Source: Chaetoderma sp. LZ-2023a
Taxonomy: Eukaryota > Mollusca > Caudofoveata > Chaetodermatida > Chaetodermatidae
Reading direction: 5' to 3'
Assembly (NCBI GenBank): GCA_034401795.1
Contig: CM067367.1
Coordinates: 82,321,426 to 82,385,425, forward strand
Length of the DNA: 64,000 nt
Below, piece by piece: positions 1 through 64,000 of the stretch. Positions within the stretch are counted from its first letter, which is position 1, and each line of letters starts with the position of its first letter. The position numbers were made by a program, and so were the translations under genes. Under the pieces are notes generated by a model, which was given only the letters and a program-made list of their open reading frames with translations, had not been told where the DNA came from and did no database searches.

Positions 1-395
1 CTTATATTTATTGCTGTCTAGAATTGCCTATAGGCGCGGCTATTTCGCGTAGGGGATTGTGGGGCTGTGTCTCGCGAGATCTCCATCGATACGAGACCTA
101 ATAATTCTCGGCGCGAAGACACGGCTCTATTTTTAGATTGCTGGATATCTCATAATTATTATCTTCATGCGCGTGATTCATGGCGTGTTCTCTTATTTGT
201 TCTGGTCCGACTGTAATAGAGTTTGCGCGGCGATGACCACTTAATTATTTTAATAAACAGCCAACGGAACTCAAATAACTACTCTAAATTAGTACTCTTC
301 TTTTGCTGGAGGACTGCGTACCTTCTGCAGATGAAAGTACTCAAGCACACGCCCACTCGTGGCGTCTCTTATATGTCCACTTTAGTACTCTATCA
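1..395. other. No recognised feature
   Basis: Non-coding by eye. Open frames are under 80 codons, overlap on opposite strands and resemble no family I know. No repeat from elsewhere in the window starts before about 396. Confidence 0.4.
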
Positions 396-502
396 AACTG
401 ACCACAAATGGCTTCTTGCGGTGATCGTGAGAAATGTCCATTCGTATTAGCTACTCGCCGGAGAACTTGTTTTGAAAGTTTACCACTGGAATGACTGGTT
501 GG
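396..502 (+). mobile_element. MITE-2 half copy, fused to MITE-1 sequence
   Basis: Matches the left half of the TTAA-type MITE-2 (see 1933-2171): a 'GTGAGAAATGTCCATT' block, a purine-rich stretch, then 'TTACCACTGGAATGACTGG'. The match stops at the centre of the MITE-2 palindrome and MITE-1-like sequence follows at once, so the right arm is lost. Confidence 0.6.
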
Positions 503-504
503 AT

Positions 505-675
505 AAAATGTGTAATGAATGACGTATCTAGCTCCACCAGGAACATTGAATAGCCAGTCAAGCATGCGAATTGTACGTCTTTATTATTTAATCAACATGC
601 TGTTGAATATTTTGAAACTAATTTGACTAGACGCTGTTCGAATTGTATGTCTTTGCTATTTATTCAACAGTCATT
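505..675 (+). mobile_element. MITE-1 fragment
   Basis: Carries the MITE-1 block 'ACGAATTGTA' with its T-rich tail and the left arm of the central hairpin ('GAAACTAATTTGACTAG'). The right hairpin arm is replaced by a second copy of the pre-hairpin sequence, as if two broken copies had recombined. Confidence 0.6.
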
Positions 676-689
676 TTCAATGATAATGG

Positions 690-1078
690 CTGGGTTCGAT
701 CTGTAACTGAAGGATATGACGTCATAATCAATTACGTCATAAACAGGCTGACGTCACAATCCAAAATGTGTAATTGAATGGTGTATCGAGCTCATTCATG
801 AACATTGAATAGTCCAGCAAGTGTACGAATTGTATGTCTTTACTGTTTAATCAACATCGTGTTGAATATTTTGAAACTTATTTCACCTGGCGTTTTGGCG
901 GCCAGAGGCAGAAAACCTTTAAAAGCAACCAGTCAAATTAGTTTCAAAATAGTTATCAGCTTACCTGTATAGTTACCTTGAAATTAGAAGTCTGGGAATT
1001 CAACACGCAAAAAAGGGGTGGAGTTTAGCTAGAAATAGGCATGGCATACCTAGAAATGGATCTCTCTTTTGAAATTGT
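690..1078 (+). mobile_element. MITE-1, subfamily b, degenerate full copy
   Basis: Contains TGACGTCA sites near 719 and 751, the pre-hairpin block, both hairpin arms (about 860-955) and the subfamily b right end, which closes on 'AGAAATGGATCTCTC' instead of the 'AAACTGGAAAGGTCC' of subfamily a. The right part is also in segment A1, which recurs at 3962. Confidence 0.7.
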
Positions 1079-1620
1079 CATGAGCAAATTTAGCATTACA
1101 TGGCTAATACCACTTGATAATGCGTGTCCCACACAATATGGACCACTTGCATTAAGAGACCACCCATATTTATAGGTCACATATTTTAACAAGGCCAATC
1201 ATAGATTGTTGCCCTGAATACAATATACTCGTCCTCTGACGGAGGGAGGATAATTAATACCACTTTCTAATGGCCTTTTTCATGTTGTCTATCCATCATA
1301 TTATGTCATATCATGCCATAATCAACGACGTGACGTATAGGATGCCGTCATAATCATGACGTCATGACTGACTCGATTTAGTCTGTCTTAAATGCTTAAT
1401 AGTCCGACACGTTGTACGAATTGTATGGCTTTGCTATTTACAAAACATGCTGGTGAATAGTCTAAAACTAATTTGACTGGGCGATGTTACTGCCATAAGC
1501 AGCAACAGCACACAGTCAAAATGGTTTCAAAATAGTCAACACCTTACCTGTATAGTTTTCTGGAAATTGATAGTCAAGAAGCTCAGAGATCCATCGATAC
1601 CAACACGAGCGCGGTATTAA
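925..1620 (+). repeat. Segment A, first copy (second at 3962-4690)
   Basis: About 0.7 kb that recurs in direct orientation near 3962. It joins a MITE-1 subfamily b right end, about 190 bp of unrelated DNA (including the shared block 'AACAAGGCCAATCATAGATT') and a further MITE-1. Shared non-MITE sequence between the two MITEs shows this is a segmental duplication, not two independent insertions. The second copy has a short extra stretch near 4270. Confidence 0.75.
1268..1618 (+). mobile_element. MITE-1, right end missing
   Basis: Starts with a TIR-like end, then 'TCTATCCATCATATTA', CRE-like sites, 'ACACGTTGTACGAATTGTA' and both hairpin arms. It stops at the block preceding the usual GGGTGGAGC motif, so the right TIR is absent. 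Confidence 0.7.
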
Positions 1621-1932
1621 TGTTTTAATAAACCATCCGGGTTCAGTGCCGATTGACTAACGTTAGGCCCATGGAAATCATTTCAAGCAACCGCCACCAA
1701 GATGTGACTTACTTGGGCACAATTGTGTGTGTTTTCTAACAAAATCCTTTAGAATGTTTAATACCGAAATTTCAATATCTCAGATAAAGACAACTATACG
1801 AATATCTTTTTAATACTTTGACTGGTAGCCCACCCCACCCTTCCCACCTACTTGTTGCTATCATAGACCTGTATTAAGCATTGCAACGACAACGACTGTC
1901 CATGTAAGCCTATCATCTTCTCTTATTGTATT

Positions 1933-2171
1933 TTAACCCTTTCATGAGGAGGCCGCCAAAACCGGTCTCTACAGTGATCTTGAGGATGTTAATTTGCAGA
2001 TCAAGAGAAGATAGTTTTTGAAAATTCACCACTGAAATGGCTGGCTCGATAATTGAGCCAGTCATTCCAATACTAACTCTTTAAAACAGTCGTCTATTGG
2101 CCTGCAAATAGGCACTCAATAAGCACATTTCTTTTTTACATTCAGACTCAATTTAGGAAATACAGGGTTAA
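1933..2171 (+). mobile_element. MITE-2, full copy with TTAA flanks
   Basis: Reference copy of the second MITE family, about 235 bp. It begins TTAACCCTTTCATGA and ends CAGGGTTAA, so terminal TTAA and a short inverted CCCTTT-type end are visible. The interior is a long palindrome centred on 'GGCTCGATAATTGAGCCAG': the arms include 'AAGAGAAGA' and 'TGGCCTGCAAATAG'. TTAA flanks with CCC-initial ends are characteristic of piggyBac-superfamily elements; no transposase is encoded. Confidence 0.8.
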
Positions 2172-2341
2172 TAAATTATGAGGACGACGATGATGTACCA
2201 TGTCTGTTTAACCTTTCCCGTATTGTATTATAGCATGATTCACATTTGTTGCATTCGAGATACGGTAAGAATTACAGACTTGTTACAGACAGTCTTGAGG
2301 AGTACTATGTGTGTGGTAAATTTCAAAAGAAAAGCACGCAT

Positions 2342-2343
<2 letters not shown>

Positions 2344-2429
<86 letters not shown>
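2344..2429. repeat. (AAT)n microsatellite
   Basis: About 28 perfect AAT units. It creates spurious poly-Ile and poly-Asn reading frames on both strands. Confidence 0.97.
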
Positions 2430-2939
2430 TTGTAGAGGGCGAAAAAGTAGACAGAGTTCGCTAACAATAATGGATCCATCTAAAAATAAAGGCTTGGCTT
2501 CTTCGAAACTACACCTCTATTGTAATGACCAGTCATCTTCTTACGTTATCACAACGACTAAACTGTTACACAGACGCAACTTCGGATACCAGAGAGACTG
2601 GGACCCAGTCTATCTCCGTAGCGGACTGTAAAAGCAACACCGTGGATCGTGAAATCACTACGTCAATGGCTACTCAATAGGCCCCTACATACGAGATACA
2701 TTTCTCGATCTCGTGGGATACGAATGAATAATGGATGTGTGATTATCAGTAGTATCCTTTTGTCTTTAATCCATCCGTGGGAATAAATCCATGTAGGGTC
2801 AATGCAATTATGTAGCAGTATTGATAGACTACCAATGTTCCAAATTTCCAGTCAAAACTGTTGTCAATAATATTGTAGCAGATTGTTGAATACAGAAATC
2901 ATCCGAAAGTGTAGGCCTATGCATGTGCTAAGTTAAGAA
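2430..2939. other. No recognised feature
   Basis: Mixed-composition intergenic DNA between the AAT microsatellite and the satellite block. No long open frame, inverted repeat or recurring segment seen. Confidence 0.4.
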
Positions 2940-3960
2940 CGTCTACAGGAAATTCGGCCACAGAATTTCAACCATATAGTTAGATCGGTATATCAATACG
3001 CTAGTGAAGTAATGGATTGAAGTTAAAAAGTTTTTTTACCATGAAGTAATTTCGTAGTGCACAATTTCATACCGAAAATTTGCTAAATCTCCGGTGATTC
3101 ACAGTTTTCAGTGCCCTATTGTCTGTAGTATGTTTAGCCCCATAATTTCACCTACATAGACTTGAGCCTTAATATACTAGGTATATTCCGAATCTAACAA
3201 ATTCTAGATAAAATAATTTTATTAGGCAAAAATTGACTTAAATGTTGGGGTTTTCGCGCTTTTCGGTGCCCTACTGTCTGTATGTAATATGGTCGGCTTC
3301 AGAACCTCGCTCACATAGACGTAGAGAGATTTGAATACGATAGTTATATTGGGAATTTAAAAAAATTCGACCGTGAATTAATTTCGTAGTATACGATTAC
3401 ATCCCGTAAATTCGTTCCAATTTTGGCAGATCTGCGGGTTTTCAATGCCCTACTATTACCTGTCTGCAATAGGTTTGGTCACATAATTTCACCGATATGG
3501 TTAGATAGCGATATGAACACGCAAATGAATTGTGAGTTTTCTACCACGTAGTAATTTCGTAATATTCAATTTAGTAGCTACGGAGAGTTGTCAAATGCCA
3601 ACAATTTACTATATTCGGTATCCGAATGTCTGTTCTCGATTTGTAATAATTTTTTTTTTATATGGATATATATAACTCAATATGACCTAGTGCTTTAGCA
3701 CAATGCTACCATCAAGTAATCTCATCGTAGGTAATTACATATTCACGCATGCCCCCATTATAATATGGGTGGTTCACATTCACAACATTCAGATAGGTGT
3801 CGGTATGTCCTGGCATATCGCGCATAATGGGTTCGGCTCCAGAATGTCACTCATATGTTTAAATAGGTATAGGCACACGCTTACGGAGTAGTGAGATGAT
3901 TTAAAACTATCTACCATGAAATAATTTCGGCTCAGATTTAGGCCGATTCACGGTTTTCGT
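2940..3960 (+). repeat. Degenerate ~165-bp satellite, block B1
   Basis: Diverged head-to-tail units. A recurring anchor (GTAATTTCGTA-like, followed by an ATTTCAT-like motif) occurs near 3042, 3209, 3373, 3546 and 3713, spacings of 167, 164, 173 and 167 bp. Each unit then shows a 'GTGCCCTA...TGTCTG' element and 'CATAATTTCACC'. Monomers are too diverged for a young satellite. The block recurs at 4765-5960. Confidence 0.7.
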
Positions 3961-3961
3961 T

Positions 3962-4690
3962 GCACCCATCCAAATTAGTTTCAAAATAGTCATCAGCTTA
4001 CCTGTATAGTTACCTTGAAATTGGAAGTCTGGAAACTCATTATTCAACGTATATATATATACATCGATTCCAACACGCAAAAAGGGGTGGAGCTTAGCTA
4101 GAAATAGGCGCGGCTTACCGAGAAATGGATCCCTCTATTGAAATTGTCATGAGCAAATTGAGCATTACAGGGCTAATAAACTGTAGTCCACACAATATGG
4201 ACCACTTGTATTAAGAGAGAACCTGTATTTATAGGTCACTTATTTTAACAAGGCCAATCATAGATTGTAGACCCTTGCCATCCCGAACGTACGTAGACCA
4301 GAATACAATACACGCATCCTCTGACTGAGCGAGGGTAATTAATACCACTTGCTAATGGGCCCTTTCAGGTTGTCTATCCATCATATTACGTCATATGACG
4401 TCCTAATTAATTAAGTGACGCGTAGGATAACGTCATAATAATGACGTCATGACTGACTCGATCTAGTCCATCTTAAATGCTTAATAATCTGACACGTTGT
4501 ACGAATTGTATGTTTTTGTTATTTAATAAAAATGCTGTTGAATATTTTGAAAGTAATTTGACTGGGCGCTGATGCTGCCATAGGCAGCAACAGGACCCAG
4601 CCAATTTATTGTCAACATATTTCACGGCTTACCTGTATAGTTTTCTTGAAATTTATCGTCTAGAAGTTTAGAAATCCATCGATCCCAACT
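3962..4690 (+). repeat. Segment A, second copy
   Basis: Direct repeat of 925-1620. It starts inside a MITE-1 hairpin right arm at 3966 and includes the same inter-MITE DNA. It has a short extra stretch near 4270 and a (TA)n-like tract near 4051. It separates the two satellite blocks, giving the order A1, other DNA, B1, A2, B2. Confidence 0.75.
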
Positions 4691-4757
4691 CGAGAGTGGT
4701 ATGGGTGGAGTTTAGCTAGAGATGGCCGGGACATAGCTAAACTGGAAAGGGTCATTG
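4345..4757 (+). mobile_element. MITE-1, subfamily a, near-complete
   Basis: Both ends are visible: left AATGGGCCCTTTCAGG and right AACTGGAAAGGGTCATT form an imperfect inverted repeat. It carries two to three CRE-like sites (4392-4450), an A/T-rich pre-hairpin block and a hairpin with tip sequence 'GCTGCCATAGGCAGC'. Unlike the A1 copy it keeps its right end. Confidence 0.8.
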
Positions 4758-4764
4758 TATTAAT

Positions 4765-5960
4765 AAACCACCACAGTTTTCGGTGACTTATTGTCTGTAG
4801 TATGTTCAGCCCCATAATTTACCCCACATAGACTTGAGCTTTAATATGCTAGGTATATTCCGAATCTAACAAATTCTAGATGAAGTAATTTTAATATGCA
4901 AAATTTAGCTTAAATGATGGTGTATTCGTGGTTTTCTGTGCCCTATTTTCCGTAATATGGTCGGTTCCAGAACTTCGCTCACATAGACGTATAGGAATTT
5001 GAATATTCTAGTTACATTGGGAATTTAAAAGAATTCGAGCGTGAAGTATTTTCGTAGTATGCGATTTCATCGCATAAATTTGTTCCAATGTTGGCAGATC
5101 TGCGGTTTTCAATATCCTACCACCTGCAATATGTGTGGCTACATAATTTCACCCATATGGTTAGATAGGGATATGAATCCTGAGATTTCTACCACGTAGT
5201 AATTTCGTAATATTCAATTTAGTAGCCACGGACAGTTGTCAAATGCCAACAATTTACCATATTCAGTATTAGAATCTCAGTTCTCGGTTTGTAATCATTT
5301 TTTTCACATATAGCTGTATATAACTGAATGTGTACTACTGCTTTTGCACGATTCAACCATCAAGTAATTTGGTAATATGTAGTTACATATTCGCCATATG
5401 GCCCCATTGTAATATGGTTGGTTCACATTCACCACATTCAGATAGGTGTCGATATGTCCTGACATATCGCTCATAATTTGTTCGGCCCAGAATATCACCC
5501 ATATGTTAGATGGGTAAGGCTTAAGCTTACGACGTAGAGAAATTAACAAATTTCGTAATGTAAATAAGCTCAAACTTAGGCTAATTCATGGTTTTCATTG
5601 CAATACGTTCACCCCCAGAATTTCACCCACAAATACTTATAGGAAATATGCTAGTTGTATTTCGAATTTTTTTAATTCTACAGGAACGTAATTTCATAGT
5701 ACACAATTCCATACCGAAAATTGGTGCAAATTCTGTCAGATCACCGATTTTCTGTACCACACTGTTTGCAATAGGTTCGACCCCAGAAGTTCACCCATAT
5801 GGTTAGATACGTATATGAATACGCTAATAAAGTATCATAGGGGTATAAAAATTGTTTACTATACAGTAATTTCGTCATATGCAATTTAGTAGTGGCACAC
5901 CATTGTCAAATTCCAATAATGTACTATACTCGGTACAAGAATATCTCTACATGCCTTGTA
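4765..5960 (+). repeat. Degenerate ~165-bp satellite, block B2
   Basis: Same monomer as B1; anchors near 4879, 5041, 5194, 5359, 5541, 5684 and 5863 (spacings 143-182 bp). The first half matches B1 unit for unit, for example 'GGTATATTCCGAATCTAAC' in both, so the blocks are paralogous duplicates rather than independent arrays. B2 extends further than B1. Confidence 0.7.
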
Positions 5961-7110
5961 GCCAGTTTTCGAACATAAGGCGATGTAGAACTCACTATGT
6001 TCTCGTGCTGTGCGAAATATTATAATAATTCTACTACCAAATATTTATTATAGTAATGTGAAAATATTTCTATATATCCCATATTATTAGCCACGTGTAC
6101 TGCTAGAACCTGACTTATCAGGCTAATACCCTAACATTTGTACATATGGTCAACAAGATCGTCATCATTACAACGGTTGAGGCCGATTTTGGCCTTTTTG
6201 TCGAGCAAAAATTTTTGATTTAATAGTTTGTCACTGTTTCCAGTAAAGATATCGTTTAATAGGTGACATAGATAAGATAGCTAAATAAAACAGATCACGA
6301 TGTCGTGGCTGTTTCCCACTGGGTCTTCACTCAGAATATTTTCTACTATATAATTTTTGTTGGAGAAAACTAGGTTCACGGTATTGGTTATATCCTGGCC
6401 ACTTGACTTTGTTGAAAAGGTTATCTGTCGGTACAGATCAGGGTCCTGTATTGCATCAAAAATATACTTGCTTTGTGCATTTCACTAGCATTGCAGTGTA
6501 TATTTCACCAATGTATTTCCGGGTAATAAGCTCTTCACGTCTGTTTAAGAAGGTATCAAGATTTAGGTTTAACATATTCTTTATAGTCTTCTTTAATATG
6601 TTTGAATGGGTGGCAGGGTCTGTACGGCTTCTTTCGCCGATTTTCTACTGACTGGGTTGCCAGTTCTGTTGATTTCTTTATCTTTACAAGTTGTTGATAC
6701 CTAATGACCCAAATTTGATTTGTTACGCCCTATTGGTGCAGTAGTACAATTCTCTCATCACTGGCTACTCTTAATTTTGTCTGTTCCTCTCTCTCTATTA
6801 AGGAGTTTGGCCTGGAGAAAAGGGATGGATGCAAAAATATAAGCTGCTTTTCCTAGCCATAGCTAATACTGCCCATATCTTTTTGCAAGAAATATTCCAT
6901 CTTTTGTGGTATTGTCCGCCTATATTTTTGTCATGAGTGGCTTGTATGCCTTTATATAACTTCATTTTGTCATGAAACAGTTGAGTTTATTCTCAGAATT
7001 ATAATAACCTCCGGGCACGCTATTTACCGTTGATGCCTTGCATCAATATGTGTACTTGTTTCATGCTTAGTTGCATATTTGCGCGAGTATTTCCAGTATT
7101 TCGTGGAGTA
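5961..7110. other. No confident feature; possible decayed coding relic on minus strand
   Basis: AT-rich DNA. On the minus strand between about 6990 and 6400 there are open stretches of 40-55 codons rich in Lys/Arg, separated by stops, which could be a dead transposon ORF. I recognise no motif in them. Confidence 0.25.
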
Positions 7111-7113
7111 TTT

Positions 7114-7173
7114 TATATCAGTTTCAATATTTGCCCGTGCTCGAAGCACGAGGGCCAATATAGAAACTAATAT
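7114..7173. repeat. Short palindrome
   Basis: About 60 bp of imperfect palindrome centred on 'CCGTGCTCGAAGCACGAGGG'; outer parts pair ATATCAGTTTC with GAAACTAATAT. A stem of about 25 bp. Lies immediately beside the MITE-3 copy. Confidence 0.7.
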
Positions 7174-7180
7174 TCGGTCG

Positions 7181-7307
7181 CCAGCCAGCACCCTACAATG
7201 CATTACGCTTACGATTGTTTAACGTTAAACCGGAACCTGTGCCAGGAACGGTGTTCCGGTAAACGTTAAACTGTAGTAAGCGCAATGAATTGTGGGATGT
7301 TGGCTGA
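7181..7307. mobile_element. MITE-3, palindromic element
   Basis: Imperfect palindrome with ends related to CAGCCAACATCCCACAAT. Arms include a 'GCGCTTAC' block and 'AACGTTAAAC'; the centre is 'GGAACCTGTGCCAGGAACGG'. A second, better matched copy is at 49926-50128. No coding capacity. Confidence 0.75.
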
Positions 7308-7654
7308 AGACAGAATAGAAAACCGTGTGACATACGAGTGCAAATATATCACTTTAGAGCATGTAATAAGATATGTATTTCATACGTGACATTTTTAACG
7401 CTTAGGAGTAGAATGTCACATTGACCTGAAGGCTGATAGCAATACAATAAGTCGTTGACAGTGCCGCAAAATGCCAATTACTAATCTATTTCAGTTTCTA
7501 GGCATATTAGTCTCCGTATGCTAACACGTGTTTAGAACCTCAGCAATGAAGCTTATTTTATGGACTTCTAATAACGGCTGTAATGTTGTATTTACCAGCA
7601 ATGACTTTGGAAAACACCATCAGATCAGAGCAATTGTAACATACATTTCTTTAT
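7308..7654. other. No recognised feature
   Basis: Unremarkable AT-rich DNA between MITE-3 and MITE-2. Confidence 0.4.
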
Positions 7655-7892
7655 TTAACCATTTAAGACTCATATCAGCCAAAATCGGCTTCTGCAGTGG
7701 TCTTGAGAAATGTCCATCTGCAGCCCAAGAGAAGTCAATTTTTTTAACATTTATCACTGGAACGACTGGCTCGGTTATCGAGCCAGTCATCCAAGTGATA
7801 CATTTTCAAAAATAGTCTCTAGGTCTACAAATGGAGATTTTCTATGTGAAAATTTAAATTTTCATGAACAAATTCGAGGGTTAAAGGGTTAA
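7655..7892 (+). mobile_element. MITE-2, full copy
   Basis: Flanked by TTAA at 7655-7658 and 7889-7892 (a second TTAA at 7881). The central palindrome is 'CTGGCTCGGTTATCGAGCCA'. The right arm differs from the reference copy, ending 'AATTCGAGGGTTAA', a variant also found at 55600-55840. Confidence 0.8.
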
Positions 7893-8649
7893 CATTTTAG
7901 TGTTTGAACATCTACATCAAATTATAATCAGTATGTCAGCAGTCGTTGTCAACAAAAATATGAAATTCCCTTCGACGACCACCAGACACATTAATGCAAA
8001 ACAGCTATATGATGATAGAAAGTCTAATGAGAATACTGAGTAAGGACTAGATACGATTTTGGTCTAAAAGTCTAATGATTGTCCGTTTGGTAAAATATAA
8101 CATTTTAGCAAAAGGACAATCATTAGCTTTTTAGATAAAAAAATCTAGACCATTGATGTGAATAATGTTCAAACAATACAGCTAGATAGAAAGACTCCTA
8201 TCAGATTCTCTGGTTTTCGCCAGACAGACATTGTATGAATGTCAAGGGATTGTGATCAGTACAGACATCGATTGGAGACCATGACTAAATGCTACAACTC
8301 ATCAACTAATGTCAGACAGTCCTTCTCATTAGTAGAAACTGAGCTCATGTTCATAAGAAATTCATGAGAAACAGAATAGTAGAAGGTCATTGCGTTGACC
8401 ATCAACTTAAATCAACACTGCACCCCGAACCTAACTCAAGGGAATCAACTACTATTTCGATCAATTCCGGTTTACCAAATTATAGTGTGGCAACGCAGCT
8501 GTTATCCATTCAGCTTCTAGGCACTCAAATATATAATATCAACATTTACCGAAAATTTCCTTAGTACTCAGAGAACATATGATTTACTTTTGGTAGTAGT
8601 TGATGATGTGTAGATAGCGTCCAAACCTGTTCAACCTGCTGCCCACGAT
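7893..8649. other. Intergenic DNA with one inverted repeat
   Basis: At 8061-8152 'TCTAATGATTGTCC' pairs with 'GGACAATCATTAG', and outer GGTCTAAAAG / TCTAGACC-type arms extend the stem, separated by a ~28-nt loop; it may be a decayed palindromic MITE. The rest shows nothing recognisable. Confidence 0.45.
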
Positions 8650-9047
8650 AATGGATGAATCCAATCTGTCTGTCAAGTAAATAACATCACAATCGATTAC
8701 GTCACACGTAGGCTGACGTCACAAGCATAATTGCCGGAAATAGTCCGTTATATAGCTGGATATGTCTGTCGCATGTACAGATTGTATGTTTTACCATTTA
8801 ATAAACATTCTTTTGAATATTTTGAAACCAATTTGTTTAGATACTGTTGCTACCATAGGCAGCAACAACCCACAGTCAAATTAGTGTCAAAATATTCAAG
8901 AGGTTAGCTGTATAGTTACCATGCAATTTGGATTCTGGGGATTCATTATTCAAAGTATATAAATCTATCTCAATACACGTAACTCATGGGCAGAGTTTAG
9001 CTAGATATGGGCGGGGCATAGCTAAAAGTGGATTCCTCGATTGAATG
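8650..9047 (+). mobile_element. MITE-1, subfamily b, near-complete
   Basis: CRE-like sites (8698-8723), pre-hairpin TTTAATAAACATTC, hairpin with tip 'GCTACCATAGGCAGC', then the subfamily b tail with 'TTCAAAGTATATAAAT' and 'GGGCGGGGCATAGCTAAAA'. It lies about 100 bp outside the left end of the nuclease element. Confidence 0.75.
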
Positions 9048-9153
9048 TGACATCTGCTATTATGATATTTGATCGATTGATAGTGAGGCCTGCTTCAGAG
9101 ATATGAGTATTGTGTGTCTCAATGGTTTACCCTTCATCAGTTCATATCCCTAG

Positions 9154-9236
9154 TAGTGGGGCGGATATGTAACAAATTTGAGGTAAGATGTTCCATTCTA
9201 GCAGAAAGCATGAAATTTGGCATATAGGTGGTTTAA
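9154..9236 (+). repeat. Left terminal inverted repeat of the nuclease element
   Basis: The inner half, from 'CCATTCTAGCAGAAAG' through 'AATTTGGCATATAGGTGG', matches the reverse complement of 12388-12430 almost base for base. The outer half ('GGGGCGGATATGT') matches with two or three substitutions and an 8-base length difference in the middle. The first ATG of the gene lies 4 bases inside the repeat. Confidence 0.8.
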
Positions 9237-9239
9237 GGT

Positions 9240-11933
9240 ATGCTGAACATAATTAGATGTGTCAATGTGATTACGAGTTATAGGTCATTAGCTGATAGCC
9301 TTGATAGGCTACAGCAACTCCATGCCCTTCCACCATGCCTGGATCTATGTAGGTTGAATGATGGATCTGGAATTGCGGAGACGCTCATAGAAAACTGTGC
9401 TAGGTGGCACAAATCTTGTTGGCATCTCTGTAGCCGGACTCGCGCCGTGAAAAGAAATGCGAAATTAGAATCCAGCGATGATCTCAGGTCACCAGTCAAA
9501 TCTAGATTGAGGTCTAATTTCACTATGCCAAGTATAAATGACCCCACTCAACCACTGTGCCTTTTCTGTGAGCAACCGATAGAGCATGACATTCATAGAG
9601 CCGCAATAGCAAAATTTGACCAAAACATACGCAAAATGCTGACAGAACTTAGAGATAAAAAACTTCTTGCTAAAATGTCATCTGGAGACTTGACAACATT
9701 GGATGCTATTTACCACAAGACTTGTTTGACAAAACTATGCACACGAAATAGATCTCTTTCGAGAAGTGGATCTGATATTGCTGACGATATGAAACCTGAC
9801 TCTGTTGCTCTTGCAGAGCTAATATCATACATGGAAGATCGCCAAGTCTCTGAGCATCCTATTGGCAGCATATTTCAGCTTTCTGATTTAACACGATTAT
9901 ACACTCGCCGTCTTGAACAACTTGGTGGTGCTATGCCAAGTAGGATTAACCCTACCAGGTTGAAGGAAAAGATCTTGTCGAAAATGCCAAATGTGGAGTC
10001 AAACAAGAGTAACTATGAAGTGATTCTTACATTCAAGAAAGATATAGGCGATGCTCTATTACCAGCCACCAAAAATTATTCTGATAGTGACGCAATTGCG
10101 TTGATGAGGGCAGCTCAAATAGTCCGCAAAGAGATTCTTCAGATTAAGTATGATTGCACGGGTTCACTTGATGCTGACCAGTATGACAACTTACCTCAAT
10201 CACTTGTTACTTTAGTTCAGATCATACTTGGCTGTACCAACATTCATAATCAAAATGAGAATTCCCAAACTATCAAGGGGGAAGTGTCATCATTGACCCA
10301 GCTACTCATTTTTAATGCCATTAAAGGAGCGCGTAAAAGCAGTATGGGAACTCGCCATAATCCTGATCGGGAAACAGCATTGCCACTCTACCTAGGCCTA
10401 CTAATTCATGCCAAAACGCGTTGATGAGGGCAGCTCAAATAGTCCGCAAAGGGATTTTTCAAATCAAAACAGAAGAAGAGTACCAGAGCCAACAAGAAGC
10501 TTGTTGCAATGAAGAGAGATGCACAGTTATTCTCTAGACTGCACATTTCCTGCCAATCCAGAGACGGAGACCTTGATTCATTCTTTGAGCATGAGAATCA
10601 TCCATGGCCCCCATCACTTGCTGAGAGCAACGCAATGCGCCACGGCAGCAAATCAGATCTGATGGGATGTTTGGAAGCATCAGTAGCTCATGCAGCTGAT
10701 TGTCCAGAGGTTGAAGTGAAGATCATTGGCGGAGCAGCTATGATGCATAATCTAGATCCCAAGAAAGCAAACGTGGTTGTGAACACATTTGGAGATTTTG
10801 CAGAGCACGTCTTCCTCCCACACATTGCTAGACAACTACAGACGGTTAAAAGATTGGATATTGTATGGGACGTGTATAAGGCTGGAAGCTTGAAGACACC
10901 TGTTACAGAATTACGGGGACATGGTGAAGCTCTTCGTGTTGCATCGAGTACAAGACTCTCTCAAAATTGGAAATCTTTCCTACGAGTTGATGCAAACAAA
11001 ACAGGCCTCTTCACCTTTCTCGCACATACATTTGAGTCATTCGAGCCACCAGAAGGAAAGATACTCGTCACAACATGCGAGGAAAACGTGCTGATGAGGC
11101 CAGAGCATGACGTCTCACAACTCGCACCATGCATGCAAGATGAAGAAGATGGTAGAATGTTGCTCCACGCCTTCCATGCATATCACCAAGGTTATCGAAC
11201 AATAATGATTCATGCTACAGATACAGACGTCGTAGTCCTAGCCATACGGACAGCAAATTTTCTTCATGGCTGTGATCCCTGGGTCGCATTTGGCCATGGG
11301 AAGACCTTCCGCTATGTATCAGCTCACGGCATTGCAACAGTTTTGGGTGCAGAAGCGTCACAAGGACTGCTATTTATGCATGCTTTCTCTGGGTGTGACA
11401 CTGTGTCTGCATTTTGTTCGATTGGCAAGAAGACAGCATGGGAAGTTTGGAGGACTTCAGATCTATTCAAGTCACTATTTAGGAGACTGTCTGATGCCCC
11501 GGCGTCTCTGTATGACAATGACATGGAAACGCTGGAGAGGATTGTCGTACTACTGTACAAACGCACATCACCATTGTCAAAGATTAATGAGGCACGAAAA
11601 CGGCTTTTCGCTTTTGGCAACAGGCAGCTAGAAAGTATTCCTCCGACCAGTGCAGCTCTGCTGCAACACACCAAACGTGCTGCGTTCCCTGCAGGTCATC
11701 TTTGGGGCCAATCACTCTACGCAAATGCAAAAACGCCATCGCCAGCTGACTGGGGTTGGGTCAGAGATGGAGACACTTGGTCACCGCAATGGAGTTTGCT
11801 TGCAGACGCATCTAAGGCATGCCGGGAACTCGTGAAATGTGCTTGCAAAAGTAATTGCACTGGCAGAATCAACTGCAATAAATCCAACTTACCTTGTACA
11901 CAGTTGTGCTCATGTGGTGCACAGTGCGTGTGA
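9240..11933 (+). pseudogene. Orphan invertebrate protein: zinc-binding N-terminus, FEN1/XPG-like nuclease core, CXC tail; disrupted
   Basis: Two open stretches in one frame: 9240-10424 (394 codons) and 10509-11933 (474 codons). The first has the WHKSC block at residues 56-60 and a likely Zn site C107/C110 with H159/C162. The second follows FEN1-type nucleases: D121 in WDVY, an acidic cluster E212/E213/D214, D238/D240 in 'ATDTDVVVLAI', then GCD (295-297) and 'SIGKKTAW', which resembles the helix-three-turn-helix of FEN1. Residues 444-473 are a Cys-rich tesmin/TSO1-like CXC module. I recognise the whole as a widespread unnamed invertebrate family. Between the halves there are stops and a misplaced 34-bp copy of upstream coding sequence, and the middle of the family is missing. 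The acidic cluster (DEEDGR) and 'IIGGAAMM', where I expect an Asp, also look degraded. Probably inactive. Confidence 0.7.
10098..10451 (+). repeat. 34-bp direct repeat marking the internal deletion junction
   Basis: Bases 10098-10131 are repeated exactly at 10418-10451 ('GCGTTGATGAGGGCAG' and onward), with weaker similarity for about 18 bases more. The first copy is coding in frame (ALMRAAQIVRK); the second is read out of frame and introduces TGA TGA at the end of the first open stretch. It sits where the central part of the protein should be. Confidence 0.85.
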
Positions 11934-12387
11934 CATCTGTGAATCATGATTCAACAATCAACAGCATCATGTATAGCCTTGCATACTCTAATAGGATAAT
12001 TGAACCTATCTATAACGACCATTACTTGGTTCGATATTAAGAAATCAAGTAATTTAAACTATTTCTAGATGCTATATTGCTTTTGTTGTCAAGAGATGGA
12101 TCTTTTAGATAACACATCTTAAAGAGCCACCGTCTTTTGACATCAAACACAGGTGGTCGCTATGGAAGGATTGATATTTACATATTTAGAGTATTATAGT
12201 TAGTAGAATTATAACGATTGACCCATGAAACCCCTAATTTGACATTAATCCCATCTCTCTACTCCGTCTAGAGCTTGAGTAATGCGAATTTTCCGCTGAG
12301 AAGGCGGCCATTTTGAATCCGCCATTTTGAATGGGTTTCCTTGGTAGAATCACGTGTCACCGCATCTAATTATGATCAGGATACCCA
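11934..12387. other. 3' untranslated part of the nuclease element
   Basis: Non-coding AT-rich sequence between the stop codon and the right TIR. A local repeat of 'GCCATTTTGAAT' near 12309-12332. No AATAAA recognised close to the stop. Confidence 0.4.
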
Positions 12388-12460
12388 AAACCACCTATAT
12401 GCCAAATTTTATGGTTTCTGCCAGAATGGTACTTCTTTTTCACATATCTGCCCTACTATA
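12388..12460 (-). repeat. Right terminal inverted repeat of the nuclease element
   Basis: Reads inward as the reverse complement of the left TIR: 'CCACCTATATGCCAAATT', then 'TTTCTGCCAGAATGG', then 'CACATATCTGCCCTAC' at the outer edge. Followed outside by a MITE-1 fragment. Confidence 0.8.
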
Positions 12461-12489
12461 AGGTAGTCTGTCAAAACGATGATATCTTC

Positions 12490-12690
12490 TGCGCAAGTAA
12501 TGGGTGAATCCACTATGTCACCCACGTAGGAGACGTCATAATCAATTACATCACATGTAGCTCCGTTATTAAGATCGATGGGTTGTGGCGATATGTCTGT
12601 CACTAAGTGTACGAATTATATCTCTTTCATGAATTTACAATTTAACAAATATTTTGTTGAATATTTTGAAACCAAATTGACTGGGGTGAT
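12490..12690 (+). mobile_element. MITE-1, left part only
   Basis: Left end GTGAATCCACT, CRE-like block near 12533, pre-hairpin block and the left hairpin arm to 'CAAATTGACTGGGG'. The right arm and end are gone; an oppositely oriented MITE-1 begins about 20 bp later. Confidence 0.65.
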
Positions 12691-12711
12691 ATAATGCAAC
12701 AAAAGAATACT

Positions 12712-13133
12712 TTTAACATTATCTTGAAATGGACCCTTCCAGTTATAGCCATTCCCCACCCATCTCTAGCTAAGATCCACCCAGACCTCTCTCGTGTTGG
12801 TATTGATCGATCCCTGAGCTCCCTGAATATCAATTTCCAGAAAACAATACATGTAAGTTGTTGAATCTTTTGAAACTAATTTGACTGTGTGACGCAGCAA
12901 CAGCGCAGACTCAAATTAGTTTCAAAATATGTGTGTTGTTGGTTTTATTGGCCGCTCTATTCAACAGAATGTTTATTACGTAGTAAAGACATACAATTCG
13001 TACAGCGTGTCGGACTATTAAGGGTTTAAGCTTAAATCGAGTCATTCATGCTGTAATTGATTGTGACGTCAACTCACACGTAGCGTAGTTAATTATGACG
13101 TCATATGATGATGGATAAACTGGGAAGCTCCAT
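12712..13133 (-). mobile_element. MITE-1, subfamily a, near-complete
   Basis: Minus orientation: 'AATGGACCCTTCCAGTT' on the left in the plus strand and 'GATAAACTGGGAAGCTCC' on the right. It contains 'GATCGATCCCTGAGC', both hairpin arms and two CRE sites near 13072-13106. About 35 bp are inserted within the right hairpin arm near 12930. Confidence 0.8.
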
Positions 13134-13136
13134 TGG

Positions 13137-13235
13137 GATTCTGGGAATTTTGTGTTGTCAGTATATAAATAGATTCAAACGTGCATAAAAGTGAGCGGAG
13201 GCTGGCTAGAAATGGAATCCTCCACACCGTCCACA
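13137..13235 (+). mobile_element. MITE-1 subfamily b, right end fragment
   Basis: Only the tail: 'GATTCTGGGAATT', a 'GTATATAAAT' stretch and the terminal 'AGAAATGGAATCCTCC'. Directly follows the preceding MITE-1. Confidence 0.55.
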
Positions 13236-13318
13236 TCTATTGCGCCTAACTTGTGACTTCATCTTGTTAGCATCATTCATTAGTGAAAAACAAAGATGAG
13301 TGTTAACGTTTTCTCTCC

Positions 13319-13845
13319 AGAATGGACCTGGCCAGTTTATCCATTAACCCTCTAATGTCTAAATTTCATCGAGAATATTTAAAATGTTCATTTCCAGGCC
13401 ATGTGAAGACTATTTTGTGAAATTTTACTATTGGAATGACTGGCTCCGTTATCGAGACAGGCATTTCAGTTGTAAATCTTCAGAAATAGTCTTATCTTGG
13501 CCTGCAATTGGACATTGCTCAAGACACCGACAGAGGCTGGTTTTGGCCGGCTTCATCATGAAAGGGTTAATCGTATGACGTCATGATCAATTACACGATA
13601 TATTGGATGACGTCATAATCAATGATGACATGACTGACGTAGATAAGTTTATCACGAACGCATAATTGATGACGGACTACGCGTTGTTGCACGAATTGCA
13701 TGTCTTTACTATTTAACAAACATGCCATAGGCAGAAACAGCAACCAGTCAAATTAGTTTCAAAATATTCAACGGCGAAGTGTGGGTGAAGCTTAGCTAGT
13801 GGTGGACGGGGCATCGCTAAAACTCGAAAGGTCCATTGTATGTCT
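13319..13845 (+). mobile_element. MITE-1 interrupted by a nested MITE-2
   Basis: Left end AATGGACCTGGCCAGTTTA is split after 'TATCCAT' by the MITE-2 at 13344-13570, then resumes at 'TCGTATGACGTCATGATC'. It ends 'AACTCGAAAGGTCCATTG'. The left hairpin arm is largely deleted; the right arm remains. Removing the insert restores a normal MITE-1 left arm. Confidence 0.85.
13344..13570 (-). mobile_element. MITE-2 nested in MITE-1 at TTAA
   Basis: Bounded by TTAA at 13344-13347 and 13567-13570; ends CCCTCTAATG and CATGAAAGGG. The reverse orientation is clear from 'AGGCTGGTTTTGGCCGGCTT' at its right. Because the host MITE-1 sequence is known on both sides, this is direct evidence for TTAA target-site duplication. 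Confidence 0.85.
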
Positions 13846-13985
13846 TTACATGTTATAGGCAGCAACAATTGATAACTGAAAATTGATAGTCAGGGAATTT
13901 AGGGATGGATCGATCCCAACACGGGCCAAGCGTGGGTGTAGCTTAGTTAGAGATGGGCAGGCATTGTTAAAACTGGATTCGTGTA
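13846..13985 (+). mobile_element. MITE-1, internally deleted copy
   Basis: Fragment with 'ATAGGCAGCAACA', 'TGATAGTCAGGGA', 'GATCGATCCCAACACG' and end 'TTAAAACTGGATTCG'. Hairpin and left arm are missing. Confidence 0.6.
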
Positions 13986-14184
13986 TTACCTCAGTGACGA
14001 CATCAATATCCCGATGTTAGAGACACCTTCACTTAAATTAAACCGCATGGCATCCTAATTCTTGGCAATACGTGTTGGAAAACATTGGAGATAATCGGAG
14101 AGATTGCGATGCATCGATTGTTATCTCGATACATTTCGATACCGGGCTGGTTTACTCATCATCTGAATAGAGATATCCGTATCT
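13986..14184. other. No recognised feature
   Basis: Short unassigned stretch between MITE-1 copies. Confidence 0.4.
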
Positions 14185-14690
14185 AGATATGCCCCGCCCA
14201 TTTCTTGATATGCTCCGCCAATTTCCAATACTTTCAGACCTGAATTCCCAGAATCAAAATTGCAAGTTAGCTATTCACGTATGCTGTTGAATATTTCAAA
14301 ACTAATTCGATCGATGGCTGTTGCTGCCTACTGTTGCTGCCTATTATGCTGCAGCTTCCAGTCAAATTTCTTTCGACATATTCAATTGTTTATTAAATTG
14401 TAAATTTATCAAAGACATGCAATTAGTACACCCGCGACGGGCATTTTCGATTTTCACAACAGATCAATACGTAATTATGATTGTGACGTCAGTTAACCAG
14501 TGATGTAATTAAATACGATACTTTGTAGATAGATCGGCTCCCTCCATTGTAGTGAGGAGAATACATTTTACATGGGGATTAACTCTGAACCTGTTGAGTA
14601 TTTTGAAAATTACCTTAGCCACCAACAACTTTCAGTCAAATTGTTTTCAACACATTCAGCAGGTCCAGAGTTATTGCCCGTTGAAATGTA
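14185..14690 (-). mobile_element. MITE-1 subfamily b, plus an adjoining hairpin fragment
   Basis: The minus copy runs 14185-14540, starting 'ATGCCCCGCCCATTTC', with degenerate hairpin arms whose tip GTTGCTGCCTA is duplicated (14330-14345). A second partial hairpin follows at 14580-14665 ('CTGTTGAGTATTTTGAAA'). Confidence 0.6.
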
Positions 14691-14871
14691 TTGTCTGGTG
14701 GCTTTTAGCAGTCGGGTAGTTAACGTCTTCCACCGAGAAACGAACTTCAGGCCACGCCTATCCATATGTTTCAACCGACCAGTACTCGCGTGTACATTAT
14801 TTTTTTTTAAACATGTTCTCTACGTTGCTCGCGGCTAACCAGTTTGCATTGTCATCTGTAACTTTGTGCAA

Positions 14872-15320
14872 TAGAGGGACACATTTCTAGCTACGCTCCG
14901 CCGCCACCCCCCCCCCTCACCGCCACCTCCACCCACCCACCATCACCCCCAACAACCCTGCACCACCCCACCCCCAGCCAACACCCCCATCCCCCCACTT
15001 TTTCAGCTTTGGGATTGATTTATATACTTTGAATCCTGACTTCTCAGAATCCCAATTTCAAGGTAATTATGCAGGTAAGCTGTTAAATATTTTGCAACTA
15101 ATTTGACTGACTGTTATTCCTGCCAGCAACAGCCCCGAGTCTAATCGTTTCAAAACATTTAACATCATGTTTATTAAATAGTAAACAAATAAAATTCGTA
15201 CAACTGGCGGACTTTTAAATGAACGCAAGGCACTTCATTCCGTATTCTGATTGTGCCGCCAGTCTACATATGACGTATTTCATTATGACGTAATATAGTT
15301 GAATGACAGATTGTATCTAT
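14872..15320 (-). mobile_element. MITE-1 subfamily b with a C-rich expansion
   Basis: Starts 'CATTTCTAGCTACGCTCCG', then about 110 bp of C-rich (CCACC-like) low complexity at 14892-14998 where the short GCCC-rich end motif normally sits, then the usual tail, hairpin and CRE arm. The expansion appears to have grown from the element's own CCGCCC motif. Confidence 0.7.
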
Positions 15321-15964
15321 CCACTAAATAACAGTTAACATTTTGGTGTGTGGTAATATACTGTCATCTGATTAGCTGTCAGTTTATCATGGCCGTTAGC
15401 CTTGTCATTGCGTACCCCCATAGCTCATAAAATGTGCGCCTGGATAGCCACAGATTGCTTCCTCCGGGTAATGAGGGATTATAAAACAAAGGGATATATA
15501 TAATTGGGTGCGATAAATCTGGCAACTGCGTCACGTTTATGTTCAACTTCACAATTATTCGTGACAGATAATGGAGATCTTCTCACTCAGTCGGACTTCC
15601 TTTACGACGACAATCACAGATTATTCTTGTTTAGTTTACGACATCACTGTCAGGTAGTCTGAACTGTGTTTACAGGAATCCGCTTCAATGCTGTTTTACT
15701 GTGTAATTATCAGTGTGGGTACTTTTAGGACAGACATCACTAATTCATCATTTTATTCGCCTAATCGTATCCATTTTGTAAAAGGCGTTGATGTACTTTT
15801 TGCTACATTGTGCAATAACAGCTTTCAGCAGCACTATTTTCAAAGTTGGCCACCATTTTTTCCCAGTACTAGCAGATTTTAATATTTGGCTTAAATGCTA
15901 AACAAAACTGTCAAAATATAAAAAGGTGAAGCGGTATTTCTTTAATCTGACCACGACAGGAATA
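15321..15964. other. No recognised feature
   Basis: Mixed intergenic DNA. A 64-codon open frame at 15688-15882 has no recognisable motif and no homologue elsewhere in the window. Confidence 0.4.
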
Positions 15965-15984
15965 CACATGAGTCGAAAGGCGGT

Positions 15985-16200
15985 GATATAGGCGGTTTTT
16001 CTGATTGGGCGAAAGGGTTGTGACATAAACTCATTTGCATATTAGGCTATGCCCACATGCGCCATATCGTCATGGGGGAGTGACCTAATATGTATAGCTT
16101 TTAAAGGTCATGACCCCATGACCATATATGGTCATGTAGGCATGGCTTAATACGCAAATGAGATGACGTTATAACATTCACGCCCAATCAGAACAGCGGC
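15985..16200. mobile_element. MITE-4 palindrome, left copy
   Basis: Long imperfect palindrome: 'CTGATTGGGCGAAAGG' against 'TTCACGCCCAATCAG', and 'CATTTGCATATTAGGC' against 'GGCTTAATACGCAAATG'. Centre near 16090-16110 with 'CCATGACCATATATGGTCAT'. Forms the outer end of the foldback element. Confidence 0.75.
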
Positions 16201-16465
16201 ATATCTCGCAGCCAGTGTTCGGAATGTAAATCTATTGACGAGTTCTGATGATGATTGGCAGGTGTAACAAAGTGTGAAATGGATTGGGGCATGTCCAAAT
16301 GAGTTTACGTGGTCAGCGTTCGACAAATTAGAATTGCACCTATATCACTGCCGCCATTCGGCATGTCGATTTATTGACATGTTCTGACGATTGACAGGTT
16401 AAAATACACATGAAATGGGAAGCTGGGTAGGGTTAGTAGGGTGGGTGGGTATAGGGGTGTGTACA

Positions 16466-17030
16466 TAGATCTATTATTCCCTGGATGAAGAGACAATAGG
16501 AAGGTGAGAGAGGGGGTTGCTGAAACCATTCAGTACATAGATCTCTTGTTCTCAAGCGAATATCAGATCTAAGCACGAAACATCTTAATAATCAATACGT
16601 TGTAGTTAATGGATTCGTCAGTACATAGACCTGTTGTTACTTGCCCAAGAGGCAATGAGAAGAGGATTCCAACACAGCAGCGTGTGGGTTTGAGGAGGCT
16701 GGATGGTGAACTGCAGTCAAGTTATAACATGTTTGGACATGTTTGTGGCTGGCTGAAGAGACGACGGGAAAGTATGACTTCAGTATGTGGATCTATTGTT
16801 ACTGAACAAAGATTGAACTTAGCTGCTAAGCTCCTTAACATTCAATCCATATGGAGTTAATCGTTCCTTGAGTATATAGATCTGTTGTTTCTGACTAAAG
16901 AGATAATGGACAGGTCGATCCAAATACTAGTGGTGGGTTCGTAAGGATAGGCATTGCTGAAGAAGGAAACATGTTTGGACATGTTTGTTCCTGGCTGAAG
17001 ATGTAATGGGAAGTTCGATCCAAACACAGG
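16466..17030 (+). repeat. Degenerate short modules inside the foldback left arm
   Basis: Recurring module of the form AGATCTRTTGTT ... GARACAATGGRAAG ... GATCCAAACAC near 16470, 16535, 16625, 16790, 16875 and 16990. Spacing is irregular (65-165 bp), so this is a diverged modular array, not a clean tandem repeat. Confidence 0.55.
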
Positions 17031-17268
17031 GATGGGATATGGGTGGTGCAGAATGTGCACAAGTCAATAAATTAAACAGGGTTGTTACTAAAGGTTCTGA
17101 CACTACGACCCCTAGTAAATCTATAGGGCATGCAGTCGGGTGTATATGGGCTTACTGGCAGGAGGGTACCGAGAGCTGTATAGAGAAAACACTACTGAAC
17201 ACCTATTTTAGTCAAATTTTAATCCAACATATACAGGTGTACTTCCGCGAGAGTGCGGAGTGTATGGC

Positions 17269-18116
<848 letters not shown>

Positions 18117-18594
18117 AGTAAAATTACCTTTGTTTCCATCGACCTTTAAAGAGAGAATTGGAATTGTCCAACATCACAGATGTTACCTTAGGTAGATGAT
18201 GGTTATACTTTAAACTAAATTGGGTGAAAGGCATAACTTCTCAACCTCAAGTGTTGGTAGAGCCAATAGGCATTTGTGTCATGTTGGTGACTCACGGAAA
18301 CATAGTACGTGTCTGTATTAGGCGATGTAGCTTTTTTATTTACCTGAAATTTCTTAACTTGAATTGTTTTCCAACTAATTCACAACTCCTTTAATGTGCA
18401 ATATTACTGGCTAATCATGACTATGTACATATTATGAATTGAGCTCTCTTGAAGTCAAAGTGTTGTATTCTAGCTAACGAGTATATTACGCGAGATTTTG
18501 TTATGATGCTCTATGATGCTCTATGAGGCAACAAGCATTTCACCTTGAAGACTGGCCGATTGACTGACTGGTTCCCGGTGACATGCTGGTACAG
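18117..18594. other. No recognised feature
   Basis: Interior of the foldback element. A short tandem 'ATGATGCTCT' duplication near 18502-18524. No coding signal. Confidence 0.4.
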
Positions 18595-18920
18595 AGAATT
18601 TGAATATTTTGAAACTAATCTGACCTGGCGCTGTCACTGCCATAGCATGCACACACACTCTTGCGACTAGTGCCATACATGTTGGGTTAAGATTTGAGTC
18701 AAAATATGTTCAACAGGTTTTTTGTAGATACAGTTATCTTTTCCACATTTAACAAACATCCTGATGAAGATTTTGAAACTATTTTGACTTGATGTGTTAC
18801 TGCCATTTCACACATACACACGCATGCACGCACACACGCAGGCACGCACACACGTGTTAGTACATGCGTCCATGTTAGGTTCAGATTTAAGTCAAAATAT
18901 GGGTTCAGTAGTGTTTTATA
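18595..18920 (+). mobile_element. Two MITE-1 hairpins with CA/CG-rich tips
   Basis: Two successive hairpin units (about 18600-18715 and 18765-18905) keep 'TTTTGAAACTAAT'-type left arms and 'GTCAAAATATGTTCAACAGG'-type right arms. In both, the usual loop is replaced by CA-rich sequence ('GCATGCACACACACTC' and a longer ACACACGCA-like tract). Microsatellite growth at the palindrome tip is the simplest reading. Confidence 0.6.
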
Positions 18921-18962
18921 GATACCGCTCTGGCCACTCTCTCACCAGTAATCATATGTGCA

Positions 18963-18994
18963 CACATACATGCATGCATGCATGCATGCATGCA
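18963..18994. repeat. (TGCA)n short tandem repeat
   Basis: About seven TGCA units ('CATGCATGCATGCATGCA'). Confidence 0.9.
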
Positions 18995-19737
18995 GACCCA
19001 TAAGCCCCACGGCTGTGCGCATACATATACGCCCGACCACATGTACTATAGATTTATCAGGTGTCGTAGTTTCAGAACAGTCAGTAATAGCCCTGGCTGA
19101 TTTATTGACTTTTCCACATTCCACACCACCCAGCCTCCCAATCCCACTCCTGTGTTCCGGATCAACATTCTCATTGAATCTCCAGCCAGAAACAAACATG
19201 TCTGAACACATTATAAGTCCACATTCAGTGGCACATGTCTTCACGACCCACCACTGGTGTTTGGATCGACCAGTCCATTATCTCCTGAGTCAGAAACAAT
19301 TGATTTACGTACTGAAGATTCGATTAACTCCATATGGATTAAGTGTTAAGGCTTTTAGCGCTTAGGCGTGATCTTCGTTCAGTAAAACTAAAGATACATA
19401 TCAAACTCAGAACTTCCCATTGTCTCGTTAGCCAGACACAAACCTGTGCTTCACGTTTTAACTTGACTCCATTCTTCAGCGCTCAGCCTCCCCAACTGCA
19501 CATCTTGCTGTGTTTGGAGTGACATTCCCATTGCCTCTTCAGCAAGTAACCCTATCAGAACACGTCAATAGATCTACATGCCAAATAGCGGTGTCAATAT
19601 AGGCTCAATCCTTATTGGTAAGGACCACGTGACAGCATTTAGACACTCCCCCATTTATCTCACGCCTCGTTGCATCGGTCAACCATCAGAACACGCCAAT
19701 AGATCTACATCCCGAACACTGGCTATGAGATAGGAAG

Positions 19738-19955
19738 CTGTTCTGATTAGCCGATGGGCTTGTGACGTCACCTCATTTACACATTAGGCCACGCCGACAT
19801 GCCCAACTATGATCATGGGCAGGTGACCTATTCTGTATAGCGTTTTAAATGCCATACCACGCATGATCAATTATGGGCATGTCAGCGTGGCCTAATAGAC
19901 AAATGATATGACGTCTCAAACCTCTCGATCAATCGGAACAGCCGCTTATCCCACT
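19738..19955. mobile_element. MITE-4 palindrome, right copy
   Basis: Same design as 15985-16200: 'TCATTTACACATTAGGCCAC' against 'GTGGCCTAATAGACAAATGA', with centre near 19840. Outer ends 'GCTGTTCTGATT' and 'AATCGGAACAGC' pair. Confidence 0.75.
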
Positions 19956-19983
19956 ATCTTTCTATGCTCATGAATAGAGGAGG

Positions 19984-20110
19984 CCATTCTAAATATGCCC
20001 AACCCATTTCTAGGTCAGATCTGCCTATGCTTTACGCATGTTGGGACTGATTTATATACTTTTAGTCCTGAATTCCCAGACTCCCAATTAGTTTCAAAAT
20101 ATTAAATATA
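19984..20110 (-). mobile_element. MITE-1 subfamily b, end fragment
   Basis: Starts 'ATATGCCCAACCCATTTC', continues with 'GGGACTGATTTATATACTT' and jumps to 'TTAGTTTCAAAATATTAA', so one hairpin arm is deleted. Confidence 0.55.
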
Positions 20111-20299
20111 ACTTAGTAGTTAGTTATCTTAAAATAGATTTTCAAATAATTAAAGTTTCGAAGAGTTAAAATTGAATCAAGCTAATGGCGACAGTATCCA
20201 AGTGGGCGTGTCTTAGATAACAATGTAGACTAATGAAATCTTGATGCAATAACATAGATATAAATTAACCCGATAGCCTAAACGTTGAGGGATACGATC

Positions 20300-20740
20300 T
20301 ATCACTCAAATGTATATCGTCATAATCAATTGCGTCACATATAGTCTGACGTCACAGTACATGGCGGCATTGTAGCTCCATCAAGAACATTGCAAATGCA
20401 GTCAAAAGTACAATTTCTATGTCTTTGTGACGGATTTACTATTTACTAAAGATTCTGTGGCGTGTATGATGACATCATAATCAATGATGTTACAGATGAA
20501 GTAGATAAATACGTCACGAACGCATAGTTGAAGACGGACTAAGCGTTGTTGTATGAATTGTTGGTCTTTACCATGTAATGAACATGCTGTTGAATATTTT
20601 GAAACCAATTTGACTGGGTGCTTTTGCTGCCATCTGTAAACTGAAACATAGAGAGTACAGGGATCGATCGATCCGGACACGGGAAAAAGCGTGTGTGGAG
20701 CTTAGATAGCGATGAGCTAAACTTGATTCTTCTGTTATGA
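20300..20740 (+). mobile_element. Composite of two MITE-1 copies
   Basis: 20300-20457 is a left-arm fragment with CRE-like sites; 20458-20740 is a second copy with the pre-hairpin block, the left hairpin arm and the tail ('GATCGATCGATCC'). The right hairpin arm is absent. Confidence 0.6.
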
Positions 20741-20747
20741 AGATTGG

Positions 20748-20947
20748 TTAATAACTTGTCTTCTCAATTCATGTCTATTTACAGGCCAAGTGCAGACCAC
20801 GTTATACATGTTACCACTGGAATGACTGGCTCTGTTATCGAGCGAGTCCTTCCAGTGATAAAATTGTACACATAATCTCCTCACGTCCTAGATATAGGCA
20901 TTCGTCAACGCCACTGCAGAAGCCAGTTTTACCATCTATGTCATTAA
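20748..20947 (-). mobile_element. MITE-2, degenerate full copy
   Basis: TTAA at 20748 and 20944. Central palindrome 'GGCTCTGTTATCGAGCGAG'; reverse orientation shown by 'CACTGCAGAAGCCAGTTTT' on the right. Ends have drifted from CCCTTT. Confidence 0.65.
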
Positions 20948-20975
20948 CGGCGTAATAGGTCTCATCTATAATTCA

Positions 20976-21323
20976 CCTTTCCAGAGTATCCATCCATCAT
21001 TTGACCTCGTGTGACGTCATAATCAGCTCAGTTCGTGTATGATGACGTCACACTCATTAGGTCACAAAGGCTTCCATATAGACAGTCATCAGATCTCAAA
21101 CAGTCCGACACGTTGTATGAATTGTATGTCTTTGTAATTGTTTACTATTTAATAAACACGCTGTTGAATATTTTGAAACTAATTTGACTGGGCACTGTTG
21201 CTGCCTATAGTTTTCTTGAAATCGATAGTCAGTGCGCTAAGAGATCGATCGATCCCAATACGAGCGAGGTGAGGGCGGAGCTTAGCTAGAGATGGGCGGG
21301 GCATAACTAAAAATGGAAAGGTC
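20976..21323 (+). mobile_element. MITE-1, subfamily a, right hairpin arm deleted
   Basis: Left end 'TTCACCTTTCCAGAGTATCC', CRE sites near 21011 and 21041, 'CACGTTGTATGAATTGTA', AATAAA at 21150, left hairpin arm, then directly the tail and right end 'AAAATGGAAAGGTCCATT'. Confidence 0.75.
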
Positions 21324-22187
21324 CATTCTCACTATATTCAGTTGTCATTGTTCGCTCAAAAGCATTATATCAATTTTACCATTTATCAGTGTACTACCTT
21401 TTCAAGAAATACCAGGATATATGATTCACGAAACCACTCGATAACAATCTGTTCATCGTTTATAGTATGTCTATAAAACAAACACAAAAGGAGAAATCCA
21501 ATATGAGTTTGAAACGGAATGAACTCGTCAAGTGTTAGAGATCAATTTGTGTGAGATTAATTGCTAACAATTCGAACATGAATCCTTTGAAGATTCCTGG
21601 AAAAATCATTTCCGTTTTGGCGCCATGAATGACAATAGATATCCGAAGCCACTGTATTTACATTTTTCAACGCCAAATCACACAGAGTACTTGCTGCAAT
21701 GGATCTTTTTTTTTTTTAAACTGCTGACGATTTTGCAAACAATTTGAGTGCAGGTTGTTGATGCATATGGCAGCAATGATATCAAGAAAAAAAGGTATCG
21801 TCGAAATATTCAGCAGAAGAGCAAGTAAAGAATGAATAGAAAACACGACATGTGCCATACTGAATTGGATGTGTTAATGTACGTGAAGCGTCTATTTACT
21901 CTTCTTAAATGGCTTCATCTCTTTTCCAGACGAACAAACAGCTGTTGGGTGTGTCTAGCAACTCAAGAAGTACCCTTGTAGCAATTACACGACTTCAATT
22001 AACGTTCTTGGACCTACAATCAAATTGCCGCACCGTCCAACACAGCAATATTTCTTCACTCAGACCAATTTTATTTTCCAAATGGCAGTCAGGACAGCCT
22101 TTCTATGATACGATGTTGAAAGAGGATATTTCACATTTATTACACTAGAAGCAGAACGCTGTTACTATTCCGAATTTCATGATTTCT
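21324..22187. other. No recognised feature
   Basis: Intergenic. Open frames at 21667-21858 (minus) and 21909-22148 (plus, 79 codons) show no domain, and lack any neighbour or repeat that would support coding. Confidence 0.35.
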
Positions 22188-22192
22188 AGGTG

Positions 22193-22503
22193 CAAATTCA
22201 CACCGGAATGCCTGGAAATACAATTAATTTGTATAAATGTGTACTTTTAGAGGCTTAAATTGTGGCGCTACATGTAATGGACTGAAATAAATCTTAACAT
22301 ATGATGATTTCACTCCACAAAATTTATATAAATGTCTCATCCCTAATTCAAATTCACAACTAAAAATCTATTAATTTATATGGAATGAAATCATCATATG
22401 TTATAGTTTATTTCGTTTCGTTGCAAATAGCCCCACAAATTAAACCTCTAAAAGTATACAATTTTAACAATTTTGTTTTCAGGCATTTTGGTGTGAATAT
22501 GGA
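22193..22503. mobile_element. MITE-5, ~310-bp palindrome
   Basis: Arms 22193-22330 and 22376-22503 pair with few gaps: 'ATTCACACCGGAATGCCTGG' against 'CAGGCATTTTGGTGTGAAT'; 'TACTTTTAGAGGCTTAAAT' against 'ATTAAACCTCTAAAAGTATA'; 'AACATATGATGATTTCA' against 'TGAAATCATCATATGTTA'. Only one copy in the window. No coding capacity. Confidence 0.8.
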
Positions 22504-22531
22504 CCTTTAATATAAGCATTCCTTCTTCATT

Positions 22532-22722
22532 CAACCATTGTATTACTAAGCCGGCCCACGCCGGCCTCTGCAGTGGTCTCGAGAATGCCCATTTGCAGGT
22601 CAAAAGATAATTAACCAAGCCAGCCAGTGGTAAATGTTCACATATAGTCTTCTCCTGGCCTAAAAATGGGCCATCAATAAGCAAATATTTTGATTCTCTT
22701 GACAAAATTTCGTCGTAAATGT
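22532..22722 (+). mobile_element. MITE-2, copy with damaged centre
   Basis: Left part 'AAGCCGGCCCACGCCGGCCT' and right part 'CATCAATAAGCAAATATTTT'; the central palindrome is shortened. TTAA on the right (22719); the left flank has mutated to TCAA. Confidence 0.65.
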
Positions 22723-23086
22723 GTTAAATTCAATAAAACTTGATATATACTACACGGAATTAGTAAATCACAGTTATTTCAACAGAGCGCCCATTTCATT
22801 GCATGGTGATAATTTACTACCGGGCATAGTTAAAAAATCTCATTGACGAACTTTAAGAAGGAACGCGCGTACATGTGTGTGTAGAACGGTAAAATGTTCT
22901 ACTCATGACAGTAAGACAAACAGTAAGTACACGGAATAGTTAATGAATACCTCTAGTCCATATAGACTGTATTGTCGTTACTCAGGTAACATCAGATCAC
23001 AGACCTCTTTACCGCTCAGCAATTCAATTTCACCAGGTACGTTAAGTAATAGTTTTGCTGCAGAGCTAGCGTCAATGGATGCGTTC
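22723..23086. other. No recognised feature
   Basis: AT-rich intergenic DNA without recognisable repeat or coding signal. Confidence 0.4.
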
Positions 23087-23468
23087 TGTCACTTAGGTAT
23101 ATGATAATATGACGTCATAATCAATTTTGTCACATTTAGGCTGACGTTATAATCAAAATTCGTAAAGAATGATGTATTTAGGTCCATCACGAACATTGGA
23201 TATTCTGTCACGTGTATGAATTGTCTTTAATATTTAATAAACATTCTGTTGAATATTTTGAAACTAATTTGACTTGTAGCTGTTTCCGGCAGAGGCAGCA
23301 ACATCACCCAGTCAAATTAATTTCAAAATATTCAACAGCCTGCGTAGGAATTTTGATTCTGGGAATTCAGGCTTCAAAGTATAGAAATCAATCCTATCAC
23401 GTGCAAATGATGGGCGGAGCGCAGCTAGAAATGGCGAGGAAAAGCTAGAAATCGATTCCTCTATGAAA
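23087..23468 (+). mobile_element. MITE-1 subfamily b, near-complete
   Basis: CRE at 23110, 'GGCTGACGTTATAATC', AATAAA at 23239, complete hairpin 23248-23331 with tip 'CCGGCAGAGGCAGCAAC', then tail with 'GATTCTGGGAATTCAGG' and end 'AGAAATCGATTCCTC'. Confidence 0.8.
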
Positions 23469-23995
23469 TGTGATAATGTAGACCATTTGACTAAGGTATG
23501 CATTATCTTCCCTTCGTTGATTCCAAATAGTATAACGTTGATTTCTCGACTTTGAGACTACCTCTCAGAAATGTCTTGCTGTAGTATGATCAATAGCGAT
23601 TTCCGTTTATAATCTAAAAAATTAGCACGTTTTATTTAAACAACAAAGCAAACAGAATGCTGTATTTTTAACCCATAGTCACGGATCGTCGATATAACAA
23701 CAATGTCGTTTTCTTTGCTCATTCGAAACGAATTTATCATTATTCTTCTAGTAACTCTAAACATCACATTGTCTCGTCGATAAATAGCTTGCCACGAGAG
23801 AAGCTTTGCGTGCTCAAAGTATTTATGTTGAATTTAGACCATATGCATTGAGCGCGTGCTTTGTCACTTGAACATTTTGTCACAACGAGTTTTATATACA
23901 ATGTGACGTCACCGTTTAATCGTTTATCCCATGAAATGGTAATATCTCACTTTCACCTGTACATGCAAGCTGCTGAATATCTTGATATTATTGTA
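23469..23995. other. No recognised feature
   Basis: Non-repetitive by eye. Short fragments near 23935-23990 resemble the MITE-1 tail but are too degraded to define. Confidence 0.35.
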
Positions 23996-24345
23996 GCAAT
24001 CCAGTTTTAGTTCCATCTCTAGATAAGCTTCACCAACGGTCGCTCCCTGCACTCTCTGACTATCAATTTCCAGAAAACCATACAGGTAAACTGTTGAAGA
24101 TTTTGAAACTAATTTGACTGCGTGCCGACTGGGTGACATTAGTGGCAAAATATTCAACAGAATGTTTATTAAATAGTAAAGACATGCAATTCGTACAATA
24201 ACGCATAGTCCGTCCTCAGTTAATTGTTCATGACGAACCTAGCTACGTCATTCATGACGTAATTGATTCTGATGTCATCTCACACGCTACGTAGTTGATA
24301 CTGACGTCATATGATTGATGGATAAACTGGAAAGATCGATTCCAA
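23996..24345 (-). mobile_element. MITE-1, subfamily a
   Basis: Minus copy with 'CAGTTTTAGTTCCATCTC', 'CTATCAATTTCCAGAAAAC', shortened hairpin, 'ATTAAATAGTAAAGACATGC', CREs near 24302 and end 'GATAAACTGGAAAGATCGA'. The hairpin has lost most of its tip. Confidence 0.75.
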
Positions 24346-24431
24346 AGATAACTGTACAGGAAACCTGTTGAATATTTTGAAATGAATTCGATTGGATTCT
24401 TCAGTTTCCAATCAAATTAGTCTCAAAATAT
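24346..24431 (-). mobile_element. MITE-1 hairpin fragment
   Basis: Isolated hairpin: 'CTGTTGAATATTTTGAAATG' against 'TTAGTCTCAAAATATA', preceded by 'ATAACTGTACAGG'. Directly abuts the previous copy. Confidence 0.6.
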
Positions 24432-25060
24432 AATCCTTACATCAAAAAGAATGTGTAGTTTTAGCCTGTAAGGGTTAGGATTCCATTTAGATTAATCTTA
24501 TGATGTTCAACAGATTATATTTGCTTTGAAACTTTGATATGCCTACTATGATTTCACAGAGCATGTGATATTGCTGATAACTAACTGTTCTCTCTATATG
24601 ACACTCAAGTTCAAGTATAATGTTGATCCAAGGCAATGCCTATAAAGTCATGGACCCCTTACATGCATACACCACAGTACATTACAAACAAGAAGCACAC
24701 AAAAAGACAACAATTTAAAAGCATTCACATAACTTACAATACATACGATACATATACGAAGCAATTAACTTGTACTGTTTTCGATAAAACATTGTTTGGG
24801 GAGGGAGGGGTTGAAATGTGCTGTCCATGGTTAATCATCATACCATACATATGTATCATTATAAATGCTTAGGCCAGACTAATTTAATGTTTCGCCCTAT
24901 GGAAATTCACACTCAAAGGATGAGATCGGAGATGGGGAAAAAAATAAAAAATGCACAGCTTCAAGCTCAGAAGTTTTAAAGCTATTGCAGTATTGATTCT
25001 TTCATCATGTTAATTGTTACGATTGATCAAGAAAATTCAAAACATTTTCTCGGTGAGGGT
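24432..25060. other. No recognised feature
   Basis: Intergenic. A 78-codon frame at 24636-24872 is low complexity and unsupported. Confidence 0.4.
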
Positions 25061-25064
25061 CCTT

Positions 25065-25176
25065 AGCAGGGATTTCAGTGGTAAATTTCCAAAGATAGTT
25101 TAACGTTGGCCTGCAAATTGACTTTTCTCATGACCATTGTAAAGCCATTTGACCGGCTTGGCCACTAAAGGGTTAG
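25065..25176 (-). mobile_element. MITE-2 half copy
   Basis: 'CAGTGGTAAATTTCC', 'TGGCCTGCAAATTG', 'CCATTTGACCGGCTTGGCC' and terminal 'CACTAAAGGGTTAG': one arm in reverse orientation, with the CCCTTT-type end preserved. Confidence 0.65.
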
Positions 25177-25690
25177 CACAGCTAGAGAGAACAAAGAGTT
25201 ACAGAAAAGTCTGAGGAATTCCGAGTCGTCATGACATGGCTGCCAAAATGTGTTAGATGAAAAAGGTGTTGAATATAATGCCTTAAAATTCCGGCATTAT
25301 TTTGTTCCAAATATGGAAAAAATTAAGTTATGAGGGTTTGTAAAATGCATGGCCTTATGTTATAGATAACATTAGTATTATTGCGATCATTAGCATAATC
25401 ATTAGCGCATTCACCACTATTGTTAACATCTTCGTTCTTAATTAGTCTATGATTCTTAATCAGTCACTGAGTATCAATATAGACATAATTATGTATGTAG
25501 CCGAAACATTATTGTCTTAATTTGTCTTGTGACAGAATACATCCTACCTGTAACAGCCATGGTGGTCAATACATCATAGACCTTTCAACTGTGTTAGTTT
25601 ATTTTGCTAGGTATCAGTCCAGATGATATTGCAGTAGTTTATGTACGGTAATATTAATGTGCTGTAAAGTGTTTTTAATAAAAAAAATTA
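25177..25690. other. No recognised feature
   Basis: AT-rich intergenic DNA. Its right edge may include the decayed 3' part of the neighbouring LINE. Confidence 0.35.
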
Positions 25691-25694
25691 TGAA

Positions 25695-26700
25695 ACATAT
25701 GGTCTTTGCAACTTTAACTGTAACAATTTGTGTATGCTCCTCCCAGGTAAGATTCTTGTCCAAATACACGCCCAAAAATATATAGCATATTCAGCTTCAT
25801 ATATTTCTCGATTATCGATAAAGAGTATGGGGATAATTTTGGATTTCAGTGTTTTTGTGAATACAAATGTGTTTTGCTTATATTTAGTGACAGGTTATTT
25901 ATTTTAAACCAGCGGATTACATTTTCCATTTGATGATTTACATTTTTATATATTGTATCTCTATCTTTGTGGATACAATAAGAATTGGTATCATCTGCAA
26001 ACATAATTAGGGATAGTTGGTTGCATAAGGTGGGTAGATCATTCCTATATAATAGAAGAGCAGCGAACCAAAAATTGATCCTTGCAAAAGACCACATACT
26101 AATTTACTATTTTCAGATAAGACTCCATTATATTGGACACACTGCACTGTGTCGGTTAGATAGTTTTTAATCCAATCGAGTGCTATGCCACGTATTCGAT
26201 AATGTTATTTTTTCAATTAGAATTTTATGATTTATGGTATCGAATGCTTTTACCAGACAAAAAAATATTCCTAAAATGCGTTCGTTATTTTCAAGTGAAT
26301 TTGATATTTTTTATATCATGTCCATGATAGCCATCATGGTTGAATGCTTTTGTGTAGATATTTCATTAGTCGTTTATAATAGTATATAGTCTTTCTAGTA
26401 ACTTATAAAAAGTGGAAGAATTGAGTCGGGGTGGTAGTCAGAAGAGTTCTTTGCTTTGCAAATGGGTGTTACTCGTGCCGACTTCAGTCTTGATGGGAAT
26501 GTGCCTTGTGCTAAATAAAGGTTGCAGATATGAGGAAGTAGTGTTAGCATTTGGGGGATGCAGTTTTTAAAGATGTTCAATTTAAAATTATCAATCCCGG
26601 CACATTTGTTTGGATTGATTTGCATTAAAATGCTATGAATCTCCTCTGTGTCAGTGGGGAATAGAAATATTGATGATTGAACGCTGCCTATCAGATAGCC
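25695..26700 (-). pseudogene. Non-LTR retrotransposon reverse transcriptase, decayed
   Basis: Read on the minus strand in several frames. In order: 'NPNKCAGIDNFKLN' (26625-26580 region), 'LKSARVTPICKAKNSSDYHP' (the finger/palm motif ending DYxP), 'LLQGSIFGSLLF' near 26085 in a shifted frame (the QGSxxGP-like motif), 'LIMFADDTNSY' near 26000 (catalytic FADD), then 'KINNLSLNISKT', and near 25770 'FGQESYLG' in another frame, matching the FLGVxLDxxLxW region. The order matches CR1/jockey/L2-type elements. Stops and frameshifts make it dead; endonuclease domain and 5' part absent. Confidence 0.8.
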
Positions 26701-26992
26701 TCGTTAGTGATCTCTTTATGCTTAGTTTCTACGAAATAATTTACCTAAAACTGTCTGAAAGCTATTTTTTACATTAATTAGCTATGATCTCATAATATTT
26801 CGTCATAAAAAAGGTATACGGTAGCAACGTTTGGAGCAGTGGAGACAGTGCTATATTGCAATGTACTTTTGCTTTATTCAATGTAAACCCGCAAATACTT
26901 GCTTATTATGTCACAGAATCTGAGGAATCTTAGAGTTATGCTGATTAATGGCAACAATATAAGCCTTAAGGACGACGCCATTTTTATAGCTG

Positions 26993-27413
26993 ACAATTCA
27001 CCTTTCCAGAGTATTCATCATCCTCTGGCATCATATGACGTCATAATCAACTAAGCTGCGCGTAGGGTGACGTCATAATTATTACGTCATAAATGATTCT
27101 ATATGGCTTGTCTTTAACTCTTAAACTCTTAACTCAATGTCTGACACATTGTCCGAATTGTATGTTTCTACTATTTAATAAATATGCTGTTGAATATTTT
27201 GAAACTAATTTGACCGGGCGCTGTTGCTGCCATAAGCAGCGACAGCATCCAGTCAAATTAGTTTCAAAATATTCAACAGATTACCTGAATAGTTTTTCTG
27301 AAAATTTATAGTCAGGCATTTCAGCGATCAATCGATCCCAACACGAGCAATGTGTGGGTGGAGCTTAGCTAGAGATGGGCGGGGCATAGCTAAAAATGGA
27401 AATGTCCATTGGA
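26993..27413 (+). mobile_element. MITE-1, subfamily a, reference full copy
   Basis: About 420 bp, the clearest architecture in the family. Left end 'ATTCACCTTTCCAGA'; CREs TGACGTCA at 27036-27043 and 27068-27075 with a TTACGTCA near 27085; 'CCGAATTGTATG' block; AATAAA at 27177-27182; a hairpin 27187-27279 whose ~44-bp arms differ at about four positions around the loop CATA; then 'ATTTATAGTCAGG', 'CGATCCCAACACGAGC', 'GGGCGGGGCATAGC' and right end 'AAATGGAAATGTCCATTGG'. No ORF. Superfamily not assignable because no clean target duplication is visible. Confidence 0.85.
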
Positions 27414-28114
27414 TGCTCCGTGTTAGAACATGTTGGTGTCCAGCCTATGACCAAGGCTATTTTTCAGAGCCGGATTTCCTAAAGATTTTTGAGCTGAGAA
27501 ATTTTCTCACCACAAATATGTTGAAAGATTTCTAATCTGATAAATTTTCTCAGCACATCAGTCTCAAGTGAGCAAATATAGTTTATGTCATAAGTAAGAT
27601 GGTACCCGGACTCAAACTGCTCACAATATATATTTTGAGCCACAGACTTGCCAGCAAAGCACTGATGAGTCAGGCCATCGGCTATGTCATAAGCATTCCA
27701 AATGCTAACAGAAGTGCTAAAATCCTAACTCATCCATGTTATATCCGGTATCACATGCTCCGAAATTAAAAAAAATTAATAATGGAATACGAATGAAATG
27801 ATAAAATGAATGCATTCAGCAAAAACGAGGATCATATTTGAATCAAAGCATACCTAGAATTGTCATGAAATGTGAATTCATTAAGGTCCTCTATCATTCA
27901 ATGAAATTATACACAAAAGTATGATGTAAAAATCTAAACATTTGCAATATATTTTCTAAAATTGATTTGTATAATTTATAAATGATTATATAGAGCACTA
28001 TTTTAAGGAATTATTACAGATTACTGACTATTTAGCATGTGCTGTCAAATTGAGTTTGTTAGCAGATCACCTATAGATATTAGAGGATTAAATCGCAATG
28101 TAGTGCATTATAAT
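27414..28114. other. 3' flank of GPCR relic 1; no other feature
   Basis: AT-rich. Part (about 27940-28020) is weakly similar to 35790-35880 downstream of GPCR relic 2, for example the shared ATGTAAATGATTA-like stretch, consistent with a common duplication unit. Confidence 0.35.
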
Positions 28115-29423
28115 TTAATTAATATTTTGTCCAGATTTACATAAATTCATAAAACGATAAAAGAATGAGCTATATAATTGACTTCTATCTCTGTCAAATA
28201 TGAACATTATGAAAGGTTTAAAATCCATTATGACAATTTGTATCGGCCAAGTTATTATTTCTGAAACACTTGATTCTGGGGCTGCTTTATGCCAGTGCGG
28301 TATGGAAAAAGTACAACTAATTAAGAATGATACCCAGTCAATGAGCAGCAAGAATACAAGGACTAACTCTGACCATAGTCTGGGAGATACCAATTTCCTT
28401 CTTACATTAGATTGTGAAATCTGATGACATAAATCTGTGTTCATCATGGAATGGTCGTCTATTATGGCACAGCATCTCCCTTGTACTTGTGAGATGCCTA
28501 CATTTCTGGTAGTTGTGGCAATGTTATCCTCAACATATATGACCGTCTTTCACATGAGCAAGATGAAGATGGCCCTGTTGAGTAACTTTTGTGGTTTCTG
28601 TGGCTATTTCTCCAATTATCATAATTTGTATTCTACTACAGGCATGAGAGAATTATGTACTCTGCGATCTTTGACACATGAATGCATCATTCTAGAAGAG
28701 TTCATCCTTAGTGTAATGCCTATTTTCCTCGAATAGCAAATTGCTATGCACATTAGACTGAGGTTTCCGATTATATTTTCTGTAGAACTGACAACATACA
28801 TAGGAAAAAGGATATGATTAATCCAATGCAGTCCTTATTGCCTTCCATTGTCGAGCCGGTATTGGTATCATTAGCCATACAGTTTATTCTAAAAGCAAGA
28901 TTGTGCAGGGTGGTATTAAAGGATTAATTATCCCAAACATTAATGAAGTCACATTGGACAAGCTGTATGTGTCTTTTGTGTTTCGTCTGACTAATGTGGG
29001 TACAGAATTAATAATGGAAACTATCCAAATAATTGCAGTTCCAAATGATAAACATGTGCGTGTTACAATGCTCTCATATTTCAGAGGTTGTGCTAAGATC
29101 AATATTCGATTTGCAATGAAAATCCCTAGATGACAGAGTACAGAGGCAGATAGAATATTAAAAATCCAGAAAGATAACAGAGCAACAACAGTTAGTTGCA
29201 ACAGATAAGTTAAGATCATGAGAAGTACGAAGATGAGACCGCCAACGAAGATATATCTGATATGTAGGAGGAGAACTATCCATTCATTTGTCATGTGTAG
29301 AGTATGATGGAAAACCAACTTGAGAAGTATGCCTAAGTGTAGTGTATGTAAGATGGCATTTACAGTTAAAGTCGAAAAGAATGGCAATTTACTCATTTCA
29401 TGAACAATGGTATTAATTTTCAA
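28115..29423 (-). pseudogene. Class A GPCR relic 1 (frameshifted)
   Basis: Minus strand. 29423-28884 encodes TM1 to TM4: 'HTLHMTNEWIVLLL' (TM2 start), 'FIANRILILAQPLKY' (the DRY/PLxY region, with NRI in place of DRY) and 'IIWIVSIIN' (TM4). Near 28930 the frame shifts and the second extracellular loop continues out of frame ('FNTTLHNLAF'); near 28810 another shift at a T run leads to TM5 'ENIIGNLSLMCIAICYSRK'. Stops at about 28619 and beyond interrupt the third intracellular loop. 28447-28115 encodes TM6-TM7 and a tail ending 'DRDRSQLYSSFFYRF'. At least two frameshifts plus stops. Confidence 0.8.
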
Positions 29424-29961
29424 TAGAATATTAGTGGAGAACCGTTAAGAGGTCAATGTGCTAGGCAGTTACCATCCTCAATAATGTCATCTGAAGCTAG
29501 ACCGAGCTGAGCTAGCATCTCTCTTACCAGGATTACATATCACAACTTTGTCCTGAACATGGTTCCTTCTGAGTGTCAAAATGAAATATGCAAATTGCTT
29601 CATTAAATAATTAACCAGGTGAGATTTTGCATATTCTATATGCCACATTAACAAAGCATGTATCCGGTAACAAGATAATAGTCTCACATGAGTAATACTC
29701 AGTACTGTATTATCTTATAAATTGTATTTAATGTCTAGCTAACAGATTTGAATGTCATGTAAAACAAATGTTATCAGTGCACATTGAAATAATTCTACAA
29801 AGCAACCATAATTCTTTTATAATTACGACACGAATAGCATAGATATAAATCTGCATAATCACATGGGCTTAGACATTTACAAATTAGATTAGATTGTGTT
29901 CCTACCAAACACCACGATTGAAGACCAACGAAAGGGGGTGGGATCTGATCTGTTACGCATG
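29424..29961. other. 5' flank of GPCR relic 1
   Basis: No coding evidence. 'ATAATTCTACAAAGCAACC' near 29790 resembles sequence near 42190 upstream of GPCR relic 3, supporting shared ancestry of the flanks. Confidence 0.35.
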
Positions 29962-30170
29962 TCTCTAAACTAATTTGACTGGGATATGTTGCTGTCATAT
30001 ACAACATTAACCCAATAAAATTAGTTTCGACATTATCCACAGATTAACTGTATAATTGCCGAAGGATTTGGAGTCTGTGAATCCAGGATTTAAAGTATAT
30101 AAATCGATTCTAAAACATGGGAAAGGTGGGTAGATCTTATCTAGAAATGGGCGGAAATAGATGGTATGGA
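29962..30170 (+). mobile_element. MITE-1 subfamily b, 5' truncated
   Basis: Begins in the left hairpin arm ('AAACTAATTTGACTGGG'), keeps the right arm in degraded form, then 'AAAGTATATAAATCGATTC' and 'TAGAAATGGGCGG'. CRE arm absent. Confidence 0.6.
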
Positions 30171-31100
30171 TCGTGCTTTGGTCGTATGCACATTATTCCA
30201 CTTTCATGCCACAAGCTTCACATTAAGGTCTATATAGATTCAGATAGTAAAATGAAACAAGTTCTTCTGGCAATACAGATTTAACTTTTAATAACAGAAC
30301 ACACAAGATTCACTAACTTCACAGCAGATATTTTAGCCTCTTCATTCTGAAGGCAGAAACAGGATTTCAGGCAATATATCACATCCTCATTATTTCTAAC
30401 ACAGCTTGAATGAAATGCGGCATTGTGGTAATAATTAGCAAATGACACAAACAATTCTGGATACACAACACATTCTATCATGCTACTGTGTTCGCATTAC
30501 AGTGACGTCACACGTGCAACCAATTGTTATTCATTTCACTTTAATTTTTGAAACTGAAATACTCAATTCAAAAGCTCATTTACAGTTTAATTAGGATTCT
30601 CTTGAATATTTTGAAACTAATTTGTCTGGGAACTGTTTTCGCCCATGGTGACAACAGGACAGTACAGCTCAGAAATAGCACTGTGGTTTCAAAAACTAAA
30701 TTAAAATGTACTGTTAAATGTTTTGAACAAAATTGTGTTTGAAGACAGTGCTGTAGAAAGTGGCAATAATGTCTACATACGGCAGCAAAGTCTTACAATC
30801 CAAATATGTTCCAAATATTTAACAGAACGTTTCTTGCTAAGTAAAATCTTTCTGTTTATGTTTCGGAAACATGTTAAATAATTTATGAGCTACGTATATA
30901 ACATCTTTTATTTGTATGGTGATATCAGAATGTGTTTATGCAGCTCTTCAGATCTACTAGCTTTGGTGTAAGTTGTGTACTTAGATATGTGTGAATAGAG
31001 GTCATTACCTGCACATCTCTATGATGCTATGCGCGATATTATCTAATCATTGTCAGGACTAATTAACAATTTCAACTGTAATATCACACATTATAAATTT
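30171..31100. other. Upstream flank of GPCR relic 1, with degraded MITE-1
   Basis: 30480-30850 contains a heavily decayed MITE-1: 'CAGTGACGTCACACGTGC', 'TTGAATATTTTGAAACTAAT', and a right-arm remnant 'TTTCAAAAACTAAA'. About 30740-31060 resembles 38700-39060 and, in part, 43300-43480: shared marker 'CAGCTCTTCAGATCTA'-like then 'GTGTGAATAGAGG'-like. These appear to be paralogous flanks of the three receptor relics. Confidence 0.45.
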
Positions 31101-31101
31101 G

Positions 31102-31313
31102 TAACCCATTCATGTTGAAGCCGGCCCAACTCGGCCTCTACAGTGGTCTTGAGGAATATCCATTTGTAGCTCAAGAGAAGCCTTTTTTTTTTAATTTACC
31201 ACTGTAATTCCAGTGAAAAATTTTCAAAAATATTCTTCTCTTTGCCTGCAAATAGACATTCAATAAAGAGATATTTTGATTTTCGTGACAAAATTTGGTC
31301 ATTAAGGCATTAA
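31102..31313 (+). mobile_element. MITE-2, nearly full copy
   Basis: Left 'GTAACCCATTCATGTTGAAG', 'GCCGGCCCAACTCGGCCT', shortened palindrome centre, right 'AGATATTTTGATTTTCGTG' and TTAA at 31310. Left TTAA mutated. Confidence 0.7.
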
Positions 31314-31476
31314 GCAAATATTGTTGAGTCATTGTAGGTTCAATCAATACTTGCTTCATTCAGAAATGGTTCTCACTCCTGGACTACTATTGGGTGTTAA
31401 GAAGTAGATGTCAAGTACATTATGAGACGAAGTACATGCAGATTGTGTAATTTCTGCAAAGCAAAGGGGAAATACA

Positions 31477-31827
31477 ATTGACCTTTCCAGTTTATCCATC
31501 CATTACAAGGCATCATAAACATTTGCATCACGTGTAGGATGATGTCATAATCAATTACTGCATGCATGACTCGATTTAAACTTATAATAGTCCAACATGT
31601 TGTACGAATTGTATGTCTTTGCTATTTAATAAACATGCAATTGGATATTTTGAAACAACCCCAGTCAAATTAGTTTCAAATGATTCAACATCTGACCTGT
31701 ATAGTTTTCTGGAAATTGATAGTCACTGAGTTCAGTGATCAATCGATTCAAACATGGGCAAAACATGAGTGGGGCTTAGCTAGAGATGGGCGAGCATAGA
31801 TAGAAATTGGAGAGGTCAATTCTGATT
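31477..31827 (+). mobile_element. MITE-1, subfamily a, hairpin tip deleted
   Basis: Ends pair well: CAATTGACCTTTCCAG on the left and 'ATTGGAGAGGTCAATT' on the right. AATAAA at 31629; 'GATATTTTGAAACAACCCCA' shows that most of the left arm and tip is missing while the right arm is intact. Confidence 0.8.
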
Positions 31828-32800
31828 ATTGATACTCGATATAATACCAATTCAAGATCAGTTTGTCAGGTGTGAAAATTTAAAACTGACAATTCAAAGC
31901 GATGGCGTCCATTAGGCAAATGCTAATGCTGCAGATTAACATTTCCACCATATTGTATATACTTATAGTTTGAATGAATATCAGCTACATGCCCATACAC
32001 ATGCACGTAGTAAATCGTATGATTTAGATAAGAATTTATGGGGGGAAAAACGATGGATGCCACACATATGATAGAAAGATAAATGTTGTATACTAAATCA
32101 AATTTTAGAAACTTATAGTTATATTATTTCATCCTTTATGTTCGTGTTACATGGAAATTGATTTTTTGTGTGACATTTTCAGCAGTGCATCTGAAAGGAA
32201 TGGATAATGGATCATAAAATGCCATGTGAATCTTATTATGCTTGATTGAAACATCATATCAATGAATTTGATGCCAATGTATACGCAATCATATCCATCA
32301 TGATATTTGAAAAGCTAATCTCGGTTTCCTGTTGTGCTATTTATAAGGGAATTCCACATACATGCAATTGCATGAACAGTGATTTGTAGGATCCCTTATC
32401 CGTTCTTTCCAGTTTCAACTTTAAGACTGCTAAAAATGTCACACAGAATAACAATTTTCATCGTTAAGTAATGTATACAAAATGATGAGTAATATTCTTG
32501 TAGGAACTTGCATATTGAAGAAAATATTTGCAGATCAGATATACGACTTATTTAAGTTCAGATTTTTGTAATGCTTATCCCTACGTTTTTTTGAAGAAAA
32601 GTGCGGATTGTGCCAAATGAAGAATTATATAGTATTGCACAAAAGTCATTTCCAAAAATTCAGATTGCAGTAACTCATTTGAAACCTGATGATATGATGG
32701 TTTCAAAATGTGCATGAAATATATAGATTGCAAGTGAAATAACAGAAAAACAATTGAGACAACAAAGTGATATTTTGTCAAAAGTATTAATATTATAACA
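31828..32800. other. No recognised feature
   Basis: AT-rich intergenic DNA. No long frame, no inverted or direct repeat recognised. Confidence 0.4.
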
Positions 32801-32872
<72 letters not shown>

Positions 32873-32923
32873 CTGCGATTTATCGCAGATTATTGTTTTT
32901 TCTCTGGATCTTTATTCTTATTC

Positions 32924-32990
<67 letters not shown>
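32801..32990. repeat. (ATT)n tracts split by a palindrome
   Basis: Two ATT tracts (32801-32870 and about 32923-32990) on either side of a 22-bp palindrome, AATCTGCGAT/ATCGCAGATT, at 32870-32891 and about 30 bp of unique DNA. The palindrome marks the left end of the repeat that follows. Confidence 0.9.
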
Positions 32991-32991
<1 letters not shown>

Positions 32992-32992
<1 letters not shown>

Positions 32993-34760
32993 TCAACGAT
33001 ACTCGCAAACTATCTCCTCATACAGTTTTAATCTGATTAACTTCAAACTTTGTCAACTTGTAGTACCCCTTGAGGTCTAGTTTGCTTGTACTTTTCTTCT
33101 CGATCGGATGTATGGTTTCCAAGATATCCTCATTTCCGCGGGCAAAGAGTCCCATAGGAAATGTATGGGAGCAATATTCAGACAGCGACTACTCCTAGGA
33201 TTTTCAGTCAATCATCTTGAAACGTCACAGACTTCTAACACAGTTGATCCACATCTTCATCCAAAACATGTTTTGAGTACGGTGACCAGATTTGGAGAAA
33301 ACCCAGCATAAGCCTAATTTTTTTGAAACAAGATACATCATATTTCTAGGGTGGTCAGATGGTTGAAATTTGGCATATACGTAGATGTATTATACTACTC
33401 TTGACTAGTGAAACAAACTCGTTAGCAAACATGTTAGCCATACAGATCTCTGCATTTCCGTACCCACCATGTCCTCATAGGAAATGTATGAGAGCAATAT
33501 TCGGATACTGACTGCTCCTAGAGTGTTGTGTCTATTATCTTGAAACTGGAAACACTTCTAACATGTCTTGACCCACATGTTGACACAGAATATTGTTTGG
33601 GTCTGGTGACCCGTTTTTCAGAAAATCCGGCATACGCCCAATTTTTTGGAATCAAGATAATTCATATTTCTAGGTTGGTCAGATGCTTCATATTTGGCAT
33701 ATACGTGTATACATTATACTCCTATTGATTAATAAAATAGAATCATTGGCGAACATGTTAACCTTTCAGAAAGCTGCATTTCCGTTCCCAACATGTCCCA
33801 TAGGGAATGTATGGGAGCAATATTCGGTCAGCGACTGCGCCTAGGATTTTTTCTGTATCATCTTGAAACCTAACATATTTCTAGGCTCTGTTGATCCACA
33901 AGTTGACCCAAAAAATCTTTTCGCTTCAGTGAGCAGTTTTTGGGAAAATGCTGCATAAACAAAATTATTTGACATCATGAGAATTCTTAATTCTGTCCCT
34001 GTCGGAGGATTTATATTTTTGACATTCCTAGATACCAGAGGCTACTATTGCTTACTAAAATAAAATCGTTAGTGAACATATTAACATTGCTATTATTGCA
34101 AATCTGCACACTAAACAATATTTCCATGATTTGCTGATAAATTACGGAATTACGGTCGGGTTATCTGGGGCGGAATTGCCTCTCAGACACCATTTACAGA
34201 ACTTCGATATCCCGAATGGTTCATGAGATATAGAGATTTTTTTTTTATCGTAGACAAATATTTCAATAGGGATTGCATTGGAAATCGATTTTATGATAAA
34301 TGACCCAGTTTTGGAAATATCATATCTAAACTTTGTACATTTCTTGTATGCACCAGGTGTGTATAGATCATCTACACAAATAAGATCTGATGCATGGTTC
34401 CAGAGAATTCCACGTTTTCTTGTCCAAAAAATCCAATTGGAAATTTAAGGGAGTGCTATTCAGACAGCAACTCGTCCTAAAGTTTTTTGCAGATCATGGA
34501 GAAACTTAACAGACTTCCATCATCTGTTAACCCGCATCTGACACTTACATATTTTCCTGGTCCATTGAGTACTATTTGCGATTCCTAGCCTCCAAACTTG
34601 AGACACTTTCAGTAAACCTTAGGGCCTGGGATGCTTTTATTTTTCTTTTGGATCCAGCAAATAATTTCTGAGGAATACGCTTATCCATGCCCAAAATGCC
34701 CCATATGAAATGTACTCCCTTACATTTCCAATATTGATTTGACTCAATCAATTTCAACAG
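32992..34760 (+). repeat. Interspersed repeat with 323-bp tandem units
   Basis: Anchor CCCATAGGAAATGTATGGG-like occurs at 33151, 33474 and 33797 (period exactly 323 bp), with diverged versions near 34432 and 34690. Each unit also carries an AGCAATATTCGGACAGCGACT-like run, 'CATCTTGAAAC' and an 'ATTTGGCATATACG' motif. Units are about 70-80% alike by eye. Related 'TCATCGCAGATTTA' near 35105 may be the right end. No convincing protein; reading frames are short. Confidence 0.75.
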
Positions 34761-35146
34761 GCAAAGGGCGGTAAATCATGCCAAAAACAAAAATTGGTCA
34801 GTTTTGTGCAGGAATTGCCTCCCTTCCCTTTAATTCATTAATTTCTCCTTTATTTGACATTAAATGGCCTTTTCCTTGATTTTGGTAAAGATTTCACCAT
34901 AGCAAATCAGGACACATTATTTTATACTTTAGGGTCAAAGCTATCGGTTTTCAAGAAATCAGCTTTTCCATTCCCTGTGAAAAACTATGGGAATTTCAAC
35001 TATGGATCTTTGAACTGCGACAACACTTAGAATTTTTATCAGATCAGCATCAGACATGTTCAATGATCGTGTGAGAAGAGGGCTTATAACACTCCTTAAT
35101 GTTCAGTCATCGCAGATTTACAGTTGCTTCAGTAAATGTGTTCTAG

Positions 35147-35153
<7 letters not shown>
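34761..35153. other. Right part of the 323-bp repeat element
   Basis: Less repetitive continuation, closing near 35105 with 'TCATCGCAGATTTACAG', which echoes the palindrome at 32870. Confidence 0.4.

Positions 35154-35192
<39 letters not shown>
35154..35192. repeat. (ATT)n microsatellite
   Basis: About 13 ATT units. Confidence 0.95.
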
Positions 35193-35193
<1 letters not shown>

Positions 35194-36405
35194 TCATTGC
35201 TTAAAATGTACATGCTAATATTCTATGTCACAATGACATCATTATTATGCAGTCCATCATTTCAATATCAACAAAGTTAATAGACCAATAAAGAATGCAT
35301 TGCTGTACGTTTTTATGTTTCAGTACACTATTTCAGGAAAAAAGAGGAAAACAATGAGATTCTTGATGAAATTGGAAAAATACCTTTATAAATATTAAAA
35401 TTTTGATGCCAGCTAACAAATGAAATATTTTGGTTAGTACCCTAGATACTTGAGTAACAGATCGGATCCATCCATAATTATGTATAAATTACCGTAGATT
35501 TTGCCAGATTCATGTGCTTTTACACATCTAGATTTTTATTTTATGACAGATGACAAATATTTTTGAATTTTTAAACCATGTCAAACATAAATTCCAACTT
35601 GTCAAATCTATTACACGTGTTAGCCGATTTGATTTGAAACACGCTAAAGCTTGATTCAGCATTCTACTTCTTGACTTATATGCTGAATTCAATAGGCAAA
35701 CGCAAATTCAAATCAGATCTTCTCTATACCATTATCCAATAAAATTATATGTAGAAATATGGTGCAAAATGCTTTTTGTGTAAATATATGGACTGTTTTC
35801 TATATTTATGTAAATGATTACGTACATCATTATTACAAAGATATATTGAACATCATGTGCATTTAGCATTATTTTTTTAATTGATTTTCTTTCAAATCAT
35901 CATTTTAGTTTCCATTTTAGACTAGAGAAAACAGGCACTGCAAATCCTCACCCACCAGTTTTGGTCACAGTGCAAAAGGTTTTTAGACTTTCCCGACTTC
36001 GAATTTTCCAGAATTTTTCCTTGTATTTTCTGAATCCTGCTCAAATTTGTAGAATCATAGTGTACTGTCACACCCTTACATGTGTTAAGATTTCGGGCCA
36101 GTCATTTGTGATATTTACATAGATCTAGAATTTGATCTGATATAGATCTGTGTTCATTCATGTGGATGATGGCCACAATCTGGACATCCTTTTACACGGT
36201 AAGTTCCCTTGTTGTATTAACATTTGAGGCAAATTGGATCAGTGCTATTTAGATACACCTCCGTACACATACACATACACATTGCACGCATGCATGCAGA
36301 CATGTTTGCATGCACGCACGCGTGCAGACATGCATGTATACATGCAGGCACGCATGCATACAGGTACCCATGTACAAACATGTGCACGTGTCTGTACGCA
36401 CAGCA
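35193..36405. other. 3' flank of GPCR relic 2; CATG-rich tract
   Basis: Mostly unassigned AT-rich DNA. 36261-36390 is a purine-pyrimidine alternating tract rich in CATGCA, ACACAT and GCACGC, producing spurious His/Cys/Thr-rich frames on both strands. Confidence 0.5.
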
Positions 36406-37635
36406 TTATTCTATACTTTGGGAGCATTTTAATAAATTCACAAATCTACATATGAATGATTTGTACACATGCCTTCTATCTCTGTCGGATATAAACCATA
36501 GAAATGGTGTAAACTGGATTATAGACAGTTGCATCAGCGACGTAACAACCTCTTGATGAATGTATGAATGTGCTTCCCTATTACAATTTTGTATTAAAAT
36601 AATAAAACTAATAAGAAATGGTGTCCATCCTACGAGCATCATCAATAGAAGGATTAATCCTGACCGTAGATGGAGCACTGACAACTTTATTCTTGTATTA
36701 GTCTGCGAAATTCTATTCATTACAGAATGGCTGTCTACTGTGGAACTGCATCCCCCTTGTACCTCTGACATTTCTATGTTTCTGGTAGTTGTGGCAATGG
36801 TATCATGAACACACACCTTGTCAATATGTCAGCCTGGCTTAGCTATTGAGTTTTCTGTAGATGTTTGTCTAATAATTTGTAATATTTCTTTATGTCTGAG
36901 AGAATTATTTTCCACGCCATTTGCCATGGATAGCGGCATTATTTTCAATGAGCTTGGTTGTACGGTCATGTGCATTTTTCTAGAATGCCAAAAGGCAATA
37001 CACAGAACTCCGACGCTTCCTATTATATTTACAATAACATTGGCAACATTCATAACAAACGATATGATCAATCCTGTGCAGTGATGTTCCGTTTTTGAAT
37101 TTGCATCAGAGCCTCTAGCAGTACAATTCTCTATGAAATGAAAAGTGTACAGCGTTATATTAAAGGACGAGTCCGAGCAAGGTAAAATCACACTTGAGTT
37201 ACGGTTCGTGGCTTCTGTAACTCGTCCAACCAAGTGTGGTACATTGTTAATTATGGAAACTATCCAAACACTCACAAATACTAGTGCTAGCCGTCGGCGT
37301 GTTACAATGTTCTCATATCTCAGGGGTTGAACTAAGATCAATATTCGATTCACGATGAAAATACTCAGATGACATATAATACATGTGGATAGTATAGCAG
37401 AAATTGTGAAATACAGTAAAGCCAGAAAAGATGTTTTAACCAGATACATTAGACTCATTAGAGGTACCAGGATGAGACCTCCAATAAAGATATATCCACT
37501 AAGCAGAAGGAGAATTATCCATTCATTTGTCCTGTGTAGAGTATGATGGAAAGCTAACTTGAGAAGTATATCATAATGCACTGTGTGCAAGGCAGCATTC
37601 ACAGTTAAAACCATAAAGTAGGCGAAGTTACACAT
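36406..37635 (-). pseudogene. Class A GPCR, single in-frame stop (relic 2)
   Basis: Minus strand, intronless, about 408 codons in one frame broken by a single TGA at 36831-36829 in the third intracellular loop. Start: ATG at 37635-37633; the frame upstream is closed by TGA. TM1-2 span roughly residues 5-65 ('HRTNEWIILLLLSGYIFIGG'), TM3 about 69-100 ending N96-R97-I98 in place of DRY and followed by QPLRY, TM4 about 113-133 (W124), ECL2 has sequons at N146, N159 and N170, TM5 about 188-215. After the stop, TM6 has 'LVGWTPFLIS' (the WxPF motif) and TM7 ends 'FTPFLWF' where NPxxY is usual, then a short tail. Best preserved of three paralogues; ligand unknown. The stop could be a base error; the 'LDK' / 'IDKV' context matches relic 3, so the reading frame is right. 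Confidence 0.8.
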
Positions 37636-37904
37636 TTTAAATACGATAATATATCAGGTTGACAGAGAACTGTTCGTGGATAGTCATGCCGAATACCTGA
37701 AGATAGAATCGCGATATTTCATTCGTCACCTGAACTATACATTTCCAACAGAATATAATATTATAAGTCAATGTCCGTCACCTGTGAACTATCAAGTGGC
37801 CAATGTTCCATTTGTTTGCCCAGTTTCCTGGAGTCATTTGAAACGGTCAAGTGACCAATGTACCCAGTGGTTGTCCAGTTAGATGGAGTCATTTCTCGCT
37901 CTAA
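37636..37904. other. 5' flank of GPCR relic 2
   Basis: No repeat or coding evidence recognised; the likely promoter lies here if the gene was ever expressed. Confidence 0.3.
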
Positions 37905-38345
37905 TTAACCAACAGCTCAGTTCATGAGAAGACAAATATAAAACTAAATGCAGAAAACACTTCAAGTAAAGCTTCAAAATTAAATATTACAAACTGGATC
38001 ATTAATTAATAGAACTTTCCACTTTATCCATCCATCCTATGACATCATAATCAACTATGTGACGTGTAGAAAGACAACAGCACCCAATCAAATTAGTTAC
38101 AAAATATTCAACAGCTTACCTGTATAGGTTTCAGGAGATTTATAGTTATGGCATTCGGGGATCGATCAATCACAACATGGCGAAGTGTGGGTGGAGCTTA
38201 GTTACTGATGGGCTGGGCAGAGCTAAATGTGGTAAGGTACATTAACAACACTTCAATTACTGAGAAGACAAAAGATAACTAAAGGCAGAAAACACTTCTA
38301 GTAAAGCTTTAAAATTAAATATTACAAACTGCATCATTAATTAAT
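37905..38345. repeat. ~105-bp direct repeat with a MITE-1 in between
   Basis: 37905-38008 and 38245-38345 are near-identical direct repeats: both contain 'TGCAGAAAACACTTC'/'GGCAGAAAACACTTC', 'AAATTAAATATTACAAACTG' and 'CATCATTAATTAAT'. The MITE-1 at 38012-38244 occupies the junction. Confidence 0.8.
38012..38244 (+). mobile_element. MITE-1, internally deleted
   Basis: Left end 'GAACTTTCCACTTTATCC', CRE-like sites degraded, then a jump to the right hairpin arm ('CAATCAAATTAGTTAC'), tail and right end 'AAATGTGGTAAGGTACATT'. The pre-hairpin block and left arm are missing. Confidence 0.75.
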
Positions 38346-39587
38346 TATTCAGGCGATATCAGATAATACGATTGTATTGTATATATACACAAATCTACAA
38401 GCACAATATATGCCACGCACAGTCGTGTCAAATCATTTCTTGATATAAAAGTTTGATTATTCGTAATATTTTCATATATTACCACTAGCTGTCACTGCAA
38501 ATTGAAGTGAATGCACACGAACGTAAATATCTGTAACAATTTAGCATGAACCACTGTCGCTTAACAAATTGTAGTAACTAGTCACATTACGGTTTATAAA
38601 TAAGTAAAAAATAAGTTCCAAAAACGAGAAACGTATAAGTGGTACAATTTTAAACACAGTATAAGAAATATTATATTGAATATTTTATAATTATTGGATT
38701 GTAAGAGATTGTTTCCTTGAGCAACAATGTCTTAAGCAACAATGTCTTACAATCAAATTATGTTCAAAATAATCAACAATATATATTATTTTGTTTTTGG
38801 AAACACGTTCAGTTATTTCTGAGTTCTGCTGTATGCAAAAATTGTGACATTAGTCAGTGGATATTAGCATTTTATGATACTCATTACTTTTTATAAAATG
38901 TTGTTGATCTAATATTATTATGATTCTAAAATCATTATCGAAATAATACATGCTTTAATTGTATGATGTTATGAGTGTGAGTTTGCGCAGCACTTAAGAG
39001 CTGATGGTGTTTCGGTAAGGTGTCTATTTAGAGGTTTGTGATTAGAGGCTCAAAGCAGAACATTTCTTTGTTGTTATGCATATATTATCTGATAATTTTA
39101 AAGCGCAATTAACCATTTATACCAGAAAATCACAGATTATCAATTTCTAAGACAGCACAGAGTAGTGTAGTTGAATTATTTGAAATTAATTTTTGCAGAC
39201 TTTGTTGTTGGGAATCGATTGCCCTCACTGACGGGTGTCACGTGTTAAGATGTAGCATCTACACGTCATGTGTTAAACTGTAGTTTCTACAAATGTTATT
39301 CAGTGTTGTAACATTTATCTTTTTAGCGATTTCTAAATATTTTGTAGTTGAATGATTAAGCAAATGGGAAATAAAATTCTGAGTACAATTGACGCTATAG
39401 CGACTCGGGATTATTCTGTCAGCTGTAGCGCGTGTATTACTGACAGTGAAAATAGAGCACGTCCGCTAAGGAATATACAATGCTGCAGAAATAGAGTACC
39501 ACGAACGAGGTCCCATTTAATATCATTATTATCAATTGAGTTGAAAAATAGTTTGCTTGCACAAGCTTTAGCGAGTACAAAGTGATA
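38346..39587. other. Upstream flank of GPCR relic 2
   Basis: 38560-39150 resembles 30740-31100; markers such as 'GCGCAGCACTTAAGAGCT' and 'TTATCTGATAATTTTAAAG' align with that flank. 38713-38755 has an imperfect tandem 'GAGCAACAATGTCTTA' / 'AAGCAACAATGTCTTA'. No genes recognised. Confidence 0.4.
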
Positions 39588-39617
39588 AAGGGCCTTTCCA
39601 GTTTTAGCTATGTCCCA

Positions 39618-39684
<67 letters not shown>

Positions 39685-40047
39685 AGTTCCATCCACATCT
39701 CGCTCGTGTTGTGCTTGATCGATCTCTGAACTCGCTGACTTTCAGTTTCCAGAAAGCTATACAGTTAAGCTGTTGAATAATTTGAAACTAACTTGACTGG
39801 GTACTATTGATGCCTATGGCAGCAACAGCGCCCTCTCAAATTAGTTTCCAAATATTCAACAGTATGTTTATTCAATAGCAAAAACACACAATTCGTACAA
39901 CTTGTCGGACTATTAAGCCTTAAAAACTGGCTTAATCGAATCATTCATGATGTCATGATTATGACATCAGCATACACATCACTAAGTTGGTTATAATGTC
40001 ATATGACATCAGATGATCGATGGATAAACTTGGACACGTCCATTGTC
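39588..40047 (-). mobile_element. MITE-1 with internal (CT)n
   Basis: Minus copy: 'GGGCCTTTCCAGTTTTAGC' at left, 'GATCGATCTCTGAACTC', a well preserved hairpin with tip 'TTGATGCCTATGGCAGCAAC' and right end 'GATAAACTTGGACACGTCC'. The normal 'CCCATCTCTAGCTAAG' motif has expanded into 63 bp of CT at 39621-39683. Confidence 0.85.
39621..39683. repeat. (CT)n microsatellite inside MITE-1
   Basis: About 31 perfect CT units, seeded from the element's own ATCTCTAG motif. Confidence 0.95.
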
Positions 40048-40613
<566 letters not shown>

Positions 40614-40675
40614 GAGATGTACATACTTTGATTAATCGAGAAAAGAAAGATCTATATAATTGCCTTCTCTCCCTG

Positions 40676-41636
40676 TCAATATATAAAACATATGGCTGGT
40701 GTAAGTTGCATTGTGACCATTTGTATCATCCACGTTATTCTGTTTGAAACAGATGATGCTGATGCTACATTAATGCAGTGTTGTATTGAAAAAATAAAGC
40801 TGATTAGGAACGATGCCCAGCCAATCATCATCATCAAGAATAAAAGGACTGATCCTGGTCGTAGTTGTGGAAATGACAATTTCCTTCGTAAATTAGATTG
40901 AGAAATTTATCGCATGAATTTGTGCTTATGATAGAATCGCATTTGATTATTGCACTGGCACTTTCTTGCACTTCTGGCATTTCCACATTTCTGGTAGTTG
41001 TGCCAGGGTTCTCTTGAATACGTAGTTCGGAACAGATGATCACTTTGTCAAGAGCTTCCTCGGGAGGGTCTATTTTATTTTCTATGGATGTTTGTCTTTT
41101 CGTCATAATTTTAATTCTGTCTTTACTTTGGGGCAAATTTTGTCTGCAATTTTTACCAGTTAACGGCATCCCTTTAAAATACTTCGGCCTTACAGCCCTG
41201 TGGAATTTACTAGAATGCCAAACTGCTATGCCCATTAGTCCAATGTTGCCTATTAGATTTAGTGTTGCATTAGCCACATGCATAGAAAACAGTATGATTG
41301 ATCCAATGCAGTTAATCCTGTTTTCACATGTTGAATTTGCATCGATACCATTAGCAGTGGTGTTTCGACTGAAGCTAAGATTATGAACGGTTGCATCAAA
41401 GGAAGAGTTTAAATGTTGCGGAGTCGAATTGTTATTTTCCATTGTCCAAACAAAAAAACAATCCAGACAGTTGCAATCACTAATGCTAAACGTCGGCGTG
41501 TCACAATGCCCTCATATCTCAGAGGGAAAGCTACAGTCAAAAGTCGATTTCCATTGAAAATACGTTGATGGCATATGATACACACATCTAGTATGTTAAT
41601 TATTAAAGCCGATGCATAAAAAGCATGTGTTTGCAC
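40676..41636 (-). pseudogene. Class A GPCR relic 3 (5' truncated, frameshifted)
   Basis: Minus strand. 41636-41409 covers TM3-TM4 ('FNGNRLLTVAFPLRY', 'RRRLALVIATVWIV'). At a T run near 41450 the frame shifts. 41442-40834 carries ECL2 with several sequons, TM5 'LNLIGNIGLMGIAVWHSSK' and an open third intracellular loop including 'PGTTTRNVEMPEVQ', which matches relic 2 after its stop codon. Near 40893 the frame shifts again into TM6 ('MMMIGWASFLISFIF', P of WxP lost) and TM7 ('MQLTPAICFIY', then stop). TM1-TM2 not found. At least three disabling changes. Confidence 0.8.
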
Positions 41637-42705
41637 GTAATAGTTTACTATCGAAAAGAGTATCTGATCAATGGCAGAAGTACGCTTGCTGATTATTATT
41701 CTTCAAGAAACTAAGAGATGGACAATATCTATGCTGTGTGAGATGCAATCCAGGTATCTCTAAAAAAAATAGTATATCTGCAAGTCGAGTAGATAAAACG
41801 TCTTGAAATAGCAACGGCATCATAAGTATTCCAGCTGTGACAAGTCACTTACGGTTGTACCCATTCTCGTGTATAAAGCACTTTGAACTGAAATATAGCT
41901 CTTCTCTTGTCCAGAAAATTTTTTAAGTGAAAAATCAACAAGAGATAGTAAAAAGAAACACTTCATTCATTAATTATTCTACTGATTCTAGAATATATTT
42001 TTAAACCACAGAATACATGGTGCTAGCAGCTGCATTAAACCAAACGTATTGCTGAAGCAACAGCATAGATACTTGACTTGACTATATTACTGTACCATAC
42101 TAGCTGCATGTGTGTGGTCTACTGACCATCTAATTACTGATAATTAATGTACCATATGGAATAATCAGTGTCAATTACAATGCAGTAGTTCGACAAAGTC
42201 ACCAGATTTCTTTCATAATTAAAATAATGTGGTTAACTGATGCCCAGATTTCTACTACAAGTGTTTGAACTTTCACTACAGAATTGTAACACCTTCGCCA
42301 CATACCATCAGTGATTCATTGATTCTTATTTAGAAATGGCATTGAATAAAGGAGCTGGCACAAGCCACCTTTTCACCACATATCTGATACTTGTTTCTCT
42401 TTGTAGCCACAAGCACGAAACCTGGTACTTAGTGACACCGTTTAAGTAATGAAATCAATTGGCATAGGTCTTTTGTGACCAAAGGTGTTGTTTCCATAAA
42501 CGGATGATCAAAACTCGAACGGTTCTGATCTATTAGTGTCCATGTGAGCTTGGTCTATGTAAATCATTCCATATGCGACCACACAATCTACACTAAGCTT
42601 TATGCAGGATCGCCATATAGAATGAATCAAATCCTTTTCTGCTGGTATGATGCTTAAATGTTTGTCAACACAACACAATAATCCCACTAATCTAAAGAAG
42701 GATTT
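41637..42705. other. Upstream flank of GPCR relic 3
   Basis: No TM1-TM2 coding recovered. Scattered similarity to the flank of relic 1 (29790 region). Otherwise unassigned. Confidence 0.35.
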
Positions 42706-43045
42706 CATAATCAACTACATGACGTGTAGGATGACGTCGTAATCGATTTCGTCATGAATGACGTAGCTAAGTTCGTGATGAACGCTTAATTGATGACGGA
42801 CTAAGCATTGTTGTACGAATTGTATGTCTTTACTATTTCACTAAATTAGTTTCAAAATATTCAATATGTTTATTAAAAAGGAAGGACACACAATCCATAC
42901 AACAACGCTTAGTTCGTCATCAATTAAGCGTTGGTGACGAACTTAGCTACGTCATTCGTGACATCATTAGTTATGTCATCATCCTACACGTCACGTAGTT
43001 GACTATGACGTCATATAATGGATGAATAAACTGCAATCGTGCATT
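42706..43045. mobile_element. MITE-1 left arms joined head to head: ~300-bp palindrome
   Basis: 42706-42850 is the MITE-1 CRE arm and pre-hairpin block in plus orientation; 42880-43010 is the same block inverted, followed by the TIR side 'GGATGAATAAACTGC'. Matching pairs include 'GACGTGTAGGATGACGTC' against 'CATCCTACACGTCACG' and 'CGCTTAATTGATGACGGAC' against 'GTCATCAATTAAGCG'. The central hairpin is reduced to one arm remnant 'TTAGTTTCAAAATATTCAA'. Only one end keeps its TIR. Confidence 0.85.
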
Positions 43046-43490
43046 AAGACGTCTTCATAAATACCACTCCCATTGTGCACAGAATACTATCTCTGCTACA
43101 CTAACATCGTCTCGTGTCACATAGAATTCCTTATCAAAAACACAAATATTTGGACTTTTTACACCTATAACCATTATTTAACACCAAAATTTGAAAAAGC
43201 GTGCTGGAACACGTAGCCCTACAACAAGTATAATGTTACTGCGTGACACAGTGGATATTAATGTTCTGATAAACTATTTGGCATTTTGCAGATCTGATTT
43301 TGCATTCAATTCTTAAATATTTATCGCAATAATAACTATTTGAATTGTTTGCATTTATCACTGTGAGTTGGCACTGCACTTCAAATCTAATGAATTCGTC
43401 CATCAGATGTGTATTTACATTATCGTGAATAGCGGTAGCAGATAGCTGTACATGTTTCTGTGGCCATGCATGATGCTATCTGAGCCATAA
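43046..43490. other. Flank related to those of GPCR relics 1 and 2
   Basis: 'GGCACTGCACTTCAAATCTA' near 43361 and 'GTGAATAGCGG' near 43424 align with markers near 30950 and 38985. No genes recognised. Confidence 0.4.
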
Positions 43491-43491
43491 T

Positions 43492-43830
43492 AGAGGAATC
43501 CATTTCTAGCTATGCTCCGCCCATTTCGAAGTGAAATCCGCCCACCTTGAATTGATTTCCGATTTTGAAACCTGAATTCCAAGAATCTATATTTCAAGGT
43601 AACTATACATGTCAAATATATTGAATATTTTGAAATTAATTTGACTGGGGACCGTTGCTGCCTATATCCAGAGAGGAATCAACAGCTCCCAGTCAAATTA
43701 GTTTTAAAATATTCAACAGAATATTTATTAAATTGTAAATTCACCAAGGGCATTCAGTTCGTACACATCACGGCGGACCTTTCGCTTTCAGCGACTGATG
43801 ATTGTGACGTCAGAAAACCTGTCACGCAAT
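43492..43830 (-). mobile_element. MITE-1 subfamily b
   Basis: Minus copy: 'GAGGAATCCATTTCTAGC' end, 'GAATCTATATTTCAAGGTAA', both hairpin arms, CRE near 43805 and the far end close to 43830. Abuts the next MITE-1. Confidence 0.8.
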
Positions 43831-43831
43831 G

Positions 43832-44218
43832 GAGAAATCTAGCTTTGGCTATGCCCCGCCCATCTCTAACTAAGCTCCACCCACGCTTTGCCCGTGTTGG
43901 GACTGATCGACCCCAGCATTTTCTGATTCTCAATTTCCAGAAAACTATACAGAGCAGTTTTTGGATATTTTGAAACTGATTTGCCGGGGTGCTGTTGCTG
44001 CCAATGGCAGCAGCAGTGTCGAGTCAACTTAGTTTTAAAATATTCACCAGCATGTTTATTAAATAGTAGAAACATACAATGCAATTCGTACAACCTGACG
44101 GATTAAGTGTTTAGAATGGACTAACTCGAGTCATTCATGACGTAATTAATTATGATGTCATCCTACACGTCACGTAGTTAGGTATGACGCCATATGATTG
44201 ACCGAGAAACTGGATTCA
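43832..44218 (-). mobile_element. MITE-1, subfamily a, full copy
   Basis: Minus copy with 'CTATGCCCCGCCCATCTC', 'CTCAATTTCCAGAAAACTAT', hairpin tip 'GCTGCCAATGGCAGCAGC', 'ATTAAATAGTAGAAACATAC', CRE-type sites near 44136-44195 and right end 'GAGAAACTGGATTC'. Two MITE-1 subfamilies sit end to end here. Confidence 0.8.
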
Positions 44219-44481
44219 TGAACTGATTATGACATCAGATACGTGGCGTATTGACTGCAGGGGCAACAGGGGCAGACTGCCACACCTGAAAGGTCTTTGG
44301 GGGAATAGTTTAGGGAAGTACATGTTTGCCCAGATTATTGAGCCAAAACTTTATCAGTCTGGGTGCAAGCAATGACCTCTCAGGACATCAGATTTTCAAG
44401 AAAAAGTTGCTGTATACAATTTGTGGTAGATTTACCAAATTCGGAGACATTTTCCACGTTTGCCCTATCTGACAAAAATCC
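44219..44481. other. No recognised feature
   Basis: Short unassigned stretch between MITE-1 copies. Confidence 0.35.
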
Positions 44482-44822
44482 TATAATCGCCACTGACACT
44501 TTGAATCCTAGAGAGCCAATATCTCAATTTCAAGGCAGCCATACATGTAAGCTTTTCAATAGTTGGAAAGAAATTCGTCAGGAACGTGTTGCTGCCTAGG
44601 TCTTTACTATTTAATAAACTTGCTGTTGGATATTTTGAACCTACTTTGACTGGGCGCTGTTGCTGCCATAGTTTCAAAATATTCCACAGTTTAACTGTAT
44701 AGTTTTTTGGAAATGGAGATCCAGAGGGTGCAGGGATCGATCGATCCCAACACGGTCAAATCGTGGGTGGGGAATAGCTAGAGATGGGCCGGGCATAGCT
44801 AAAACTGGCTACCTTCATTCCA
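44482..44822 (+). mobile_element. Composite MITE-1
   Basis: A minus-type tail and hairpin remnant (44482-44600, 'CAATTTCAAGGCAGCCATAC') is joined to a plus copy that begins 'GTCTTTACTATTTAATAAAC', has a left hairpin arm, tip and 'TTTCAAAATATTCCACAG', then tail 'GATCGATCGATCCC' and end 'AAAACTGGCTACCTTCATT'. Confidence 0.7.
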
Positions 44823-44929
44823 TGGCACCCATAGAGAAATGTTCTCTCACGCTATCCGGCAATTCATATGGTGTGTGTGTTATGGAATCTGTTGTCTCTG
44901 GCCTATTGATTTGAAAAGATTAAGCTAAT

Positions 44930-45125
44930 AGGGGAATCAATTTCCAGATATGCGCCGCCCATTTCTAGCTATGCACCGCCCATTCCTAGCTATGCTCCGC
45001 CCATTTGTAGCTATAGTTTGTCTGGATAAACTCCGCAAACTTTTTATGCGTATTGGAATCGAGTTGAAACTTTGAGCACTGAATTACCAGAATCTATCAA
45101 TTTCTACATTACTATGCAGTGATTG
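44930..45125 (-). mobile_element. MITE-1 subfamily b end with 21-bp tandem units
   Basis: The terminal motif TTTCTAGCTATGCNCCGCCCA is repeated about four times at 44950-45012, where other copies have one or two. The tail follows ('GTATTGGAATCGAG'), but no hairpin. Confidence 0.7.
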
Positions 45126-45251
45126 AAGCCCAACATTTTCATTTTATAGTCCGAGCCTAACGAGGGCTTCAAACGAAAATGAAGAGCTTCAATCACACAA
45201 GAAGAGCCTCAAACGATCTAAGGACCAAACGAAAAAACGTTATTCTTATAC

Positions 45252-45346
<95 letters not shown>
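45252..45346. repeat. (TTA)n microsatellite
   Basis: About 31 TTA units with one interruption near 45305. Confidence 0.95.
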
Positions 45347-45348
<2 letters not shown>

Positions 45349-45731
45349 CTACCGGGTAAGTTTAGCACATGTGTTACTCTAGCATTTTAATGTCGTCTGC
45401 CTGTTCGGATTCTCAGATAGATTTTTTTTAATGTATTCATTTTTAAATTGTTAACTATTCAATAAAGTGTTGCCAGTATTTGCCATGTAGCTGTAATTAT
45501 TGTCTTAATGAGAAGCCTTTCTACCATAATGAGTGCTATGAGTACTCAATTTCACATCAATATATTGATTTCAGTATTTGACGTACTCGTCACTATGAAA
45601 GACGACAGATTGTTTGCAGATTAATATTCTCGCGTTGTGATGAAACGTAGAACATTTTGATGACTAAAATATGATATATAATATTATCTTTGGCCACACG
45701 AACCAGCTGCTTTCACGGCCACCCGACACGT
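45347..45731. other. No recognised feature
   Basis: Unassigned intergenic DNA. Confidence 0.4.
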
Positions 45732-45842
45732 GACGTCATCGGCGGTCGGTTATTGAGTAGTAATGTCCGCTGTTGACGTCATCGGCGGTCGGTTATTGAG
45801 TAGTAATGTCCGCTGTTGACGTCATCGGCGGGCGGTTATTGA
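45732..45842 (+). repeat. 43-bp tandem repeat, ~2.6 units
   Basis: Units begin GACGTCATCGGCGGTCGG at 45732, 45775 and 45818, period exactly 43 bp; each starts with a CRE-like TGACGTCA. The third is cut off by a MITE-1 end fragment. Confidence 0.95.
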
Positions 45843-46050
45843 GAATTTACCTTTCCAGTTTTAGCTATATAATAATAATAATAATAATAAAATCTTTATT
45901 TATTGAGGGTAAAAACACGATCAGCAATACAACTGTTCTTCCCCGAGGCCCTTAACTTATTTATAGAACATATGTACATATATATATTATTTACATAAAT
46001 TACATACTGGGAATATTTACAGCATAAAGAAAATTTTTAATGATTTTTGA
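45843..46050 (-). mobile_element. MITE-1 end fragment joined to a LINE-like 3' tail
   Basis: 'TACCTTTCCAGTTTTAGC' (MITE-1 end) runs into (ATA)n and then, on the minus strand, a segment ending 'CAATAAATAAAGATTTTATT' before the ATT tail. A short tract ending in AATAAA-like plus (ATT)n is typical of 3' ends of non-LTR retrotransposons. The 66-codon minus frame upstream (46331-46131) is unrecognised. Confidence 0.5.
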
Positions 46051-46565
46051 AACCTATTTCATCCTGTTTTCTAGATGTATAGTTAATCCTTTTAATGTAC
46101 ATGTATATTGTTTCTTTTATGTTCTGCTGCTTATCTTGAGAACAGTTTGAGAGAAAATTCATTGAAACTGGTAGCAGCGAGTAACCATTCTCGGTCAAAT
46201 TGATTATCAATATAGATAGAAGATAATATAATATTTTTAAAACAATTTTCCCCCGAAAACCATGTTTTAGCCTGGGAATCAGGATGAAATGGTTCAGTAG
46301 AAATCACAATGAAATATGTAAGATCAATCAATAATTAATCATTTCTTGATATTGTAGCGCATTGACCAGAACTCTGTTGTAAAGCATTAGGGTAATAAAC
46401 ATGAAAAATGTCAAAGGTTAAGACATGAACTGATTTGAAAATGTGAAATAATACATGTAGCATCTGTGATCAATAGAATCTCAACCTCGTTGCCACCTCG
46501 TGTCAAATTCATAACATTGGTCTAGTAAGGTCTCATTTGAAACACTCAAAAAGGTCATTTCAAAT
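46051..46565. other. Intergenic DNA with a foldback
   Basis: Near 46491-46585 'GCCACCTCGTGTCAAATT' pairs with 'TTTCAAATGACACGAGGC', and 'CTCATTTGAAA' with 'TTTCAAATGAC'. Otherwise nothing recognised. Confidence 0.5.
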
Positions 46566-46636
46566 GACACGAGGCAGCTCGCAGCTGCGCGACACGAGGC
46601 AGCTCGTAGCTGCGCGACACGAGGCAGCTCGGATGC
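46566..46636 (+). repeat. 25-bp tandem repeat, ~2.8 units
   Basis: Units 'GACACGAGGCAGCTCG' followed by YAGCTGCGC start at 46566, 46591 and 46616. Each unit includes the palindrome GCAGCTGC or its variant, and the array is one arm of the adjacent foldback. Confidence 0.95.
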
Positions 46637-46654
46637 AATTTTCAATGTAAGATA

Positions 46655-47002
46655 TATGCACGTCCATCTCTAGCTAAGCTCCACCCACACCTCGCTCGTG
46701 TTAAGACCGATCGATCCCTGAACTCACTGAATATCAATTTCCAGAAAACTATACAGGTAGGCTGTTGAATATGATGAAGCAACATCGCCCAGTCAAATTA
46801 GTTTCAAAATATTCAACAACATATTTATTATATAGTAAAGACATACAATTCGTACAACAACGCTTAGACCAACACCAATTATGCGTTCGTGACGAGTTCA
46901 ATTACGTCATTCGTGACGTCATTGATTATGACGTCATCCTACACGTCGCGTAGTTGATTACGACGTCATATGTTGGATGGATAAATTGGAAAGGTCCAGT
47001 GT
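46655..47002 (-). mobile_element. MITE-1, subfamily a, left hairpin arm deleted
   Basis: 'CCATCTCTAGCTAAGCTCC', 'GATCGATCCCTGAACTC', 'TCAATTTCCAGAAAACTATA', one hairpin arm, CREs near 46909-46940 and 46970, right end 'GATAAATTGGAAAGGTCC'. CRE block very well preserved. Confidence 0.85.
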
Positions 47003-47582
47003 CATACATAATCACCTTATTGCGCGATAACGCCCGCTATATTAATAATAATGATTGCTTCTGAACGCGGATCGATGATCATAATATTTGATAAGCAGTT
47101 ATTAATGGAGATTTTGTAGTACAAATGTCAACAAATTTAATATCGAGTTGCAATCAATCGTATTGCTCTTTTTATAATCTTTTGCTAACAGATAAAATAA
47201 AAGTCTGTCAAAATGTAGACATTTATAATGAGAATGTCAAATCTAAATCTATTAATCTTATATTACCCTTTTAGATGTTGAAATTTCCATGTCGCTGTTT
47301 CAGCACAACTATGCGTGGAAGTTGTTGAATATATGGAAACTAACTTTACCAGGAGTTGTTATTGTCTATGGCTTATTGAGTTCCAAGTCGAATTGGTTTT
47401 AAAGTATTCAACATAATATTCCTTAAACCAAAGAATTTGTTATTTCTGTAATTGTAAGGGTTAAAGAGTTAACACGTCATTCTATTTATTAGGCCTATAT
47501 ATTGTCAGTTTTGCAGTTTCTCTATACATTCTCTCGGGCTACAGTTCTAACGGATGCATCACGATCTGTCAGGCCTAGAACA
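47003..47582. other. Intergenic DNA with a MITE-1 hairpin remnant
   Basis: 47300-47430 shows 'GTTGTTGAATATATGGAAAC' and 'TTTTAAAGTATTCAACATA', a diverged hairpin. Remainder unassigned. Confidence 0.5.
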
Positions 47583-47923
47583 TAATGGCCGTTTCCAGTT
47601 TTAGTTATGCCCCGCCCATCCCTGAACTCCCTGACTGTAAATTTACAGAAAACTATACAGGTAAGATGTTGAATATTTTGAAACTAATTTGACTGGGTGA
47701 TGAATATGCTGCCTATGGCAGCAACAGTGCACAGTCAACAGCATATTTATTAAATAGTAAAGACATACAATTCGTTCAACAACACATAGTCCGTCAGCAA
47801 TTATGCGTTCGTGACGAACCTATCTACGGCATTCATGACGTCCATTGATTATGACGTTACCCTACAATTCACCTAGTTTCTTATGACTTCATATCATGGA
47901 TGGATAAACTGGAAAGGTCCATT
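47583..47923 (-). mobile_element. MITE-1, subfamily a, both ends present
   Basis: Left 'AATGGCCGTTTCCAGTTTTA', right 'AAACTGGAAAGGTCCATT'. Left hairpin arm and tip 'GCTGCCTATGGCAGCAAC' intact; the right arm is mostly deleted ('CACAGTCAACAGC'). Confidence 0.85.
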
Positions 47924-47959
47924 AATCATGCCACCGAAGTCCGAAGTAAATATTACGGT

Positions 47960-48055
47960 TGGTGCCGCCTACCCGCCTGGCCGCCCGCCCGACTGACCGC
48001 CCACCCGTTCGTCCGTTCATCCATCTGTCCGTCCGTTCATCCGTCTGTCCGATGG
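47960..48055. repeat. CCGTTCATC-type low-complexity tract
   Basis: Imperfect repeats of GTCCGTTCATCC and GCCCGCC-like motifs. Confidence 0.8.
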
Positions 48056-48660
48056 ATATTTCTGGAATGCTGAGGTAGAATCACCATTTGGCACATATAG
48101 TCATATTATGAGTGGCTAAAAGTAATTTAGTTTGGAGTCAAAAGTTCCAACATTGAGGTCAGGGGAGACATTTAATCCATACCTGAATACATATTTTCGG
48201 CGATAACTCTGCAATGCAAGAAATTAAAATCACGAAATTGGTAACATACATTCATATGGTTGTTGGCTGGAACCACCATCTTGTGTCAGGTCAAAGGTTC
48301 ATATTATCTAGGTCACAGGGTTGCTAGGTTTATTCATGAAATTCGCATTTTTATCCATAAATCGGGAACGCAAGTAAGTAGAATCACCAAATTTGGCACA
48401 TCCATTCATATTATAATTCCCTAGAAAAAATTTACTTTCAGCTCACAACTTCAGATATCTAGGTCACTGGGTCACTAAACGTATCACGAAATACAGATTT
48501 TAGCCATAAATCTGGAACGCAAGTTTTTGGAATCACAAAATTCATATCATAGGTGGCTAGACATTTGACGAGTTTCAGGACAAAGCATCAAATAGCTAGG
48601 TGACGGGGTCACGAGGTGCACACCGGAATACATATTTGACCATAACTCTGGTTTGGCGAT
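48056..48660 (+). repeat. Degenerate ~150-bp tandem repeat
   Basis: Anchor CATAAATCTGGAACGCAAG-like at about 48200, 48356, 48505 and 48651 (spacings 156, 149, 146). Each unit also has an AATCACCAAATTTGGCACAT-like run and 'TCTAGGTCACTGGGTCAC'. Non-coding; unit similarity moderate. Ends where a MITE-2 half begins. Confidence 0.75.
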
Positions 48661-48770
48661 AACCGAGACAATCATTCCAGTGATAAATTTTCAGAAATAG
48701 TCTCTTGGCCTGCAAGTGGACATTCAATGAACAGATATTTTGACCAAATTTTGCCTCTTGTCCGTCTTTT
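48655..48770 (+). mobile_element. MITE-2 right half
   Basis: 'GGCGATAACCGAGACAATCA', 'CCAGTGATAAATTTTCAGAA', 'CTTGGCCTGCAAGTGGACAT' and 'ATATTTTGACCAAATTTTGC'. Left half missing. Confidence 0.65.
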
Positions 48771-49925
48771 GGGAGGACGCCACCTCCTCCACCAAACAAA
48801 CCTTCCATCTCTTGCTTGTACCCCAACCCACCCCCTAACAAACACATTTCCTGGTGCTGTCACTGCCATTAAGTGTATAGGTTACAAGGATATGGTCATG
48901 TTAATGATGCCTAGCAATTCCATTCAATCTATACAATCATTACCTGAATTCCATCCATGACCGTGATATATTAATCTGTCTGGACACGTATAACAAAACG
49001 AAAGTCCCCGGATATTTACCATTCACAAATATTCTCTCGTGAATTTGAGTTCTCCATGATTAAATTGCGAGTGTCTGTCGTCATTGTACCATCAGTTTGT
49101 ACCGAGCGGCGGTCATGTCGCGTCCATCATTTCTAACGAGATCGGATTGGAACTTTCAACCCTAAGGTCCTTGCATGTTAAAGCAAACAATCAGATATTA
49201 AGTTTGTTCAATATTTTGAAAATAAATTGCCTGGAAACTGATGCTGCATTATGTGTGGTGTGGGACACATCAAAGTCTGTCACATGAAAAAAACTGAAAA
49301 CAATATCAATGAAAACGTATTGTGTCATTGCTTTGATACATTTGGATTCGAGTAATAAACTGATGTTTTCAGTGAATCGGCGATGAACTTCGATGTCAAA
49401 TGTGTGTAATGTGGTATTCCTAACGTTCACGGACAAACCATCTAAAATAGACTATCTGCCATCCTGGAAACCCGAGCCTACCGCATGCAGCAAGTACACC
49501 AGAGGAGCCGGACCTGTCTATTTCCGCGATAGTAATTCCTAATATGCAATATGCATCTGCTTAACTGGCCCCACATGTATGCTACAGTGTTTCAAACATT
49601 ATCCCAACAACCATTAAACAGTCTATAGACGTAAATTAGGAAAACCAAAAACATGCACAACAGGCACTTCAACCAAATTTATACTAGTACCGACGTCTTT
49701 AAATTCAGATTTATTCCCAGTACAATAAGGGATAGGAACAAATGATCTTCTAACCAGTTAAGAATACTAAAAAAATCCTATTAGTAAATTTACAAAATGA
49801 ATAAGAGGGAAGCAACATATCCAATTCAGCTACATGACTAATAAGCAGTGAAATAATGTCCTTTGGATGCATCACCATAACTATAATCAAGATCAAGAAT
49901 ATAACGCAGGTTACTGCATGGACCG
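48771..49925. other. No confident feature
   Basis: Intergenic. 49195-49260 holds a single degraded MITE-1 hairpin arm ('CAATATTTTGAAAATAAATT'). Open frames are short and unrecognised. Confidence 0.4.
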
Positions 49926-50128
49926 GTGCAGGACCAGTGCCTGGTCGTATTGTCCTGGTATTCGGTATTCAGCCAACATCCCACAATTCATTGCGCTTAC
50001 TACTGTTTGACGTTAACTGGAACACTGTTCCTGGTACAGGCTCCAGTTAACGTTACCCAGTAGTAAGCGCAATGCATTGTGGGATGTTGGCTGAAAACCG
50101 AATTGGTCCAGCGCCAGTCCAGTAAGCT
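49926..50128. mobile_element. MITE-3, better-preserved copy
   Basis: Core palindrome 49970-50093: 'CAGCCAACATCCCACAATTC' against 'GCATTGTGGGATGTTGGCTG', 'GCGCTTACTACTG' against 'CAGTAGTAAGCGC', 'GACGTTAACTGGAA' against 'CTCCAGTTAACGTTA'. The pairing continues outside the core ('TATTCGGTATTCAG' with 'CTGAAAACCGAATT', and GGACCAGTGCC with 'GGTCCAGCGCCAG'), so the element is about 200 bp. Confidence 0.8.
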
Positions 50129-50979
50129 ACGTTATCAGGGTAGGCCTATTATTGAACTCACTAGGACTTATGCACATAATTCGGTATTTTTCAGTTTAGC
50201 AGAATCAGCTAAGCTGTTTTAACATAAGGGCCGTGCAAATTTACGATATGTTATAGCGTAGTGGAGATATTTTGTGCGCACCCTAAATAAAGGAACGAGG
50301 TTATGCAAGCATCATATTTGAAACTGCGCGATCATTTGCCAAAATGGAAAGGTAGTAAAACCACCGTAAACAAGTCTCACGATGTCGTAAACGAAATCCG
50401 ATGAATTAAATAAGACAATTTCGCTGTCTCTGGTAATTGAAATTCCTGATATAACGGTTCGCGTTTGTCCGGATTGGTTATTTTTTCTTTGTGGCGCAAT
50501 TTCCCTTTGCTTTCTTTTACCTTATTAAACAAAGGCTGTTAGACGTAATCTTAAGATATTCCCATTTTTATGATCGGGTATTCCTTTTCGATTACAGTAA
50601 ATTACCCTAATAAACTGGGCGTATACAGAGAAAAGCTTAGCGCCCTTTCATGCAATCAGTAATAGTGGAGTGACCGCTGACCCTGTCAGAATGGCTTAAT
50701 GTAGCGTACAGCCACGGAATGATTTACCATTTCACCGATGAATATCGATGTAAGGATCTCAATTTTATGGCAACCGTACCGGAAAGATGTTGCATATTTT
50801 GAAATTACTCTGACTGGAAACCATTGCTGCCTTCCAATCATATTAAATTCAAACTATTCAATAATACGCTATACCTAATTTTTCAGTGATTTGTCGGTGA
50901 AAGGGTAAAATCATTGACTCCCGAGGAACATATATATTTCTGTTGTCCACTTCAGCTCGTGGGACATGTGGCTGTATTA
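50129..50979. other. Intergenic DNA with a MITE-1 hairpin remnant
   Basis: 50755-50870: 'CTCAATTTTATGGCAACC', 'CATATTTTGAAATTACTCTG', a tip and 'AATTCAAACTATTCAATA'. Nothing else recognised. Confidence 0.45.
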
Positions 50980-51031
50980 GACCCCCACCCCCACCCCCAC
51001 CCCGACCCCCACCCCACCCCACCCCACCCCA
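50980..51031. repeat. C-rich (CCCCA)n tract
   Basis: About 50 bp of CCCCAC-type repeats; G-quadruplex potential on the minus strand. Confidence 0.9.
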
Positions 51032-51480
51032 TCTCCCACCACCCACGTCCTAGCTCCACCCATTCTGTAAGATCGTTATGTAGCCGAAGGGGTCAATGCA
51101 GGACGGCAGTCTTTGCGGTGGTAGCGGGTTCTTTCCCCGTGAGCGGGTGGTGGTGGCTGGGGAGGACGATCTGTGGTAGGTGTCGACTGGTCGGCGGCGA
51201 CGTACTGGCGGTTGCCTTGTCTATGGGTGTAGGTATGGCGGTTGTCGTCGTCGGGTGAGCTGTGCAGCTGGTGGGACGATGAAAGGCATCCATTTTTGGG
51301 GGAGCGGGTGAACCACTCGTCTCTTGCGTCCCATTGGGGGTCTCTTTTCTCCATACAGGCATTTGCAGACCAGAAACGGCTGCTGCATCTATTGGTGCAT
51401 GTGGGTCTTGCCGAGTCGCCTCTGCAGGTTAAACTCGGTTGTAGAATCAGAGTAGCGGTGTACAACGAGGTTCGAGTGCA
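51032..51480. other. GC-rich unassigned segment
   Basis: Markedly GC-richer than the surroundings. Overlapping open frames exist on both strands (minus 51612-51076, plus 51242-51628), but their ends are made of the adjoining (GCGT)n tract and no domain is recognisable. It could be a CpG-rich exon or island; not supported further. Confidence 0.3.
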
Positions 51481-51481
51481 G

Positions 51482-51573
<92 letters not shown>

Positions 51574-51588
51574 TGGGTGTGTGTGTGT
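51481..51588. repeat. (GCGT)n then (GT)n microsatellite
   Basis: About 23 perfect GTGC units (51481-51575), then GT repeats. Confidence 0.97.
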
Positions 51589-52147
51589 TCGATGTGGTCG
51601 ATGGCGTACCAATCGCCTGACAGTCTAAAAGGTTAGGACATGAGCGGCATCGGATTGAAGTGATGTACAATATTCCCAAATGAGCTAGGCTGATATCGAC
51701 TTATCAGAGTGAGCAGCAAAAACGGATTCCCACGTGCTCTCCCTGACTTAGTGTGTGGTGCTATGTTGGGAAATAAAGCCATCGCTTCTGTAGCAGCCAC
51801 TAGATGAACTTCTAGTGATGTACGTAGGTGGGCGGTGTTATGAATCTTCTACCTATCTGTGGCATTATGTGTAGACAGGTGTTATTCCAAGTAAAACGCG
51901 GTTTAGTGGGTTTGTTCCAAGGAGCGTATGAGTATGAGGAAAAGTTTCCTAAGCGCTCTAGGAAAGAGAAGAGTTTTGAACACAATTTAGCTGATCATAG
52001 GTTTTCTATTACAATGTTCACTTTAGAAAACAACCCTTATAATAAATAGTGGTAGGATAGATTCACGCAGAGTAGTATCATAAAAACATATAAATTGGTG
52101 CGTGCGTGCGTGTGTTGATCGTTGTCTCTCGATTTTGTCTCATGTTG
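51589..52147. other. No recognised feature
   Basis: Unassigned DNA up to the start of the duplicated segment; a short GTGC tract near 52100. Confidence 0.4.
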
Positions 52148-52960
52148 CTGTTGCTCCTCATGCTTGGGCGTGGGGGATGGGGAGGGCCTAACCTGGACCT
52201 AACGGGGGTGGGGAAGGGATGGGGGTAGTTGCTGGGTCGGTGGTGGGGGGGGGGGGAGTAGGTGCGTGCGGTCTTATGACCTGATGTACCATGGGGGGCT
52301 TTAGATCAGAGACCTCCCGGCCCCTTTGGGGAGAGTGGGGAGGTTGGGGTGTGGGGTCTTTCGGGTCCTGGGACCCATTTGCTCTTCTGGCCATCATCCG
52401 AGCAGGCACCAGCGCGCACTTGATTGATTTTTATTGATTACGCGGCCCGTATGGTGACTGCGTCCGTCCGAGGACGAACTCGATCAGTCATCCGGGTTGC
52501 ATCCCTCCATAGTACCATTGAAAAGTCCGAAAGATTCTAATTCTAGCAATTTTGTTTTGATTTTGTAATCCGTATGTTGCGTGGTTCCATCCGAGGACGA
52601 ATCCATTCAGCATCCGGTTTACTTTGATTATGCCGAAATTTCTTGCCTACCTAACCCTAGCTCACGTTCACACAGTGATGAGTACTGTATGACGGGACCT
52701 CAATTTAAAGGCCCATCCGAGAAGACTGAAGTCATGACGAATTCGCTCAGCGAGGCACCTTATTAACTTGCGGGAAGGCTCGCGTGACTCCTCCCTCACT
52801 TCGTGAGCGAATTAGATTCTTTGTTTACTCAACATATCGTCGAATGATGTGTTAGCATCCAGAATCCTACCATATTCGGTGTGAGTGTACAGTAACGGTC
52901 AGTGTTAAATTTCTGTGAAGAAGGTTTGGCCAACTTTTATTAAAATTAGCTCAGTGGTTA
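52148..52960. other. G-rich start of the duplicated segment
   Basis: G-runs near 52206 and 52243-52256 with G-quadruplex potential on the plus strand; then unassigned DNA with 'CGTCCGTCCGAGGACGAA'. The small open frame at 52581 is disrupted differently in the two copies. Confidence 0.5.
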
Positions 52961-52978
52961 ATAAGTAGGCCCAGTCGG

Positions 52979-53607
52979 GTGGCCACATGTGATGTGCCTG
53001 TAGGTGAGGTGCATGTTTCTCCATCAGCATCCGTTCATGACTTGGAGGTGTTGATGGACTCGAATGGACGCGTGGATGAACAAATCAAGAAAGTATGTAA
53101 CGGGGCATCTCATTCACTATGGCGTATAGGAAAAAATCAGTCATCTTTTGGATCAGGCCAGCACTGAGAAATTAGTGCATGGTTTTGTTACATCGAAGCT
53201 AGATTACTGTAATAGCTTGTTCTATGGTCTTCCGGACTACAAGATCAAAAACATTCAGTATATACAGAATTCTGCGGCTAGACTGGTCACCAGACGTAAG
53301 CTAGATCGTCATGCGGATATGACTCTGGTACTCAAAGCGCTTCACTGGCTCCAAGTCGAACAGCTGATTCTGTTCAAAATGTTGTGCATAATTTTCAAGG
53401 TTATACGCCACGGTGAGTCAGCGCCTAGCTACCTCACTGATATGATTAAAGTTCAAAAGCCTTCATACCGCACTAGGAGGAGCGTTGAGGTGAAGCTGAC
53501 CCCTTCTCTTATAAATCCCTCTTCCACCTGAGTTGAGATCATTTACTAAATTTACCAATTTTAAGTCAAACCTAAAATCATTTATTTTTAAACAACATTT
53601 TAGTTAA
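52979..53607 (+). pseudogene. Non-LTR retrotransposon RT C-terminal fragment, copy 1
   Basis: Frame 1 encodes 'VHVSPSASVHDLEVLMDS' and 'KKVCNGASHSLWRIGK' (the region after the YADD motif). After a +1 shift near 53148, 'VTSKLDYCNSLFYGLPDYK', 'IQNSAARLVTRRK' and 'LHWLQVEQLILFKML' follow. A second shift leads to a terminal FKSNLKSFIFKQHF near 53560-53607. The same shifts are in copy 2, so decay preceded the duplication. CR1/jockey/L2-like. Confidence 0.85.
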
Positions 53608-53710
53608 TGTGTATGTGTCACTGCTTTGTGTTATATATTATATGATTTGCTTGTTTTATTGTACATGTACAGACTGTTGAGACTTGCGTGTAATGGTCTT
53701 TAAAAATAAA

Positions 53711-53760
<50 letters not shown>
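53608..53760 (+). repeat. LINE 3' UTR and (ATT)n tail, copy 1
   Basis: AT-rich tail ending 'TCTTTAAAAATAAAT' and an ATT microsatellite (53712-53759), the usual 3' terminus of this LINE type. Confidence 0.8.
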
Positions 53761-54858
53761 GTCTTTTATCTAATTTTCTCAGAAGTTTTCAGAAACACCT
53801 AAATGGCCAACAAACATGCTAAATTTTGATTGATCCCCATCAGTTTTTACATATCAACTGTCCATGGACAAACGTTAATGGCTGTTAGTCCTAATCATAT
53901 CTTCCAAATTTCAACCTGGTCTGATTAGTGGTACTGGAGAAGTCATTTTCGGTACAACTAGTTCATTTAAGATGGCCGTCAAAATATTTGACCAATCATG
54001 TTCCCTTGAACAAACTTGCTTCAGCTGTTTCATGAAGTTTGAATCAATCCTTCAAGTGGTTTCGGAGAATAAGACTTTTAAAAACGTTTCAAAAATTGGG
54101 CCAAAACCAAGATGGCAGCTGGACAAATTGGCCAATCGGATTCCTTTGAACAGCATTGGATAGCTATGCCCTAAGGATGCTTCCTGCCAAATATATTTGA
54201 AATCGCGCCAGTAATTCTCGAAGACATTTGAAATTTGTCATTGCTTTAGTATTGGAGTTAGGCCTATTGGAGGGAAAAAGCTCCAGGATGGCCGCTAAAT
54301 CGTTTATCAGACAGTTTGGAAAGTGCAAATTTGAAATCAGCATACCCAAAAAACATATAGAAACCCCATTCCGGCTTCAAAGTCCATCAAATAAAAAATC
54401 CAATGTGGCCGTCAAACACGCTACAATTGTATTGGTTCATTGCAACTATGTGTTGGACGTATTAACTTCCCTTGAACAAATTTTAATTGGCCTTAGTCCC
54501 TAATCATAGCTCTGAAATTTCGTCCCGATCCCTTCGTTTTCGTGAAAACATGATCACTTGAACCACTTGGCCAATCAAGTTCCCTTGAACAAACTTGTTT
54601 CAGCTCATGCCCTAGATGATATTTCGTGAGTTTTGAATCGATCACTCAAGAGGTGAGAGAAGATTTTTTAAAACGTTTATAACGGTCTGCTAAAATCCAA
54701 GATGGCCGCTGGCCAAATTGCCCAATAAGCTCCCTTTGAGCAAACATTTATCTATGTCCTAAGGATACTTCCTGCCAAATATAATCGAAATCGAGCCAGT
54801 GGTTCTTCAGAAGTTTTCTAAAGAAAAAGTTGACAGATGAACCACAGACGACGACATA
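53761..54858 (+). repeat. Degenerate ~140-bp tandem repeat, copy 1
   Basis: Anchor CCCTTGAACAAACTTG-like near 53862, 54003, 54140, 54471, 54590 and 54731; spacing 119-141 bp where consecutive. Units also carry AAGATGGCCGCTGG-like and 'TATGCCCTAAGGATGCTTCC' motifs. Small open frames in it are conserved between copies only because the DNA is. Confidence 0.65.
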
Positions 54859-54889
54859 AGCTCACTTGGCCATTCTGGCCAGGTGAGCT
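54859..54889. repeat. 31-bp hairpin at the end of the ~140-bp repeat element
   Basis: AGCTCAC-TTGGCC pairs with GGCCA-GGTGAGCT around a short loop; followed by AAAAC. I have seen similar AGCTCACnTGGCC hairpins at repeat ends in molluscan sequence (from memory). Probably the terminus of the upstream element. Confidence 0.75.
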
Positions 54890-55599
54890 AAAACGTGTCT
54901 ACAACGGACACCCTACGTAGATTATACGTTCCGGTATTGGCCCAGTATTGACCCATATACCTTTATTATTAGGGAAGCTTCATCGTCAGGTCTCTATTTT
55001 TCTCTCACTCTCAATACAACCCTGATTAAAATACGCAACATCAGCAGCGTTCTCTCATTGATCAAGGGAGGCAACTACACCGCCTCTTATTGCGTACAAC
55101 TAACTGTCCATTTACATTTCAGTGATGTTTCAATGAAGATTATCTCCATTATCATAGTCAATCGACATGAGATACAGATTCCAAAACTATCTCAAACCGT
55201 AGCAAAGATTGTAAAATACTAACTTGACTCCAATAAGACTGGCTTTTATTCACATTTACCTGTATAGCTGATAGATTGGATGGAAATTTTTTACATACCA
55301 ATATATTGATATGGTTAGAGCGGCGGTACAGCGTAAGAAAGGCAACTCTTACAGCGAACTAGTTAACACACTCAAGAAGGATAACTCATACATTAGGCCA
55401 AGATGTTATATTTCTGTTTTGGATATTTTTATGTCTATTCTAACACTGTGTATTTGATTCAATAGTTCAGCTTTCATAGAATTCGGAATAAATAAGCATT
55501 TCCGATTTAAATAGCAAGCAATCATTTAAAGATATTCTTCTCTGTAATTCCAATATTCTCTGGCATCAGGTTCAGTTTTATTTCTGTTGGTAGACCCCA
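54890..55599. other. Unassigned part of duplicated segment, copy 1
   Basis: No coding or repeat signal. Contains at 55396 the intact site GGCCAAGATGT, the empty target for the SINE-like insertion in copy 2. Confidence 0.6.
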
Positions 55600-55840
55600 T
55601 TAAGCCTTTAACACGCATATATTAGCCAAAAACCCATCTGCAGTGGTCTTGAGAAATGTCCATTTGCAGACCAAGAGAAGACCATTATTGGAAATTTACC
55701 ACTGAAATGGCTGGCTCGATAACCAAACCAGTCATTTCAGTGACAAATTTTCATAAATAGTCGTCTCTTGGTCTGTAAAATGACATTTTCTATAAGAAAG
55801 TTTAAATTGTCTTGACCAATTTCGAGTGTTAACGGATTAA
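55600..55840 (+). mobile_element. MITE-2, full copy (in duplication copy 1)
   Basis: TTAA at 55600 and 55837; palindrome arms 'TTACCACTGAAATGGCTGG' and 'CCAGTCATTTCAGTGACAAA'. Right arm of the same variant as 7655-7892. Confidence 0.85.
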
Positions 55841-56689
55841 AACATGAAACTGAACCGGAAGTCAGAGAATATTGGAATTATAGAGAGGAAATATCTGTAA
55901 ATATCTACAAATATTTTGACACATTCACCTGATTCAAATACATTTCAGATGCTAATCTCTCAGTAAAAGATCGTTGCTGCCTCCAATATGATCTGTTGCA
56001 ACGTCACGGATAGTATACGCCGAAGGAATTCGTCATCTTTAATCTACCACTAGGTGATCATGTCATTATCATATCTTCCCGTTAATTTACCATTTTTAAT
56101 TTAAAGAAATAAAGATTGACTTAACTATCATCTCTCACGTGCAAGATGACGTCATTACCGTTAAAGTACCCCGTGTCGGGTCGTCTTGTTAATGACTAAG
56201 AATAATAGGTAGCGTAGCCACGGAGGTGCCACGGGAAAGGTTAATCCCCTTGATCCCATCATCGCAAACGTGGCGCCTGAATTATGCGTAAAATATACTA
56301 ATTTAATCACGTTAACAGCCAACTGATCTCCATATTCACCCCTGGGAATGCACAAGAAGCCATCTGAGAGCACCAGACGTCACAATTCTCAGCTGTTTGC
56401 GCGGGAATCCATGCCAACTCCCTATCCCACCCCATGACACTTTGCTATACCAACATGGCGCCTTTTTAGTACGGTAGCGCTTGGTCCCCCCTGACGCTAA
56501 AACATGGCTATGCCACTGAGAACATTTCATTCAAAGACCAAACTGAGAGTGATGTAAGCGCAGCACGGTGTGGTTTTTTATTTGAGCTTGGTTTCTGACC
56601 ATGACTGATGAAGAGAGGCCCAATGTCCTTGACTCTAAGCTAACTCACACTTAGAGTGCTTGTCTACATGCATGGCATGTACTTAATGG
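55841..56689. other. Unassigned part of duplicated segment, copy 1
   Basis: Includes 'GATGACGTCATTACCG' near 56139. No recognisable gene. Confidence 0.4.
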
Positions 56690-57079
56690 AGGAATCCAGT
56701 TTACCAATCAATCATAACAACGTCACACATAGGTTGACGTCATGATCAATTACATCATGAATGACGCTATATAGTCAATCACAAACGCTTAATAGTCCGT
56801 CCGCTTAAGAGTCCGGAAAGTTGTACGAATTGTATGTCTCTACAATTTAGTAAACATTATGTTGAATAGTTTGAAACTAATTTGACTGTGCGCTGTTTGG
56901 TACATAGGCAGCAACAGCACCCGGTCAAATTAGTTTCAAAATATTCAATAGCTTACCCGTATAGTTTTCAGGAAAGATCCAGGGAGTGCAGAGATAGATT
57001 CACCCCAACACAGGCAAAGCGTGGTTGGAGCTGAGCTAAAGATGGGCGTGGAAAAACTAAAACTGGATTGCTCCATTCC
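56690..57079 (+). mobile_element. MITE-1, intermediate ends
   Basis: Ends pair as GGAGGAATCCAGTTTA and 'TAAAACTGGATTGCTCC', intermediate between subfamilies a and b. CRE-like block, duplicated 'AGTCCGTCCGCTTAAGAGTC', full hairpin 56866-56952 and tail. Confidence 0.85.
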
Positions 57080-57099
57080 AAAGGGATATCAACACATTT

Positions 57100-58100
57100 G
57101 GTCTAAATAATAATAATAATAATAGGATATTTATAGTGCGCTATAATTCCACGCAAATATTGCGTCCTCTAAGCGCTTACAATAATAAAATAAAATGATC
57201 ATATAGTTGGATATGCCTGACGGAACAAAAACGTTTTAAGATTTGATTTAAATATAGCTAGAGGGGATGAAGATTTAAGACTAGCTGGAAGATCATTCCA
57301 TTCTGTAGAAGCAACAAAAGCAAATGTTCTGTGACCATAGGTTTTTGATTTAACTTTCGGAATTTTAAGCAGGTTTAGATTTGCAGATCTAAGTGGCCTG
57401 CTTGGCGTGTACGTTTCTAGCAGTTCTGAAAGGTAGGTTGGTGCTGTAGAGATGATACATTGATAGGTTAGGCAGAGGACTTTGAAGCGTATTCTCTGTT
57501 CTATTGGAAGCCAGTGAAGATCTTGGAGAATGGGACTGATATGATCACTCTTACGCTTTAGGGAAACAACTCTAGTGGCTGCATTCTGAATTGCTTGGAG
57601 TTTGCGCATAGCATCTTTTGAGGCGCCTATAAACAGACTGTTACAATAGTCTAACCTTGAGATAATTAATGTTAGTACCAGCATAATAGCAGCTTCGCGA
57701 GTTATGTATTTTCTGATGTTTGATATATTCCGCAGCTGCATAAAACACACTTTACGCAGATAACGGACATGATGTTCCATACTAAGTTCATTGTCTAACA
57801 TGACACCCAAGTCCTTAACAGTGTCTACCAAGGGAATTTGAGCTGAGCCGATGGTAATCGCAGATAACTCTGTTTTGGCACGCCGAATTGCTGGCCCAAT
57901 CAACATCGCTTCGGTTTTATCATCATTCAACATCAACATGTTAGAGGTCATCCATAATTTAATATCGGAGCAACAGTTTGTTATTTGATTGGAAGCGATA
58001 GTTGCAGTGGATGTGGATGGCGTAAAATTGTTGATTAGTTGAGTATCATCTGCGTAAAGGTGTCTTTTGATATTATGTGTTTCGATTACTGAACCTAAAT
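57100..58100 (-). pseudogene. Non-LTR retrotransposon, 5'-truncated 3' end
   Basis: Minus strand. Open from about 58100 to the stop at 57199: catalytic 'HLYADDTQL' at about 58062-58036, then 'NMLMLNDDKTEAMLIG', 'LDYCNSLFIGASKDAM', 'AIQNAATRVVSLKRK', 'LHWLPIEQRIRFKVL', and 'FKSNLKTFLFRQAYP' at the C-terminus. No internal stop in the surviving part, so relatively young. The 3' UTR contains 'GTAAGCGCTTAGAGG' and 'TATAGCGCACTATAAATA'-like motifs with an ATT tail, as in CR1/L2-type elements. The 5' part and endonuclease are absent, the usual dead-on-arrival form. Confidence 0.9.
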
Positions 58101-58327
58101 ATCTGAAAGCAATACAAAATGTACTGACTGAATGTTTTATTATTGCTTATAATGAGGAAAGTATCATCTTAACAAGAGGCCTAACGGCCTGTCGCTCACC
58201 TGCAACATTAGCATTTGAAATACTGGGTAGTTCATATCTCATGAAAATATATTTCGTGAAACTTCTACAGGATGACAGATAGATTCTATGTTTTAATACG
58301 GAATATTCTTCGAAATAAGGTCTTAGT
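58101..58327. other. No recognised feature
   Basis: AT-rich sequence between the LINE and the SINE-like element. Confidence 0.4.
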
Positions 58328-58560
58328 TTTCCCTGTAGGTGGGGCTTAGAATACCTTCCGTATCCTCTGCGTGTCGTATGAGGCGACTAAAGGAGGTAAG
58401 GGTGAGGTAACCCTAAAAGAAACCTCGAGTGCTGAAGACGGAGGTTCCAGGCCGCACGGCGCACTCTAATAAACCATGGATCCACGCACTTAACGCTTAT
58501 GATCATGTCGATAGTCACTTACAGGACTGGCGGTATGATCAGCGAACGAAAAGAAGAAGA
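58328..58560 (+). mobile_element. SINE-like element, copy 1
   Basis: About 233 bp flanked by TCTTAGT at 58321-58327 and 58561-58567 (7-bp direct repeat). It starts 'TTCCCTGTAGGTGGGG', includes 'GTGTCGTATGAGGCGACTAA', a possible box B 'GGTTCCAGGCC', and ends in an AAGAAGAAG-rich tail. No coding capacity. A tRNA-type promoter is possible but box A is not clear. Confidence 0.75.
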
Positions 58561-59243
58561 TCTTAGTAAATCTACCATGACAATTTGACCAAAGAATCAT
58601 ATTTATACCCCAATTTTAAATCCAAATATTTTACAATTTTTCAAGAACTCTAGTGAATAAATCTGACAAATTTTTCAAGAATTCAAGCTCATAGCTGCAG
58701 CTGTATTTTAGCCAAACTGAATGCCAGTCAAGGTCTCATCTCTCATGTTCAAAATATGAAGTGAATCATCAAGTTTTCGAGTGGAAACAGAATTACACGC
58801 ATGAAAACGATTTCTATAATCCCTGCCGATAACGATTTAGAGTAAAATCTCATGACTTGATAATTCCAATTATAGTGTTCACTAGGTGTATAAATTTGAT
58901 AATAAACTGAATTTATAACTTTAATAGGTGCCAATTTTTTTATCTGATTTCAATGATTTGGAAAAAAATGTTAATGGAATAACAAAAGTAGCATTCTTAG
59001 ATAAATGTCTGTGTCGACTCGTATGACAGTCATGTTCTTTGGCATGTTTGGACGTTAATGACAATGACATGGTGTTAGGGTCAACTGAATTTCATGCTCA
59101 TCCATGGGTAATTTTATGTTGGTAAGAGATGATGGACACATGAAGTACAGTTGAATAAGACTAATTCTGGAATGATGGTTCGGATGAAGTATATGAAATG
59201 TGACATAGAGGTGGCCATGTTGCTGTTCTTGACCATGGCTTTT
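58561..59243. other. No recognised feature
   Basis: AT-rich intergenic DNA up to the second segmental duplication copy. Confidence 0.4.
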
Positions 59244-59340
59244 CTGTTGCTCCTCATGCTTGGGCGTGGGGGATGGGGAGGGCCTAACCTGGACCTAACG
59301 GGGGTGGGGAAGGGATGGGTGTAGTTGCTGGGTCGGTGGT

Positions 59341-59408
59341 TGGGGGGGGGGGGGGGGAGTAGGTGCGTGCGGTCTTATGACCTGATGTACCCGGGTGGGG
59401 GGGGGGGC
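59341..59408. repeat. Poly-G tracts in duplication copy 2
   Basis: Two long G runs (about 17 and 12 G) where copy 1 has shorter ones; prone to slippage and sequencing error. Confidence 0.85.
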
Positions 59409-60087
59409 TTTAGATCAGAGACCTCCCGGCCCCTTTGGGGAGAGTGGGGAGGTTGGGGTGTGGGGTCTTTCGGGTCCTGGGACCCATTTGCTCTTCTGGC
59501 CATCATCCGAGCAGGCACCAGCGCGCACTTGATTGATTTTTATTGATTACGCGGCCCGTATGGTGACTGCGTCCGTCCGAGGACGAACTCGATCAGTCAC
59601 CCGGGTTGCATCCCTCCATAGTCCCATTGAAAAGTCCGAAAGATTCTAATTCTAGCAATTTTGTTTGGATTTTGTAATCCGTATGTTGCGTGGTTCCATC
59701 TGAGGACGAATCCATTCAGCATCCGGTTTACTTTGATTATGCCGAAATTTCTTGCCTACCTAACCCTAGCTCACGTTCACACAGTGATGAGCACTGTATG
59801 ACGGGACCTCAATTTAAAGTCCCATCCGAGCAGACTGAAGTCATGACGAATTCGCTCAGCGAGTCACCTTATAAACTTGCGGGAAGGCTCGCGTGACTCC
59901 TCCCTCACTTCGTGAGCGAATTAGATTCTTTGTTTACTCAACATATCGTCGAATGATGTGTTAGCATCCAGAATCCTACCATATTCGGTGTGAGTGTACA
60001 GTAACGGTCAGTGTTAAATTTCTGTGAAGAAGGTTTGGCCAACTTTTATTAAAATTAGCTCAGTGGTTAATAAGTAGGCCTAGTCGG

Positions 60088-60716
60088 GTGGCCACATGTG
60101 ATGTGCGTGTTGGTGAGGTGCATGTTTCTCCATCAGCATCCGTTCATGACTTGGAGGTGTTGATGGACTCGACTGGACTAGTGGATGAAAAAATCAAGAA
60201 AGTATGTAACGGGGCATCTCATTCACTATGGCGTATAGGAAAAAATCAGTCATCTTTTGGATCAGGCCAGCACTGAGAAATTAGTGCATGGTTTTGTTAC
60301 ATCGAAGCTAGATTACTGTAATAGCTTGTTCTATGGTCTTCCGGACTACAAGATCAAAAACATTCAGTATATACAGAATTCTGCTGCTAGACTGGTCACC
60401 AGACGTAAGCTAGATCGTCATGCGGATATGACTCTGGTACTCAAAGAGCTTCACTGGATCCCAGTCGAACAGCTGATTCTGTTCAAAATGTTGTGCATAA
60501 TTTACAAGGTTATACGCCACGGCGAGTCAGCGCCTAGCTACCTCACTGATATGATTAAAGTTCAAAAGCCTTCATACCGCACTAGGAGGAGCGTTGAGGT
60601 GAAGCTGACCCCCTTCTCTTATAAATCCCTCTTCCACTTGAGTTGAGATCATTTACTAAATTTACCAATTTTAAGTCAAACCTAAAATCATTTATTTTTA
60701 AACAACATTTTAGTTA
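60088..60716 (+). pseudogene. Non-LTR RT C-terminal fragment, copy 2
   Basis: Same structure and frameshift as copy 1 (59% of differences silent not assessed). Differences such as 'LHWIPVEQ' against 'LHWLQVEQ' show copy 2 closer to the expected LHWLPV motif in that position. Confidence 0.85.
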
Positions 60717-60820
60717 ATGTGTATGTGTCACTGCTTTGTGTTATATATTAAATGATATGCTTGTTTTATTGTACATGTACAGACTGTTGAGATTTACGTG
60801 TAATGGTCTTTAAAAATAAA

Positions 60821-60865
<45 letters not shown>

Positions 60866-60876
60866 CATTATTATTA
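60717..60876 (+). repeat. LINE 3' UTR and (ATT)n tail, copy 2
   Basis: As in copy 1, with an ATC interruption near 60865. Confidence 0.8.
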
Positions 60877-61974
60877 GTCTTTTATCTAATTTTCTCAGAA
60901 GTTTTCAGAAACACCTAAATGGCCAACAAACATGCTAAATTTTGATTGATCCCCATCAGTTTTTACATATCAACTGTCCATGGACAAACGTTAATGGCTG
61001 TTAGTCCTAATCATATCTTCCAAATTTCAACCTGGTCTGATTAGTGGTACTGGAGAAGTCATTTTCGGTACAACTAGTTCATTTAAGATGGCCATCAAAA
61101 TATTTGACCAATCATGTTCCCTTGAACAAACTTGCTTCAGCTGTTTCATGAAGTTTGAATCAATCCTTCAAGTGGTTTCGGAGAATAAGACTTTTAAAAA
61201 CGTTTCAAAAATTGGGCCAAAACCAAGATGGCAGCTGGACAAATTGGCCAATCGGATTCCTTTGAACAGCATTGGATAGCTATGCCCTAAGGATGCTTCC
61301 TGCCAAATATATTTGAAATCGCGCCAGTAATTCTCGAAGACATTTGAAATTTGTCATTGCTTTAGTATTGGAGTTAGGCCTATTGGAGGGAAAAAGCTCC
61401 AGGATGGCCGCTAAATCGTTAATCAGACAGTTTGGAAAGTGCAAATTTGAAATCAGCATATCCAAAAAACATATAGAAACCCCATTCCGGCTTCAAAGTC
61501 CATCAAATAAAAAATCCAATGTGGCCGTCAAACACGCTACAATTTTATTGGTCCATTGCAACTATGTGTTGGACATATTAACTTCCCTTGAACAAATTTT
61601 AATTGGCCTTAGTCCATAATCATAGCTCTGAAATTTCGTCCCGATGCCTTCGTTTTCGTGAAAACATGATCACTTGAACCACTTGGCCAATCAAGTTCCC
61701 TTGAACAAACTTGTTTCAGCTCATGCCCTAGATGATATTTCGTGAGTTTTGAATCGATCACTCAAGAGGTGAGAGAAGATTTTTAAAAACGTTCCTAAAG
61801 GTCTGCTAAAATCCAAGATGGCCGCTGGCCAAATTGCCCAATAAGCTCCCTTTGAGCAAACATTTATCTATGTCCTAAGGATACTTCCTGCCAAATATAA
61901 TCGTAATCGAGCCAGTGGTTCTTCAGAAGTTTTCTAAAGAAAAAGTTGACAGATGAACCACAGACGACGACATA
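60877..61974 (+). repeat. Degenerate ~140-bp tandem repeat, copy 2
   Basis: Equivalent to 53761-54858 with scattered substitutions. Confidence 0.65.
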
Positions 61975-62005
61975 AGCTCACTTGGCCATTCTGGCCAGGT
62001 GAGCT
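61975..62005. repeat. 31-bp hairpin, copy 2
   Basis: Identical to 54859-54889. Confidence 0.8.
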
Positions 62006-62510
62006 AAAACGTGTCTACAACGGACACCCTACGTAGATTATACGGTCCGGTATTGGCCCAGTATTGACCCATATACCTTTATTATTAGGGAAGCTTCATC
62101 GTCAGGTCTCTATTTTTCTCTCACTCTCAATACAACCCTGATTAAAATACGCAACATCAGCAGCGTTCTCTCATTGATCAAGGGAGGCAACTACACCGCC
62201 TCTTATTGCGTACAACTAACTGTCCATTTACATTTCAGTGATGTTTCAATGAAGATTATCTCCATTATCATAGTCAATCGACATGAGATACAGATTCCAA
62301 AACTATCTCAAACCGTAGCAAAGATTGTAAAATACTAACTTGACTCCAATAAGACTGGCTTTTATTCACATTTACCTGTATAGCTGATAGATTGGATGGA
62401 AATATTTACATACCAATATATTGATATGGTTAGAGCGGCGGTACAGCGTAAGAAAGGCAACTCTTACAGCGAACGAGTTAACACACTCAAGAAGGATAAC
62501 TCATACATTA
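62006..62510. other. Unassigned part of duplicated segment, copy 2
   Basis: As 54890-55395; no coding signal. Confidence 0.4.
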
Positions 62511-62774
62511 GGCCAAGATGTCTTCTTCTTCTTTCTTCTTTTCGTTCGCTGATCATACCGCCAGTCCTGTAAGTGACTATCGACATGATCATAAGCGTTA
62601 AGTGCGTGGATCCATGGTTTATTAGTGCGCCGTGCGGCCTGGAACCTCCGTCTTCAGCACTCGAGGTTTCTGTCAGGGTTACCTCATCCTTAACTCCTTT
62701 AGTCGCCTCATACGACACGCAGAGGATACTGAAGGTGTATTCTAATCCCCACCTACAGGGCCGGGCCAAGATGT
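62511..62774 (-). mobile_element. SINE-like insertion with 11-bp target duplication
   Basis: GGCCAAGATGT at 62511-62521 and again at 62764-62774; copy 1 has it once at 55396-55406. The 242-bp insert is the reverse complement of the element at 58328-58560, including 'TTAGTCGCCTCATACGACAC' and 'GGCCTGGAACC', with its A/G-rich tail at the left. The empty site in copy 1 proves insertion after duplication. Confidence 0.9.
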
Positions 62775-62967
62775 TATATTTCTGTTTTGCATATTTGTAT
62801 GTCTATTCTAACACTGTGTATTTGATTCAATAGTTCAGCTTTCATAGAATTCGGAATAAATAAGCATTTCCGATTTAAATAGCAAGCAATCATTTAAAGA
62901 TATTCTTCTCTGTAATTCCAATATTCTCTGGCATCAGGTTCAGTTTTATTTCTGTTGGTAGACCCCA

Positions 62968-63208
62968 TTAAGCCTTTAACACGCATATATTAGCCAAAAA
63001 CCCATCTGCAGTGGTTTTGAGAAATGTCCATTTGCAGACCAAGAGAAGCCCATTATTGGAAATTTACCACTGAAATGGCTGGCTCGATAACCAAACCAGT
63101 CATTTCAGTGGCAAATTTTCATAAATAGTCGTCTCTTGGTCTGTAAAATGACATTTTCTATAAGAAAGTTTAAATTGTCTTGACCAATTTCGAGTGTTAA
63201 CGGATTAA
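62968..63208 (+). mobile_element. MITE-2, full copy (in duplication copy 2)
   Basis: TTAA at 62968 and 63205. Nearly identical to 55600-55840, so it was present before the segment duplicated. Confidence 0.85.
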
Positions 63209-64000
63209 AACATGAAACTGAACCGGAAGTCAGAGAATATTGGAATTATAGAGAGGAAATATCTGTAAATATCTACAAATATTTTGACACATTCACCTGA
63301 TTCAAATACATTTCAGATGCTAATCTCTCAGTAAAAGATCGTTGCTGCCTCCAATATGATCTGTTGCAACGTCACGGATAGTATACGCCGAAGGAATTCA
63401 TCATCTTTAATCTACCACTAGGTGATCATGTCATTATCATATCTTCCCGTTAATTTACCATTTTTAATTTAAAGAAATAAAGATTGACTTAACTATCATC
63501 TCTCACGTGCAAGATGACGTCATTACCGTTAAAGTACCCCGTGTCGGGTCGTCTTGTTAATGACTAAGAATAATAGGTAGCGTAGCCACGGAGGTGCCAC
63601 GGGAAAGGTTAATCCCCTTGATCCCATCATCGCAAACGTGGCGCCTGAATTATGCGTAAAATATACTAATTTAATCACGTTAACAGCCAACTGATCTCCA
63701 TATTAACCCCTGGGAATGCACAAGAAGCCATCTGAGAGCACCAGACGTCACAATTCTCAGCTGTTTGCGCGGGAATCCATGCCAACTCCCTATCCCACCC
63801 CATGACGCTTTGCTATACCAACATGGCGCCTTTTTAGTACGGTAGCGCTTGGTCCCCCTGACGCTAAAACCTGGCTATGCCACTGAGAACATTTCATTCA
63901 AAGACCAAACTGAGAGTGATGTAAGCGCAACACGGTGTGGTTTTTTATTTGAGCTTGGTTTCTGACCATGACTGATGAAGAGAGGCCCAATGTCCTTGAC
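63209..64000. other. Unassigned end of duplicated segment, copy 2
   Basis: As 55841-56633; no gene recognised. Confidence 0.4.

Follow-up and report, generated by a model that had tools for sequence, protein, structure and literature searches.

What kind of element is marked by an orphan gene with FEN1-like motifs and a Cys-rich tail lying between matched terminal inverted repeats (TIRs)? The locus was analysed within a stretch of 64,000 nucleotides from Chaetoderma sp. LZ-2023a (contig CM067367.1), referred to here as the window. The original prediction was that the protein may be the enzyme of an undescribed transposon lineage in which a FEN1/PIN nuclease replaces the DDE transposase, or a frequent passenger of one. 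Our analysis points elsewhere: the locus is very probably a non-autonomous, internally deleted copy of an Academ-type cut-and-paste TIR transposon (AcademX lineage), and the FEN1-instead-of-DDE reading is not supported.

Boundaries and target duplication

A repeat search of the window identified inverted arms at 9185-9259 and 12363-12437 (75 nt, 88% complementary). Based on alignment to other copies, window 9154-12458 is a TIR transposon copy of 3305 bp, with termini TAGTGGGGCGGATATG... on the left and, inverted, TAGTAGGGCAGATATG... on the right. It contains two ORF remnants, 9237-10424 and 10443-11933, the second of which carries the FEN1-like motifs. The repeat search and the copy alignment thus confirmed that inverted repeats enclose a gene relic, with coordinates and motifs essentially as originally given. 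The features are as follows, L042 being a longer copy described below.

9151..9153, no strand: TAG, the triplet flanking the left end, which forms an imperfect target duplication with TAA on the right (flank comparison)
9154..12458, plus strand: whole element, internally deleted (3305 bp versus 5718 bp in L042; alignment of its two termini and of three segments to L042)
9154..9272, plus strand: left TIR, truncated by the first deletion; matches L042 element 1-121 (alignment to L042)
9237..10421, plus strand: N-terminal part with Cys/His motifs (ORF and alignment to L042)
9265..9272, plus strand: first deletion junction, microhomology ATGTGATT (8 bases; alignment to L042)
10418..10467, plus strand: templated filler at the second deletion junction; contains in-frame stops (alignment to L042)
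10443..11933, plus strand: C-terminal part, FEN1/XPG-like region and Cys-rich tail; matches the element from 3717 on (ORF and alignments)
12174..12458, minus strand: right TIR (alignment to L042 and terminus from copy comparison)
12459..12461, no strand: right flank triplet TAA (flank comparison)

Within the right TIR, window 12174-12437 matched the left end of L042 (positions 32-295, inverted) at 86%.

The original prediction had noted TA abutting both ends. Comparison of copies showed that this is not the signature: the family ends are TAG...CTA, and the duplication is 3 bp of a sequence that varies between copies. The flanks of the window copy, TAG and TAA, differ by one mismatch. Across 33 loci examined, 18 had both ends, and 14 of these carried an exact 3-bp target duplication, the TAG end point having been set after many of the same copies had been viewed; the window copy is among the four without. 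In 2000 shufflings of the flanks, exact duplications numbered 1.5 on average and never exceeded 6. When the repeated locus L024/L025 was counted once, the proportion was 13/17. The count excluded L039 and L041, which cover L010 and L018 again as longer stretches and showed no left TIR. Among later copies, L042, L043, L047, and L048 fit the TAG end point; L040, which lies in an (AT)n run, does not.

A search for an empty site of the window insertion yielded none among 40 scored matches of 83 candidates, which comprised only the insertion's own flanks and partial repeats. Second, weaker inverted and direct repeats flank the element at 8790-9032 and 12738-12992, an arrangement reminiscent of insertion into a pre-existing foldback repeat.

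Recurrence in the genome

The 2.44-Gb genome (2753 contigs) was searched using the left TIR, the second ORF, and the middle region of longer copies. These searches yielded 40 scored matches from 1221 first-look candidates, 86 from 14729, and 114 from 9998, respectively; neither the candidates nor the scored matches are counts of element copies. The left TIR was 99-100% identical over 83 bases in all 40 scored places, the window itself included. We then excised 30 protein copies with 1.5 kb on each side, a set that includes the window copy and one insertion listed twice. The right TIR was located 3' of the gene in 28 of the 30, again including the window copy, and the left end was within reach in 15. 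With the left TIR recurring in 40/40 places and the right TIR found downstream of the gene in 28/30, chance is excluded as the source of the inverted repeats. A host gene with accidental repeats was also rejected, as the TIRs recur together with the gene. Other copies share the TIRs and a duplication of constant length, which supports the prediction that the gene is part of a TIR element.

Short TIR-only derivatives, whose existence had been raised with the original prediction, were not seen: at eight loci from the TIR search (L001-L008), no second TIR was within reach 1.5 kb inward. Of the seven loci besides the window's own, internal deletions over the same distance were present in five (L002, L004, L005, L007, and L008) and absent from two (L003 and L006).

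Deletions in the window copy

Copy L042 (contig C17) is 5718 bp long, has the same ends as the window copy, is flanked by a CCT/CCT duplication, and has all parts present, its own reading frame being broken. The window aligned to L042 in three segments, corresponding to element 1-121, 805-1965, and 3717 to the end. The first deletion removes approximately 680 bp, including the first codons of the protein. Specifically, window 9259-10420 matches element 805-1965 and begins within the coding region, lacking the segment that holds the start codon in L042. The first ATG of the window copy, at 9238, lies in terminal sequence that the deletion brought up against the gene interior, so that its closeness to the left repeat is a deletion artefact.

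The second deletion removes the middle region (element about 1966-3716). In L042, the N-terminal and FEN1-like parts are separated by approximately 1.75 kb of coding sequence that is absent from the window copy. The junction contains a short shared sequence and a 50-bp filler that is a copy of element 1652-1699, also found at 10098-10147. Beyond it, the C-terminal part retains the motifs QDEEDGR, DTDVVVLA, and GCDTVSAFCSIGKKTAW. Other genomic copies carry different deletions. In P and hAT elements, deletions of this pattern are attributed to interrupted gap repair with template switching, and the arrangement in the window copy would be as expected from that process.

Full-length protein and related families

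In L043, an unbroken frame of 961 codons takes in the N-terminal part and the middle region and reaches the start of the C-terminal part; it ends upstream of the DTDVV and GCDT motifs, which occur in the next open pieces. A second family, represented by L047 and L048, provided a longer frame. In L047, 1492 unbroken codons contain the N-terminal, middle, and FEN1-like parts in that order, stopping before the Cys-rich tail. Based on this single continuous frame, the three parts constitute one protein. The second family has a different TIR sequence with the same TAG...CTA ends, duplications of GTA/GTA and TGT/TGT (L047 and L048), and TIRs of approximately 388 bp, as compared to approximately 290 bp in L042.

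Two further families (L049/L051 and L050) have the same order of parts in broken frames, with the tail present in L049 and L050. The stretches fetched for L049, L050, and L051 showed no TIRs. Overall, the middle region was present in L042, L043, L047, L048, L049, L050, and L051, with broken frames in L042 and L050. A nuclease-only transposon was rejected on this basis, as other copies have the middle region.

An undeleted element would thus be pictured as approximately 5.7 kb in length, starting with TAG and ending with CTA, with TIRs of approximately 290 bp, a 3-bp target duplication, and one large protein. This protein would comprise approximately 1500 residues: an N-terminal Cys/His part, a middle region with a putative D-D-E triad, a FEN1/XPG-like nuclease, and a Cys-rich tail.

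The family of L050 (e.g., G000:C4:46436800-46444300) occupies sixteen listed places of equal score with an identical 813-codon frame, which suggests a recently spread Academ-like family. The equally spaced pairs of this family on C1212 and C1991 may be duplicated contigs.

The middle region

Sequence identity in the middle region was 39-73% between families, fragments included. Conserved motifs include DN(I/V)DHNP (altered in L049), DQ..YA, and DQ.HEQ. Residues D299, D302, D474, and E688 (numbering of the L043 frame) are shared by representatives of four families: L043, L047, L051, and, in the positions that align, L050. Of these, D302, D474, and E688 are natural candidates for a D-D-E triad, a choice that is not forced, since 26 acidic positions are conserved in the alignment. 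Among the 30 protein copies, the E-motif stretch occurred upstream of the nuclease part in 22, the second D in 12, and the first D in none, the first D of an undeleted copy being outside the 1.5 kb fetched per copy.

Profile searches gave no significant Pfam or PDB match to the middle region, and an AlphaFold model based on 11 sequences failed (mean pLDDT 33). The DDE (RNase-H-like) fold is therefore inferred, and the long middle region is probably the usual transposase.

The FEN1/XPG-like part

The second part of the protein is probably FEN1/XPG-like. A structure model of this part had a mean pLDDT of 49. In a structural search, 46 of the 50 matches listed belonged to the FEN1/XPG/EXO1/GEN1 and XRN 5' nuclease superfamily. 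Like these nucleases, the C-terminal part has acidic motifs and a GCD....GIG.K.A motif. In contrast to them, it has no Pfam XPG_I match, shares approximately 10% identity in the structural alignments, and sits inside a transposon protein of approximately 1500 residues. Sequence searches were less informative: no Pfam match to either ORF was accepted, XPG_I included, no PDB sequence matched the second ORF, and a PDB profile search with the FEN1-like part listed 6 sequences, none of them a FEN1 and the top one a GTPase (E 0.014). The predicted FEN1/PIN nature is thus retained as a probable FEN1/XPG likeness on modest evidence, with the low model confidence and the Pfam and PDB profile searches counting against it.

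No relatives were found in viral contigs. Scanning viral and genome contigs for degenerate motifs gave three matches, all of which proved on translation to be due to chance, and no FEN1 relatives were confirmed in either set.

Classification

The AcademX nuclease is of the XPG/FEN1 type. The window copy is defective and belongs to a family that is new but of an already known kind, likened to Academ by published description. The Academ superfamily is credited to Kapitonov and Jurka 2010 in the excerpt of PMC4455052; that work and Kojima 2020, on the superfamily and its AcademX lineage, are relayed in excerpts of PMC10045372 and PMC4455052. In the former, AcademX has duplications of 3 or 4 bp and AcademH of 9 or 10 bp, which are related to the encoded nuclease and helicase, respectively. 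The excerpt of PMC9587614 lists Academ among superfamilies with a DDD/E transposase, a DDE/D status also given in that of PMC10294476, where 100 curated Academ elements from bivalves have a mean consensus length of 5565 bp. A group combining a DDE/D transposase, a nuclease, and a 3-4 bp duplication was therefore already in print, at least as excerpted (PMC10045372, PMC9587614, PMC10294476), and the reading as an undescribed lineage is not supported. A full-text search of the literature collection used here found no paper joining Academ with XPG and transposase.

The element agrees with these excerpted descriptions of Academ/AcademX in its TIRs, its 3-bp duplication (3 or 4 bp reported), the encoding of a probable nuclease with a putative transposase, and its length (approximately 5.7 kb versus the bivalve mean of 5565 bp). 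The window copy itself differs in being defective, without the putative transposase core. AcademH belongs to the same superfamily by the literature but, in the excerpt of PMC10045372, has a helicase and 9-10 bp duplications, as opposed to 3 bp here; no helicase was noticed in the element frames read. According to the excerpt of PMC9587614, the Kolobok lineages KolobokP, KolobokE, and KolobokD similarly combine a transposase with an accessory nuclease, but have TTAA-specific 4-bp duplications and other nuclease types. As no Academ reference sequence was aligned, the superfamily assignment rests on architecture, length, and duplication.

In such an element, cutting and joining at the TIR ends would be carried out by the middle region, while the nuclease part may trim flaps or aid processing. 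Interrupted gap repair after excision could then generate internally deleted copies, the window copy among them. A different division of labour, in which the fused FEN1/XPG-like domain is directly catalytic, for example by a non-transferred-strand or flap cut that sets the 3-bp duplication, and the D/D/E region performs only strand transfer, appears unlikely.

We consider it quite improbable that the element is from a different superfamily, known or new, whose likeness to Academ is limited to having TIRs, a 3-bp duplication, and a transposase with a nuclease. The likeness was drawn from descriptions rather than a reference protein, and no Pfam model matched, as such a reading would have it. 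Nevertheless, the probable nuclease, the 3-bp duplication, and the length of approximately 5.6 kb agree with the excerpted Academ descriptions, and the D/D/E residues are compatible with the DDE/D status of Academ.

The originally proposed reading, in which a lineage devoid of DDE and HUH enzymes uses the FEN1/PIN-type nuclease as its transposase, is very improbable. The FEN1-like part is the sole catalytic-looking domain in the window copy and is conserved across families, at 41-44% identity to that copy, and neither the structure model nor the profile search of the middle region supported the rival DDE fold. However, the middle region of the longer copies, which encode a protein of approximately 1500 residues, is about equally conserved and keeps the D, D, and E; the group in the literature that matches belongs to the DDE/D type; and the window copy is a deletion derivative. 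Complete copies lacking a further conserved region of catalytic type were not found, the middle region being putatively catalytic. The proposal of a FEN1-driven transposon was based on a copy whose probable transposase core had been deleted.

Finally, it is likewise very improbable that the nuclease gene is a passenger, or a host gene that an unrelated transposon has captured. FEN1-like proteins usually serve the host in repair, and this genome has a canonical host FEN1 (L052). However, the nuclease part is fused in frame with the remaining protein (L047), has the same position in the order of parts across four families, of which two have known and different TIRs, and is only distantly related to L052 (pairwise BLASTP E 0.006 over 47 residues).

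Under the Academ-type classification, an orphan FEN1-like/Cys-rich gene between matched TIRs can be the surviving ends of a middle-deleted element. Such genes should be masked as repeats and annotated neither as genes nor as a new transposase class. At least four such families occur in this genome, some with long open frames, and provide material for studying the role of the fused nuclease.

Other features of the window

An Rfam search of the window found nothing useful. On the minus strand, several similar frames at 28115-41511 resemble 7TM receptors. One of four scanned reached Pfam 7tm_1, at E 0.0022, under the cut-off, and the frames appear to be degenerate copies of a receptor gene clustered at this locus. 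Also on the minus strand, a reverse transcriptase ORF fragment at 57199-58146 (RVT_1 E 0.0017, under the cut-off) is likely a LINE remnant. A long CA/TG dinucleotide repeat of approximately 0.7 kb, seen in the translations, lies at about 17270-18000.
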